Origin: Aspergillus flavus
Taxonomy: Eukaryota; Ascomycota; Eurotiomycetes; Eurotiales; Aspergillaceae
Direction: 5' to 3'
Assembly (NCBI RefSeq): GCF_009017415.1
Contig: NC_092410.1
Coordinates: 124,001 to 188,000, forward strand
DNA length: 64,000 bases
Shown here in pieces: positions 1-64,000 of the stretch. A program made the position numbers and the translations under genes. The notes below the pieces were generated by a model, which saw only the letters and a list, made by a program, of their open reading frames with translations, was not told where the DNA came from and did not search any database. How positions within the stretch are numbered: the first letter of the stretch is position 1; each line of letters begins with the position of its first letter.

Positions 1-1432
1 CAGTCGTCTGTCGCGTATATGGGGGCTCTATAGGGGATACGCCATCTTTGCATTCAGGCCCCGGAACCTGCATGGCCATAGCAGAGGAGAAGTTCCTCGT
101 GTAGCCATTATCGGGTGTGGTCCATTGGTACTCAGCCAGCTCCACCATCCGAGAGAATAAATTCTTGAGAAAGTCTTGAGCCGACTGTTGTCGAGACAGA
201 GTGAGACAGAGGGGGAGTGTATTGACCAGAGGTCCAACCACTTCATCGACTCCCTCCAAGGGAAGATTCCGACCAGCCAAGACGGCACCAAACACCACCG
301 AGGCTGAATCCGCATACAGACTGAGGACTAATGACCAGGCCGCATAGTAACAAGTGGAGAGAGTCACCCCTAACCGTTTGGCTACACAGTGCAGTTGTGT
401 GTTGGAAACACTGGGTGCCACGTAGACTTCCTCACTTTCAGTGATTGCCGAGGAAGTTCCTTCTGGTGTCGGGGCCGGAAGGAGGAGCTCCCCCTGGGCT
501 TGGTCAAGCTGGGCTGCGTGGCCTGCCCAATACTCATCGCCTTGACTCTTGTGCTCCTGACGCCACACGCGAATCCGCTTCTCGACGTCGGAAAACGATG
601 GGCCGGGCACAATCGGTAAGCCCTTAATAGCACGACGGACTTTGCAAAAGAGCAGCATAGCAGAATAACCATCGACCAGCGCATGATGGACAGCCCAGAT
701 CACCGTGCTTTGACTGCTAGCGGGAGGGGATCGCTTCCAGTGGACTACTTTGAAAGACGACGATACTGATTTGAGCCAAAGGGTTTGTAGTTGCTCGCGA
801 TACTCCGCTTCCGTCTCCACCGTTACTTCTGACCAAGTGAAGTATTCTTGGTTCCGGGCTGATCCATCAAGAAGGGAGGAATGAAATATCGGCTCGCCTT
901 CGATGACTGTCTTCCACGCCCTTTTTAGGACGGGAATCACGTCAGTTTGGTAAGTCTCGTAGTGATATATGATATTGGTTCCGGGGCTTTTGAGGGAGCC
1001 GTGCAAGAGGGACGCTTGCATTTCGCTTAGGCTCTGGGTGGCATATTGGGTTAGGACGCTTCCTTGTGTCAGATAATCGTCCTCGGCCGCAGTGGATACA
1101 TTGCTGGAGATTGGCGTGGCTACCCGTGGGGAGCCTCCAGTTGAGGAGGAGGGGTTTGATAGATCGTCACTGTCATCGGATGGATCTGGGATCGGAATAA
1201 GATTGGACTCGGAGGACAGCAAATCAGTGAATAGAGCTCTGAGGTTTGTGGAGGATAGGATAGAGGCTATTGACAGCGAGACTCCTAGGCTTTTGCTTCG
1301 GGAGACAAACTCCACGGCGCTGAGAGAATTGCCACCATTGTGCACGAAACCAGAATTGAGATCCAGCTCTGCCGTATCAACCTCTAATACAGCAGCTAAC
1401 TGCTGCACCAGCAATTGCGAGGAAGGGTTCAT
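1..1432 (-). CDS. Nonribosomal peptide synthetase, N-terminal carrier (T) and condensation (C) domains, cut by window edge
   Basis: This is the start of a minus-strand NRPS that continues beyond position 1. A carrier domain lies at residues about 5-75, with the phosphopantetheine-attachment motif GGNSLSAVEF, so the core serine is present. A Ser/Asp/Pro-rich linker of about 50 residues follows, then a condensation domain. The C domain carries an intact HHALVDGYS (HHxxxDG family motif, bases 668-688) and the later VGPLVNTLPL motif. No stop or intron is needed over this stretch. The start is uncertain. ATG at 1432 has the best context (A at -3) and sits just before the carrier helix, but the same frame stays open back to about 1627 with further ATGs at 1495 and 1576. 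A T-C N-terminus suggests either an enzyme loaded in trans or a module whose adenylation domain follows. Product unknown. Confidence 0.85.
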   Translation of the reverse strand, partial: MNPSSQLLVQQLAAVLEVDTAELDLNSGFVHNGGNSLSAVEFVSRSKSLGVSLSIASILSSTNLRALFTDLLSSESNLIPIPDPSDDSDDLSNPSSSTGGSPRVATPISSNVSTAAEDDYLTQGSVLTQYATQSLSEMQASLLHGSLKSPGTNIIYHYETYQTDVIPVLKRAWKTVIEGEPIFHSSLLDGSARNQEYFTWSEVTVETEAEYREQLQTLWLKSVSSSFKVVHWKRSPPASSQSTVIWAVHHALVDGYSAMLLFCKVRRAIKGLPIVPGPSFSDVEKRIRVWRQEHKSQGDEYWAGHAAQLDQAQGELLLPAPTPEGTSSAITESEEVYVAPSVSNTQLHCVAKRLGVTLSTCYYAAWSLVLSLYADSASVVFGAVLAGRNLPLEGVDEVVGPLVNTLPLCLTLSRQQSAQDFLKNLFSRMVELAEYQWTTPDNGYTRNFSSAMAMQVPGPECKDGVSPIEPPYTRQTT

Positions 1433-1576
1433 TGTTGTTCGTGATGGATATCCGATATTGATCGGAGCGTGACGAGGGTTCCAATCCGCTGCCATATATA
1501 TGAAATAGCGCTCAGGAACATGGACATACCACAATCTCACCTCATAGCCACCCTTCGGCCATCCCGATAGAGGCAT

Positions 1577-2379
1577 AAAGATGTGCAGTTCGGTAGCCGA
1601 GTATAGGCCTACTACCGGCTAAGCCCCTAGGGGAAGAGCCGGAAGGATCGCCGTGGACCGGGAAAATTAGGGCTTTTATCAATAAAGACGTCCGTGGCTG
1701 TGCCCCGGAAGCCTTAATGTTCCCAAATGATACTTCCTCGGTAGGTTGGGCCAGTAATCAGTAGGGAGGCTGCTTCAGGGTATAAGAGAAGTCTTGCTAG
1801 GAGGCTCTTCGTTGATCTTAGGGATAGCCATTATATTCACCTGGTTAACAAATAAGCTTTCTATCAGCTTCAAAATCATGTTCAAGCGAATGGAAGGCAA
1901 AGTATGGCAATGATTGTTCCTTTCCTTATCGAACCTTCGCATCAAGCCCTACTATGCAATCTGACTCCCATTTCTTGCCAGTAGAATGCAAACACCCCAT
2001 GACCAGGTTTGCAAGTACAGGTAGCAGGAACATGTCGAGCACATAAGACAGGGTTTGATGCATCGTACAACATTTCATGCAAGGAGGGGCTCTTGTGCGA
2101 ACCATTAGTTGGGCAATGAGACCAGAAGTCACTGAGAGGGCGAGCGTAGCTGATGCGTTCACATTGATGGTGACATGTTACTGGTGTCTGTTTGACCTCT
2201 CAGTTTAGCATTTAAGTGATTGGTTATCATCCAGCAGAAGGTTACGTAGTCAGATTATGAAGTCATATTGACATATAATAAGTGGGAGACTTCCGAAGAG
2301 ACTCAAGTGTGCATGTATATAAAATATTCACATTCTCTGTCTTGGTTTTAAAGCCGTGTTCTCGTATATAGACAACATT
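1577..2379. other. Intergenic region, no gene seen
   Basis: This stretch separates the NRPS 5' end from the 3' end of the permease gene, so it should hold the NRPS promoter and the permease terminator region. The reading frame at 1926-2162 (minus) has no recognisable domain and is probably chance. Confidence 0.5.
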
Positions 2380-4239
2380 CTAAACCTTGGTTTCAAGAAC
2401 TTCTCGACTCTCACGCCTGAGAGACCTGTCACTGTCCTCCTCCGTGGAATCTTTGTTGACGCCTAATTTTGCAGCCTCCTCGACCGTAAACGTTCCGTAG
2501 GTATCGTCCCGGTCAATCTCTCCGATGCCTGGTGGTGGAAAGCACTTGTTAACAAGAGTGTGGATGGCCATAGAAGACAGCAGCCCATATGGGAACCCGA
2601 GCGCATAAAGATGATCAGCGCCAACAGACACCTTAATAGCTGGATTGATACTGTGCATGAATCCAGGAAGCAGAGGAACCCATCCGACAAGCCAAGGCAG
2701 GACACCCCGCCAGTTGAAGCCCATGGTGTAGAAATAGATTCCCTTCGGCCGGGCGTGGTAGAGATCGGAGAGCTTAAGCCGTCTTTGCCGGATAAACCAG
2801 TAGTCGCTGATATGGATCCCACAGAACGGGGCCATGAAGATCGAGAACGACGATATCACACTGACAAAGGTGGTTGCTGAAGCTAGCAGCTCCCATGGAC
2901 AAAGTGCCATCCCGAGAATGAGTCCGACGTAACAACCACGTCGGATGTTGATGTACTTGGGGAGGAGCCCAGAGAGGTCCATACCCACCGAATATCCTAC
3001 CGGATAGTTAGAAAAGCCTTTTACTGACTGGCTAGGAGATGACTTGCCGTTATCCACCACATTGAGTGCTAGTTGCGAGCTGACCAGGCCGATTCCAGCA
3101 AATACAGCAGCCGCGCGCGAGGTGGAGCTGTAGTCTCTCTGTAACCACATGGCGAGGATGGTAGGAGGATTCCAAAGTGCCTCGCCATAGATTGCCTGCG
3201 TTGCAGAACTCGTCAAACAGCCAAACAGGGGCATGATGGAACCAATGATGATGAATGTGAACCATTGGCCGAAGACTTGATCACTCGGCTTTCTAGCAAA
3301 TCGAGAGAAGTCCATCTGGCTCGCTGAATCGAGGTCAGAAACATATTTTAAATAGGGATAAACGAACGGTGACCTACTCAGAGCGATGGAAAGAGTTCCG
3401 ACCACCGTAGTGATGCCTTGCATGATTCCAAATCCCAAGGAATCGCTGGTCTGGAGTTGCGACGGTTGATGAATCAAATCTCCTGCGCCGTGAGCATGCG
3501 ACAAGGACCAGATCATGATGCCTAGTAAGGCTGCAAAGGACATAATATTCATTCCTATCATCAACTTCTCGCTTCTCTCGGGTCGGCGATAAAGGACGGG
3601 AATCGAAATGATGTTAAAGATGGCCCAGCCGATAATCTGCTGAGTTGTGACATGCGCGGATGCGGGCAAAGTATTCGACATTCGAAAGAAGGTAGGAAAA
3701 ATCCCAGAAAGAATTGCTGTCACGCAAAGGCCACCGGTGTAGGACTGGAAGGCGAATCCGACGACTGTGAGCCCAATACGGAGTAGAGTTGGGAAAAATG
3801 CGCCCTTGAGAATCACACCCACGTTAGACTGTCTGGGTACGGTCCGATGACATGAATAAGGCTTTCAATCACTTACAAAGACTCCCCAGATGGCTCGCGA
3901 ATACACTGGAAACCCGATATGCCACTCGGCTCCAATATATCCGATCAGAATCGCAACGATGGCGGCGATTGTCCGTCCCAGAACCACCGCCACCATGGTC
4001 TGCCATACCGACAACGACGACGCCACGAGCGACCCTCCCAGTTGCCAATTAGTGAGACTGAGCTGCCAGACCGACCACCATCCGATAAACGTCATGGTGG
4101 ACCAGGTGCGCCGGCTTGGTGGGAGGGGGCGAATATCATCGTTGATCCATACCGACAGCGCTGTCTGGCCGTGAGGGGATAGCTTTACTGCTTCGTGAAG
4201 GTGTTCCAACCTCGTGCCGTACCGTATCACGGTGGTCAT
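2380..4239 (-). CDS. NCS1-family nucleobase/nucleoside-type permease (Fur-like)
   Basis: Two exons, 4239-3877 and 3828-2380, are joined by a GTAAGT...CAG intron and give about 603 residues. The cytoplasmic N-terminus carries the NCS1 hallmark N-x-D-[ILV]-x-P-x(5)-R-T-W as INDDIRPLPPSRRTW. It is followed by about 12 hydrophobic segments and a hydrophilic acidic tail. Family members import uracil, allantoin, thiamine, nicotinamide riboside or related compounds with protons at the plasma membrane. The substrate cannot be read from sequence. It is tail-to-head with the NRPS and divergent from the Gfo/Idh/MocA gene, with 247 bp between starts, so the two could share a promoter. It may supply a precursor to, or simply neighbour, the metabolite genes. 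Confidence 0.88.
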
Positions 4240-4486
4240 GATTTTGTGTACTCCACCTGTAGATTGAACAAAGAGTTGATGTCTTCATGAGGGGATGAAG
4301 CCAAGAAAAATGGAGAGAAAATATTCCTAGGGCTGAGTGGAGAATCTCCCGGTGGCCGACATCCTCGCTCGGTGTCCAGATTCCATATAACCACCCACGC
4401 CCCATAAACAGCACCTCACCACAGTATTGTGAGAGCAATTTATTAACTATCACTCACTTTAGATAAGTGACACACAGCCAGTAAAT

Positions 4487-5705
4487 ATGTCAAAGCGGAT
4501 TCGCCTAGGAATCGTCGGCCTTTCGGCTGACCCCAGTCATTGCACCAACTACATTCACAAGATTCCCTTGATGACAACACCTTTGAAAGAAAAATATGAG
4601 ATTACGGCAGTATCTATGTCATCCCCAGAGAAGGCCGAGGCGGCAGCCATTGCGCACGGCCTACCGCGAGAGAGAGGATATCATAGTGTGGAGTCACTAG
4701 CCAAAGACCCTGATGTGGACCTGGTCGTCGTCTCGGTCAAAGTTCCTCGCCGCGCGGAGTTGGCTATGGCTGCTATCGAGGCTGGTAAAGATGTCTATGT
4801 TGAATGGCCATTTGCCTCGAATTTGGCCGCGGCCGAAGCGTTGGCACAGCGTGCGCGCGAACGGCAAGTGAAGAGCATGGTAGGCTTGCCCACGAGGCTG
4901 GCACCGCAGGTCTTGAAGGTAAGGTCGATTCGTCTATAGCCTGTACGGAAGCTGATCAATAATGCCTCTGCACCAGATGAAAGAGATTCTTCGGTCCGGA
5001 TCCCTGGGACGCATCCTGGCCACCAATCTACTCGTGACAGACGACCTGTTTCTGAAATTCCATGCCGACAAAAGACATTCTCACGATAAGACGAATGGTA
5101 CATGATGAACCCCTAAATTACGCACATGCGACAGACAGTTAACACCTCTACTTATAGGAGCGAATATTGTCACAATTGCCGGTGGTCACTTACTCGATGC
5201 CATGGCCTTCCTCCTGGGCGAGTTCACCACCCTCCATGCACACACTAGCATGTTGTTCCCAAAGCCTGTCTTGTGCGATACCGACGGCAACCTCAAGACT
5301 GGTCAGTTCAATGATTCTCCAGACACCTTCACTCTGCACGGTAAGATTGGCATTTCTGAGGTTCCGGTGTCGGTGTGCATGTATTCACATCCCCCGACTA
5401 CTCCAAATCTCTTTCAATGGGTTATCACCGGTGAGAAAGGATCGTTGAAGATGGAGGGACCAAGTTTGATGATTCACGCCATTCCTCCAAAGCTAATGAT
5501 GACCTCCTTTGGGTCGGAGACTGTCTGCTGGGAGGAGATCTCCCTAGAGAACACCATAGTGTCAGGGGCAGAATATCAGGCTTGGTTGGACAACGACACT
5601 GAGCGGATCGTAACCCTAGATGAAGCTGTGGTTCGGTATCGCATGGTGGACGCCATCTTGAGAAGTGCCGAGTCCGGGCAGTGCACGTCATACCGCTACG
5701 ACTAG
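4487..5705 (+). CDS. Gfo/Idh/MocA-family oxidoreductase, Gal80-like
   Basis: Three exons (4487-4918, 4977-5097, 5158-5705) give 366 residues. The N-terminus is a Rossmann fold starting IRLGIVGLSADPSH, and the C-terminal part matches the alpha/beta substrate domain of this family (GGHLLDAMAFLLGEF, then GEKGSLKMEG). At residues 106-108 the family's catalytic EKP motif reads EWP, so the usual lysine is missing. That is also the situation in the non-enzymatic Gal80-type branch, so the protein might bind dinucleotide as a regulator or act on an unusual substrate. The second donor (GTACAT) is weak, but its use is required to keep the frame. Expected to be cytosolic; role unknown. Confidence 0.85.
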
Positions 5706-5967
5706 ATAGTCATAAGGGCAATCCTACCTATTGAACGCCAGTCCTGGTTTCTAGTAGCCTAATTTGTCGTGTGCATTCTTTCCATTACTGCTAGACGAAG
5801 AATTGTGTAGTTCTTCCCAAGATTGAACGAGAGAGAAGGGCCGTGTGGACATCTGTGCAAATCAACCAAGCCTCCATTAGTGATGAATATTCAATCTAGA
5901 GGGGGGAAAATTCGAGCGTCTAAATAGAACGTTTTGTAGAAAGTCTTAGCATATAAATATAGTCTAG

Positions 5968-7324
5968 TTACACATTTTCCGGCCTCTCCACAGGTCGCAT
6001 ATCTATGGCTGAAGGCCAGGCACCCGGGAGTTGAGTAATACTGACTACCTTCCAGCCTGTACAGGCTGCTAACTGTCTCCACTGCGTCTCGGTGCGCTCC
6101 TGGCCATGCTCCGCGGTCACCATGACATTAATATCTCCCAACCGAGACATGCGTCCCCATCGGCCGTCAGCCAGCACCGACTCAAGTACGATGAGACGAC
6201 TGACAGGACTGTTGATGATGCTCCGGCGGATGTTCCGTAGGATCTGACATGCCTGCTCATCGTTCCAATCATGTAAACACCAGCGCATCACATATGCTTC
6301 GGACGGGATAACCTCCTGAAGAAAGTCTCCCGCAATGACACGTTCCGGAGGGATGCGCAAGGCCACATCAGCGTACTTGCTGGACGGGTGGTGAAATGCT
6401 TCTTGGAGAAAAGGAAGGACCCGAGGCGTATCCATGATTCCACCCTGGAGGGTGGGAATCGCGCGAAGGAGCCCGGCTATCAACGAGCCATCTCCACCAC
6501 CCAGATCGAACAACGTGTGATTAGACAATTCAGCCCATGGGTAGCCGGTGATCATGCCGGGGGTCTGGGCGATAGCAGCAGCGCCCATGCATTCTCGCAA
6601 CTGCACCATGGTACCATTACGCTCAAGGTAGCTGAACATGCTTTCATCTGTATCGTAATGGACCTGCGCTGGAGAGCCTGACAGTTCCGCTTCAGTATGG
6701 ATATTACTGTCAGAAATGCATGCGAATGAGAGACTTACGAGTTACACCAGCCGACATGGCGCGAGGAAGCCCCTGGGCCATCTGATAAAATTGCTTGCTG
6801 CACACACTCGCCCACCGATGCCATTGAGTCCAATGATCCTGCTTCAGCATTTCGGAGGCTTCATTGTTTCGGACAGAGTCACTCTCCGCGTCGTAGGAGA
6901 AAACGCCATTATTGTACAATAAGCGGAGGACCTGACGCAACCGGTCGCGTCTGGTGCCACTCGAAATGGATAATTGTTCGAAGGTCTGAGGACCGGATGC
7001 CAGATAGTCCGGAATTCGTAGTTCCACTACCGCTGCCAGACATTGTGTGTGCTGGTAACCTAGAATAGTCTGTTAGAACCTGCATACTTCATGGGTGAGC
7101 TGAAACGCACCGAATAGGTGATCGGCAAGGGCCAGATACGCTGGCTCAAGCAACTGGGTAACTTCTGAAACTAGGTCAACTACACGACTGGCCACTGCTG
7201 TGAGTGCTGGATCATTGTTTGGATCTGCTCGTCGGAGTGATGCGAAGGCCGCCGCCGCATTCGGTCGCTTAGTTTCTTCCACGACAGCTCGCAGGGCGGT
7301 CTCGAGTTGCAACAATGATTCCAT
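5968..7324 (-). CDS. SAM-dependent O-methyltransferase, fungal secondary-metabolite type
   Basis: Three exons (7324-7111, 7059-6739, 6677-5968) give 414 residues, the normal length for OmtA-like enzymes. Residues about 70-140 form the winged-helix dimerisation region (LRIPDYLASGPQTFEQL). The SAM-binding loop FDLGGGDGS is at about 235-243, and the catalytic-histidine region WCLHDWND at about 312-319. All key residues are present. The enzyme should methylate a hydroxyl of a small aromatic or peptide-derived product in the cytosol. The start at 7324 is the first ATG that opens the family helix; a longer in-frame stretch upstream has no homology. It is divergent from the MFS gene at 7559, which fits one cluster with the NRPS, by inference. 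Confidence 0.92.
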
Positions 7325-7558
7325 TATTTTCGAAATACTGAAGTCAATCAAAAAGAGCAGATCAATGGCTTTTAGCTGAGTAATTGAAGCATTGGCGATA
7401 TGAAACGGGGGCGAATGGCCTCTTGAGTTACTTCCGGGCTCCGCACAAACCAACTCCGGCCACCGAAGCTCCGTGCAATTAACCCTAATGTAATCATTCA
7501 TCTCGCACTGGTAAGCAGGGAACGCCACGAATAGAACTAATTCCAGTCAAAGAACACC
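7325..7558. promoter_or_regulatory. Shared divergent promoter of methyltransferase and MFS genes
   Basis: Only 234 bp separate the two start codons, which point away from each other. A bidirectional promoter is therefore likely, by inference from layout; no specific factor site was recognised. Confidence 0.4.
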
Positions 7559-9000
7559 ATGGACTCTGACAGTGAAACAGCACCACTTCTCTCTGAACGT
7601 GTGTCGACGGACAATCCACCTATCCACAACGAGGCCCCCTCACAGCACCATGTTACGGCATCCCAATTTCTCCCCGTTTCGTTGCTGGCTTCGCTGGGGA
7701 TGGCGGCAACAGTAGCTACAACTATCTATGCTTATGCAGACCTACTTTGCACTGACCCCACTGCCTGTGAAGACACCGAACAAAGCGCCTACGCCGCAGT
7801 TGTTGCCATAGCAAACGGCATCGCTCATACCGTAGCCATCCTCATTCTGGGACCTTTACAACATTTGGCGAGCAAGTACCTCAAGGCTGGACTCTTTATG
7901 TGGATTATCTGCAGGGCGGCGAGCGTAGTATGTCTGGTTCTCGGAGGTGAATGCCCTAGACATAATTGACCATCATGAACTACGGCTGACGACATGAAAC
8001 AGTCGCCCTCCGGAGTGTGCCGATTGCAGTATCGGGTCGTGTCTTTGAAGGACTGGCATCGGACAATTTGTTGCACTTCAATCTGAATACTATTTACGTG
8101 TCTGTAGCTTCCCCCACACGCAAGGAAGCTTCACGTCCGATCGCAGCATCTTTGGCGCTCTATATGTTAGGCACCGCCGTGGCACCTATTGCAGTCACAG
8201 TTTTCAGAAGCTACACGGCGAGCTTCACGACATCGTTGGTCATCTTCGCTCTCACGATGGCCTACCTGGTCATCTTTGTGCGTCAGCCTGTAAGCCATGG
8301 TACTGGCACTTTGTCGAATGAATCTGCCCAACCAGGGTGGCACAAATCTCCACTAGGAGTGTTGCTTTCGCCTCTACGGCCGTTCTATACCAATCGGAAG
8401 GTCATACCTTACGGACTGTCGCTCCTATTATATACCGCCGTACAAGGGCATTTATTTCCAGTGATTATGGTTTTCGCCTCCATTAGATTTCACTTCGGTA
8501 CTTTCGAGAACGGTCTGATCGTTTCCACAGCCGCCATTTGTGCCGCATTCCAGATTTCCCTCCAGATTTATGTAGCTCCAATGCTGGTGCGGCTCAGTCA
8601 TCGATTCGGATGGGGAGCTCAGGATGCCTCGAGGGTGCGGCATCAGGATCACAATGCCGTAGTCGGCGCACTTCTGTTGCAAATGGTTGCCCTGTCAGCA
8701 ATTACCCAAGTCCGCAGCCCCGTTCAGCTGTATCTAGCAGTTGCTCTCTCATCCGCTGGGCTGGCAGTCCCGGCTTTCTTCAAGGCCCACTTTGTCTCGT
8801 TCATGCCGGACGCACCACAGGCTATATCTGCGCTGACCTTCATGGAAAGCGTGGGAGGGTTGTTATCCCCTTTCGTCCTGGGGGCATGGCAGGCGGTTAT
8901 TCCCGGCACGTCAGTTTTCCTGCTGGCAGTGGCACTTTTAGGAACTACCCTGTGTCTGTTTCTGGTGGCGGGTCTCTTTCATTCTTCTGGTCGGGTTTGA
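7559..9000 (+). CDS. Major facilitator superfamily transporter
   Basis: Two exons (7559-7946, 8003-9000) give 461 residues. A hydrophilic N-terminus (SETAPLLSE) is followed by about 11-12 hydrophobic segments with the usual central loop (VRQPVSHGTGT). It resembles fungal MFS carriers found next to biosynthetic genes, but I see no signature that fixes the substrate. It shares a promoter region with the O-methyltransferase, so product export is the simplest reading (inference). Confidence 0.88.
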
Positions 9001-9797
9001 GCGAGTTGTATCCACTCTTGATCTACAGTTCGTAACGGGATAGACGAACAGTGCATATTTGATTGCTTGTTCTTCTTGAGTGCGTCATCCAAATGTCAGC
9101 TGGTTTACTATATATTTATGCCCTCGAGGCCAGGCAAAAACGAACATTGGCGTAGCTTCCGTTAATGTTGCGTTGCTGCTCCTGGGCCAAAAAAACACTT
9201 GAATCATCCAGACCATGTGCTCTCCGGAGCTGTTGAACTGTTCCTTTGACATTGCTGTCTTCTTCCTCACCGTACAATGTACCTGAGTTGGTTATTATGC
9301 CGTTCATTGGAGGGGAGGGCTGCAACGAATCCCTCTTGCCCACTGTAATGTTATGTGGGGATCCATGCGTCGGATAAATGCACTCAATCTAAAAGTTTCT
9401 CTATAAAGTGCGAGGATCGCCATCACTGCATTTCTATAAGTCCGAAAGAGAGAATTGTCAAATTTTGACGTTATTAATTATGGTTCCTCTCAAACCTCAC
9501 AAGGGGGATCAGAATGACTAAAAGTGAGCGAGAGGAAACGAGATAAGACAAGGAGGGCTGTAGTTTGTGGATGGGTGTAAGTAACGTTCCGCCATTGACC
9601 AAAATTGCCATTGGCTTCACGGGGGCAAATATATTTTTTGATTTGCGCTGCCGGCATGAAATACAGGTCGAGGTACCCTTCATGCCTCAAGTCTTAGAGA
9701 GGGAGGCTCTGTTGGCCTTTTAAGTTAGGTGAAGTATATGAATCTAAGCTATCGGCTTCAGACGTCTGAGAATTAAAGGGCTACAATATGTACGAAT
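9001..9797. other. Intergenic, convergent 3' ends
   Basis: This lies between two convergent genes, so it should hold both transcription terminators. Small minus-strand frames at 9085-9343 and 9474-9690 have no domain and compositional features of non-coding DNA. Nothing else was seen. Confidence 0.45.
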
Positions 9798-10771
9798 CTA
9801 TTTATCCAGATCTACACCGTTGGTCACGGAGCCGAACACCTCCAGCGCGTGGCCAAGATAGTCTTGAGTTCCCTTGAGGCGAGGAGTCATGTCACTTCCC
9901 AAAGCCAACAGCTTCTCCTCCTGGTGCCCCTCGCCCACACCTTCACCAACCACAACCTGATAGAGGGCTTGCATGGCCTTGTCTTTGTCGCCGTTCGGCT
10001 TGATCTTCCCATTCAGCAGAAGCCCTTGCACCTGCTCTGTGAAGGTACCCTTGTAGTCGTCAGGGAGAGGAGTCTTGCCCAGCACGACAGAGTTGAGCAT
10101 ATTGGTGTTGAAAGTTCCCAGGACGACGGTCAGGGTACGAATGTTAAAAGGAGCAACCTCCTTAGCGAGGACCTTGGTGAGGGCTATTAAGTCACTGTCA
10201 GCTACTTGGAAGATAGAGGAAGAGAAGGTACGCTATTGTAAAATCAGACATACCGTCCAGACCAGCCTTAGCGCCTCCGTAGACTCCCATTGTGGGAATT
10301 CCATCGAGGGAAGCGCCGCTGCTCATGTTGACAATTATACCTGATCGGCGTTGACGCATGTAAGGGAGAACCGTACGGATAAGGCGCAGGGGGCCAAAGT
10401 ACATCGTCTCCATCTGGGCGCGAATCTCCTCCTCGGTACTGGTCTCAATGGGCGCGTAGATAGAACCCCCGGCGTTGTTCACAAGAATGTCAATCTGTTC
10501 TCCGCCCTTCTCAAGCTCAGAAATCACATTGCCGCTCTGGGGGCTCTCAACATCGAGCTGGACCCATTTGCCCCCCTTTCCCTCGATTTCTGCAACCAGA
10601 TCGGGGGTGCGGGAAGGGTTGCGCGAGGTGGCGATGACCTTATGGCCACCAGCCTGAGCGGCGCGAGGTGGCGATGACCTTATGGCCACCAGCCTGAGCG
10701 GCGCGAGTTAAGGAGAGGCCAAAGCCGGAGGAGCAGCCGGTGATGAGCCAGGTGAGTTTGTGAGAGCCCAT
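9798..10771 (-). pseudogene. Short-chain dehydrogenase/reductase gene disrupted by a 40-bp tandem duplication
   Basis: Exon 1 is 10771-10254 and exon 2 is 10201-9798, with a GTATGT donor. The Rossmann motif TGCSSGFG, the NNAG motif, the serine region MSSGAS and the catalytic Y-G-G-A-K are all present. Between the TGCSSGFG motif and the NNAG motif, bases 10621-10660 and 10661-10700 are an exact tandem repeat. Forty is not a multiple of three, so translation leaves the SDR frame and meets TAA within a few codons, after roughly 40 residues. Counting the unit only once, the two exons have a length divisible by three (882 nt, 293 codons plus stop), which shows this is the sole lesion. It belongs to the classical SDRs of the Ayr1-like/oxidoreductase group. 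The lesion is either a recent inactivation or an assembly error. Confidence 0.87.
10621..10700. repeat. Perfect 40-bp tandem duplication
   Basis: The unit begins gcgcgaggtggcgatgacct and is repeated head to tail without mismatch. A further 7 bp (gcgcgag) follow the second copy, so the single-copy ancestor would have had a 7-bp direct repeat at each end of the unit, the usual microhomology for replication slippage. Confidence 0.97.
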
Positions 10772-11119
10772 AATGAATGTGGAAAATCAATTGTCGTTGA
10801 TTGTATGACCGTAATCGTCGCAAAGGATAAATAGACTGAATTTATAAGGGAAGCTATAACGGAGATAGCGGACTTTACTAGCGGAGCCACGGGTTAAGGT
10901 CGTAACTCCGTCGACAGGGATTCTTTGCTTTACTAACACGGGGTGTCTAGTTGGATGCCCTAAGTATTACTTCATAGCATGGGGACCGACATATTCAGAC
11001 AGAGATGCTTTGTGAACCATCATTATCATGATTACCTTCATCCCCCAGGCTGGCCTTGAGGGCCTTTATCAGGGGTCGCATGAGCCATTCCTTTGGCTGG
11101 ACCATCTTCAAAGCTGTCG

Positions 11120-11703
11120 TGGCCAATGATGGAGTCATGTCCAGGTCTGTTGTGAACCAGGGCTCGGATTGTAGCTCCATCACTGTTCCAGACTCTCACT
11201 GATAGAACGCGTTGTATAGCCGTGCTCTTTCTTTAGGTCAAATTGATCCCTGGGAGATAACTTATATGGAGGCGCACGGCACTGGTAGGTGATATGCATT
11301 ACGAATACCTCCCTGGCACAACAAAGGCTGAGACGTCACTAGGAACGCAAGTCAGGGGTCTAATTGAGTACAAACGCCTCCGGTTAGCTCTGGCTAGTCC
11401 TGGAAACAAAGACAATCTATTAAGACCTCCCAAAGATAATATTTGACACACAGGAGCTGCCTCGAGCGCTAAAGGGTCAACCAAAGCTCTTTTGATGATG
11501 CAGAAGAGAACCATTCCCAAGCAGACGAGCTTTAGGATACTGAATCCGAGGATCAAGGCATCAGACCAGGCTGTGGTGCCACAACATACACAGCCCTGGA
11601 CAGCTGGACAGATGTTTGCTTTGGTGAATAACCACGGTGCAGTTGGTAGCAGCACCGCAATTGTCGTACAAGTTTATCAAAAATCCCATGTAGCGCCATA
11701 ATC
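11120..11703 (+). pseudogene. Polyketide synthase ketosynthase-domain relic (non-reducing type)
   Basis: Only the C-terminal half of a KS domain remains. Bases 11143-11199 read VVNQGSDCSSITVPDS, matching the AVNQNSNCTPI-VPDS block of non-reducing PKSs. Two consecutive in-frame stops follow (11200-11205). Then the frame gives ITYMEAHGTG, with the catalytic histidine. A GTAGGT...CTAG intron (11285-11342) leads to GTQVRGLIEYKRLRLALASPG. The second KS histidine block is broken by TGA at 11444 (DNI-stop-HTGAAS, where family members have NIGHTEAAS). The frame ends with RTIPKQTSF, LNPRI and ALVNNHGAVGSS, the normal KS C-terminus. The catalytic-cysteine region and all other PKS domains are absent. 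A dead fragment of a once complete gene. Confidence 0.82.
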
Positions 11704-11843
11704 TCCTGCTGCGGCCGCTTAACCCATTGTTCTACTTCAAGATAATAGAGAAGCTGGCTCTGGTCTACCGTGTTCCCCTTAATGAGGGGCCAAATCGCTA
11801 TCCACGGATTTCCACTGCCTTAGATTGTCTTTTGTCGGCGAAA

Positions 11844-13463
11844 ATGCCATGGCCTTTGCCATCCCGCACTTTAGACGACTTGGCAACTTTCACCTTGAAA
11901 CTGCTTTCCAATGGTGGTGAGATTACTAGTCTTCCTACTAGTACATCTTATTTCTATTTTTCAGCGGGGGTCAATATGCACACGAATATACATCATTCAC
12001 TTTTACCACGCGTGGTGAACGAACTTTATCCCCAAGGTATAGTCTAAAAGGTTCTTTTCACTCAACCCTGTGGTAACTCTCAAACAGACCTTGGGCTTTT
12101 CGAATTTGATGTTGCTATCCTGAGAAGGTCGGAAGAAGATATTAGAAGGATCCTAGGTCACCATTATACGGCAAAGATAATAGGCCAAGTCACTGTTCTC
12201 CTTAGTCTGCTGGAATGGCCAGTGGGGCTTGAAATCGTCTTAAAATCGCCATTAATTGATTATTACACCAATCATAGTCAAGTATTGCCGCTAGCGATCT
12301 CATCTTCACAAAAGGAGTCTGTCGGTCTTTTACTCGCCGCGGGTTGCCCAGTTTGCGAACAGTCCCTCGAACTGGCAGCTCGTTTACCAGATAGGCTTGG
12401 AATCTTTGGGATGCTCATGGACAGACTGGTCAAACAACGCCGGCGTCTTTTCGCTGTGGCAAGAACAAGGCTGAACCTATCTGAACATGCAATACATGCC
12501 GATGAGTTGTCCTCGAAGGATCTGTTAATCATTTGCGACATGCTAGAAAAAAATCTTTCTTCAGAGATAGCTGCAATCCTCAAGGGATGCTTTGAGGTCT
12601 ATGATCATGTTGGCTACAACTGCCAGGCAGCAGAGCTTTTATACGCGGCAGGCTTCATCAATGTTGAGGAAGGGAGCTCCCCAATTAGCGCTCTGCCCAC
12701 TCCACATGGCGATGATCTATTCAATTACCTGGATGTATGCTGCTGGTTTCAGGCCAAAGGAGCTTCACTTTACTCCCAGTTTCCGATGAAGAGTGCGCTG
12801 CCAATACATCACATCGCGAAATGCGTTGGTAAGTGGCTGGGGGAAGATTTACATCACCGGAGTGGTCAAGTCCATAAAATGCAGAAAGATGCGTCTTCTT
12901 GCCAAAGGGCGCTTCTGAAAGATGTCCTGGCAGATACCGAACACCACGATTCTTGCGTCTGTGCTTGCTCTGTTGGTGGATGTTTACCATCTACTATTCT
13001 TATCGCAGAAGCAACCAGGAACTCGGATTCGAGACCTGACCACATTCTTCCAAGGTTGTTTGGTTTTTTCGGCTCTATCGCCTTGGATGGAGTTAAAGAG
13101 ATGCACAATATTCTGGCCCCCGTCGTTCTACGCTTATGCACTTTTGAACTGCTTGAAATTACCCACACTTGTGGTTATCATAAGAGGGGAATTGATACTT
13201 TGGGGGGGCGAGTAACCATATATGACGTACCAGAGATTCATTCCGAGCAACGTCACCTTATCAATCGACTGGAGGAGCTTGTGCTTGAATTTGAGGATAG
13301 ATACAGGGAACTGAACGTGACATTACCAGAGTTTCTGACCGGATATTGGAAGGATCGGATGGACGAAGTCAAGGCAGAGGAGCAGGTTTTCGATCAGGAG
13401 GAAGCGCAGAGGATGCGAGAGGTGGGTGTTATTGTAGAATATCCAACTTCAGTTTCAGAGTAG
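11844..13463 (+). CDS. Uncharacterised protein resembling C-terminal part of fungal ankyrin/cysteine-motif family
   Basis: Two exons (11844-12036, 12088-13463) give 522 residues. The first half contains weak helical repeats with ankyrin flavour (SVGLLLAAGCPVCEQSLEL, AAELLYAAGFINVE). The second half has the CVCACSVGGCLPSTIL block followed by LRLCTFELLEITHTCGYH, a pattern seen behind ankyrin repeats in many fungal proteins of unknown function. The GTATAG donor and CAAACAG acceptor keep the frame. No catalytic motif was seen. It may be a degenerate member that lost clear ankyrin consensus. Confidence 0.7.
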
Positions 13464-15223
13464 TAATATCATTCGTATCTTTATCTCTCTACAATATAAT
13501 TGTTCACCACTTGACAGACGCCGTGAGTCTTGTCCGTCTCACCCCACACAGAATGCATCTCGCGCTGATAACGGGGATAGTTAGGCTTCGCTTTTTGCGA
13601 GTGGTCGTGTTAGTGCGAACGTGTCTAGCAATGTTAATAAAGCTCGAGCTCGAACATAAGAAAAGCCTACACAGTATACCTCTCCAGCATAGCCGTGTCC
13701 ATATCACCAAGCGTCCTCAGCGCCAGCTTGGTATCCACAATCAGCACATCACAGCGGTTATACTAAAGTCCTCGCGGACAACAACCCGAGTTAACTTAAG
13801 GTTATTACCGTGCGGCGCCATCGTGTATATAGGTACAATCCAGCTATACTCGCGTAGCTAGTGGGCCAGGGTAAACTTATGGTCAGCCGTAAATATCAGC
13901 TATCACGAATATAGCTAGTAGGCAGCCTGTACGGCGGACTAAATCTAGCTTACGGTCAACCAAGATTTTACCAGCTTTACCAACAGCAACGCACTATTAT
14001 CTAGCCAATTAGATCTATTTATGAGGTCCCGGTCAAATCGACGAGAGTGTGCCTGTGTTGTTAATCTTTAACATCACCCGCAGCGTACGACTCTGCATAT
14101 ATGGCCCCGCACAAATGCACCCAACTTGTCGTCGATATCGATAGTCCTGAGAGTCTCAAAGTCAACTACTGGGTATACTTCAGAGATGATTTTTCACATT
14201 CGGTACCAACACTGTCGGCTTTCTGGGGTTCTTGCGGAAATTGTTTTTCAAGTTGTGTCGTCGGTATTAGTCAACCATCTCGATTTGTCAAAGTTCGACC
14301 TGGCCCATTTATTACTTTCCTTCGCAACTCATGAACTTCCGAAGCAAGAAAGAAGAAACTAGAGACAAGTAGTTGTTATGTTAGCGTGCAGCCGACTTGG
14401 TGATTTGGGGGCCGAGAGGACTCCATATAAGTGGGTCATCTTCAGTAAAAAGCCTTTCATACAGCCCTAACCAGTGAACCAGTCGCTGAAGCAGCACCCT
14501 CAATTGTCATGCAACTACAATATTAGCGGCCCACTGTGGAAATAAACCCTAGTGTGTATAGCTTGCTCAACAGGGGACTCAGGGTTCTAGGATAATCAGG
14601 GATCCAGTCCTGTAAGGCGTCGGCGAACAGGATTTCCAAGTCGCCCCACTTCCAGCGATATTGTTGCAGAATCAACCCACAAGCAACCGGAAATTGTGCG
14701 AAGAAAATCTCCGAATCGGTATATTCCGCCGTTGGGCAAGTCTTGGCACTTGACCGTGTGAATCTACATAGAGTGGGTGGAGTATCTTCGGCATTGTGTC
14801 CAGACCTTCACAAAACTGGCGCCGGGTTGTGAAGACAATTCTGAGAAGATTCTTGGCTCCCAAGGCATCACAGTTGGACTCAGTCAAATAGTTCCAGGCT
14901 GTTATGGAGTCGCAGCTCACTCGATAAATGCAATTGTCATGCTTCCTACGGAAGGGTCTTCCAGATCAGCCAAGACCCAACATGGGCAAAACTGTCATCA
15001 AACCATCCTCTTCTATTCGATGAACCTTAGGTGGATCTCCTAGCGAGCAATTTTGGATGTCTTATATTGTCGTCCAATTGCTTTTTCTGGATCCTTTGTT
15101 GGTCATTTTGGGGGCGAGTAAATGGAGTCAAGGTGTCTGAAAGAGAAGCCATCGTGGGTTTTCAGGAATTGCAGTGGAGCTGCATGAAGAACCGAAATTT
15201 AGAGCATATAGCAATCGTCCAGA
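13464..15223. other. Gene-poor stretch with a short decayed reading frame
   Basis: No intact gene is seen. On the minus strand at about 13836-13650 a frame opens MAPHGNNLKLTRVVVREDF and, after a one-base shift, continues LIVDTKLALRTLGDMDT, which looks like eroded coding sequence of unknown family. Plus-strand frames at 14101-14362 and a minus frame at 14672-14920 have no recognisable domain. Confidence 0.35.
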
Positions 15224-15230
15224 TATAAAA
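15224..15230 (+). promoter_or_regulatory. TATA box of the small secreted protein gene
   Basis: TATAAAA lies 97 bp before the start codon at 15327 and is followed by a pyrimidine-rich leader, a normal spacing for a strongly expressed fungal gene. Confidence 0.5.
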
Positions 15231-15326
15231 GGGAGGAATGTTCTCACATATGTGGATTCATTCAGCAGAATTCATCCTCATTCCTTCTGACAACTGATTT
15301 TCGAATTGAGATATCTTGTCGCTACT

Positions 15327-16014
15327 ATGAAATTGACACAATTTGCTTCTATCCTCACCGCGGGGTTTGTAGCAGCCGTAAGTCCTTCGAATCGGGAAGA
15401 GCACGGCAACTTGGAACATTTCCTAACCCTTTTCACAGGCTCAAGCACTGGATGAGTCTCCAATCCCTGGATATGGTATTCAAGAGCCCTCATGGGAGGT
15501 TGAGACAACCCCAGGAGGACCCAAGGTTATCCTCAACGGAACCGTCCAGCAGGTGCATGCGCAGCTTTTAGAGATCAACCCCAACTACGATGACGACTTT
15601 GCCACAGTGTTGGACAAGAGAGACGCGACAGTATTTGGCAAGCGGGACGACATCAAGTGCAACAACTTCCCACAGGCGCGCCGTGGTGATATTGAAGCCG
15701 GGATTAAGCACTTGCGCGGGGTCTCGGGACAGCCTTCCAACGGACCTGGACCTGGCAACTGTGGGCGAGTCAGCTGCTCATGGGGCACGGCCATCTGGTG
15801 GTGCAATGATGTGAGGATTGTAGCAGATTATATCAAGGACATTTACTGACATCATGAACAGAACACATTCACTAAGGTCCTTCCGAGCTTCAACAACATC
15901 GCCGATGGCGCCCAGGTCATTCTCAACAACTGCCAAAGAGGAGGAGTGAAGCTTTCCGGGCAAGACTTCCATTCGGACAACTGGAACGTGATTGTTAGGG
16001 GGGACAGTTGCTAG
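15327..16014 (+). CDS. Small secreted cysteine-containing protein with Kex2-type processing sites
   Basis: Three exons (15327-15377, 15439-15810, 15862-16014) give 191 residues. A clear signal peptide (MKLTQFASILTAGFVAAAQA) is split by the first intron. A pro-region of about 80 residues follows, with two dibasic sites, DKR and GKR, just before the mature part. The mature part, about 100 residues, begins DDIKCNNF and has five cysteines (IKCNN, GNCGRVSC, WWCND, NNCQ) plus a C-terminal cysteine, i.e. six, enough for three disulfides. The pattern C-x-x-x-C-S-W-x(3)-I-W-W-C-N-D resembles fungal secreted domains such as the MUG117 type, but I cannot assign it firmly. It could be an effector, antimicrobial or mating-related peptide. 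Confidence 0.85.
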
Positions 16015-17131
16015 AGAGGGAAGGCCGGCGTTAAATCCATCAGAGAGCTTTAAGTATGCCAGCTCAGCACATCCATGTTACCCTGTTAGTTGTTGTAAAT
16101 AGCGTTACTGTTCGGAGACCTCAACTCTGCCTTAGGCACTACGCCAAGACAGAGTCTTCAATCACATGACTTTGTCTAACCTCGATACAGTAGTCACCAT
16201 GCACTGCTTAGTCATTTATGTATAGTTCTTGTGCATAACAATGTACATAGTCTTCAGTCAGTCACAAACCCTGAGTAGTCACACAGTGCACACAAAAAGA
16301 ACCCTGGTTCATACTAGAACCATATATACAAGAGCTTACCCACAATCCCAAAATGAATCTACACTTTCGATCCAATTAGACACCACTGGCTTACCCGCTA
16401 AACATCTAACCAGGGTAGGCTACACTTTCGTAGGCCACTCAACAGATTCATTTACGTACAAATCCCTATCACTTGTGGACCTTTACATAGATAACCACGT
16501 AGCAACTACGTACCGAGTCTCGGCGATTCGATGATCTGAAGCTAAGTGTATGTCGATCCGTCCTGGCAGCCCCGCAGTCTCGGCCGGGAGCGCAAATCAT
16601 CACTCGATTGTGCTTCCAGTGTATGATATGTCTCAAAGGTATCATCCCGCTTCTCTCAGTATGAAATTACCCACGTAGGCAAGACGTGGTGTAGAATGAT
16701 TAGGCATGCAGCAAGCTGACGAGAGCTATTCGATTTATGAAGTGAGAGTCTCCATGTCAAGTGCCAATCTCTGCAAGATCTCATGTTGAATTCCCCGGGC
16801 GATCCATAAAGTTTTTGTGCTCCACTTAACGGATCAATCCTGAGATTCTGCAAGAGAGCCAGTATCCACACGGTCCACAGAGAAGCTGAAATAATATTCA
16901 GCTTTCGAAAATCATTGCCACATGGGGCTAGTCGCAGAAATTCGTTGAGGATAATGAGAAAGAAGAGGAGCCCAAGTAGCATTCCTGCCGACGACCTTGC
17001 CCCTGCTTAAGATCTCATGGACCCTCTTCGGACCAAAGTTCGGGTTTTCCATCTCAAAAGGCTTCAAGGAAACCCCATTTACTCAACCTAATCTTGAAAT
17101 CTTCCGGTGGGAACGTCAAAACAAGACCACA
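16015..17131. other. Intergenic, no gene seen
   Basis: A minus-strand frame at 16656-16982 begins with a hydrophobic stretch but shows no family motif. Otherwise the region looks non-coding and should hold the promoter of the MACPF gene. Confidence 0.4.
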
Positions 17132-20058
17132 ATGGGTGAAGGTGATAGTACGACAGCCCGTCCGTTTGTTCGCTTCGCCTTGGCTAACGAAAGTCTATTT
17201 CAATAGTTACCCTTACCCTGCAAAAGTATGACCTCAAGTCTAGGGGGGCCACTCCGACATCAAGGGCTATAGTTCCAAAAACCTTCCGGGAAGCTGCACT
17301 ACAGCATCTGCGATGGTACTTGGTCCAGAACAAGCGGTTGCCGAAAGAATAGTAGGTGGTACACCACACAATCTAATCACTCATATCGTCTAACCGATTC
17401 ATAGCGTGAACCAGAGGTTCTGTGATAAGGACGGCGCCGATGTACCGGACGACACCACCTTTGACGTGTATACCAAGCTGAACAAGGAGTCGGAGGAGGT
17501 AGGCCTTGTTCCGTTAACTGTTACCATGTCCGAAGGCTGACCAATTTAGGATTCGTTCAACGTTTTCTTCATAGCGCCTGGCGAGCAGGAATCGATTTGG
17601 ACAGGCATGGACGATGGCACAGCTGCCTTTCTGAAGGAAGGGCTTGACCTCAAAACGGTATTTAATCCTGATCAACAGCCTCTTGGTCACTTTGCTAATG
17701 TCAGCACAGTCCCAGCAGATGGCCTTCCTGAACCCGTCTCTGAACAAGCTCACATCTTCAATTAAAAAGGACGACTGGAAGGCTTCCGCTGGCAAGGCAG
17801 ACACGTAAGTAGATCTCTTGCTCTTACCATGTTAGTCTAGCTGATGTGTAAAGTCACGCGGCCGATATGAATGAGCGGCAATGGGGAATTGTGATGCGAA
17901 ACAACGACCTGCTCAACGGTAAATTCTTCGAGGGGGGGAATACCAATTCAAAAATAGCTGTCCCTACTAGCATCAGTCGAGCTAGATATACCGGTGGGTC
18001 AACTTCGCTTTATAGATGAAGATTAAGTATCGTTATTGACGTTACCTTGACCAGCATTTGCCCTGAAGGAAAGATCCATTCCTGACTACGACGTCACTTT
18101 CGAGGCCCCTAAAGATATTCCAGGCAATACGAAGAAGCCTGAAGTATGCCACTGCCATTTAGCACCAGGACTTCATTCTTACCACAAGGCTAATTGTTCC
18201 AGATCAAATTTCGGATCCCACGTTTTCAAATCTGCGATAGCTCCAGAGTTGAAGTGTTCGAGACCAAGAGTGCAATTGCTGATTCAATGGCGTCGAACGC
18301 CTTCAGTCAGACGACGGTCGAAGCCTCTGCGTGAGTACAAGAAGCCCCACCACCTTTTCAACAGTGAAATAATTAATTCGATGCCGGGTACAGAGGTGGC
18401 GGAGCATTCGGAGTTAGCGTTGGAGTCAAAGCTGGTGCCACGACCTCTGGGTCTAGCTCCTTTGCACAGTCGTCCTCTAAGGACGAAAGTCGTATGCATG
18501 TGGCTTACTTGGTCAGATCTTACCATACCTACTTAAAGGAACGGGGTATCTAACTTACTCTTTAGTTTCCCCGAGTCGAGATTTTCCTTGATGTTGATGA
18601 CCTCGAAGTAACCGAGGAGTGCAAGAAGTACTTGGATAAGATCCGAGACCCAAAGGCAAAGAAGGAAGACGCGGACACTTTCTTCCAGAAGTTTGGTGAG
18701 CTATCAATCTTCCCTTGCTCACTAAAAGATACGAACGAAGCTTATATCTTCTAGGACATGTTTTCGTCCCCCATGTACAATTGGGTGGTCGGCTTCACTC
18801 GGTGGAATCTACTACAAGTATCGCCGGAGCCACCACGGAAGAGAAGGCGTCAGCACTTAAGGCAGCTGCGAGTGCCTCCGTCTCGGGCTGGGGATTCCAG
18901 GCTTCCGTGAGTGCCAGCCATGAGACTACAAGTAACTCAAAAACGGAAAAATCTCATAGTAGCTCAAATCATTCGATCACATGGCATGCCGATGGAGGAG
19001 ACACCTTGTTGTGCAACAAGTGAGTACATCGTTAGTGCCCATAACTCTATACGAGAGCAAGCACTGATATAACACTTACTGCACAGCCCCCCTGCTTGGT
19101 GCCCTACTGTTCACTCCTTCTACAATTGGCGGGTGATGAATGTGAGTCTACCATGAGGAATATAAACGGTCTGGGAAGGAAATCTCTAATTCTAGTAGCA
19201 AATTGGCATGGTCGATATCATCGAGCTTATCGGTAAAATCAAGGGCTACGAAGACATTCCTCTGCGGATACAGGAGATATACTTCGCCAATGTCCAATTC
19301 AAGATCATTAAGCACGACGACCACCCAGCGGCCCAGCCATACCTGGGAATGGTTAGCAATGGTCAGTGATGGAATATAGTCTTAGGCTCCCTAAAGAATA
19401 TACTAACAAGCTCCACAGAGGAGCTCCTTGAACGACCCGAGGCTGGAGGAGGGAATTTCTCCAGACGCGCCATGCGCCATGTACTGACCAAATCACACTC
19501 TCGCGAAGAACATCTGGATAGCAGTCTCGAGGTCCTTGCACTCAAGAACCAGCTGGTGTGGGAAGGTTCAAATGGAACCACTGCCAGGGTAAGAGATACT
19601 TTGCTTAGCGGTCACTATGGATAAGAAACTAAAGGACATTGCGAAGGCTGACACGTTGATAGTTCAAATTCGGAACCTTGTATCCAATGCGCTTCTCCGT
19701 CTGGAACAGACAGACAGATGAAAGAGCTTTGTATGCCGTTCGGCGGACTACGACAGCAGAGCATTACCAGAATGAAAATGTCTTATATGCCGGCATGAAT
19801 GAAGAGCCGAATGTGCTTGTGAGGTTCTCGAAACTCAAGAACGAGAAGAAGCCGAATGGTGTTTCCTTCCAAATGGATTTCGACGCTGCCACACGAGCAG
19901 ACAAAATTGGAGCGCATGATTGGGTTCGGATGGACTTCTATGATATCCAAACTAAAGAAAATGTTGGCTGGTTGCAAAATAATGGGGGAATTGCTAAACT
20001 GAACGAACTGGGGGATTTGCAGATGGATGCCAGCGTATTCAAATTCATGTATCTCTAA
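17132..20058 (+). CDS. MACPF-domain (perforin-like) protein, 16 exons
   Basis: Exons after the first: 17207-17351, 17405-17498, 17550-17657, 17710-17804, 17854-17918, 17958-17993, 18055-18143, 18203-18330, 18394-18511, 18566-18695, 18755-19019, 19087-19141, 19199-19361, 19419-19588, 19663-20058. Exon 1 starts at 17132 and ends at 17159 or 17141; both keep the frame, giving about 690 residues. The MACPF core is recognisable from YLFPRV, the acidic helix, and the signature FGHVFVPHVQLGGRL (compare YGTHF-x(4)-LGG). Ser/Ala-rich segments on both sides (GGGAFGVSVGVKAGATTSG; SVSGWGFQASVSASHE) fit the two transmembrane-hairpin regions. The C-terminal exon forms a separate domain. No signal peptide is visible. 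Fungal members are poorly understood; pore formation is expected from the fold, target unknown. The donor of exon 10 is uncertain (18511 or 18499). Confidence 0.85.
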
Positions 20059-20402
20059 GATGTGTTGTCGGCCCGGGCTTTCGCATCTAACCTAGTTAGA
20101 CCAAATATATTTTTGGCATGACTTTTTTCAGCTCCAGGAGCAGTCCCGCGTAGGGAAAGATATGGGCCTCCGCTGTCAACAGGTCTGGGAGAATCTTCCT
20201 CTAAACCTCTCTGATCAATAGCCCCTTCCCAGAGTACCTTGCAATACCAATTGAGATTGAGGTGTTCCTTCTGACTCTCTGCAGGAATCCTTGCTGGCAT
20301 GACTTCCAGACGTTCTTCACTGTATTTATGTGCGTATATACGACAGATGTGTCACTCTCCACAAATCAATCACTGTCCCCTTCGGCCTAACCTCAAGCCA
20401 AA
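20059..20402. other. Intergenic, no gene seen
   Basis: This separates the stop of the MACPF gene from the 3' end of the UbiA-type relic on the opposite strand. Only terminator function is expected. Confidence 0.4.
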
Positions 20403-21035
20403 TCATCTAGTCTGCTGATGTGGCTTTTGGACGCAAAGGATATTCAGGTACATGAGCGTCATATGGTAGATGAAGCGGTATGTAGGTTCGTCGTGCCTTG
20501 TTGATGTTCTTTTTGTGGTCCGACATGCTAAGATCATGGCCGAGAAACAATGCAACAGCGCCGTAAGAGGAAAAACGGGCGTCAAATAGACGTCGACGAA
20601 CCCAAAGGCTGAAGCCAGAACCCACATTCCTCCACAGCAAATAAATATCGCCGTAGCAATTCGGAGCCTTGTGCGTCCAACGGGCCCGAGGACTAGTGGC
20701 AGAGTTCTTCTAGCGCTGATACGATCCCCTTGGATGTCATGAAATTATTGCAGGTGAATTGTAGACATGACCCAGCACAGGACGATAATATCAAGGCCAG
20801 CTCCGACACTCAGCTCAGGAACTTGCTGGTAGACACAGATGTTTACTAGCCGGGAAATCGTGAAACTAGCAATTGCAGCAAATGCGTTCCGGAAGAACCA
20901 ATGATTCGGTTTGGGGTACCCTATACGGCTTGTTTGCTCTATCCTCCATTACCGAGGTAGTTTGATTCGCAATGTCAAAACAATACGTATTACAAAGGCA
21001 ACACAGTGACAAGCTTGGGGTTATTACTAAAAGAC
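20403..21035 (-). pseudogene. UbiA-superfamily membrane prenyltransferase/terpene cyclase relic
   Basis: Read on the minus strand. The first aspartate-rich motif appears as FDIANQTTSVMEDRANKPYR (about 20985-20926). A frameshift follows, with loss of the next loop, then YPKPNHWFFRNAF. The second motif region reads STIHLQ-stop-FHDIQGDRISARRTLP, where TAA at 20747-20745 replaces a residue that should be Asp. From there the frame is open for about 110 residues of membrane segments (VLASAFGFVDVYLTPVF) to the stop at 20403. Both metal-binding motifs of the UbiA fold can be traced, but the N-terminus is missing. Relatives act in meroterpenoid pathways as prenyltransferases or in fumagillin-type pathways as cyclases; which one this was is open. 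Confidence 0.75.
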
Positions 21036-21290
21036 CTTATGTCGAGACGGATCGCCCGATAAATCTTACAAGTACTCCAGCCATATGGCAGATGAATATT
21101 GAGGGGGCATTGGATATTAGCAGGCGGTATCTTTCCTTATAGGATCAATTGCACAAGTAACATAGCTATCTATGAAGTCCAGATTGGTGACCTATCCTGA
21201 AAGGTGTACATTTACAGAACCATCTGTCTCTCTCACGGGTGTCTCTCAGCGCTTGTCACTGATTTTGACAACTCGTTAAACCCCTGTCCA

Positions 21291-22288
21291 CTACTCATAA
21301 TGCGATCCTGCAGCTCCAGTTAGCACCGCCAATAAGTATATACAATGGGTCAGGCATACAGTCGACCACGAAAAGGGAGAAAGACGAACCAAAAGCCAGG
21401 TGGGACACCAGCGAGAAACGAACTGAACGGCAGCACTATTGGGCCCCTTCCACACCAATCCGCCTGTGCTGCCCAGTACATCGTCGACAGTAGAGGCGGC
21501 GAACTCATCGGCCGAGCAACCTTTGGGCCCGGCTCGTCCGGTCGCCCAGTCGGAGATGGTCTGTCGGATGGCTGCATACCGCGAGGTCGGCAGCAAGACC
21601 ACCTCGGGCTCATTGGCATGAAATGCGGTGGTGATGGTGCCCGCCATCAGGCAAACCACGGTGACTCCCCAGGGAGCCAGTTCCAGGCGAAGAGTCTCGG
21701 ACAGCTGTGTGACCGCGGCCTTGGATGAAGAATAAACGCCTATCCAGTGTTAATCTAGTTCGAAGAGGGAACAAGAGCCAACTCCGCGCCCTAGCAAATA
21801 CATCTCCGATCGGAATAGAAGATGATTACAAAGAAAAGCAGCTTACCAATCCAGGGCGTATTGACAACGGCCCCCACGCTGCTCATATTAATGATGCGTC
21901 CCTTGGAAGTGATGAGCAGGTCACTGCATGCTTGAACCAGCCGTAACAGACCCCACACATTCGCCTCGTACACTTGCTTCGCCTGATCCAGGTCAGCATC
22001 CAGTAGAGGCATGGTATACCCAGCCCCGGCATTGTTGATTAGAATATCGAGTCCATGGCCACGCTCCGTCACCGCACACACAGCGTCGGAAATTGTGGTA
22101 GGGTCTGTAACATCCAGCGGGAGTGGATGTACATTCGCCAGGGAAGTTATGCTCTCTGGAATTTTCCTGATCGTTCGGGCCGTGGCGAAGATAAAGTGAC
22201 CCTGCTCGGCGAGTTTGATGGCCAGGGCTGCTCCGATCCCGTGGGCGGAGCAGCCGGTAATTAAAATGGTTTTAGGGCTAGAGGGCAT
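21291..22288 (-). CDS. Short-chain dehydrogenase/reductase, Ayr1-like
   Basis: Two exons (22288-21847, 21739-21291) give 296 residues. The NADP-binding TGCSAHGIG is at residues 11-19. NNAGAG is at about 88-93, the catalytic serine in MSSVGAVVNT, and the catalytic Y-S-S-S-K directly after the intron, so the active site is complete. A hydrophobic C-terminal segment (TWLLVRLSPF to VLTGAAG) suggests membrane attachment, as in the 1-acyldihydroxyacetone-phosphate reductase group. Substrate unknown. Unlike the SDR at 9.8-10.8 kb this gene is intact, and the two share only family-level motifs. Confidence 0.88.
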
Positions 22289-24014
22289 TTCACGGGGAAG
22301 GAATTTTGCTAGAGTGAAATGGTAGAGAGGATGGTCTGTATTTATGCGGACAACACGCAGAAGGGAAACGATAGGAGTCTCCCTCTCGTCTTTCTTCTCC
22401 TTGTCTGGGTAGGGGCCAAAATACGCACTAGCAGGGGAATGTGACTAGTTAGTCCGTATTTTCAGACTGACTACTCAATCAGATCCCTCCAAAGCTGAGG
22501 AATTCTTGGACTGGGGCGTACGAATAGCCAACTAACAGACAAACTATTTCCAGCTTATGTAACGCGCCACGTACGACCAATGCTAATAGTTGCTGTCATA
22601 TAATGGGCAAGAGTAGGATATAAATCGAGATTAAGACAATCAAACTTAGCATTGGAAGCACAATATAATAGAAGTATCATGTATAGTCTAAGATCCCCTC
22701 TGAGCTGGTCCTATGCGAGAATGGAATTTTGTCTTCGTATAGACGAGCAAGTGTCCTGTCGCCTTGGAGCACTGACAGATGTCTTCGTAATATATCTTCA
22801 ACTGTCCGACAACTGGGGCTAGTTAGCAACCCACAAAATTATGAAATCATGGTTCACGAACCCGGCTAATGCCGTCGTTGTCTGTACACCGTTAGAAGCT
22901 TTTCATTGGCAGCCTCCCTCAAGTCTTTGATACAGAAACCGCGTTGAAAGAATGCTGGCAGTCGATTTGCCGTACTGAGAGTCAAGAGATAGTTCTATAT
23001 TAAGTAAGCAGTTGGTGGAGATGTAACCACCAGGAATTTTCAGCCTTGGAGACAAAGAGTAGATGGTTGGATTTGGGCACAATAAGGTAAAAATGTGCGT
23101 CCGAACCTAGCTACATATCTATTCAAATGATATCCTAATCACTCTCTCTTCCGAATCTAAAATGTATCAGCCCACCAATCCAACAAGGCTAAATTCTACC
23201 CAGTAGGTGCGTTCACCTCCCATGTGGGATATGACTATTCTGTAGAACAGTACACATCAGGCTATGCGACTCGCTGAAAGATGCAGAGCTACCCAGCCGC
23301 TTAAGCAGTGAGGACTTATACTTACAACCCCCTGCACCTGTCTATGATGCGCAGTGATATACGTAAATGGTATGTGTGGCTGGTACAGGAAACCGGCTCA
23401 TGACGTCGATCGCGAAGAGCCGCAGCCCATTGCGGCATGTTAAAGATCTGCTCTATGACAAGAAACCGTTGATGGAAGCCGTCGTAGATGCATTGTAACA
23501 CTTCGTCTACAGGTTACCAATATCGAAGATAGGTGCAACAGGAGTTTTGATCTGCTTGAGGGTGTGATCCTCAGTTGTGTTGAATATGGCCTGTAATGCG
23601 CCACCATCTAGGAATCCAGGCGGAGGTCCTGTTCCTCTTTACACTCATAAACTACGTATTGGTGTCTGCATAGCAAATGCAAAGCATGTGAGTATTTAAT
23701 GGATTTCGGAGGGCCACGAATAGGAAAGAACCATGCTTCGGTTGTCAACACACTAACACACCAGCCAGGTCTCTCGGTACTCCAAATGCATCTGCATTGC
23801 GCCTTGAGTGTTTCCTGGTAATAGCCAAGATTTAGATACATATATCCATTGACGTCTTGTATTACAGGCCTCAAAGCAACCGTCATGTATTCTCCATCAT
23901 GTTTAACCAAAGCACCAGCACACCCGCCTGTGTTCCAAGCCCCTTTCCACCATAAACCGTGTCGGGTGCTATTCGATTCGATAAAAGAGCTTTCCATTCC
24001 GAAGGATGATCCGT
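22289..24014. other. Gene-poor stretch
   Basis: No intact gene is seen over most of it. A minus-strand frame at 23608-23997 (129 codons, MESSFIESNSTRHGLWWKGA...) directly downstream of the cupin gene has plausible composition but no recognised family; it could be a remnant or chance. Short minus-strand segments near 23450-23580 look protein-like but are stop-broken. Confidence 0.3.
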
Positions 24015-24488
24015 TCAGCAGTCAACACATCCTGCTTGACCGTACTCCTCATTCCCCACGGCGCCCAACCATTCTGTGGCTCCGTAGGCAATAGCCTCAT
24101 GAACCAAAAAGCTTCCTTCCTCAGCTCCATGCCAGTGAGTAACTCCCCGAGGACACCAAGCAGTATCGCCAACTCTTAAATGTCGGGGACTAGCCCCTTT
24201 ATTGCAAACCCATCCTGATCCAGCGATGACGCGTAGCAGTTGTCCTTTTTCATGAGTGTGCCAATGAGTTCGTGCGGAAGGTGTAAACAAAACGTTGCCA
24301 ATCCAGGTCTCATTGTCCGCGTGGCTGGCATCGATATATGCATCTCCAGTAAAGGTATCACCGAGAACTACCCTAGTTTCGTTTGCTGGGGAAGGGCGGG
24401 CGATTATAGCAACAGGTCCAGAGGAGGACGCAGTTTGAAGCAGGGGGACGACGGGTAGTAGATGATTGAGTAATCTCATTCTTTCCAT
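24015..24488 (-). CDS. Small cupin-domain protein
   Basis: A single-exon gene of 157 residues. The double-stranded beta-helix fold is shown by cupin motif 1, THWHTHEKGQLLRVIAGSGW (two His plus Glu and the glycines), and motif 2, VGDTAWCPRGVTHWHGA with the third histidine. A metal site is therefore likely. The N-terminal 20 residues are hydrophobic, but no convincing signal cleavage site is seen. Fungal proteins of this type sit in many metabolite clusters and in carboxymuconolactone-type catabolism. The reaction cannot be told from sequence. Confidence 0.82.
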   Translation of the reverse strand: MERMRLLNHLLPVVPLLQTASSSGPVAIIARPSPANETRVVLGDTFTGDAYIDASHADNETWIGNVLFTPSARTHWHTHEKGQLLRVIAGSGWVCNKGASPRHLRVGDTAWCPRGVTHWHGAEEGSFLVHEAIAYGATEWLGAVGNEEYGQAGCVDC

Positions 24489-25404
24489 GCGATGTTTGGA
24501 AGGCCGTCTGTACGATTATATTGTGTTTGAAGCAAACGCCTATCTGGAATGCAGATATTAAATATATACGGTAGCCGGTTGATGCCGTCATGAGTCCGAG
24601 TATAGCTCACGAGACTTTTGTAGATCTTTCATTCAGATGGAGATATGCCAAGGGTTTGTTGTACGTATGCATCCTTGGCAACATCTGCAAAGTATGATTG
24701 AATTTGAGTTTCATATAGGGACTTTGAGATAGGAACAGGAACAGAGCACGATGCTATTTCTGTATGATGTAACTCACTCCTCAACCTGCTGTATCTCCTC
24801 CAGTTTCTCTGGGGGTGATATAAACAAACTCATTCCAACATCCCAAGCGGTTGTAGTTGTACAGCCTTTCCCCATTTTCAAGAAGCACGCGAATGCGGAG
24901 AAGCTGCGTAGATAAGACGTATCGGAGACAAGAGAGTTAAATCCGTGTAATGCAGTTGTTGATGACATGTACTGTGAGATCGACATGGCCTCGACCCTGG
25001 ATCAGACTCAAACCAGGAAGCACTAGGGCAAGATTATATCCTCAGTCACGGTGCCAAGCCTGTGTGGTTTAGTATTGTGTCGTACGGACTGCGCTGCCGA
25101 CTCCCGAATTGACCAGTAGGGACAGGCATTTAGGCCACAGGTGACCCTATTCTCATACTGAGCCCCCCTTTTCATTCTTTTCTTTCTTCTCTGTTGCCTC
25201 GTTTCCATACATCATCATGTTGCCAAGACTTCCTGGTGTCAGCGACTGGCATTAGACGGGCCAAGGCGCCAAGTGTAAGCTAATTGCAGCTCGGCAGACA
25301 GATTGAGTAGAATCGATCATCACTTGACCTTGAGCTCAATATATCCATCGCATACTTATGTGCTCATTAGCCTTCTGCTCTTGCGCTTTATCGCCTGGCA
25401 TGCA
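24489..25404. other. Non-coding or eroded 3' part of neighbouring gene
   Basis: No intact gene is seen. Bases 24783-24935 (minus) read RVLLENGERLYNYNRLGCW, which looks like an ankyrin repeat end. This may be a leftover of ankyrin exons once attached to the gene at 25405-26596. Confidence 0.35.
24783..24935 (-). pseudogene. Possible ankyrin-repeat fragment
   Basis: A frame of about 50 codons contains RVLLENGERLYNYNRLGCW and ends in TGA. The LLENG core is typical of the second ankyrin helix. It has no start and no clear acceptor linking it to the upstream gene. Low certainty. Confidence 0.35.
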
Positions 25405-26596
25405 TTAGCTCACCTGAAGTAGGTTTGTCCCGTCAGACAAAATATCGTTCGGCGTTGCCTCTCCTTTCTCGAAGAGATATTGTAGCTGGAGCAAAACGCT
25501 GTCTGGTGAGACGCCTGATGACCTTTTTGTCAACATACTTGTGAAATCGCCTATGAGTCTGAACGCGGGCGCATCGTTGGGCACCACACGACGAAAATCA
25601 AAAGAAGGGAGAATAGTAAAGCCGCCAGCTCCACTGACAGCATTCAGGCTGAACTGTATGGAGAAGCCCAAAACCCGGTTACAGAAGACATATCGTCCAT
25701 GGAAGATGGTAGTTGCTTCCCTCTGAAAGTATAGAGGGCAGCCAAATCGGTGAGATCGAACTTTTAGAACGAACTTCCACCGCTGGGACGTTTCCTGTGG
25801 GCATGTACAGGAAGTTGGGTTGGTCTTTGCCACATGCCCAGACTGGATGCCTGACCGATAGTGGCGGTTGATGATCTGCTGTTGATCACAAAGTGATCGG
25901 AGCGTTGCGGGCGGCAGTGATCGTGGATTGGTGACGCCTGCTTGTTGGAAACTCTGAATGGCCTGAAAGATCTGCTGTTGCCCCTGTTCGATCCGAGTCA
26001 AGGTTGTAGAGATGTCGGCGGCGCCTGCCGCAATGGATTTCGAAACAGAAAGGGTCAGAGTTTCTTGGTCTTCCAGCCGTTTGGACAATGCCCTGTATGG
26101 ATGGCGGTTGGTGAAACGCATTCTCTGAAACGTGAGTAGGAACGTACAGATTCAGGATCAGCAAGGCTGTATCCAGATTCTTCTGTAAATCGGACACAGT
26201 CCCTGTCAAGGAGATGAGAGTGCCCCGCTTAAACGGATACAGCGCCTTCCGAGCGTAGTACCAGTCGCTCTTCTTAATGACAGTTGTGGCATCACATCCG
26301 CGACATTTCGCGAGTGAGTGCGATAGGCCTTCTAGCTCAACCTGACAGTCTTTAATTCGCTGAGTGACGAGGTGAGCTTCGTCTGGCGGAGAGCTGAGGG
26401 GATCCCAGAGGCGCTTCAAAAGTGCCTCGAGCTGTTTGAGTGTCGAGGTAAGACCTTCTGCTTTTTGGACGAGAGCCTTGGTTTCGCTGTCAAATTGCTT
26501 GAAGGGGCCGTAGTAGGCAGCGAGGCCCTGACAGACGGTGATGCCGAGGGAGAGGACCCCGATAACACCTGCCCCGACGGAAAAGGGGTCAGTCAT
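25405..26596 (-). CDS. Fungal STAND/NLR-type N-terminal domain protein, probably truncated
   Basis: Exon 1 is 26596-26148 and exon 2 begins at 26092 after a 55-bp GTACGT...ACAG intron. As written the protein has 378 residues and ends at 25405. The first 150 residues, opening MTDPFSVGAGVIGVLSLGIT, are the N-terminal helical domain found in fungal NLR-like and ankyrin proteins (the azaphilone cluster protein L-type N-domain). A helical stretch follows (TTLTRIEQGQQQIFQAIQSF) and then a globular part (FSIQFSLNAVSGAGGF, EKGEATPNDILSDGTNLLQ). Full family members normally continue into ankyrin repeats exactly after NDI-x-x-D-G-x-x-LL. Here GTGAGC, a good donor, overlaps the last codons, but no intact downstream exon is seen. 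Probably a gene that lost its repeats. Confidence 0.72.
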
Positions 26597-27244
26597 GTTG
26601 GAATGTGAGGGTGCATAGAGCTACTTGGGAGAAAGAGAGAGGGATCGATGGCGTTTTAAGCGCCGCGACTCCTGACGAGGCTGAGAAAGTGGCTGTGTTG
26701 GCGCCTATGGCTCTTATTGGCTAGGGCAGGCCATTGCGGTCAATCTGCAATAATTCATCTTCCGACATTCTTTGAATGCGTCTGCCGGCAGAATAGTTCA
26801 GTGATATACTATACTGAAGTCAAAGTTTACTTAAATTGCTTACTTAGCCTGCTTAATCTACTTAATCTGCTTAGTCTACCTTGTCCACCTGGAGCTTTGG
26901 TCTGCTTAGGCTATTTAATATCGCGCCTCCAGGTATATTGTCGTGAATAGGATTGTACTTCATGACATTTTTCGGCTCAGAAAACCTCCAAGGCTTCGGG
27001 GGATGGCAGGGTATTAGTGAATGAACGGGCCTTGGAGCTAGTAGAGATCATGCAGCCAATCAGATCAATCAAACACCCTTCTTGTTGTTGGTGGATGGGA
27101 ATAATCATTCCACACGCTATTATTCTTCCTGTTATGATTTTTGGTATTGTGAAATATTCCTTTTGGATGGTCGAGGACAATCCTTCTTTGGGACTTCATT
27201 ATCCATGAGTTTTAAAGCCTTGCGGAACTCTACAGGAGCGCCCA
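26597..27244. other. Intergenic with short CTTAATCT-type sequence repeats
   Basis: Around 26835-26880 the sequence is a loose tandem of gcttaatctac/cttaatctgc/cttagtctac units. Nothing coding was recognised apart from eroded frames behind the methyltransferase relic. Confidence 0.35.
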
Positions 27245-27709
27245 CTATTCATTGCAAAGTTCTCTAATTTCGCCAAATTGGAAGCGCGGGAATTCTGCAG
27301 CGTCCCGTACACCAGGGATCCAGGAACGTAGATACATGAGCGCACGAAAGCCAAAGGGGAACATTTCGACACCGGGAGTTTCTGCTAAACGAATTGATTC
27401 AACTAATTTCAAACCAGGATGGAGGAGTTCCAGAGTCTTAGGATCATCCACACACGAATGGAACTCAGCGCCGGTACCGCTGATCGACTGTATTGGCTTC
27501 GTTCCATTCAGGGCCTGTAGAGTTATAGAATTGATACACTCAAAGAGTAGTTCTCCCCGGCGAAAGTTTTGACAGATCCGTTGCAACAGCCGCTTCACAT
27601 TATTGTCCGGCAGATAGCACAGCAATCCCTCCATCACGACAAGGCGTGCTTGAATCACAATTCCCATAGCTTGATGCCTGGGCGAGATAGCGTCCTCTGT
27701 GGCCAGCAA
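27245..27709 (-). pseudogene. LCM-type (leucine carboxyl/polyketide O-) methyltransferase, 5'-truncated
   Basis: The frame opens without an ATG. It contains the C-terminal half of the Ppm1/LCMT family: LVVMEGLLCYLPDNNVKRLL (post-SAM EGLLxYL motif), FECINS, then AEFHSCVDDPKTLE and RSWIPGVRDAAEFPRFQFGE to the stop. The N-terminal half with the SAM-binding glycine motif is missing and was not found upstream. Family members methylate small acids or polyketide intermediates. Because the 3' half is open and well conserved, an unseen spliced 5' end cannot be fully excluded. Confidence 0.65.
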
Positions 27710-28151
27710 TGAGAAAGGATATATCTTTCATGTCCTTTCATCGCACCTTTCATTGAGACCCTCTTGGCTGAACCGATAATCCGTACTATCCTATGCCAGT
27801 CAAGGTTACGTATTAAGTTATACCGTTAACTTGAATATGGATCAAATGTGACGATTTTAATGGTAGTCTTCGCGGACTATTGTGTTAAGGACAGACCTAA
27901 GGGCCAACTTCAATCTCCACCCGAATGGTCCTGTGGTTTACGAACCAAAACCCACAATTCCCTCCATCTGAAGATATTTAACTCATACCTTCTGCTGTCG
28001 TTTCTTTGCTAATTCCAAGATGGCATCGCTTACGGTCAGGTCAGTAAGGCTTACACCAACACTTTTGTAAATGACGAATGCTCAGAAACAAAACGGTCTG
28101 TCTTTTCGACAGCCATCTTTGTCGTAGACACAGATGACATTTTATCACTCC
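27710..28151. other. Intergenic, no gene seen
   Basis: AT-rich sequence between two relics; no motif recognised. Confidence 0.35.
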
Positions 28152-28856
28152 TCAAAGCAAGGATTTCACCCAGCTCAACGACGTCCACTGGGTTCGTGCG
28201 ACTTTTAGCAAAAGCTCACCAGAGTTCATGAGGGCAAAGTCTCGATCATCGACAAGAATCACACCATCATCCTTCCCAGTGAGCGGATCATATCCAGCAT
28301 TAGGCTGAACAGCAAATCTCAACAACTCAAGATCCAACTCAATCATATCTGACTGCCAAGAGCCAATCGCGGAGATCAATGGGCGCCGACTTCCTTTATT
28401 GGCAACATCACTCGCCGGAAAAAGAGGTTTCTTGGACGGCGTAGCGCAGAAGATGTCACCGACATTTCGCAAGCTGACTTGCAGCTTCTGCTGGAAGTCC
28501 GGAGAATCGTTATCAATAAATCCAAAAGACCAATTGGCTTTCCATGAGCGGAGTTCTCGGCAGAGACTGTAGCAATCAAATGCTTGGCTTGGTCTCTGAC
28601 AGGGCTGACGTAGGTAATGCTCCTCACTTCGGCGCCCCTTAGCGTGAGGATCAGTCGAGTGTGCCATAAAGCCTGCATGCCACTCCCGAAGATAATAATG
28701 TCGCCAACGTGTTTCCTCCATGAGAAGGGGATCATTACATTCATCGATGTGCGATAGCCGGTCACTTCCTAAGCCCTGATGAGGAGGATAAGGGCTCTTC
28801 AAGGCATCTGGAACACAGAGTAAATAGCCACGAGTGACGCCATTATCGACCGTCAT
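28152..28856 (-). pseudogene. Ornithine cyclodeaminase/mu-crystallin-family relic with frameshifts
   Basis: Two frames must be combined. The dinucleotide-binding block DIIIFGSGMQALWHTRLI with LRGAEVRS lies in one frame (about 28705-28610). The later block DIFCATPSKKPLFPAS ... ISAIGSWQSDMIELDLELL lies in another (about 28480-28310), and the C-terminal tail runs to the stop at 28152. At least one shift occurs near 28500. The N-terminal substrate-binding third is not recognisable. Family members are NAD-dependent cyclodeaminases or imine reductases; some serve siderophore or amino-acid-derived pathways. Non-functional as it stands. Confidence 0.7.
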
Positions 28857-28974
28857 GCGACCGGAAAGCCTCCCGAAATACCCCCATGAACTCGGTATGG
28901 TCTAGAGGGAATTCACCCAGAAGATATTATCTGAAACGCGCATGGAGGGGATTCGGGTCCAAGTGGAGCCTCTC
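28844..28974 (-). other. Unassigned coding-like fragment
   Basis: One frame reads ERLHLDPNPLHARFR, stop, YLLGEFPLDHTEFMGVF. It looks like eroded protein-coding sequence lying between the glutamine synthetase and cyclodeaminase relics. I do not recognise the family. Confidence 0.25.
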
Positions 28975-29098
28975 GCGTGTTGGCCGAAAAGGGAAGGTTT
29001 CATTGCAGTAGTCGGACGCAGAGCCGACAGCGGATTCCGATATCTGCGGCAGTTTACTCATAGTACTTACAGCCCTGACTCTAAGGGCCCTCTATAGC

Positions 29099-29640
29099 TC
29101 ATGGAACTTCATCTATCCTACATAGACGTCGTTTGTCCCACCACGGGCAGGCTGCCGGTCTGCCACGGACGGAAAGATGATGTTCTAGAGGATTTACGGA
29201 GAAGTGCACATGGGCACCATTGCATAGCTTGTCGGGAATTGGCTGTGTCGAGACGGTCGCGCGTGGACCAAAGCTTGGGGCCACGATCATAATGGTTTCG
29301 CGAGCCCGTAAGAGCAGATCAATGGCCTGGAGAGGGCATGCGGGAGGCAGCACAAACTCCCACTGACCAGGGCCTGCCCCGGCGTGGGACTGTTCCAACG
29401 CGATCCCCACAGTTGCTAATGCACGGACCACGGCCTCGATCAGATCCAAGTATGTCCGATCTTCTGGAGCCAAACAAACTCAACCCGATCATGCTTGGCG
29501 AGGAATGTATCCCAAACCGCGACGGACACTTCCATTGCTACAGAGCTACGTTTCCAAAAGGAAGGGGATCCCAATATGCAGACGAAATTAACGAGTATAA
29601 GTAATGGAGAAAAGACTAAGCCAAGAAATGGAAGGCAAAA
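29099..29640 (-). pseudogene. Glutamine synthetase relic (FluG-type)
   Basis: An upstream frame gives VWDTFLAKHDRVEFVWLQ, the start of a GS beta-grasp domain. After a deletion and frame change comes EQSHAGAGPGQWEFVLPP, then LLLRARETIMIVAPSFGPRAT and NGAHVHFS, the central catalytic part. Family members read H-A-E-x-G-P-G-Q, but the metal-binding glutamate is glycine here. The beta-barrel middle section between the two parts and everything after AHVHFS are missing. Clearly dead. It lies close to the cyclodeaminase and methyltransferase remnants, possibly one lost cluster. Confidence 0.72.
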
Positions 29641-30361
29641 TAACGGGAAATACAATCAGGCAAGGCAGAGCATAAGGGGACAGCTAAGGCCTGAAGAATC
29701 TTCTCCATCTCTGGCCAGACGCATTGATTAGTTATAAGTACCGGGGAGTGGAGCTCTCCTTGGTACATTCTCGAAATGAACCCACTTCGTAGACAGCATC
29801 TTGAAGCTTCACTGGCCGTTATGCAGGAAGATCCCTGTCAATCAACCAAGGGGGAGCTTTGGACACGTATTCTTTACATAGTAATTTTCTATAGCCCTGA
29901 TCATCGTTTAAGAGATATAAAACAAAGTGAGCAGCTTTCAGGTCATAAAGATGGCCGATGGTTTCACCCGTTCTTGTGACTAAAGACCCCGACTTCGCCT
30001 TAGAAAGAGGGAGGTTAATGATACCGCGCATCGTACTTGACTTAGCTATAGATGGATTAGCTAATATTGATGTTCTAGGGCTATGGTACTGCAAAGCTGT
30101 CACTAATACCAGCCGCATGGGTGCATCTCTAAGGAAGGTACAAGACTATATATTAGAAACCAAGATCAACGGGGTGCGTCTGCGTGATAGGTCCTTTAGG
30201 TTAGACGAGAGCAGCCAGGTCGCTCTTATATATCTCAAAGATATAGATGTGCCCCTTTGAGGAGCATCACCAATATATCTTATATGCTATAACATCAGAA
30301 ATCACCAGATAAAAGAACGGGCTAACGATGTCCTTGTATTCACATCTCTCATCTAATCTGT
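29641..30361. other. Gene-poor stretch
   Basis: Overlapping frames at 29819-30118 (minus) and 29958-30260 (plus) both lack family motifs. No gene is supported. Confidence 0.3.
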
Positions 30362-31714
30362 CTAATCAATACGTTCAATGAACGCATGGTTAGGGAAGTT
30401 TGGAGTCTTGATTAGGTACATCCCTGCAGTACCGGGTGTTGGAATAACATCATGACAGATGTTGACATGATTCCAGAAGAGACCCTTGTATTCCCGGTTT
30501 TCCTGCCTTTCACGTAGAATCTGAACAATCGAACCAGGTGGGCATTGTCGATCAACATACCAATGGCCCTTGACGAACATATTACAGTTGACGCGCCACC
30601 TGGCAGTGTTGCCAGACGATGTGGTTGTCGTAATTTCTCTTCCACCAAACTGGGGGCAGATGTTATATTGTGGTGTAGGGCCGACCTCCGTCAACCGTTT
30701 AGCAACATCGCTACCGTCATGCTCATGCGAGGCAGTTCCACTTCCAACACTTGTCTCCTTTAGTGCGTCAAGTGCTTTCTGAAGCTCTGCTTTCTCAGCT
30801 TCCAGTTTAGTTTTTGCAACTTCCCATTCTTTAGCCTGGTTTGACTTCTCCTCTTCACACTTGTTTTTCATATCATTGGTGATATCAGCCTTCGTCCGTT
30901 CAAATTGAGCCTTTAATCTTTCGACAGCACTAGAAGTCTGGGTCTTGCACTTCTCCGCCGTCCTCCTTTCATATTCAACTTTCTCTATCCGAACGACTGC
31001 AGCCTTCTGCGCTTCACACTGAGCCTTTGATGTTTCAGCAACACTCACAGTCTCAGCGATCTTTTTGTCGCACTCGGCCTTCGCAGCGTGACCGAGGATA
31101 GCCTTCTCCTGTTCACATTGAGCCTTCGACGCTTCGACAGCGGCAGTAGCGTCATTGCATTTCTCGGTAATCTTCTTTTCGCATTCGACTTTCTCAGTTT
31201 GACTGAGCGCGGCCTTCTCCACTTCACATTTGGCTGCACCCTCCTCTTCACATTGAGCCTTAGCTGCCTCGACGGGCTTTTCACAGTCGCCCTCCGGTTC
31301 CGGCTCATCGACTATGCCGCCGGTTTTTTCGATCAACAAGAAGTTACTACCGGAGGCGGTGCTATAGCCCTGAGTCGTCACTAAAAAGCACTGGCCTCTG
31401 GGCGTCCATGACGTTGCCAAACAATCACTATCGACAGCACAGTGCTTAGCGCACTCACGGGCATCTACACCTTTGATTGGTGATTTATTAGATCCAGTGG
31501 CCCATTTTCCACAGGAGTACGTGAACTCGACCCCGTTGACAGATCCTTTGCCGGATGTGCTTCCCCCGGAGCAGCAGGTATCATAAGCTGTTCGGTGGTT
31601 GCCGCTGGACAAGGAAAAACAACCATTTCCACTTGCAGAGCCCAAGGGGGCCTGAGTAGCCCATGCTGCACCCGCAGACAGGATTGCAAAGAGGAAGGGT
31701 TGGCTAAACATCAT
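30362..31714 (-). CDS. Secreted protein with N- and C-terminal cysteine-rich (PAN/apple-like) domains and a cysteine-bearing coiled coil
   Basis: A single exon of 450 residues. The start at 31714 is the first ATG; upstream codons lack one. A signal peptide (MMFSQPFLFAILSAGAAWA) comes first. Residues about 25-130 are a cysteine-rich domain with CAKHCAVDSDCLATSWTPRGQCF, the core of a PAN/apple-type module. Residues about 145-320 are a charged helical region of imperfect 33-38-residue repeats built on KAQCExxKA and K(V/A)ECxKKI. Successive copies show AQC, AQC, AQC, AQF and ECE, ECD, EYE. A second module follows (NICPQFGGREI ... RWRVNCNMFVKGHW ... NVNICHDV). The layout is cysteine modules at both ends of a rod, perhaps a disulfide-linked extracellular or wall-associated oligomer (inference). 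Function unknown. Confidence 0.82.
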   Translation of the reverse strand: MMFSQPFLFAILSAGAAWATQAPLGSASGNGCFSLSSGNHRTAYDTCCSGGSTSGKGSVNGVEFTYSCGKWATGSNKSPIKGVDARECAKHCAVDSDCLATSWTPRGQCFLVTTQGYSTASGSNFLLIEKTGGIVDEPEPEGDCEKPVEAAKAQCEEEGAAKCEVEKAALSQTEKVECEKKITEKCNDATAAVEASKAQCEQEKAILGHAAKAECDKKIAETVSVAETSKAQCEAQKAAVVRIEKVEYERRTAEKCKTQTSSAVERLKAQFERTKADITNDMKNKCEEEKSNQAKEWEVAKTKLEAEKAELQKALDALKETSVGSGTASHEHDGSDVAKRLTEVGPTPQYNICPQFGGREITTTTSSGNTARWRVNCNMFVKGHWYVDRQCPPGSIVQILRERQENREYKGLFWNHVNICHDVIPTPGTAGMYLIKTPNFPNHAFIERID

Positions 31715-31732
31715 GGTCCTCTTGCGCCTCAC

Positions 31733-33397
31733 GAAAAGAGGTACTAATGGCTAAACCGAAATAAAAAGAATCAGATCTAGATATTGGGGTTTCAAGTGGG
31801 TGGGTGGAAATACCCAAGTGAGAATAGGGCGGAAAATATACGCCGATGGCTATTTGTTTCCAATATCGAATCCACAACAAATACGGGGTGTTATGGACTT
31901 ACTTTTAGCACACAGCTTGCTGTATTAGTCGTAGCTGTGCAATAGTTTGCACGGCAGTGGGTCTAGTTGCCTAGGCCGCGTGTGTGTGATAGGTACATTC
32001 AAACTCAGATCTGCGGATCTTCTATGAACTGCTACCCTTTGAAATGCCAGCTGGCGCGAGGTTCAGCTGCTCCACAGTGCGCCTCGCGGGATAACTCCGA
32101 TATGCACGGAGGAAAGACAGCTCTGAGGTCGAGCAAACAAGGCATTTTCCACTGACATATGGTTTGGGTGTGCCCTCCGAGTTACTCCTCTACACGTGGC
32201 CCGAAATATCACTCAGTAGTCCGGTAGCAGAATCGAATATGGGAAAAAATATTCCTGAAGTGGCTTCTGTATTCATCGATTAGGGAACAAGGGTCTGTTT
32301 CGCGTGGGAAACTAGGAAGCTGATCTCCACGTCGCATGGACCACCACAATCATGGACACAGCTAGAGCTCACGCGGGTACGTAGAAGAGACCGTCAATCA
32401 AACTATGTAGAGTGTTTTGAGCTCGTTCCAATGTGTTTTGGTGGGTTTTCTTGGGACCGACCAGGCGCAAAATAGGCCGACTCCCGTGTTAAGAAAATCA
32501 GGACTTTCCACGCGAATTGCACAAGGTTCAACTAGTCTACACTTTCTCGCTAGCAGCGTCGCTATTGGAAAAGTAAGCCGAGAGAAGAATCCCTCAGACC
32601 TTTCAGCCGTCGGTACTAGACGGTGCAGCATCTTCTGGCGGCGTTAGCTTCGGCATGCTCAGTCTTCAGCTTTCTTTTTTGGGCTACAGTGTTCCACCTT
32701 GGAAGCTAATCATGCAAGCTAGTCACCGAAGCGAGTTCAGCTCCCCCACAGCCAAGTGGAGCCATCCAGGATCATCGCGATCTCAGCCCCGAGATTCCCG
32801 GCGGTCGAATCAAGATCGGTTCACCGTGCCGTGGGGAAGTCTCTTGAAAGCTCTGGAATTCAGTTAGTGATAGTATTATACTGGTACTTGAGTGAGTAGA
32901 GGTGTGATATATCTTCGTGAGTGGCATATTATATTTAATGACGAAAAAACTTTAAGCGAGATCGTTCATCAACCAACCAAATTGGCTCGAAGCTGACGTG
33001 GATCTCTTGATCGATATTGTGAGATAGCAAGGTCAATGCCCCTAGTTCATCTGCATATCATTGCTGTTTATGGAATCTCGATGAATACACTGTCCTATCA
33101 ACTCTCTTCCTCACTTCACAGTCCTACCCCGGATTCCACCGCACGACTAAAGTCTATCCTGAGATCTACAAGGATATAGCTCTCATGAATTCAAGCTCAG
33201 CTCGCCACATATCTTTTTTGCCCTTCCGTCGCGATGATCGTCGATTTTAAGTTCATGGCGACGACGCAAAGAGAGAAGATGGTCCATTTTGTGGATCTTG
33301 CAAAAGGCGTCTGCCATTCTGGACGGAGCCAGGTGCCAACACGTTGGAATCTCAATCTCTTCAGCTTCGCATTCAGCTTCGCAACATACGGCAGTGG
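31733..33397. other. Intergenic, no gene seen
   Basis: This should hold the promoters of two divergent secreted-protein genes. Short frames at 31967-32155, 32398-32647 and 32655-32867 show no motif. Nothing else was recognised. Confidence 0.4.
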
Positions 33398-33415
33398 CCA
33401 ATGCGAATATAAATA
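33398..33415 (+). promoter_or_regulatory. CCAAT box and TATA box of the cysteine-repeat gene
   Basis: CCAAT at 33398-33402 and TATAAATA at 33408-33415 lie 82-69 bp upstream of the ATG at 33484, followed by a C/T-rich leader. This is a standard strong fungal promoter arrangement and argues that translation starts at 33484 rather than in the open frame upstream. Confidence 0.55.
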
Positions 33416-33483
33416 ACATTACCTCCCTGTCCTTTTATTCCCTACTTCGCACCACCATCCATTTCTCCTTCAAATCGGTCATC

Positions 33484-35565
33484 ATGGTCAAAGCCAATGG
33501 CCTGTTGGCCCTCCTCGTTGGCATTTCTGCATACCATGTAGAAGCCCGAGGCTCCTCCCGTGGTAAAACCAAGTACACCCTCGATAATATCCTCCCTTTG
33601 GCAGACCCGAGCTCCGGCCTTGTTAAGTGTTGCCCGGAGGGAACCGAATTCGACGGCCAGGCCTGTGTCCTTGGTGTACCTAGCTGTCCGGAGGACTTCA
33701 TTCGCAAGGATAACAAGTGTGTCTCGAAATTCAAGCCTATCTGCCCCGATGGAAGCGAATATGACGGCAACCTTTGTGTGTCTGATGGACTCCCCACTTG
33801 CCCGCCCCCTACCACCCTAAAGGGTAACTCGTGTGTGGCTGGACCACCAACCTGCCCTTCTGGCCTTGAGTACAACGGCAAGGTATGTCAATCGAAGCAA
33901 CTCCCGGCGTGCCCTACAGACTACACCTTCAATGGCAAGACCTGTGTCAGTGTCAAGAAGCCTCAATGTCCTGAGGGACTGAAGCTTGGCGACGGGAAGT
34001 GTATCAGTGTCGGCTCTCCGGTCTGCCCTGCTGGCGCAGAGTACAACGAAAACCTTGGACTGTGTGCCTCTGTCGTTGAGCCTGGGTGCGATGAAGGAAG
34101 TCAACTCAAGAACGGCGAGTGCGTGTCTGATACTCCACCATCCTGTCCCGAGGGCGGCAATTTCAACCCTACCACAGCGAAATGTACCTCTGCCGAGAAA
34201 CCGACCTGCCCTCCTGGCTCCGAACTGGATCTACACTCTCAGAAGTGTGTGCTTAGTGAGGAGGCTGACTGTCCTCCCGGTAGCGTCCTCTCTACTGATC
34301 TTGCTTCTGGTGTTGCCCGTTGCTGTCCTAATGGTATGGCTTGGAATGGTGACGTCTGTCTCTTCGAAAGTGATTCGAGCGGCAAATGCCCCCCTGGCCT
34401 CACTCAGGTGGGCAAGTACTGCCACAAGCAAGCTACCAAGATTCCCCAATGCCCTCCTGGCGCGAAGCTGGATGGTAGCCGCTGTGTTCTGACCGAGCTT
34501 CCTGAATGCCCTCCAGGTCACATCCTCGAAGGATCCACTTGTGTTATGATCGAGAAGCCGGAATGTCCCCCTGGTTTAACACTGTCCGGGGGCAACTGCA
34601 TTTCGACCATTGAAATTAGCTGCCCGGCTGGAACCAGGTTCGAGAAGGGTGTTTGCACCAGCGTCACCCCACCCACCTGTGAGGACGGATTCGTTTTTGA
34701 CGGCACTAACTGCGTCTCCACCACCCACATCCCCATTTGTCCTGAGGAGGGCCACACTTTAGACGGCGAGGAATGTCTCATTCCGCTCATGCCCACCTGC
34801 CCTGAAGATACAGCCTTCGATGGTACCCGTTGTGTTTCCACCATCTCTCCTTCCTGCCCGTCCGGCTCTGTCCACAATGGTCAGGGCGACTGTCTGACAA
34901 CCTCCGTCCCTCAATGCCCTCCAGGATCTACTTTGCTTGGTGGTGGCTGCGTCGTTGGCGTTCCTGCCTGCCCCAAGGGCACAGTTTGGGACTCCAAGCA
35001 GTGCATCAGTCCCAAGGATCCCGAATGTCCCCCAGACCACAAGTGGAGCAACGGAAAGTGTCTCAACCTAGTTACCGTGGAATGTGAGCCCGGCTACGCC
35101 TTGGTCAATGGCGAATGTGTCTCCGACAGTAAGCCAGAGTGTGCCCCAGGAACCACTTTCAACGGTCAGGAATGTGTTGGTGACGTACCCAACTGTCCCG
35201 AGGGACTTGTCTTTGATGGGGAGGACTGTGCCCATCCCGAGGAACCTGCTTGTCCCGCTGGAATGAAGTTCAACGGCAAGAAGTGTGTAGCTGAGAAGCC
35301 GCCTTCTTGCCAGTCTGGCACCACCTTCGACAAGAAGACGAAGGAATGTGTGGCTGTTGAGCCCCCTCAGTGTCCCCCCGGTCAGGTCTTCAATGGCAAG
35401 AACTGTGCCCTGGCATCTGGTGACTGCATGAGCTTCGAGTACTGTCCTGTTATGGGCGGTCTTTCCAACGGCGGCCTTACTACCGGTGGCCCTTCTACCA
35501 GTGCCGAGGAATGTCCTGAAGGAACTGTGTATGATAAGTATACCGGCATGTGTGCTGATTGGTGA
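33484..35565 (+). CDS. Secreted protein of about 31 tandem short cysteine repeats
   Basis: A single exon of 693 residues. It has a signal peptide (MVKANGLLALLVGISAYHVEA) and a short linker. About 31 tandem units of 18-22 residues follow, with consensus CPxGxxFxGxxCVxxxxPx, for example CPAGMKFNGKKCVAEKPPS. Each unit has two cysteines, expected to pair, plus two units with an extra CC. The last units are separated by a Gly/Ser/Thr linker (GGLSNGGLTTGGP) and the protein ends after a final CPEGTVYDKYTGMC. The repeat resembles cysteine-rich wall or coat proteins of other eukaryotes in style only. A role as a surface, adhesive or structural protein is inferred. Codon use is strongly biased to C-ending codons, as in highly expressed genes. 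No membrane anchor is visible. Confidence 0.88.
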   Translation: MVKANGLLALLVGISAYHVEARGSSRGKTKYTLDNILPLADPSSGLVKCCPEGTEFDGQACVLGVPSCPEDFIRKDNKCVSKFKPICPDGSEYDGNLCVSDGLPTCPPPTTLKGNSCVAGPPTCPSGLEYNGKVCQSKQLPACPTDYTFNGKTCVSVKKPQCPEGLKLGDGKCISVGSPVCPAGAEYNENLGLCASVVEPGCDEGSQLKNGECVSDTPPSCPEGGNFNPTTAKCTSAEKPTCPPGSELDLHSQKCVLSEEADCPPGSVLSTDLASGVARCCPNGMAWNGDVCLFESDSSGKCPPGLTQVGKYCHKQATKIPQCPPGAKLDGSRCVLTELPECPPGHILEGSTCVMIEKPECPPGLTLSGGNCISTIEISCPAGTRFEKGVCTSVTPPTCEDGFVFDGTNCVSTTHIPICPEEGHTLDGEECLIPLMPTCPEDTAFDGTRCVSTISPSCPSGSVHNGQGDCLTTSVPQCPPGSTLLGGGCVVGVPACPKGTVWDSKQCISPKDPECPPDHKWSNGKCLNLVTVECEPGYALVNGECVSDSKPECAPGTTFNGQECVGDVPNCPEGLVFDGEDCAHPEEPACPAGMKFNGKKCVAEKPPSCQSGTTFDKKTKECVAVEPPQCPPGQVFNGKNCALASGDCMSFEYCPVMGGLSNGGLTTGGPSTSAEECPEGTVYDKYTGMCADW

Positions 35566-35942
35566 GCGTGGATGTGAGCTCTCTACTTTGTAAATGTGAT
35601 GGAGAATAGTGCTAGGTAGAGCAAATGTTCTGTAATCAAGAGTGTTTTTAGCGTGCAGCATTGATCGTCAGAGTCCTTACCAGTATGATATATGTACTAG
35701 TGTATAGTATCCCTGCTTCTATACTACGAATCCAAGTCTGAGATACCGTAGTCTAATCAAGCCGAAATATTGTCATACCATTCACGTTAGCTTAATCATG
35801 AACCCCTCAGAGTCGTCAGTTGGGTGCGAATTAGAATACAACGTCATGTCAGTCGGTTATACATACAATTCGAACTAAAGTTTTAATGATTGCGCAGCGG
35901 AGCTAGCAATATACAGGACGGGTTTTCACCTTCTCGACTCTG

Positions 35943-36042
35943 ATTGGCCAGCCTCTGCGCTCTGATTGGTCCATATTTAGTCTGTGCTTTGTTCATGTAT
36001 CTGGCTTGTCATTGGTCCTCAATTCATCCGGGACATTATTGG
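35943..36042 (-). promoter_or_regulatory. Cluster of four CCAAT boxes
   Basis: ATTGG, i.e. CCAAT on the minus strand, occurs at 35943-35947, 35965-35969, 36011-36015 and 36038-36042. The first two share the longer word ctctgattgg. CCAAT is the site of the Hap/CBC complex. No gene was found immediately on either side, so the target is unclear. Confidence 0.35.
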
Positions 36043-38129
36043 CCGCTTGCCCGCTTACTAATTAGATAGTAATTGAAGGTCATGTGATTAGATCGCTGCG
36101 CACGTCTTTGGCAGGTCTTTGGCCTAGCACTAACTAGTAATACATGAGTGGTGTGCAGCCGACGGCCTCAGGCATCAGCACGTGCTTTGTACATCCCGGT
36201 CAATGATAAGTCAGCATCTCGGGGTCGGCCGACAAATTTCCGATGCTCTCGGAAGAACAGACCAAGGTTAGGAAGCATCAAAGAGTCACTCTAAGGGAGC
36301 CTCGAATCAAGTACTCCGCGCATGGCTGGTGCTCAGTTAACTATGGAGCCTCAGAAAACTCTGTTCATTTTTTTTAACAAGAGAGCTATACTCTGTTTTG
36401 AGCCTGGTCCTCTAGTCAAGGACTATCATATTATATATTTCACTAGTATGTTCAGCATCTCCGAAAAACCATACTATCAGTAAACAGTTCTATTTCCCTA
36501 CAATTTATTTAGAAGACATAAGCGCCTAGAAGCCTTGATTTCACAACCGAGGGCTAAACATTGTCGACTTTCTCTCCAGGATCCTGAGCCTTCAAGTCAT
36601 AATGCGGTGCCATTGGGAAATAAGGAAGTGACATTTCTTACGTACGGTATCTGGATAATTTGAATCGAATCCATGCCCGATGAATTTTCACTTCTTTTTA
36701 CCACCAGACTGTAGTCTCCAGTGTGTCCCTGGGGTGTTTGCGGTGGGGAGAATTTCTTGTCATATTCGATCTAGAAAATGTCCAAGTCTTCTCAAACCTA
36801 TGAATTGAATAGAGATTAAGACAAACTTTGTGATACACATGGATGATATTGTAGGGAACAGGTATCGTCAAACCTGAGATTGGCTCCTGCTCCACTATGT
36901 GCACAGCGCAACAGCTGGGCTGCACTGCACTAAAGAATTCATAGGATAAGGCAGATTAGCTCATCCTATCTGCTTATCATAGTAAATGCTTGAAGTATTC
37001 GGCTTCTTAGAAAATAGAATATAGATCATGCTTCAAATCTAGACACTTTGCCTGACTTGATATAAAAGTTTCTTCCAACTGCTCTGACATATAAACCAGG
37101 GAGGAAAGGCTGTAGAATATTCATACAGCTCAGGAGAGAGGCAAGCAATGGTCTAATCTCCTGATATAGTGCTCAGTAACCGTACACTAGGAGAGGGCCA
37201 AAGATCAGAGAGCCAGGTGGAGGGAGGTGGAGAGGTGGTGGGGCTTCGGGGGTCGCCATTTTGGGCTCTGATCCTATCGTTCATGAGCCAATGCATTTGT
37301 GGTGGTGATTTTGATGCAGGTAAAGAAGCCGGATGTTCTACGAGACGTAACGTTTCCGAGGTTATATGGTTTTGAGACGCCTACTTCGTTCTCTGGGCAC
37401 GGAGGCCCATAGCGGCTACTCTGTAACAATGGTCCGGACGCGCGTTTTATAGTTCCTGGGCAGAAGTCAACTATGGTTGTAGCGGAAAACGGAGCAAATG
37501 AGAAAGGCAGGAGTGGAGGTCAAAACTTGGCATGTTTGATACCTGCTGGTATAGGGTGCTCACATGAGCTGTTGCTCGAAGTATCTTTGTAGCTTCCTTA
37601 TTGATGAATGTTGTTCTCCTCTACTGCTTGTGCTTCGTAGCTGAAGTTGTGTCCGTAGGCCCTCATGCGAAGCATGACGCGAGACTAGAGCCAACAAGTG
37701 CTTTTGTGGGCGCCAAAACAAAATTACAAATAAGGTACACTTACTTCATTCTACTGGGCAGGGTTATATGGAACTAACGGGGTATGTGGTAGTAGTCCTT
37801 GACGTTAATCCGCCCTAAGACCCTAGGTGCTCTGTGCATAAACTTCTCGGGGCTTGGCCCTACCCCGCATTCCTGGGGTAGTGAGCCTGCAGCGATTGAC
37901 TTACAATTCGTCATTCATTTGTGTATCTCTATACTAGGCGCTGGAATTTCGTGCGGGGTTCTTCTTATCAAGATCGTCAAGAAGGCCTAGACCTGGTCAA
38001 TGTCTTGATTGACACTAAATGACTCGCGCTACTCAGCTCCACAGATTCGGTTATCTACCCCGTGGGGTAAACGGGGTCGAACCTAACATAGAGGGGTTAC
38101 TCAGTAAGCTCTTTGTTCATGGCAGCTGT

Positions 38130-38165
38130 TATATCTCCTCAGCGCAGTATCAATGAGGAGATATA
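38130..38165. repeat. Perfect 12-bp inverted repeat (hairpin)
   Basis: The left arm tatatctcctca (38130-38141) pairs exactly with tgaggagatata (38154-38165) across a 12-base loop. It lies 160 bp before the Dal5-type transporter start. It could be a palindromic protein site or a transposon-footprint end. Confidence 0.6.
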
Positions 38166-38324
38166 GCCGCTGAGCCGAGGGTACCTATGCAGGTCTTCAA
38201 TACCATGGGGGAGGCGGGACTACTTCAAGCGCCGATCACCCACCAAAGCAAAGACACCTAAGGCTTGTTCATTTTTCTCTTTGACCCAAGATTCGCATAG
38301 GGCTCCTGTCCATCCTCTGCCAGA

Positions 38325-40171
38325 ATGAACGAAAAAGATAATGCAGCAGAGGAGATCGAGGAGGCTGGTTCTAAACCACTTCAGGCCTTAGGTTTGGTCA
38401 ATGGCGGAGACGCTGAGAGCGTTCAACAGTGGACGAATGAGGAGGAGAAAAAGCTGGTGTACGTATGTGACTTGCTGCTCTTGTTCATAGATGGACTAAT
38501 AACTGCCCAGGCGAACCATTGACTGGCGCGTGTTCCCAATGCTATGCACCATCTTCGGGCTCTCCCTATTAGACCGCACAAACATATCGTCTGCATACAT
38601 TGCCGGCCTCGGAACTGATATTCAACTTTCGCAAGGGTAGGTTATACTGATGCCCTACACAGTTGTTTGATCCTAACGTTCGAAGGCCACGATACAACAT
38701 CGCCCTGCTTGTCTTTTTCATAGGTAGGCTCAACATGTCTTCATGGGGTGCTAAATAAGTCTAATCGACGTCAGGATATGGCTTATTCGAAATCCCATCG
38801 AACCTCGTCATCCGCCGCATCGGTGCCAGAGCATGGCTAAGCTTCCTGATTATATCATGGGGCGCTTGCGTCCTCGGGATGGGCTTCGTTCGAAGCTGGC
38901 AGTCTCTAACCGTGTGTCGTGCGTTGCTCGGGATCTTCGAGGCTGGACGTATGACTCTACTCCCAAGTGTGACCTACATAAGTTAACATGTGGCCAGTCT
39001 TCCCCGGTGCAGTCTTCATCATCGGATCGTGGTACCGACAGTATGAGACAGCTACTAGGATATCGCTTTTCTATATGGCGGCGCTGATTGCGTCTGGATT
39101 CGGGCCGATCCTCGCTTACGTATTTTCCTTGATTCGAGTAGGGGATGGAATATACGCCCAGGGCTGGCGGTGGATCTTTATCGTCGAGGGCATTGCGACC
39201 ATTGTGGCTGGGATTGCTGCCGCGTTTTTTGTCGTGGAGTGTATGCTCTACCCTCACCGTGGAGCCCTCAACGAATTAAGGCTGACCTCATAAAGTTCCC
39301 GATAAAGCACGCTGGTTGACGGCCCGGCAGAAGCAGATTGCGATCGCTCGGCTATCCGTTGATAAACAGGAGAAAGAGTATAAACACCCTAGTTTTAGGG
39401 AGGCGATGGTGATGATCTGGGATTGGAAGGTTATCGTTTAGTAAGGCGCTCCCAGCCCTGACCCCCGCGCCTTGTTGGTATATACTCATTTGAAATAATG
39501 AACATAGTTCAATTCAGTACTTTATCGCCGCTTCAAGTGTCTATTCAATTGCCTACTTCAAGACCATCATTCTCCGAGAAGGGATGGGCTTCAGCTACGC
39601 TCTGTCCCAAATACTCTCCTCACCACCGTATGTATTCGCCGTAATAATGTCTCTGGTTATGGCCTGGCTGTCCGATAAGTATAAAATCCGCTGGGCTATT
39701 CTAGTGGTCCAATCGCTTTCCGCTGTCGTTGGGCTCCTCATCACACTTTACAGCGGACCACCAGGCGTTCGGTACTTTGGTCTATTCATCGCCGTGTTCG
39801 GGACACAGGCCAATATCCCTGGGACGCTGTCATATGGCCAAAGTCAGATTCCGACTGTGGAGAAACGTGGTGTTATCGCGGCAGCTATGATATCTGTGGG
39901 TGCTGCTGGGGGTATTGCGGGGTCCACGATTTTTAGGACGCAGGATGCGCCGGTGAGTGCCCTTTTGGCGCTTTACTCTTTTCCCAAATTGGCACTGATG
40001 TTGTTTTTGCAGAGGTACCTCCCTGGAATGTGGGCCACGATTGCGATGCAAATGCTGTATACCGTTGTGACGGTGATCTTTTCGTTTTACCTTAAGCGAC
40101 AGAACCGCCTTGTGGACGAAAACAAGCGAGGTGACTTGGAGGGCGTGCCAGGGTTTCGATATGCTCCTTGA
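38325..40171 (+). CDS. MFS transporter, Dal5/allantoate-nicotinate permease family
   Basis: Eight exons (38325-38458, 38511-38636, 38686-38723, 38775-38948, 38998-39240, 39296-39440, 39508-39952, 40013-40171) give 487 residues. Family features are the N-terminal KKLVRTIDWRVFPML with LLDRTNISSAYIAGL (the anion:cation symporter D-R-x-N-I motif), then YGLFEIPSNLVIRRIGARAWL, RALLGIFEAG and FPGAVFIIGSWYRQYE. The C-terminal half is LSYGQSQIP ... KRGVIAAAMISVGAAGGIAG. The protein should be a 12-TM proton symporter for small organic anions (allantoate, nicotinate, biotin or dipeptide type). One acceptor is AAG (39293-39295) rather than YAG, but the family sequence requires it. Confidence 0.9.
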
Positions 40172-41278
40172 GATGGTCTGGATAATGTTATGAAGGAGTG
40201 AAAAGGTCAAAGAGAGCGAAACCCCGTGATACTCTTTTGGAGCCTCAAAGGTGCAGAGACTATTGAGGATTGAGGGTCTTTCAATCAAGGGAAGCTTGTT
40301 GTAGGCTATGGTCAAGCTATCAAGAAATAGATATAAGCCACAAAGGTTCTCGTCGGGAAAGTCAAAGCTATACATGGGACGCCTAAACTCTCTATATCTC
40401 TTTGCTATGGAAAGTATGGATACGCAACTGCCTCACGTTTCATGCTTAACAACGCTCAGCTTATCGCATGTCCTGTATGTTCACCTCCACGGTGTAATCT
40501 GACCGGTTCTTCCATATCAGATGGTCCTATCGTTTGCGTAGCCTCACACCCCGCCAAGGTGTCAGATTCTGGAGAGTGGCTCAGCGTGCCGTGCAGCGCC
40601 GGGAACCAGGGGATTGGTGCACCGCTGGGACATAGATACGATTAGCTCCGACGAAGCAACCTGAATGCATGCAGGCCGTAAGCTGAGCCCTTGTGGGACT
40701 AGTTTCATTACCTTTGCCGTTGGGCAAGGACTTCGTGTGGGAAGATCCTCTCCCAACGGCATAAGGTGTCAATTGATAGGTGTCGGTTGTCTGAGGCCAT
40801 TGCATTCTTGGCAAGCCATTTCGCGGGTGCCGAGACTCGCTCGTAATTAGCCCCCAAGCCCTAAGACTGCCTTCGACTAATGATAGGAGAGAGTTATATT
40901 ACCACGTTCCTTCCGCCAAGGATTTCTCACCATTGCCAAGGGTTTGTACGTCATGGATAGTTGGTCCTAATTGTGATTCCAAGAAGTACGAACTACTCTT
41001 TTGGTCTAAGTACGATTTAGCCGACAAGCCACTTCCCCAGGACGGCCACAATCGCACGTCCAATCCCCGCAAAGCATAGCGTGCTTCCCCATATCTTGGC
41101 CGTTCTTATGCCCTGGAGAAATTCAGTGGGCTCGGATTACCGCATTGATCAAGCCGAGAGCGCGGAGAGGGGGGTCAATACTACATTTAAATAACTTCTG
41201 ATAGCTGCTCGCGACCTCGCATGGTCCCATTTTTCTGTCTAAAATTCGATTCGCGCCATTGCGCTGTGCTTGAACAAC
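40172..41278. other. Intergenic, no gene seen
   Basis: Promoter region of the hexose-type transporter. Overlapping frames at 40308-40850 on both strands are not protein-like. Confidence 0.4.
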
Positions 41279-43252
41279 ATGTTTGGGTTACCAAGGTTCT
41301 TCGGATTTAGAGGCAGAGCCTTGAACTTAGCCATTAGCTCCCTGGGCAGTCTTGATTTCTTGTACGGCGCCGGCTCTGTCGAATAATCTCCGGTCTCGCT
41401 ACTGATAGGTGTCGCACACAGGCTTTTCGGATATGATCAGGGCGTCACCGGTGGTCTGCTGGACCTCCCGTCGTTCATCAAATACTTCCCCGATATCAAT
41501 GACAAGGCTGAGGGCATCGACCAAGCTTTGAAATCGCAGCGCAGTTTGAACCAGGGTATTGCCGTCGCATCTTACAATTTGGGATGCTTTGTTGGCGCCA
41601 TCTTGACTATCTTTATCGGAAATCCGCTCGGTCGACGAAAAACCATCTTTATCGGCTGTTGTACTATGGCGACTGGGGCTTTATTGCAATCAACCGCGTT
41701 TCATTTGCCACATTTTATTGTCGGTCGGATTATCACTGGTATCGGGAATGGTATGAACACAAGTACAGTGCCCACATGGCAGTCAGAGTCATCTAAAGCC
41801 CATGATCGTGGAAAATTGGTCATGATTGAAGGTATGCTTATCACGGGAGGCATTACACTCAGTTACTGGATCAATTACGGTGAGTTCCACCCACTTCACT
41901 GCCATACAACAGAAGAATTACTGATGACTGTTGGCTAGGATTTTCGTTTATCCCCAACAGTGAGGTGGCATGGCGCTTTCCCCTAGCCTTTCAGATTCTC
42001 TTCGCCGTAGTCATTTTCATCTCAATTATGAATCTGCCCGAGTCTCCGCGATGGCTAGTGATGCAGGGCCGCAATGATGAGGCATTGGAGATTCTCGAAT
42101 ACCTTAATGAGAAACCGCGTGACGACCCCTATATTATCAATGAGTTTAGATCTATTCAGGAGACCGTTAAGGAAATGTCCAAGGGTTCTTACCGAAGTTT
42201 GTTTGATATGAGCGAGTACCGAGAATTCCATCGCGTCGCACTCGCCTATGTCAATCAGATGTTCCAGCAAATTTCCGGAATTAATCTCATCACGTACTAT
42301 GTGAGATATTCCCCGTGCTCCTGGTTTCACTACACAGTACTAACACGGTTTGCCAGGCTCCCTCTCTGTACGCCGAAATCGGTCTGGGCGAAGGCAATCT
42401 GCCAAAGTTGTTAGCCGCCTGCAACGGCACCGAATACCTCATGGCTGCATTTATCCCGATTTTCATTATCGAAAAGGCTGGACGTCGGCCACTCATGCTC
42501 TTTGGGGTACTTAGTCCACACCCTATCTATTTCTTGTAGCTTTGCCGCTGCTAACACAAATTGTTCCCAGGCCGCGGGCATGTCTATCTCCATGGCTGTC
42601 CTGGCGGGAACCAACTATCGGTTGACGCATCTCGGTGATAGCCAGGCCGGTATCGGACAGGCCGTGTTCCTCTTCGTCTTCAACACCTTCTTCGCCATCG
42701 GTTGGCTTGGAATGACCTGGTTATACCCGGCGGAGATCGTCCCACTGCGAATTCGTGCACCAACTAATGCACTGGCAACCAGGTAAGAGCATATAAGCAT
42801 CATCCATACAGGCCCCAGGTTTAAGCCAGGCTAACGTATTTCCAGCGCAAACTGGATCTTCAACTTCATGGTCGTGATGATTACTCCGGTCTCATTCACC
42901 AATATCGGTTACAAGACCTATGTCATCTTCGCTGTCATGTAAGAACTCCATGTACCAGTAAGATTGATTTTTCGCTGACAAAACCAGAAACGCATTTATG
43001 TTCCCCTGCGTGTATTTCTTCTTCCCGGAAACCCGCTACCGTTCCCTGGAAGAGATGGACAACATCTTCAAGAAGTCCACGAACGTTTTCAACGCGGTGA
43101 CCATCTCAATCAAAGAACCTTACCGCTACGACAAACACGGCCAGCTGAAGCCGGAGTACCTCGAGGAGGCCATCCGTCGCGAGAGCGTTACGGCCCCGGC
43201 CCCCGTCAAGCCCTTTGAGAGCGACGACAGTACCACTGAAGTCAAGGCTTGA
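41279..43252 (+). CDS. MFS sugar transporter (hexose/STL1-like)
   Basis: Seven exons (41279-41361, 41422-41879, 41939-42300, 42357-42506, 42571-42782, 42846-42938, 42988-43252) give 540 residues, normal for the family. Sugar-porter signatures are present: LFGYDQGVTGG in TM1, NPLGRRKT between TM2 and TM3, and PESPRWL after TM6. QQISGINLITYY lies in TM7 and PETRYRSLEEMD after TM12. All are intact, so an active plasma-membrane monosaccharide or polyol importer is expected. The start is set by MFGLPRFFGFRGRAL, which leads into TM1 through the first intron. Confidence 0.92.
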
Positions 43253-44414
43253 GTGATGAGGAGGAGAGATATGTAATAGACGTCGAGTTGGTTGCATGTA
43301 TATCACCTATACCCGGCGGCCCAATGTGATTTCCTTTGGGTTGCTTTTTTCCCAAGTCAGCTTTTAACACTCTGCTTTTTCTTTGTCCTTCCTTTGGTTG
43401 AATTCAGGTTACCAGAAGTCTACAGATTTCCCGCAATTATACTCGAAATCTAATGATATCCTGAGACTGATCATGGCGAACTTCCCACAGTAATACTGCT
43501 TCTTGCGAACCCGACTCTTTCCGTGGATATGTCTCCCTATTCATGGTGTATAGAACTTCACAGCCGCGGCGCCGACCAAGGAGTATCTGTGACGAGCCAA
43601 GTTCGTGATGGCGCAAACAAGCCTACTGCCAAGGGTGTAGCACTGATTCTCATCGGAAATATTAAATTTAACTGTAGCCACGCTGCAAGTCATATTCCTT
43701 CCCATCGCAGCCCCAGCCGGGTCCAGGGGCCATAGTGTCGGTTCTTAGAGCTGTTGTGTTTGTGGATGACTTGATTGGAGTCTCACTGAACGGTATAGAT
43801 TAATGCTTGCCAGGATTAATGAGACAGAGTGTTCCGAATGGATAATCCAGTGCTCAGGCCCTATGGCGTTGGCCGTGCGGGACAAACAAAGCTACGGAGG
43901 CTTGGCGGTGCGGTCCGAGTGTTGGAGCCGACTTGGCATGACAAACAAAAAGAAATTGGAAAAAAAAGGGTTGATGAAAAAGGAAATAATGAGGTTGTAC
44001 GATAGATAATATTGGAGCCTAGCAAGCATCCATGGCCTTACATCCGATATAACCGAACCATCGTACCGTTTTGTTCCGTCTCGTGTGGCCTGGGGCTCAC
44101 AGTATAGTGGCTTATACGCTTACACCTACCTGGCGTCTGGCTTTATGACATCCCTGCAATATGCACTAGAGAATATGCGAGTCAGCGCATCTCGAGCCTT
44201 TCCATTAATAGGTAATGCTACGATCCAATCGTGGCACGGCTTACAATTTGGGAAAGTATCCCGCATGGCACGACATGGAATTCACTTGATACCTTTTCTG
44301 AGCATGACTGTCTATTGGGTAAAGTAAAAACGGCGATGCTTTTGATGTGGAAAAACACGATATAGGGTATAATCTCGGACGGCGGAACACGAGGGCCAAG
44401 CCTCGGTCATCCCA

Positions 44415-44438
44415 CGGGTTACCTCATCAGGTAACCCG
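44415..44438. repeat. Perfect 10-bp inverted repeat with 4-base loop
   Basis: cgggttacct, loop catc, aggtaacccg. A compact hairpin with no neighbouring gene end, function unknown. Confidence 0.6.
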
Positions 44439-45524
44439 GCAGGAGCGGACATCAGACTAAACATCTTGGCAAAGAACAACCAATCACATGTCGGAGGTCA
44501 CAAAAGTAATCAGGCAGACATCGCTTTGGTTGCCTGTCTTTCTCGGACTCAATTTCCGACATGAAGGTCCTTCAATTGAAACCCTAATACTGCTATGGAG
44601 GATATTCACCATCATACTCTGCAGCATGACAATCTGTTCGCCTCCACCTGGTTCCAGATATGATATTAACATAACTTGACTGTAAGGGTTTATGGGCATC
44701 TTGAAAGTGTCACAGCGAGAAAATCTCTTTTCGCGTAGACTCTTTTTTTGCTCTTCCGCTAATTTGATAACGGTAATACGTCTTAAAGCCGCTCAATATA
44801 ACCATCATACACGGGAGATTTGTCTCACTCGGCATTCTGTCACGGGTGTTGTGGAGAACGCGATCGGTTGTCAGAGCTTTCCATATAGGAGCCATCAAAC
44901 GGGGTTGTGAGGATGCCCTGCCTACAGCTTCCATTTGGATACAAGATAAAAGAGACATGGAGGGCTGTCATTAAGTTGCACATGCTATGCGTACCTTTGT
45001 TACCTGCTCGCGGGCTTTTTCATTCCATCATCCCACTCAATATATCAACAAAACCCGACACATCCAAGTTCCCTTACAGAGGTGCCACATGCATCTCAAG
45101 ATACGGAACCACCCAGCCCCAGAAAAGAGCTCGAGTTCCGACCAGCTCAATAACAAGGCAATTTTCTTCTGTCTCTGGCTAAGTTCAAGATCTGAGCTGC
45201 TTGTAGCAGCCGTGATCCTCGGCGTTCAGGTCAGGCCCGGCTTGGAAAAGCAGCTCTTGTTCTCATCTTACACCACGTGCCATGCCTCTTCCTAGTTTGA
45301 GGATTGCCTCAGATATGACAGTGAAAACAATTAAAACAGTAAAGGCACATGTGGACTCAAAGAGAAAAATACAATCCATGCTTTACAGTATGTATCAGAG
45401 CATCGTGTTCCATATCATCTCGCTTCTTGAGAAGCTTGGAAGACTATAAATCTAATCAATAACGGCTACTCCTTGAAGGAGTAAGAATGTCCAATACGAG
45501 CCTCATACACTACCCGGGCGGCTA

Positions 45525-45562
45525 CACAGCCTTGTGGTGGTAAGCGCAATGACAAGGCTGTG
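45525..45562. repeat. Perfect 11-bp inverted repeat with 16-base loop
   Basis: cacagccttgt (45525-45535) pairs with acaaggctgtg (45552-45562). It lies about 360 bp upstream of the ankyrin-deaminase start. Confidence 0.6.
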
Positions 45563-45731
45563 GGTGTAACATCATATCTCCCACCACCCTCTCCGGCTAC
45601 TTCCTCAAGTCCTTCAGGTCAGCAAATCCATTGACATATACGTCGCCTGTATACTTATTACTGTAGTTGCCTAAAAGCTCTTTGTTCGCCTAAAGGGTTC
45701 TTTGTTAGAACAAAGGCTCTTTGTCTGCAAC

Positions 45732-45756
45732 CACGTGATTGTAGGCCGATATAAAA
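45732..45756 (+). promoter_or_regulatory. CACGTG box and TATA box of the ankyrin-deaminase gene
   Basis: CACGTG (45732-45737), a bHLH-type palindrome, and TATAAAA (45750-45756) stand 163-187 bp before the ATG at 45919. An AT/CA-rich leader with repeated atcatcaccaacaccatcac follows. Confidence 0.45.
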
Positions 45757-45918
45757 GGTCTTACTTTGCCCATAAATCATTAAGAATTCAAGAATTCAAC
45801 ATTTTATTAGGGAACCCATATTCTTCATTTATCTAAAATTACCAAACATATATCATCACCAACACCATCACATCGAATATACCTGCCATAGTCCACCGTG
45901 CATTAGTATTCTCCCACA

Positions 45919-47664
45919 ATGAAAACCTTCCCTGAAGCGGACGTTATCTGGTGGAATGCGAGCTCCTACTACGTTCGTTGTCCGTTCTGCGAAGAGGTTC
46001 ATCACCACGGCATAAACTGGAAGACGAACAGGTTGAGGATTTCACATTGCGAGAAGATGGAGACTTACCTTTGCTGCTTCCCCATTGGCGATCAAGGTCA
46101 GATTGCGTATGAAATTGACAAGAGACGAGGCCGATGTACCAATATTTGTGTATCGCCTGATAGTGATACTGAGGATGACGATGTTGATCATCTGGCGATT
46201 GAGTTGGCTCAGAAGGCTACGATTGCAGCGCAGAGGGCGGATACATATGCGGATATCGATGAAGATTCGAAGGAAATTGTCACCATCGATCCAGGGCACG
46301 GCATTGAGTCGTTTGAACAAAAGAGAATTTTTGAACCAATAGACGACTGTGTTAACGGGGATACAAGAGCGGTGGAGAGATACCTGGAGACTTCTAGTGA
46401 GGCCCAGCTGTTCATTCGAGGGCGAGACTACGATGGCAAAACAACTCTCATCAGCGCAGCAGCTAAGCCGAGCTCGGAGATGGTGTCGCTTCTTATTAAA
46501 CACGGGGCTGAGGTCAATGCTGTTGACAAGCGCGGAAGGAGTGCCCTTATGGAGGCAGCGCTCTTTGGTCGGGCCGAAAATGTAAAGGTTCTCTTGCAAA
46601 ACGGTGCAGACAAAAACACTCGGGATAGCGATAACAGAATGGCTATTGATTTCGCTCGAGACCATTACAAGAATCGAAGAGAGAGATACGAGCGCACCGG
46701 AGGCAACCTGATATCTTCATCCAATCGACTGCCAGGCCGTCACGAAGACACATTCAAAAGGGACATTGATCGTCAGGATATCGTACGGCTTTTCAGCGGA
46801 GAGAACCGAAAATCAAAGATTGTTTTTGGGAGCCCTCCCACGTTATCAGGGTCTAAGTCCTACTCTTTCACACCCTCTCCGAGGCAGGACTCGCTAGTAT
46901 TACACGGCCCGATAGAAGAGTATCCAATCAGCAGCAGCTATAAGACGGTGGCGCGGTTGGAACGAGGCGGAAAATTCCCATCCATTGGCGCTATGAGCGG
47001 ATGGGCACATGGTTCGGTGCAGTCCCTCAGGGTTGATGGCCGACAGTGGACGGATGATGTCTTTTACATCTCGAATGTAGCGGGCCATGCCTTAGCTTCT
47101 CACAGCTGTGATCAGGGTAAGGACGGACGATACAATGCATGTCACGCCGAAAAGCAGTTGATAGCATACTTCATCGATCGCCATGTTTTCCTTCCACGCG
47201 ACGCTGACCCGGACTCGGAACTGGAAAAAAGGATCGAATGTATAGAGGATGAGCTTCAGGAATTCCTGTCTGGCACTGAAATAGGCCGCAAGGTGGCGTC
47301 CCTGAGAAAGAGAAAGGAGGATCTAAAACATCAGATATTTGATGGGGACGAAAAGCTCGTCGGCAAGCATGATGAGATCAAGGCACTAAATTTGGAGCTC
47401 AAATCTGTTGAAACAGCCCTAAATCTGCTAATCGCTGACTCCCAAGCACGACCACTCTTAAAGCTAGAAAGCCAACTAAAGGTTCTGAATAAGCGACTAG
47501 ACAGACATGCTGACCTGACTGAGATGGCTAGTGCGCCACCACCGGCTTCATTGGTCGAGGCGGTCATATTGATCAGCTCACGTCCTTGTCAAGACTGCAT
47601 TGTGTTCACGGACAAAGTCAATAAACGCTTTGGGCTATCCATAGAGTTATTCGCGGCACTTTGA
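45919..47664 (+). CDS. Ankyrin-repeat protein with C-terminal nucleic-acid-deaminase-type domain
   Basis: A single exon of 581 residues. The N-terminus (1-60) is a possible zinc-binding module: CPFC at 21-24, HHH, HCEK, CC. Ankyrin repeats follow at about 170-250 (DYDGKTTLISAAAKPSSEMV, SLLIKHGAEVNAVDKRGRSA, VLLQNGADKNTRDSDNRMAI). The C-terminal domain has the cytidine-deaminase superfamily zinc ligands: HAEK at residues 409-412 and PCQDC, whose cysteines are residues 557 and 560. Between them lies an unusually long insertion of about 145 residues with heptad character (LEKRIECIEDELQEFL, KALNLELKSVETALNLL). Comparable ankyrin-linked deaminases related to bacterial toxin deaminases are known from comparative work on fungi. 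Substrate (DNA, RNA or free base) unknown. All active-site residues are intact. Confidence 0.82.
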   Translation: MKTFPEADVIWWNASSYYVRCPFCEEVHHHGINWKTNRLRISHCEKMETYLCCFPIGDQGQIAYEIDKRRGRCTNICVSPDSDTEDDDVDHLAIELAQKATIAAQRADTYADIDEDSKEIVTIDPGHGIESFEQKRIFEPIDDCVNGDTRAVERYLETSSEAQLFIRGRDYDGKTTLISAAAKPSSEMVSLLIKHGAEVNAVDKRGRSALMEAALFGRAENVKVLLQNGADKNTRDSDNRMAIDFARDHYKNRRERYERTGGNLISSSNRLPGRHEDTFKRDIDRQDIVRLFSGENRKSKIVFGSPPTLSGSKSYSFTPSPRQDSLVLHGPIEEYPISSSYKTVARLERGGKFPSIGAMSGWAHGSVQSLRVDGRQWTDDVFYISNVAGHALASHSCDQGKDGRYNACHAEKQLIAYFIDRHVFLPRDADPDSELEKRIECIEDELQEFLSGTEIGRKVASLRKRKEDLKHQIFDGDEKLVGKHDEIKALNLELKSVETALNLLIADSQARPLLKLESQLKVLNKRLDRHADLTEMASAPPPASLVEAVILISSRPCQDCIVFTDKVNKRFGLSIELFAAL

Positions 47665-48022
47665 CATGGATTACAGTTAAGGAGATGTCCCTATATGGTA
47701 GGAAACCAGGCATTGTACACCCGCCGGCATCATGAGTGAGGTGTGATTCTTATGTTCTTATGACTCTGTTCGGTTTAGTCTGTGGAGCTCTGGTCCGTGT
47801 GAGATATGTACGTCGAAACTAGACAGCAAGCGCGAGAGACAATTGGGATAACCAATCGAAGTTTAGTCAATAACAAATGTTGATATCTAACAGTCCAAAT
47901 TGTATCATTCTGTGTGTCTCTGTACAGGGAACGTAAAACGCAAGCGCATAAGCTCTTAGCTAGAGCTCTTGTTTCCTGAGTATGATCCATCCTCATCGTG
48001 GCCTTTCCTTGGTCACCCTGTA
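47665..48022. other. Convergent intergenic region
   Basis: Lies between the stops of the deaminase and GH105 genes; terminators only, no gene seen. Confidence 0.45.
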
Positions 48023-49310
48023 TTAAAAGGCCTCCAATTCATAGCTCGCATACATAAACGGCCCCGCGCCCTTAACATCATTCTGCACCACGGGAACAGA
48101 TATGTAATACTGCATACAGTCAGTAAAGCCTTGGTGCAATGATATGGTGCTCAGTAAACATCAGGCTTACCTCGAAGCTCCCGTTGCTGCTTAGACTTCC
48201 CACCTCCACCGTTCCCTCCCAGTTCAACGTCCCGTTGTCATTTTTACTCACGAACCTGTCGACAAGCAGCTTATACCCCTTGTCGGCCACCTGAGAATAT
48301 TCACTTTCCTTTAGGAATCCGTTCCGAATACCCTTTAAGAATCCATATGTGAACATGGCAGACCCACTACTCTCAATGTAGTTCCTGGGGTCGCTCGGGT
48401 ATTGATCGTTCATGATCAAATACCACCCACCACTTTCATCCTGAGCTTGTTTAAGCGCTTGCGCTAGTTTCTGGAATCGGCCCAAGTTGGTCTCCCAGCC
48501 TGGGTGGGACTTGGGAAAGTAATCCAGGATATCCAGAAGGGACATGAAATACCAGCCCAGGGCGCGATTCCAGACGAGTGGAGCAGCACCGGTTTCAGGA
48601 TCTGCAAGCTTTTGTTACTTTTCTCGTTCGATCAAACTTGAGGATAATGGGAGGGAACGAAACAACGATTTGTGAGATGTAGATTACATACCAGCCCAAA
48701 CAGCAGCTTTACTGTAATCAAATCCATGGACAAGCAGCCCATCCTCACGCAAGCAATGCTCCTCGATCAAGTCAAACTGGAGCATAATATCATCCCACGC
48801 AGTGCTGTTATCTGCATCGAACCATGCAGTGTACAGCGCGTAGAAATTAGTCGACATGTAAATTCCATCCAGCCACATCTGGTTGGGATAGGTAGGATCA
48901 CGATGCCAAAGCCCACCTCCCTCATTGCGGGGCGTTATATCAATCTGTCGCCGGAGAGTATCGGCTCCTAGCTTGAACTTCTCCTGACTAGTGGCGGCCC
49001 AAGCAGCCAGGAAGTTTGTACCGATCCGTAGATCGTCAAGGGAGATTTTGTCGGTGAGGTTATAGTCGATCAACTCGCCTGAATCGCTCACGACGCCCGA
49101 GAGTTGAGACTCAATGAAGTCTAGATATTCGGCGTTGTTGGTTTTGTTGTGAGCGAGTTCAATGCCACGATAGAGTACACCGTAAGCGTAGTTCCGGGAT
49201 ACGGGCACCGATTTGGACAACCAAGATGAAGCCATCCATTCTGTGTAGTTGTTGCTGGACGCCAGTGTTGTACCTGCCGTCGCGGCGAGGAGGGCTATAG
49301 ATGATCGCAT
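48023..49310 (-). CDS. Secreted glycoside hydrolase family 105 (unsaturated rhamnogalacturonyl hydrolase)
   Basis: Three exons (49310-48692, 48601-48171, 48109-48023) give 378 residues. A signal peptide (MRSSIALLAATAGTTLASS) is followed by an alpha/alpha-barrel. Family motifs are RIGTNFLAAW, WHRDPTYPNQMWLDGIYMS with the catalytic Asp in WLDG, HGFDYSKAAVWADPETG, and APLVWNRALGWYFM. Further on come YPSDPRNYIESSGSAMFTYG and the C-terminal helix YASYELEAF. The enzyme removes unsaturated uronic acid from oligosaccharides made by pectate or rhamnogalacturonan lyases outside the cell. The fit along the whole length is good and nothing is broken. Confidence 0.93.
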
Positions 49311-49390
49311 CTTGAGGAGCGGTGATTAGACTAGTATGATAGCTAATCCTGCTCTTTCTGTCATCAGTAGCTGTCTATGTACTTTACATC

Positions 49391-49400
49391 TTTTTATATA
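49391..49400 (-). promoter_or_regulatory. TATA box of the GH105 gene
   Basis: On the minus strand the sequence is TATATAAAAA, ending 80 bp before the start codon at 49310. Confidence 0.5.
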
Positions 49401-49781
49401 CCCTAGCCTCGGGTATCTCTACCCCATACAGGAGCTCTTCAGCCAAGAAACGGATGAATTATCGACTCCTCCTCCCGCAGAAAACCCCACGAATAACACC
49501 CCGCAACTTTAAATTTAGCTGCAGATAAGCCACGATAGCATGATGGTAAATGGTGGAATTTTCCGCTTCTGTCTTCTTTTCCCAGTCTTCGTTATTTACG
49601 TTAATATTAGCCAAGGAAATTGGAATTGTGCCCAAGGATTATAGGAGCCCCATGTGAGTGGCGCAGTACTCCGCCAAGCAGTAACAATCTAGACCATACA
49701 GTTTGCTCTAAGGTGGTATGTTTAAAATTGATTGGATTTCTTAGTGAGATATATGACACTACTTTACTCTGTGCTATATAC
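49401..49781. other. Intergenic, no gene seen
   Basis: Upstream region of the GH105 gene and downstream region of the oxygenase gene. No motif beyond the TATA box. Confidence 0.4.
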
Positions 49782-51162
49782 CTAATTGTATACCTTGGCG
49801 TGCAGACCAGGGATTATCTCAAGATCCTTCGGCTGATAAGTGTACTTCCCATCCTCTGAAATCTTCGCATCCCGTGTGCGTCTTTGCTGCTGAGTCTGTC
49901 TGACCTTGACCCATTGCTCAGTGGTCAAATGCTGACCCAGTTCCGTGAAGACATTCTGCGTAAGCCCAAGTCGGTTGAGCAGGGGGCTGTTTTGAATCGG
50001 GTCCAGCACAACATGGTTATTCGGCCTACATAAGGAGTAAGTATTTGTTATGCTCCGACCCTCAATGACAAACTCACCGTGCAAAGTACAATACTCCTAA
50101 TCGATCCACATGAGCCTGGTCAGCTGGTGGCACATGTACACGATGAATGCTTGACTTGATTAGACCACCCGTAAGAGCAGTCAAGGCATCACAGGTATTG
50201 ACCGTGATGGTTCCATCTTGTGGACGCACCCATTTCCACTGACCCTGGGAATTGAGGATTTGCAATGCCGCAACTGGTTGGCGAAAGAGTAGAGTGACTG
50301 TCCCCAGATCCGTATGTCCAGGTACGTACATACCGCCCACTATCTTGTTCTCTTCGGCCCCGCGGGCTGCGTAGTGCATGTACCGAAGATGGTCCTCGCC
50401 TTTCACATCGTATTGATGGTCCTTGACAAGTTGGTCCTCGTCTGGAAGTTCAAGGAGAATGGCGAACAGACGGAGAAGCTTCTCTACTACTTCCGTGTGG
50501 CATTTCTGTATTCATCATTACTATGGGGGTGGTCAGGTGCGGTATAAACTGGTAGTACATACCCGACTAAATGCCTCAATCTCTTCCAGATGATCCCCGA
50601 GAATTGGCGGCTGCTGGCGTTGGTGATAGCCGTCGAACTTTGGAATATTGTAAACCTGTACATTGTCTTTGACTCCGTTTCCAAGACTCCCGAGGTTAGT
50701 CTATTTTCTGAGCAGCTGTAGTAGAGGTCTTACGCCCGGTGTCCCGCAGGTCTATATCCGTTATATTCCCCCTTTTCGAGGTCAGAGGCGCTGTGGTACT
50801 TGAGCTTTTCTTCTAGAGGAAGTGCATAGAACTCGCGACCGAGGGCAAATTGGCGATCGATTTCATCTTGGCTGATGTTGAAGTTTTTGACATAGAAGAA
50901 ACCTATTTCCAACAATATTAGACAACGCGATACATGTGGATCAGGATACTCACCCACGTGCCGCACAGCGTGATCCAATTGCTTCACAAGGTCTTCTTTT
51001 CCTCCAGGTTGGTCATATTGGCTGAGGTCAAGGGTGACGAGCTCAGCCCAGTCAACTGTGTCATCAGTTTCATTGAACGACTAAAGTGGGTGAGTATTGT
51101 TACTCACGGTTCTCCTTCGTCACTGGAACGTGATCATATCTATCAATGAGCTTGGCAGGCAT
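49782..51162 (-). CDS. 2-oxoglutarate/Fe(II)-dependent dioxygenase (isopenicillin N synthase-like)
   Basis: Six exons (51162-51108, 51055-50954, 50902-50734, 50686-50563, 50505-50078, 50025-49782) give 373 residues. The N-terminal DIOX_N region contains GFFYVKNFNISQDEIDRQF and EEKLKYHSASDLEKGEYNGY. The double-stranded beta-helix core carries the iron ligands as HTDLGTVTLLF (His, Asp) and SSIHRVHVP (distal His). RPNNHV follows in the position of the usual R-x-S co-substrate motif, with Ser replaced. The exon 4 acceptor is a rare GAG; the frame and family sequence support it. Such enzymes hydroxylate, desaturate or cyclise small molecules. The neighbouring siderophore-type transporter, also on the minus strand, may be functionally linked. 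Confidence 0.9.
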
Positions 51163-51608
51163 ATTGAATAAAAGAGTCTTGGTTATTTGGAGAGCACCTG
51201 TGAGAAGACAAGATGGCGACAAGAATACAAGCAATAGGCCACCCTGAAGATGAACGCTATATAACACTTCAACCCCGCATTATGCGCCTTCCGATGATTA
51301 CCAATAATGTGAGAAAGCACGCAAGCTTTACCACGCGTCTCGAGTCGGGCGTTGGTGCTACAAGTCCCCATCATTGGCTTACGGAAGTAATAACGACTCA
51401 ATAAAGTGATGTTATGCCGGGGCTGGGGCACGCCATCCGCACTACATATTTGCCGTCTTCAAGCCAAGTTAACCAACCATGTCAGGTCTTGCTTATCTCA
51501 TTAGAATATTGCTAATACGTGTATAGTAAGGCCATCCTGCAATACACAGACATCTGACCTCCCTCCATCTCAAACAGCATTCATACGCTCACACGATGTC
51601 CGTCCGAT
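51163..51608. other. Intergenic, no gene seen
   Basis: Promoter of the dioxygenase and terminator of the transporter gene. A frame at 51183-51431 has no motif. Confidence 0.4.
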
Positions 51609-53581
51609 TTACTTACCGGCCCAGAAGCGCAGGAACGCCTCCTTCTTGTTCTTGGGAGGCTCCAGCTCCGACCGACGAGTTTCAGCGAGGGGCAGCCCAT
51701 CATTTCCGACATTTGTGACAGCATTTTGCGACTTGCCCAGGAAGTAATTGTGCTGAAACAGCGAAGCGATAAGAGGGATAAACGCGAGTCCCAGCGCAGT
51801 AGCCAGACAATAATATAACGCGTGCCGATATGCCAACACCGCTCCCACTCGCATCGGATCATCAAAGCCGTATAACTTCCGAATAGACGTGGGACTACCA
51901 AACAGCTTTTTCACATCGGCTTCGGTGGCATTGGATGGCAAGTACTTTCGCAACTGCTTCGGCATCTGATCTGCCCAGATCACAGCAACAATCGCCGATC
52001 CAATAGCTCTACCAATCTTCGACCACAATGCTAACAGTGAAATAGCCAGCGCGACATCCTGATGCGGGACGGATGCTTGCGACGCAACGCGCGATCCGAC
52101 CACAGACATAGAACCACCGAATCCGACGAGGATCATCGCCATCACCATGGCGCCCGTGTTGGCAGTTGCCATGCTCCCCTCCAACATGATTCCCATACCG
52201 ATTATTTTGATCACTAGACCGGCGATCTGAATGGCTTTGTACCGATGTGTCCATCGTTGTAGGAGGCCGACAAAAGGTCCGGCAATGCAGAGGGCGAGGG
52301 TGAGGGTATTGCCGTAGTAGACCCAGCTCTGGTAGCTCCAGGGCTTAGCAATGTAGACATATGAGTCCCAGTAGAGACCGCGAACACTTCCGGCAACTGA
52401 TGTTGTGCGCCATAGCTCAGTAATAATGAATAGGCGAGATAGCAGGGTGGGAAGAACTCACGCATGTAGAAGCTATCGATAACGATGGCCATTGTGAAAG
52501 TTTTATTGAATACCAGTCGACGAGGTGCACTAGGTACGGGGGCCCATTTCACCTCGTAGATAACATAGGCGATCAGGAGGAGGCCACCAACGATCATCAT
52601 GGCGATTAGGGATTGGTTCCGCCATCCACCATCGGCGTAGGTCTTAAGAGAAAATGGTAGTAGCAAGAGCGACCAGCCGAACCCCAGCAAGACCAGGCCC
52701 AATGCATCAATTTCGTCCAGGATGCGCCTGGCAGACCGCATCCAAGGCTCTGAAGGCCCAGCCGCTCGTGCTGAGACCGTACCATGGGGTATGTCACGAC
52801 CCTCTCTCTCAGAAAGATTCCCAGCGGCTCGACGGGCGGCATTAGAGGAGGCGATGTTCACGATGCCGTTCTTCTTGGCTTTGCGATCGAGGTAGATGAG
52901 TGTGGCGACGGCTGGTCCGAGGGCGACGGGCATAATAATGGCAAACATGCCGTATCCCCAGCGCCACTGCCCTTTACTATCAATGGCATCCACAATCTTA
53001 CCCGCAAACCAGGTATTAATTATGAAGGGTGTGGAGAGCATGGAGCTCGCGAATCCGCGCCATTCGAGCGGCGTCAGGTCGGCGACGATGATGTCGTTGG
53101 TCAAGTCAAGCCCGGAGCTCCCGATGGCGACAAAGACTTCTCCAACGACGTAGCCGGCGATGGTCCTACAGGTGGCAACAATGATATACCCGAGTACATA
53201 AAAGAACAGGACCAACACGTATGTGTAGGGACGGGATGTGATGTCGGAGATCTTCGCGATAAAGGGTTTGCTCACGGCACTGATGATACTTGTTGCAATT
53301 GATAGAGTGGAGAGCACCGAGCTGTGCTGTTTGAAATACGAGGAGGCATCGACTGAGTAGTAGGACGTAGTAGATGAGTCGAGCGAGTAGGCCCACGCAC
53401 AGACGAGCACTGATACTCCGATGAGCCACAATGTCTTCCGATCCGACTTGGCTTCGCGATAGACGGCTTCCATTCGAGTGACTCCCTGCGACTGTTGGGG
53501 ATCCCCAATTGTGGGCTTCAAAGTGAGCTCATAATTTTTGTCAAGCCCTGTGACCTGGGTGATTTGATCGCTCGGTGACAT
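51609..53581 (-). CDS. Siderophore-iron transporter, MFS (SIT family)
   Basis: Two exons (53581-52462, 52396-51609) give 635 residues and about 14 membrane segments. SIT features are ICVCAW-like TM1 (VSVLVCAWAYSLDSSTTSYY), SSVLSTLSIATSIISAVSKP, the loop after TM3 (AKISDITSRPYTYVLVLFFYVLG), and YVVGEVFVAIGSSG. The large extracellular loop YWDSYVYIAKPWSYQSWVYY is also present. The second half ends with the SIT-like LRKYLPSNATEADVKKLFGS and YGFDDPMRVGAVLAYRHALYY. The protein should import ferric siderophores at the plasma membrane or vesicles. Bases around the stop read GCCGGTAAGTAA, so a further splice from that donor is possible but not needed. An iron-regulator site lies in its promoter. Confidence 0.93.
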
Positions 53582-53724
53582 GATGGGATTTTGGTAGCTT
53601 TGAAGTCCTCATAAAACGATGGACAGGGTATATATTTCTGGCGAGTGAGTACACGTTTGGCCTTGGACCAGAAATTGATTGAGCAAGGAACCATTTTTTC
53701 CCTCCTCAGTCATTTATATTTTCA

Positions 53725-53733
53725 ATCTGATAA
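53725..53733 (+). promoter_or_regulatory. SreA/Fep1-type GATA site upstream of the siderophore transporter
   Basis: ATCTGATAA matches the iron-repressor consensus ATCWGATAA exactly and lies 144 bp upstream of the start codon at 53581 (on the strand opposite to the gene). Iron-dependent repression is the expected function, by inference from the consensus and the gene it fronts. Confidence 0.6.
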
Positions 53734-55585
53734 GATCCTGTGGTACGATCTTTTGTATTAACTTTACTAATTATTTTTCCTTTCCAATAAGTAGTTCCTA
53801 GATTCCCAACTTTTCTGGCCTTCCCGTCTCACCGTAGATGGAGACTGGACCGCGTCGCACCACCGTACTTGAACAAGCATAGAACTAGGTCCAGCAAATC
53901 AAGGACATGTGGAGATGTCAGCACGATTGATACCAATCATCATTCCTACTCTCTCTAATATGCTAACGCTGGGTGCCTTTGGAAATGCTTAGGTCATGGG
54001 ATCCATATTCTACTTTTGGTTACTGACCTCTTGGCTCCCGGCCAGAGCAGCCAATTAGGAGCTGATCCGAGGGAATCTAATCTAATCAGATGTGTCGGAA
54101 TCTGTCCGACATGAGTAAATGTGAACTGACCATGGTGCTGTCCCTAGTTGCGCTATATCTGTTACTATGTCAATTACTAAGGGTTTGTCGCGTGCTTCCC
54201 GACCAGGGAATGTCTCTGCCTACTTAGTCATGTCCTGTCCGATGCGCCTAAACCGGGCTATGCATTCGCCCTAGGCTGTAGACACTTTGCACCCGAATCT
54301 CTGGACTTAACGTTCTCATCTAGCCACCATATCTGTTTAGAGAAAAGAATCAACAGGATAGTGTGGAAGCACACCAAGAGCTAATTACGAACGGGTCGAT
54401 ATGTTTATGTTGATTTTGAGAATAACCAACCGTGGTTGCCGACCTACGGTGACATGCCCCAAAACACTACAGCGACCGAGTTGACAATGAGAGACAAGGA
54501 CTAACCCAAATCCTTCATATCTAGATAGGTGTCCCGTCAAGGAATAGAACCTGACCACAATCCGGTGTCCACTTTTGCCCCCATTCTGATTTTCCAGGAC
54601 ATCAACACTTTCACTAAGCCAACAGGCGACCCTTCGTGGATACAGTACGGTCTTAAGTCAATGATTTGGAGCATATATGGTTATCACATATAGCAAGAAG
54701 TCGCTGAGAGTATTGGCGTACGGTATAAGATCAAAGCCGATCGCTAACTTTCCCGACGTTCTCATCCAGGCTTCCTCGGGCCGAGTGAAGGCCAGTGACA
54801 GGGTAAGTACTCCATCTATAACTACTCCGAGGGTCCCCTGTCCATTCTGGCAACATGTCTCATTTGATGCTCGTTAGATAGACCCACCAGTATTAAAACT
54901 TGACGACAAACTTGAAAGCCACCACGAATCAGCGGACACCGTTATTGACTGTGGAACGCGAGATGAGATGGGACCCCTAACAGGAAGGGGTCTTTGGACC
55001 ACCGAGAGCAGATCATACCGAATGAAGGAGACTTCATTTCACCTCTCTTTGGTCAGCAAATAATTATTGTGGTCGAGGATGGACAGAGAACGAACACTTC
55101 TGTACATTGGCAAAGGGCTCAATGGTCAATCCTCCTTGACAAAACAACCCTGGTGGTCACAAATAACCAGTATGTCAAAACCTACAAAGAGCCCGTGTTG
55201 AACACGTTCGGGATACACCATATGTTTGAGATATATACCGGCAGCTAATCGTCAGATCAATTGCCGAATCCAAGCCGTGTTTTGTTCAAGGCGGAGACGC
55301 GTCTGGATCGCGGAGAAAATCATGGAGTGCGGGGAAATGGCGGATTCTTCTCCACTCAAACTTGCACGGGACGTATAAATGCCGATCTCCAATGCTTTCG
55401 ACCTGCTCGATCCAAAGTATCGCCGAGGCTTCTAGAGGTCCTGTATTTTACAGTCTTACCCCGGTATTTGGTGCTTATTTTCCATCCTTCACTTTTGCCG
55501 TTTGTGGGGTCCCGACTCAGGGGTATTATTATCTGATACTTCACTTCTAGATGAAATCATCCCCTGGGTACAGGACGGCAAAAAC
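53734..55585. other. Intergenic region with two protein-like but unassigned frames
   Basis: Frames at 54677-54877 (LIQASSGRVKASDR) and 54994-55248 (SPLFGQQIIIVVEDGQRTNT) on the plus strand have coding-like composition but no clear splice connection or family. They may be an eroded gene. Nothing else was recognised. Confidence 0.3.
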
Positions 55586-55592
55586 TTATAAA
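55586..55592 (+). promoter_or_regulatory. TATA box of the tannase/esterase gene
   Basis: TATAAAA lies 52 bp before the first codon at 55644. Confidence 0.5.
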
Positions 55593-55643
55593 ATCAAGCA
55601 TGTAGCTCGGGAAATGTCAATCGCAATGTAGCATTATTCTTCC

Positions 55644-57321
55644 ATGCTTGTCATGCAACTCTTATTGCCTTTTCTAGCTGCAACCGCAGCTGCGGCTGCT
55701 GCTATAGATTCAACTTCCTCTTCTAATGGCTCCGACCACCATGGCTCCTCATTCCAGGCTGAATGTGAATCATTCAAAGCAAAGATCAACGTAACTAATG
55801 CGAATGTTCATTCGGTAACCTATGTCCCGGCCGGTGTCAACATCTCCATGGCCGATAATCCGTCCATCTGCGGCGGAGATGAGGACCCAATAACCAGCAC
55901 ATTTGCATTCTGTCGCATTGCTCTCAATGTAACGACCTCCAGCAAGAGTCAAATCTTCATGGAAGCCTGGCTGCCCAGCAATTACTCCGGTCGGTTTTTG
56001 AGCACAGGAAATGGCGGTCTTGGTGGCTGTATGTGACCTTTTTGCCTTGACCAGTTCCACCTTGACTAAACCATGACGTATAGGTGTCAAGTATGATGAC
56101 ATGGCCTATGCCGCTGGATATGGATTTGCCACGGTTGGCACAAATAACGGACACTTTGGTAACAATGGTGTCTCCTTCTATCAAAACACCGAGGTGGTTG
56201 AGGATTTTGCTTACCGTGCCCTCCATACCGGCGTCGTTGTCGGGAAGGAATTGACGAAAAACTTCTATCCTCAAGGCTATAACAAGTCATACTACCTCGG
56301 TTGCTCGACTGGAGGACGACAGGGATGGAAGTCCGTCCAGACGTTCCCAGACGACTTTGACGGTGTTGTGGCTGGTGCACCTGCTTTCAATTTCATTAAT
56401 CTGACCAGCTGGGGTGCCCGATTCCTCACCCTCACGGGCAACTCCAGCGCAGAGACATTCGTGACAGAAACACAATGGACTGCTGTACACAATGAGATCA
56501 TCAGACAATGTGATTCCCTCGACGGCGCGAAGGACGGCATCATTGAGGATCCAGATCTTTGTCAGCCGATCATTGAAACTCTGCTATGCAATGCGACCCA
56601 ATCCTCCACATCCGGCACGTGTCTCACTGGAGCGCAGGTCAAGACAGTCAATGGTGTCTTCAGTGCAACCTATGGGCTGAATGGCTCGTTCCTCTATCCG
56701 CGGATGCAGCCCGGATCCGAGCTAGCAGCCTACTCCAGTTACTACAGCGGGACACCTTTCGCTTATGCCGAAGATTGGTATCGCTACGTGGTATTCAACA
56801 ATACCAACTGGGACGTAGCAACCTGGACCGTGCAAGACGCCGCCATTGCCAACGCTCAGGACCCGTATCAAATCTCCACCTGGAACGGCGATCTCTCTCC
56901 CTTCCAGAAGAAAGGCGGCAAGGTCCTTCATTACCACGGCATGGAAGATGCGATCATTTCCTCCGACAGCTCTAAAGTCTACTATAAGCACGTTGCCGAC
57001 ACCATGAATCTCAGCCCCTCTGAACTCGACAGCTTCTACCGTTTCTTCCCAATCAGCGGCATGGCTCACTGCGCAAATGCAGATGGGCCCTCGGCGATCG
57101 GCCAGGGGACTGGAACATTTGCAGGAAATAATCCACAGGATAATGTTCTTCTTGCCATGGTTCAGTGGGTGGAAGAAGGTGTCGCTCCTGATTTTGTCCG
57201 GGGTGCTAAGCTGAATGGCTCTACTGTGGAGTATCGTCGGAAGCACTGCAAGTATCCCAAGCGCAATCGATATGTCGGGCCAGGTTCGTATACGGATGAG
57301 AACGCTTGGGAATGTGTATAG
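55644..57321 (+). CDS. Secreted tannase/feruloyl esterase family protein
   Basis: Two exons (55644-56028, 56084-57321) give 540 residues. A signal peptide (MLVMQLLLPFLAATAAAAA) is followed by the alpha/beta-hydrolase of the tannase family. The nucleophile is in YLGCSTGGRQGW, the acid region in KVLHYHGMEDAIISS (Asp), and the histidine in PISGMAHC. The cysteines next to Ser and His form the CS-D-HC disulfide typical of this family. A calcium-binding lid with DSLDGAKDGIIEDP is also present. Many N-glycosylation sequons fit a secreted enzyme. It should cleave ester bonds in gallotannins or feruloylated cell-wall polymers; tannase and FaeB-type specificity cannot be separated by eye. Confidence 0.93.
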
Positions 57322-57586
57322 TTTATGTCTGTCAAACCTAAGATATACTTAAGCATTGCAGTCACGCTATACAGAGAATGCAATCCAAGCTACCATTACT
57401 AGACAAGTAGTATTATGGTAAAATAAGAGAGATCAATCAGTACGGCTATACATAATTTTAACTGAATATTTGAAATACATGATTATCGCGATGCAGAGGG
57501 TGAAGATACCAAAGTCATTCTTGTCTAACACGAATCACACAACTGCCAAATCATAGACTAGAACATACCGCGCCCCAGGAGTCCAA

Positions 57587-59181
57587 CTAAGCACGTATAA
57601 GGTAACTCAAGTCTGGCACAACTTGACTCCCAAGCAAAACCTTTGCTGCTGCCAGATAAAGTGCGGTACTGAGGGCGGCAACACTCCCAAAGGCAGTAAG
57701 GAGACCCATATAGGACAGGACCTCAAGACCGGGCCTCTTAAACATATAGGATTTCCGCTTCCCCTCGTGTGTAGTTCGGTTGAGGCTTGGAACGAATTTA
57801 AAGTCGAAGATTGTTTCCTTTCCGAGGCCGTGTTTTTCATCCATAAGGCCCTTCCACATCATGCGACGGCGAGACTGTAATTGAGATTACAAGGTCAGTA
57901 TCCTGCGGGGGCAATGGGAAATGGAGTAAGGGGTTCCATACTTCAAAAACATATTTCTCAATAAAGGCAATGTTAGGTAGTACTTTGGCCTGTAACTTCA
58001 CCGAAAGACAATATCCCCACATCAGCATACGATAGTACAGACTCGTTTGCGGAATATGGAGCTCATCCGAAAGCTGATCGCCGTTCAGTAACCGGGCTAA
58101 GGCGTCCATGAATTCTTTCGAGGCATATGTAGGAGCGGTATTTTCCATTCCTATTACGATGTTCTTTGCAAGGATCCTTCCAGTATCGGTCGGGGCAAAT
58201 TCATTGATGAGAAGAGACTCGGACCAGACTTTTGCCTTGGCTGCACTTTCAAAGGGCTCGGCCGGGGCGCCCATATACCAGGCTACCAGGCGCCATAAAG
58301 CGATGTAATCCTCCATTTCTTGGTTGCTGAGGTGTATGCCCTGACGCGGAAGCCCTAGCCAGATAACGGTGCTGCTATACGTATTGATAGTAGCAAAGGC
58401 GTCCAGGTCGTTGATGGGCAAGCCGTATTTTTGGACATCGTAGTAACTTGGGTCTCGCCCCACCAGGCTCATGATCTTGAGACGGACGGTTGAATGAAGG
58501 AGCCGGACTCGAACGCACGCGAGATGCCCGGCTCCTCCTGGCTTCATGCTGTCCACAGAGCTGTTCACTTGGAATGCATGTTGGGCGGTCTCTAGTAGTC
58601 GGCGACGAACGACAGTGGCGCTGAACCCGCCAGTCCGTGATAATGTTTCTCCCACACGAATGGCTCCCCTATATGTTGCTGTGATTAGAGCGTGAACGCA
58701 TTAAGTAGTAGGTAAACGAAACTAGAGAGAAAATCATACATTCCACCGAGTAAGCTATTATATGTGAGCTAAACGTGATAGAGTTAGCAGTGTCTCTCTC
58801 CAAGGTACAAGAGAGTCATACCGAGTTCATGATAGGAAGCATATATCGCCAATATACATCTTGGCCACGTTGAATCTGTGCCCAGTCCACCCACTCGGGA
58901 ACCGTATTGATCTGGTTCCACAGCTCCTCGAGCTTCGGGTCTTTTTCACGATTCCCCTTCAAAAGTGCATATCGGTCTCGCTTGGAAACATTGCCACCTT
59001 CATCGTCGACAGGGGCAGGTAAATCGTTCAAGATCTGATTGCACTTATCGGCAAGGCCATCGCAACTGTGAATCCAAGACTCGAACTCGCTCGCAGGGCG
59101 ATGCTCATCAGTCCACTCGAAACTATAGTCCCAGTAGTGATACTCGACTCGATTTCCTTTCGCGTTCTTGGTAGTAGACAT
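57587..59181 (-). CDS. ER-bound oxygenase of the mpaB/rubber-oxygenase (DUF2236) family
   Basis: Four exons (59181-58822, 58768-58747, 58678-57942, 57874-57587) give about 468 residues. The 22-bp exon 2 is uncertain (donor GTGGAA); the rest is firm. Family signatures are TGGFSATVVRRRLLETAQHA, GAGHLACVRVRLLHSTVRLK, then GLPINDLDAFATINTYS and YIALWRLVAWYMGAP. In this haem family the conserved Arg/His of the VRLLHxxVR segment lie near the haem. A hydrophobic segment near the C-terminus (YMGLLTAFGSVAALSTALYL) would anchor the protein, although mpaB is anchored at its N-terminus. mpaB cleaves a prenyl side chain in mycophenolic acid synthesis; the substrate here is unknown. It neighbours a Zn2Cys6 regulator. 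Confidence 0.85.
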
Positions 59182-59853
59182 TATTGCAAATTATAATATG
59201 GTACATAGTGCAAGACATCATGAAGTCCTACTATCGAAGAATAATATATACGATTTGCTGAGTATGGTGATTTCTTTAAGTTAGCTCTCCGCGGACCGAG
59301 GTCGGCATAATTAAATACATCTTATGTCGGAAGCACGAGATATGGAAGTCCTCCTGGACAATGAGACTCATGGTGTTGTATAACTAACTTGCAGATCTTC
59401 AGGCCCCATTTTTCTAGCTGGAAAAGTCAGGGTTTCACATGGCTTTAGTTACGTCAGATCGAGGTTCTTCTGCTAAGAAATAGAACAGCAGGACCCCGCT
59501 CTTAGGCTATAAGAATAGAAACTCAGTGAACACGATGCAGCATAAACGCTCTTCTATGCGCAACATAACTGCCCTTCCTATGCCGAATCCGGAATGGTAA
59601 GCCTCCTCGGTCCGAAGATCACAGGCGGGGTAAAGCCCTACAAGCAAAGAGTCACCGTACAATACTACTATGCATATTTGCCTGTAGCCACAACGACAGG
59701 TAATACTTCTGACACGTGAATGCTAGTTGTGCGTTGTCACGGCTGAATCTCATTGAATGTGAATCAGGTGACCGCTGTACTTCTTTTCCACGTCGACACT
59801 ATGCATGCCCGAAGTACAGCACAACAAATAATGAGAAGATACATTCTTCTGGT
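59182..59853. other. Intergenic, no gene seen
   Basis: Promoter of the DUF2236 gene and terminator of the regulator gene. No motif noted. Confidence 0.4.
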
Positions 59854-61360
59854 CTACCGTGCCTCGGCAAACATCATCTGACGAGCCAACGTTGCGGCCA
59901 GTTGGGAATCCCACAAGCCTTCTCGGTGCGGCCATGACTTCAGGACCTTCAGTGCTCTCTGGCGAACTCCCGGATTATCACATTTTGCGATGACGAAGAA
60001 CAGGGGTGCTATGGTACCTGTCTCCATCAGAAGTGTGGGACGGCGAGGTGTGCTTCGGGGTGCAATCTCCTTCAAACTGGTCGTGATGCTCTTCGCTTGA
60101 TCGACAACATTATTGAAGCGTTCCGTGGAGATACTACGGATAGTTTCGCTACACTTTATCAAGCATATATCCGTAACGACGGAAAGCGCCGCATGATGCA
60201 TACGTAGGATTGCCATGGCCCTTTGCTCCTTCGGCGTAAGACATCTGTGACGAAGGCTCGCCTCCTCAAAGCGATCCAGCGCCGCCGCAAAACCAGCCAG
60301 CTGCGCCTGCTGTTTCCTCTGCTCCGTACATAATACGCTATAGTTCGCGGATATCTCATCTGCAGAGAACGACTCACAGAGAGAACCAAACATGCAGAAC
60401 TGAATGAAGATACGGTCACGGACGATCCACGCGTCCTGGATAGTCCGGAAATCATCAATTGCCGGTGCGCTTTCGACTTGGTGCGCGAACATTTCTAGAT
60501 CCAGCCCGTCATGTAGTTTGGAGACTCCAAAATGTGCGCTTTGCAGGTCCAGGTGCATTATTGCAGCGGCGAAAGATGGATCTATCTGTCGCTCTAGGGC
60601 TAAAGAGGGATGGGCATGGTATAGGGAGCTATAATTCGGTCTTTGAGCATCGGCACCCAGCAGTTTAACTCCGTTTTGAAGATGAACGATCGCCAGGTCA
60701 TACCGCCCACGAGTCAACTCGAAGACCACGAACAGTAAGCAGCACATCAAGGCCATATTCTTCACGCTGGGGTCATTGGAGTTCATCCGGGAGATCAGAT
60801 GCGTGACCGCTCGGTTGTATTGACCCAAAGCGAAGCGGTGGTAGCGATTCGTCATATCCTCGGGTAACACGGGTATACCAGTCGTTTCTACTAGCTGCTG
60901 CAAGGCGCTCACCGCGACGACCGCATGGCAGATGGCCGGCTCAGCGTGACTCATCTGGAGTGTAAGCCGTTCCCACATCTGGTGATCGAACCAGACATTT
61001 ATCATCGGGATGGTAGAGCATTGGAAATATGAGAAACATCGTCTCTCGTCGGATGTTTGATCTGGGAGCACCAAGCGCATTTGATGGAGGCCGAGGGCTG
61101 TGCTGCTGGCGGGTCCTTTCTTTGAAGGCAGTCGATCAAGATCGTAGCCGTCACATTGGCGCCCAGTTGACTCACAGTTCAAGCACCTATCGGGTGATTC
61201 GTCGCATTTGACATGCCGTATTCTAGCCAAGGAAATTAGTGTACCGTCTGGAAGCTTCGGCGTTATCTACGAACCGGCATGTGCGGCATCCGGATTTTGA
61301 CCTAGGAGCTCGGGCTATGCGCATCCTCTTAGGCGCACTCGAATCGGGCACGTCTCTCAT
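59854..61360 (-). CDS. Zn2Cys6 transcription factor
   Basis: Two exons (61360-61275, 61222-59854) give 484 residues. The binuclear zinc cluster is split by the intron. Exon 1 ends SKSGCRTCR and exon 2 resumes with HVKCDESPDRCLNCESTGRQ-C, giving the C-x2-C-x6-C-x5-C-x2-C-x6-C pattern complete. A basic N-terminus (KRMRIARAPRSKSG) fits a nuclear signal. The remainder is a fungal-specific regulatory domain rich in helices (LQLVETTGIPVLPEDM, FARGRYDL-like VVFELTRGRYDLAIVHLQNG). It likely controls nearby genes, the DUF2236 oxygenase and perhaps the MFS transporter, by inference from position. The GTTCGT donor is unusual, but its use restores the zinc knuckle exactly. Confidence 0.9.
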
Positions 61361-62533
61361 TGCCGTTAGTATAATTGAGGAGACTTAAAGCCGACGGAAG
61401 CACACCCGCAGAGAGTGATGAGAGCGGAACAGGGGGAAAACCACGTAAGCTCCTTGCCGAGGGGCAATTATCGGGCATTTACTGTAGCGGCTAAGTAAGC
61501 GATGTTGCATTAAATACCTCGTTATGGACTAGCTGACTCGCTAGTAGTTTGATGCTTGTTAGGGCACCGCAGGCCTTGGCAAATCGATTTTGGCATACGT
61601 AAAGAATGCTGGTGTTGCAGCGTTTTGGGAGGTGAGGGCTACTAGGAAAGGAACAGAGACCAGTCGTGCTTACATGATTCTAAAGGAAAGATCCTCTCGA
61701 GAGAACTCCTATTAAACTCGCAAATATTCCAGAGACATCCGGGGGGTTCGAGGGATATTCCGCCGCGTTAGGGCCGATATTAATCGGATAAAATCTCATC
61801 CGATGCTCCATCTCTCCACAGTCTGTTCTTTGCTTACGGGAGATTCCCCCGGATTTAACCCACATCAGTCCACATTATCCTGTAGGAAAGCACAGAGTTA
61901 TGAGAGCTATGGCCCATGCCACGTTGTTTGCACCCGGACCTGGCATGCAGTATTTTTTTTTTTTTTTTTTTTATTTTTGCTGAGGTTCTTCTCTCTCTTC
62001 CACTAGAAATAATACTAGCAACATCTAGCCTAATGCCAATTCTCTACGGCATGCCGTCCAGCCAAGACTAATTAACATACCGAAGGCGTAGCCACGAAGC
62101 TTAATAGTGCAAAGAGGAATGATTCCCACACCTCGGCACGGGTGGACAATCCGAATAGATTTATCAGCCCTTACTTATCAGCCCCCACGGGGGTAAATAG
62201 CCGGGGATAACACCGTAACACGTCAGTGGGAAACTCTGGCTAAATTAGACCAGCGATCCTTACCGGAAATTGGAAAGCCTGCGGAGGTCGGAGCAGCAGT
62301 CGCAGGAGCTGCTCTGGCTCATGGATAAGAAGACAAAAGGCCGTTATGAGCCGGGATCCCAGGACCTTTTCCCCTGAGAGGGTTTCTGATCGGCATCTTT
62401 ACGACGGTCGCGACTGTTTCCTTGCTCAACTTCAACTCTGTTCTCTACAGCAGCTGCTCTCATATAGCCCTTTCGACCTCCATAGGGCAAGTTTTATACC
62501 GAATATCGACGACTCCTTCTTTGTATCGCCAAC
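61361..62533. other. Intergenic with a 20-base poly-T tract
   Basis: Bases 61953-61972 are 20 uninterrupted T, followed by A and five more T. Such tracts act as nucleosome-excluding promoter elements, and this one sits between the divergent regulator and transporter genes. No gene was seen. Confidence 0.5.
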
Positions 62534-64000
62534 ATGGCGGGTGGAATGGCCTCTCAAGGCATCTCTGCCAAGCGCGCAGAGCTTGCTGGAGGCAGAGTCG
62601 GATGGCGCGGGCTGGTCAGCAGCAAGAAAACGTTTGGTATTGCGCTGTTCGCCTCGCTGGGTGGTTTGGTCTACGGATGTATGTACCGCCTGGTTCCAAA
62701 ACACTTCGTGATGAGAAGATTAATCTCCTACAGATAACCAGGGAATGTTTGCCCAAATTCTTACCATGCGGTCCTTCATTGATGCGGTATGCGCGCAGTA
62801 GCCCTTTGCGCCCCATAACACCTGCTGATATGATACAGACCCAAGGATATGCAGAACACACAGGTACCGCTCAGGGTATGCTCACCTCCATTCTTGAGCT
62901 AGGTGCCTGGTTGGGAACACTCGCAAATGGATATTTGGCCGACGCGTTGGGTCGCCGTGTGACCGTGGTTGTGGCCGTGGTCGTGTTCTGTGTGGGAGTC
63001 ATTGTTCAGGCGTGCACTACGAACCCAGACTTCGTTTATGCTGGTCGGTTCGTCACCGGTCTGGGAGTCGGTAACCTGAGTATGATTGTCCCGCTTTACA
63101 ACGCCGAGCTGGTATGTTGAATATAACTCCCATTCGGATGACGTTGTCTCACCTCAGCAGGCTCCCCCCGAAATCCGAGGATCTCTAGTCGCCGTTCAGC
63201 AATTGGCTATTACGTTCGGTATCATGGTCAGTTTCTGGGTAAGTACCATACTGCCCTTTCATCTCGTGGCTGAGCTGATTCGACAGATTGGATATGGCAC
63301 AAACTTCATCGGCGGAACGGGAGAGGGTCAGTCTATTGCCGCCTGGGAGATTCCCGTGTGCATCCAAATTCTTCCCGCGCTCGTTCTGGCGGTTGGCATG
63401 ATGCTGTTCATGCCTCAGTCGCCGCGTCATTTAATGAATCAGGGCCGTGAAGAGGAGTGTCTACAGACCGTAGCGCGTCTGCGCGACGCCTCTGTCGATG
63501 ATATGCTCGTGCGCATCGAATTCTTGGAGATGAAGGCGCTCCGCATGTTTGAGGAAGAGACGGCGCGGAAGAAGTATCCGCAGTATCAGGATGGGTCATT
63601 CAAGAGCCGTTTCATGATTGGGGTACATGATTACATGTCCCTCATTACGGATAAATCCCTGTTCAAGAGGACCACTGTTGCCGTATGTTACTCGAGAAAG
63701 CTTTCCTTGGCGATCGCTGACAACTGTAGTGTTTGATTATGGTCTTTCAGCAGTGGAATGGTATCAACGCGTAAGTCCCCACCGTTGAGATTATATAACG
63801 TGTACTAACCACGTCTAGGATCAACTACTATGCGTGAGTCTTTCGCTGCACCAGATGGACACTTCTAATCGTTCATAGCCCACAAATCTTTAAGGATCTG
63901 GAGCTCGGCGGTACCACTACTTCATTGCTGGCCACTGGAGTAGCTGGTATCTTCGAGTTCGTCTTCACTATTCCAGCCGTTCTCTGGGTCGACAATATTG
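62534..64000 (+). CDS. MFS sugar/quinate-type transporter, cut by window edge
   Basis: Eight exons fall inside the window (62534-62678, 62734-62786, 62839-63111, 63161-63238, 63287-63682, 63751-63770, 63819-63833, 63879 to the edge). Some are very short (20 and 15 bp), but all junctions are canonical. About 367 residues are readable. Sugar-porter motifs are GGLVYGYNQGMF in TM1, DALGRRVT, and GRFVTGLGVG with PPEIRGSLVAVQQ. MPQSPRHLMNQGREEE follows TM6 and QWNGINAINYYAPQIF is in TM7. The C-terminal third lies outside. Substrate not determinable; quinate- or hexose-type importers have this layout. Confidence 0.9.

What the first reader, a model, noticed from the sequence alone, without database searches (positions are those of the whole stretch)
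45919..47664. Ankyrin-deaminase with the zinc motifs split by a long coiled-coil insertion
The sequence shows a single-exon protein with CPFC zinc-ribbon-like N-terminus, ankyrin repeats, and HAE plus PCxxC deaminase ligands. In the deaminase superfamily these two motifs are normally about 25-40 residues apart; here about 145 residues with heptad character lie between them. Related fungal deaminases are known to be linked to bacterial toxin deaminases. A host nuclear gene of this kind could edit DNA or RNA, act in conflict or take part in genome-defence mutation. This is the best candidate in the window for an undescribed enzyme system.
Basis: partly seen in the sequence, partly recalled or inferred. 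Interest (0 to 1): 0.75.

Follow-up and report, generated by a model that had tools for sequence, protein, structure and literature searches.

The report
Fungal ankyrin–deaminase with helical insertion
A mould gene encodes an ankyrin-repeat enzyme from a known deaminase family related to a bacterial DNA-mutating toxin; a long bundle of helices separates the two halves of its zinc site in the sequence, but the predicted fold still closes, and related fungal proteins carry the same kind of insertion.

The parts
45919..47664 (+). 581-aa ankyrin-deaminase ORF (stop included)
   Evidence: A. flavus record P0002 of the same length, 8 of 581 residues different
45979..46050 (+). N-terminal Cys/His motif, residues 21-44, putative zinc module
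   Evidence: C21/C24/H28/H30/C44 complete in 78 of 80 rows ungapped there, of 104 aligned; zinc binding inferred
46330..46704 (+). ankyrin repeats, residues 138-262
46942..47205 (+). deaminase core part A, residues 342-429 (strands 344-348 and 356-359, HAE helix 410-422)
   Evidence: SsdA_C 85.6 bits over 358-415; models
46996..47004 (+). SGW motif, residues 360-362 (SsdA/BaDTF2 hallmark)
   Evidence: 94 of 104 rows; hallmark per PMC7901873 passages
47143..47151 (+). HAE motif, residues 409-411 (presumed zinc ligand and catalytic Glu)
   Evidence: H409 and E411 in 104 of 104 rows
47206..47538 (+). helical insertion, residues 430-540
   Evidence: models; much shorter in short-branch rows and bacterial loci
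47215..47355 (+). insertion helices 1 and 2, residues 433-452 and 454-479
   Evidence: DSSP on model, block pLDDT 77-97
47368..47532 (+). insertion helices 3 and 4, residues 484-506 and 508-538
   Evidence: DSSP on model, block pLDDT 86-95;
47539..47661 (+). deaminase core part B, residues 541-581 (strand 547-552, helix 558-571, strand 574-579)
   Evidence: models; alignment to SsdA ends at residue 581
47584..47598 (+). PCxxC motif, residues 556-560 (presumed two zinc ligands)
   Evidence: C557 and C560 in 102 of 104 rows each; Pro556 in 58

Best explanation
The gene encodes an intracellular fungal cytosine deaminase of the SsdA_C (SsdA/DYW-like) family. An N-terminal Cys/His module and ankyrin repeats act as the recognition part; the C-terminal deaminase acts on nucleic acid, most likely single-stranded DNA. 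The insertion lies between the HAE helix and the strand that leads to PCxxC. Both zinc motifs sit at the active-site ends of those elements, so the insertion leaves from the opposite face and forms a helical stalk that makes protein contacts (partner or dimer) without splitting the zinc site. Shown by computation: family, motif conservation, closed predicted fold, helical insertion, long forms gathered on one branch. Inferred: zinc binding, catalysis, intracellular location, ssDNA preference (about 0.5), stalk as protein-contact element (about 0.55), conflict or self-defence role (about 0.4).
Against: No activity, expression or localisation data. The far-face placement of the insertion follows from topology, not measured geometry. 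The insertion is less conserved than the core, and its net charge ranges from -13 to +5, so a basic face is not excluded. Foldseek matched SsdA only weakly (best E 5.5e-3, none at E <= 0.001). No conflict-type gene among the 10 neighbouring open stretches scanned.
Confidence: 0.6

Rival explanations
1. The enzyme is an RNA editor like plant DYW proteins, with the ankyrin part choosing the target and the insertion helping regulation.
Against: No PF14432 hit for P0001 at E <= 1, and only 12.2 bits (cut-off 24) for one of ten relatives scanned. No C-terminal DYW-like ending and no later CxC in 104 rows. BaDTF2 proteins carry SGW in the insertion where DYW proteins have PG (PMC7901873 passage), and SGW is here. 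No PPR family in the Pfam list for P0001. Targeting and editing were not tested.
Confidence: 0.25
2. The insertion is an autoinhibitory or activating gate: it responds to ankyrin ligand binding and switches the deaminase, as the DYW gating domain does in plants.
For: A regulatory insertion inside the deaminase fold has precedent in plant DYW (PMC7611903 passages). Residues D475, L480 and G482 near the tip of the insertion are fairly conserved (0.78, 0.88, 0.83 of 69-70 long rows).
Against: The DYW gate bridges strand 2 and helix 2; this insertion lies between helix 2 and strand 3, which topology places on the far side.
Confidence: 0.2
3. The enzyme has lost catalysis and the fold survives as a scaffold.
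For: The protein ends after the fourth strand of the model: C557 to end is a median 25 residues in 102 aligned rows against 41-55 residues before the stop in 10 of 11 bacterial loci, so the fifth strand of SsdA seems missing.
Against: H409 and E411 are invariant in 104 rows and both Cys are kept in 102 each, distant rows included; a dead enzyme would hardly keep them. (17 shorter or near-identical proteins were not in that count.)
Confidence: 0.1
4. Artefact: the two motifs match by chance, and the helical stretch is an unrelated domain or an unspliced intron.
For: Several database gene models lack parts of this stretch (P0044, P0057, P0063, P0067).
Against: The stretch is in frame, and 84 of 201 scored proteins have a spacing of 140-159; the predicted fold closes around it.
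Confidence: 0.02

Closest known systems
SsdA of Pseudomonas syringae (BaDTF2 interbacterial deaminase toxin; PDB 7jtu, 9c63)
   Different: SsdA has 21 residues from H to C (counted from the alignment), five strands and an immunity protein; here 148 residues, no fifth strand after the fourth in the model, ankyrin and Cys/His parts in front, and no immunity gene seen in the few ORFs scanned
Fungal ankyrin SsdA_C / 'DYW family' proteins (Pfam PF24120; e.g. A. nidulans AN3871, P0101)
   Same: Same architecture; 34-87% identity to the other rows of the alignment; long-branch members such as P0101 (spacing 154) have the same kind of insertion
   Different: Nothing essential within the long branch; the 26 short-branch rows have 45-93 residues from H to C
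Plant PPR-DYW RNA-editing deaminases (PDB 7o4e, 9kfx)
   Different: Insertion at another place (strand 2 to helix 2; passage); C-terminal DYW and CxC absent here; ankyrin instead of PPR repeats

Membership tests
Pfam SsdA_C (PF24120) | profile score above the curated cut-off | tested here: met
   85.6 bits against 27, residues 358-415
BaDTF2 (SsdA-type bacterial toxins) | HAE, CxDC and SGW motifs together | tested here: met
   present in P0001; HxE, CxDC and SGW in 87 of 104 rows; hallmark per PMC11789416 section 13
BaDTF2 (SsdA-type bacterial toxins) | five-stranded core with C-terminal S4-S5 hairpin | tested here: not met
   models show strands 344-348, 356-359, 547-552, 574-579, and the protein ends at 581; prediction only; strands at 316-336 in the full-length model could stand in, not tested
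BaDTF2 (SsdA-type bacterial toxins) | link to interbacterial antagonism, immunity gene nearby | tested here: inconclusive
   no immunity-type family in 10 of the 60 open stretches of 130 residues or more; 50 not scanned
DYW deaminases (PF14432) | profile score above cut-off | tested here: not met
   no hit for P0001 at E <= 1
DYW deaminases (PF14432) | C-terminal DYW-like tripeptide and CxC second zinc motif | tested here: not met
   0 of 104 rows each
Nucleic-acid cytosine deaminases | deaminase fold | tested here: met
   confident domain model superposed on SsdA and DYW structures
Nucleic-acid cytosine deaminases | H and two C at one zinc site | tested here: inconclusive
   implied by the single superposition; coordinates not available, distances not measured
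Nucleic-acid cytosine deaminases | cytosine deamination of DNA or RNA | not testable with these tools
   needs an enzyme assay

The most novel reading that the evidence does not exclude
A fungal sensor-effector in which a Cys/His plus ankyrin half recognises self or non-self molecules and a helical stalk inside the deaminase fold brings deaminases together, so that a mutagenic DNA deaminase acts as executor in fungal incompatibility or in defence against selfish elements, much as its bacterial relatives act between cells.
Probability: 0.2. Interest if true: 0.75.

Novelty: new variant of a known kind. Interest (0 to 1): 0.4.

Why it matters
Fungi hold many ankyrin proteins with SsdA-type deaminase cores; in the papers found here I saw only a passing statement that fungal members take part in organellar mRNA editing and a general proposal of conflict roles, no test of one. 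The family offers a natural series of insertion lengths (20-21, 44-99, 140-159) in one fold, which suggests that the back face of the deaminase can carry large additions and gives matched natural proteins for activity tests. If the enzymes mutate DNA, fungi would have a mutagenic enzyme class at hand.

Tried and rejected
PF14424 (Toxin-deaminase) in the own genome: no match, and none in the 14 control genomes, so it shows nothing. NCBIfam, PADLOC and PHROGs gave only matches in the ankyrin part or weak ones in the coiled-coil part. Fold searches with the full-length model listed ankyrin proteins in the rows shown, so the deaminase part was modelled alone. A conflict-gene neighbourhood was considered; none seen in the 10 of 60 stretches scanned. 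Nucleic-acid arm for the insertion: not favoured (mean net charge -4.4). Short-insertion relatives show only sub-threshold matches to other deaminase families: OTT_1508_deam 16.8-18.0 bits in three of ten (cut-off 27), APOBEC_N 12.7-15.2 in two (cut-off 25), MafB19 13.4 in one (cut-off 27), DYW 12.2 in one (cut-off 24).

Within-group variation: the first count showed the N-terminal half more variable than the C-terminal half in four close comparisons; the alignment then showed apparent gene-model errors in P0005 (about 114-151) and P0006 (about 19-57). With those stretches masked for all rows, the excess remains for P0004 (18/185 against 6/319, p 1.2e-4) and P0006 (26/185 against 21/319, p 6.8e-3), but not for P0005 (9/185 against 10/319, p 0.34) or P0002 (2/185 against 1/319, p 0.56). 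P0004 has no named organism. P-values are uncorrected, the pairs are not independent, and the split at 262/263 was chosen after seeing per-domain counts. Neighbour-gene control (tannase): A. flavus in one cluster of 45 members, next cluster 86%; coarse only, because clusters hide their members.

Tree: quick method, 32 of 101 inner branches open, long label needs 7 changes (5 forced by starred branches), so the long forms are not one clean clade.

Literature: (listings) showed no paper that by title or abstract start describes this insertion; passages were read in PMC3482391, PMC7901873, PMC11789416 (33, and section 13 in 35), PMC7611903 and PMC10532568 (not used). Iyer et al. 2011, the most likely place, is not held, so prior description there is not excluded.

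Full report
WHAT IS THERE. The ORF 45919-47664 (+) is open for 581 codons. The window's genome is 37.7 Mb in 8 contigs; the nearest protein record is an A. flavus protein of the same length (P0002), 8 of 581 residues different, so the source is A. flavus or very near it (inference). The SsdA_C profile finds one place in this genome. The 55 other places that match P0001 do so between its residues 101 and 268, the ankyrin part and its edges; 75 of 156 candidates were scored, and introns are not bridged.

FAMILY. Pfam gives SsdA_C at 85.6 bits and ankyrin families above cut-off; no DYW family at E <= 1. A profile of 11 C-terminal domains finds SsdA in solved structures (7jtu E 4.7e-8; 9c63 E 6.1e-7); the other five rows are two cytidine deaminases, two HepN toxins and a plant DYW protein at E 0.1-0.83. 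A search with residues 320-581 found 123 proteins at E <= 0.001, of which 120 are listed; where the listing names an organism it is a fungus. A second search with the 11-domain profile found 222 at E <= 0.01, 120 listed.

MOTIFS. I aligned 104 of the 121 proteins then held (window included; 17 near copies, fragments or shorter models left out, some of which lack the C-terminal motif). H409, E411 and H422 are invariant; C557 and C560 are each present in 102; Pro556 in 58. SGW is present in 94; SGW, HxE and CxDC together in 87; a C-terminal DYW-like ending or a CxC after the zinc motif in 0. The N-terminal C21/C24/H28/H30/C44 set is complete in 78 of 80 rows not gapped there. H422 seems special to the fungal proteins: none of 11 bacterial loci has His at that offset, one has His two residues earlier. 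Of the bacterial loci 10 of 11 have CxDC and 9 of 11 an SGW upstream.

SPACING. H to C is 148 here. Of 229 proteins held after two searches (window included), 201 could be scored by pattern: 44-99 in 110, 100-139 in 5, 140-159 in 84, 190-199 in 2. Eleven bacterial loci from the one genome-contig scan have 20 or 21; the scan used two conserved peptides and confirmed 11 of 43 matches, so it sees only close relatives. A quick tree of the 104 rows, built without the insertion columns, puts 72 long, 3 middle and 3 short forms on one side of a branch (SH-aLRT 96) and 26 short forms on the other; the long label still needs 7 changes, and the root is at the midpoint. The tree cannot tell gain from loss; the bacterial state suggests growth in fungi. 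The six shorter rows inside the long branch lack inner parts of the insertion; false introns in gene models may explain some.

INSERTION. Four helices, 433-452, 454-479, 484-506, 508-538. Mean identity to this protein in 71 long rows is 0.45, below the core (0.70 and 0.66) and the ankyrin part (0.62). Leucines and some turn residues are kept (L490 72 of 72; L480 0.88; G482 0.83), much of the rest varies, net charge averages -4.4 with a range of -13 to +5. The insertion follows the C-terminal end of the HAE helix and precedes the strand whose far end carries PCxxC. In the deaminase fold both motifs sit at the active-site ends of these elements, so the insertion should leave from the other face (inference from topology and recalled knowledge of the fold). 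The plant DYW gate lies elsewhere, between strand 2 and helix 2 (PMC7611903 passages).

LOST STRAND. SsdA has five strands (PMC7901873 passages). The model has four in the core, and C557 to the end is a median 25 residues in 102 rows, range 6-60, against 41-55 before the stop in 10 of 11 bacterial loci and 10 in the eleventh, whose locus lies at a contig end. Strands at 316-336 in the full-length model might stand in; not tested.

HOW IT WORKS. Most likely a cytosine deaminase on single-stranded nucleic acid, DNA before RNA, guided by the Cys/His and ankyrin parts, with the helices as a contact stalk. SsdA deaminates ssDNA, dsDNA less, and RNA only residually in vitro (PMC7901873 passages). 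The role is open: earlier authors propose intra-specific conflict, defence against selfish elements or incompatibility for fungal deaminases of this origin (PMC3482391 passage). The 10 neighbouring stretches scanned are sugar and MFS transporters, GH88, tannase, a PAN match and one without a match and give no support.

A LEAD. With two stretches masked for gene-model errors, the first 262 residues differ more than the rest between P0001 and P0004 (0.097 against 0.019) and P0006, A. parasiticus (0.141 against 0.066), but not significantly for P0005, A. flavus AF70 (0.049 against 0.031), or P0002 (0.011 against 0.003); six more distant relatives show ratios of 0.71-1.06. This may reflect selection on, or recombination in, the recognition half. 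P0004's organism is unknown and no DNA of relatives was available.

VERDICT. Real, well conserved and correctly read as a deaminase; a long-insertion variant of a known fungal family. The insertion and the missing strand were not seen described in the listings and passages looked at, with the key 2011 paper not held.

Noticed in passing
45919-46704 against 46705-47661: Zinc/ankyrin half more variable than the catalytic half within the A. flavus group in 2 of 4 close comparisons after masking (P0004, P0006); not in P0005 or P0002, nor in six more distant relatives.
   Followed up: partly
47584-47661: The modelled deaminase core ends after its fourth strand; bacterial relatives run on 41-55 residues past the first Cys in 10 of 11 loci, the aligned fungal-type rows a median 25.
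   Followed up: partly
47182-47184 (H422): His invariant in 104 of 104 aligned rows, absent at that offset in 11 of 11 bacterial loci; role unknown.
   Followed up: partly
P0005, P0006, P0044, P0057, P0063, P0067 (relatives' proteins): Database gene models of relatives look mis-spliced or cut inside this gene; lengths from such models need care.
   Followed up: partly
48123-49325 (-): Two ORF pieces match Glyco_hydro_88, probably one gene with an intron.
   Followed up: no
33238-35562 (+): 775-residue open stretch without a Pfam match at E <= 0.001.
   Followed up: no
46042-46665 (-): 207-aa ORF antisense to the deaminase gene; probably a shadow of coding sequence.
   Followed up: no
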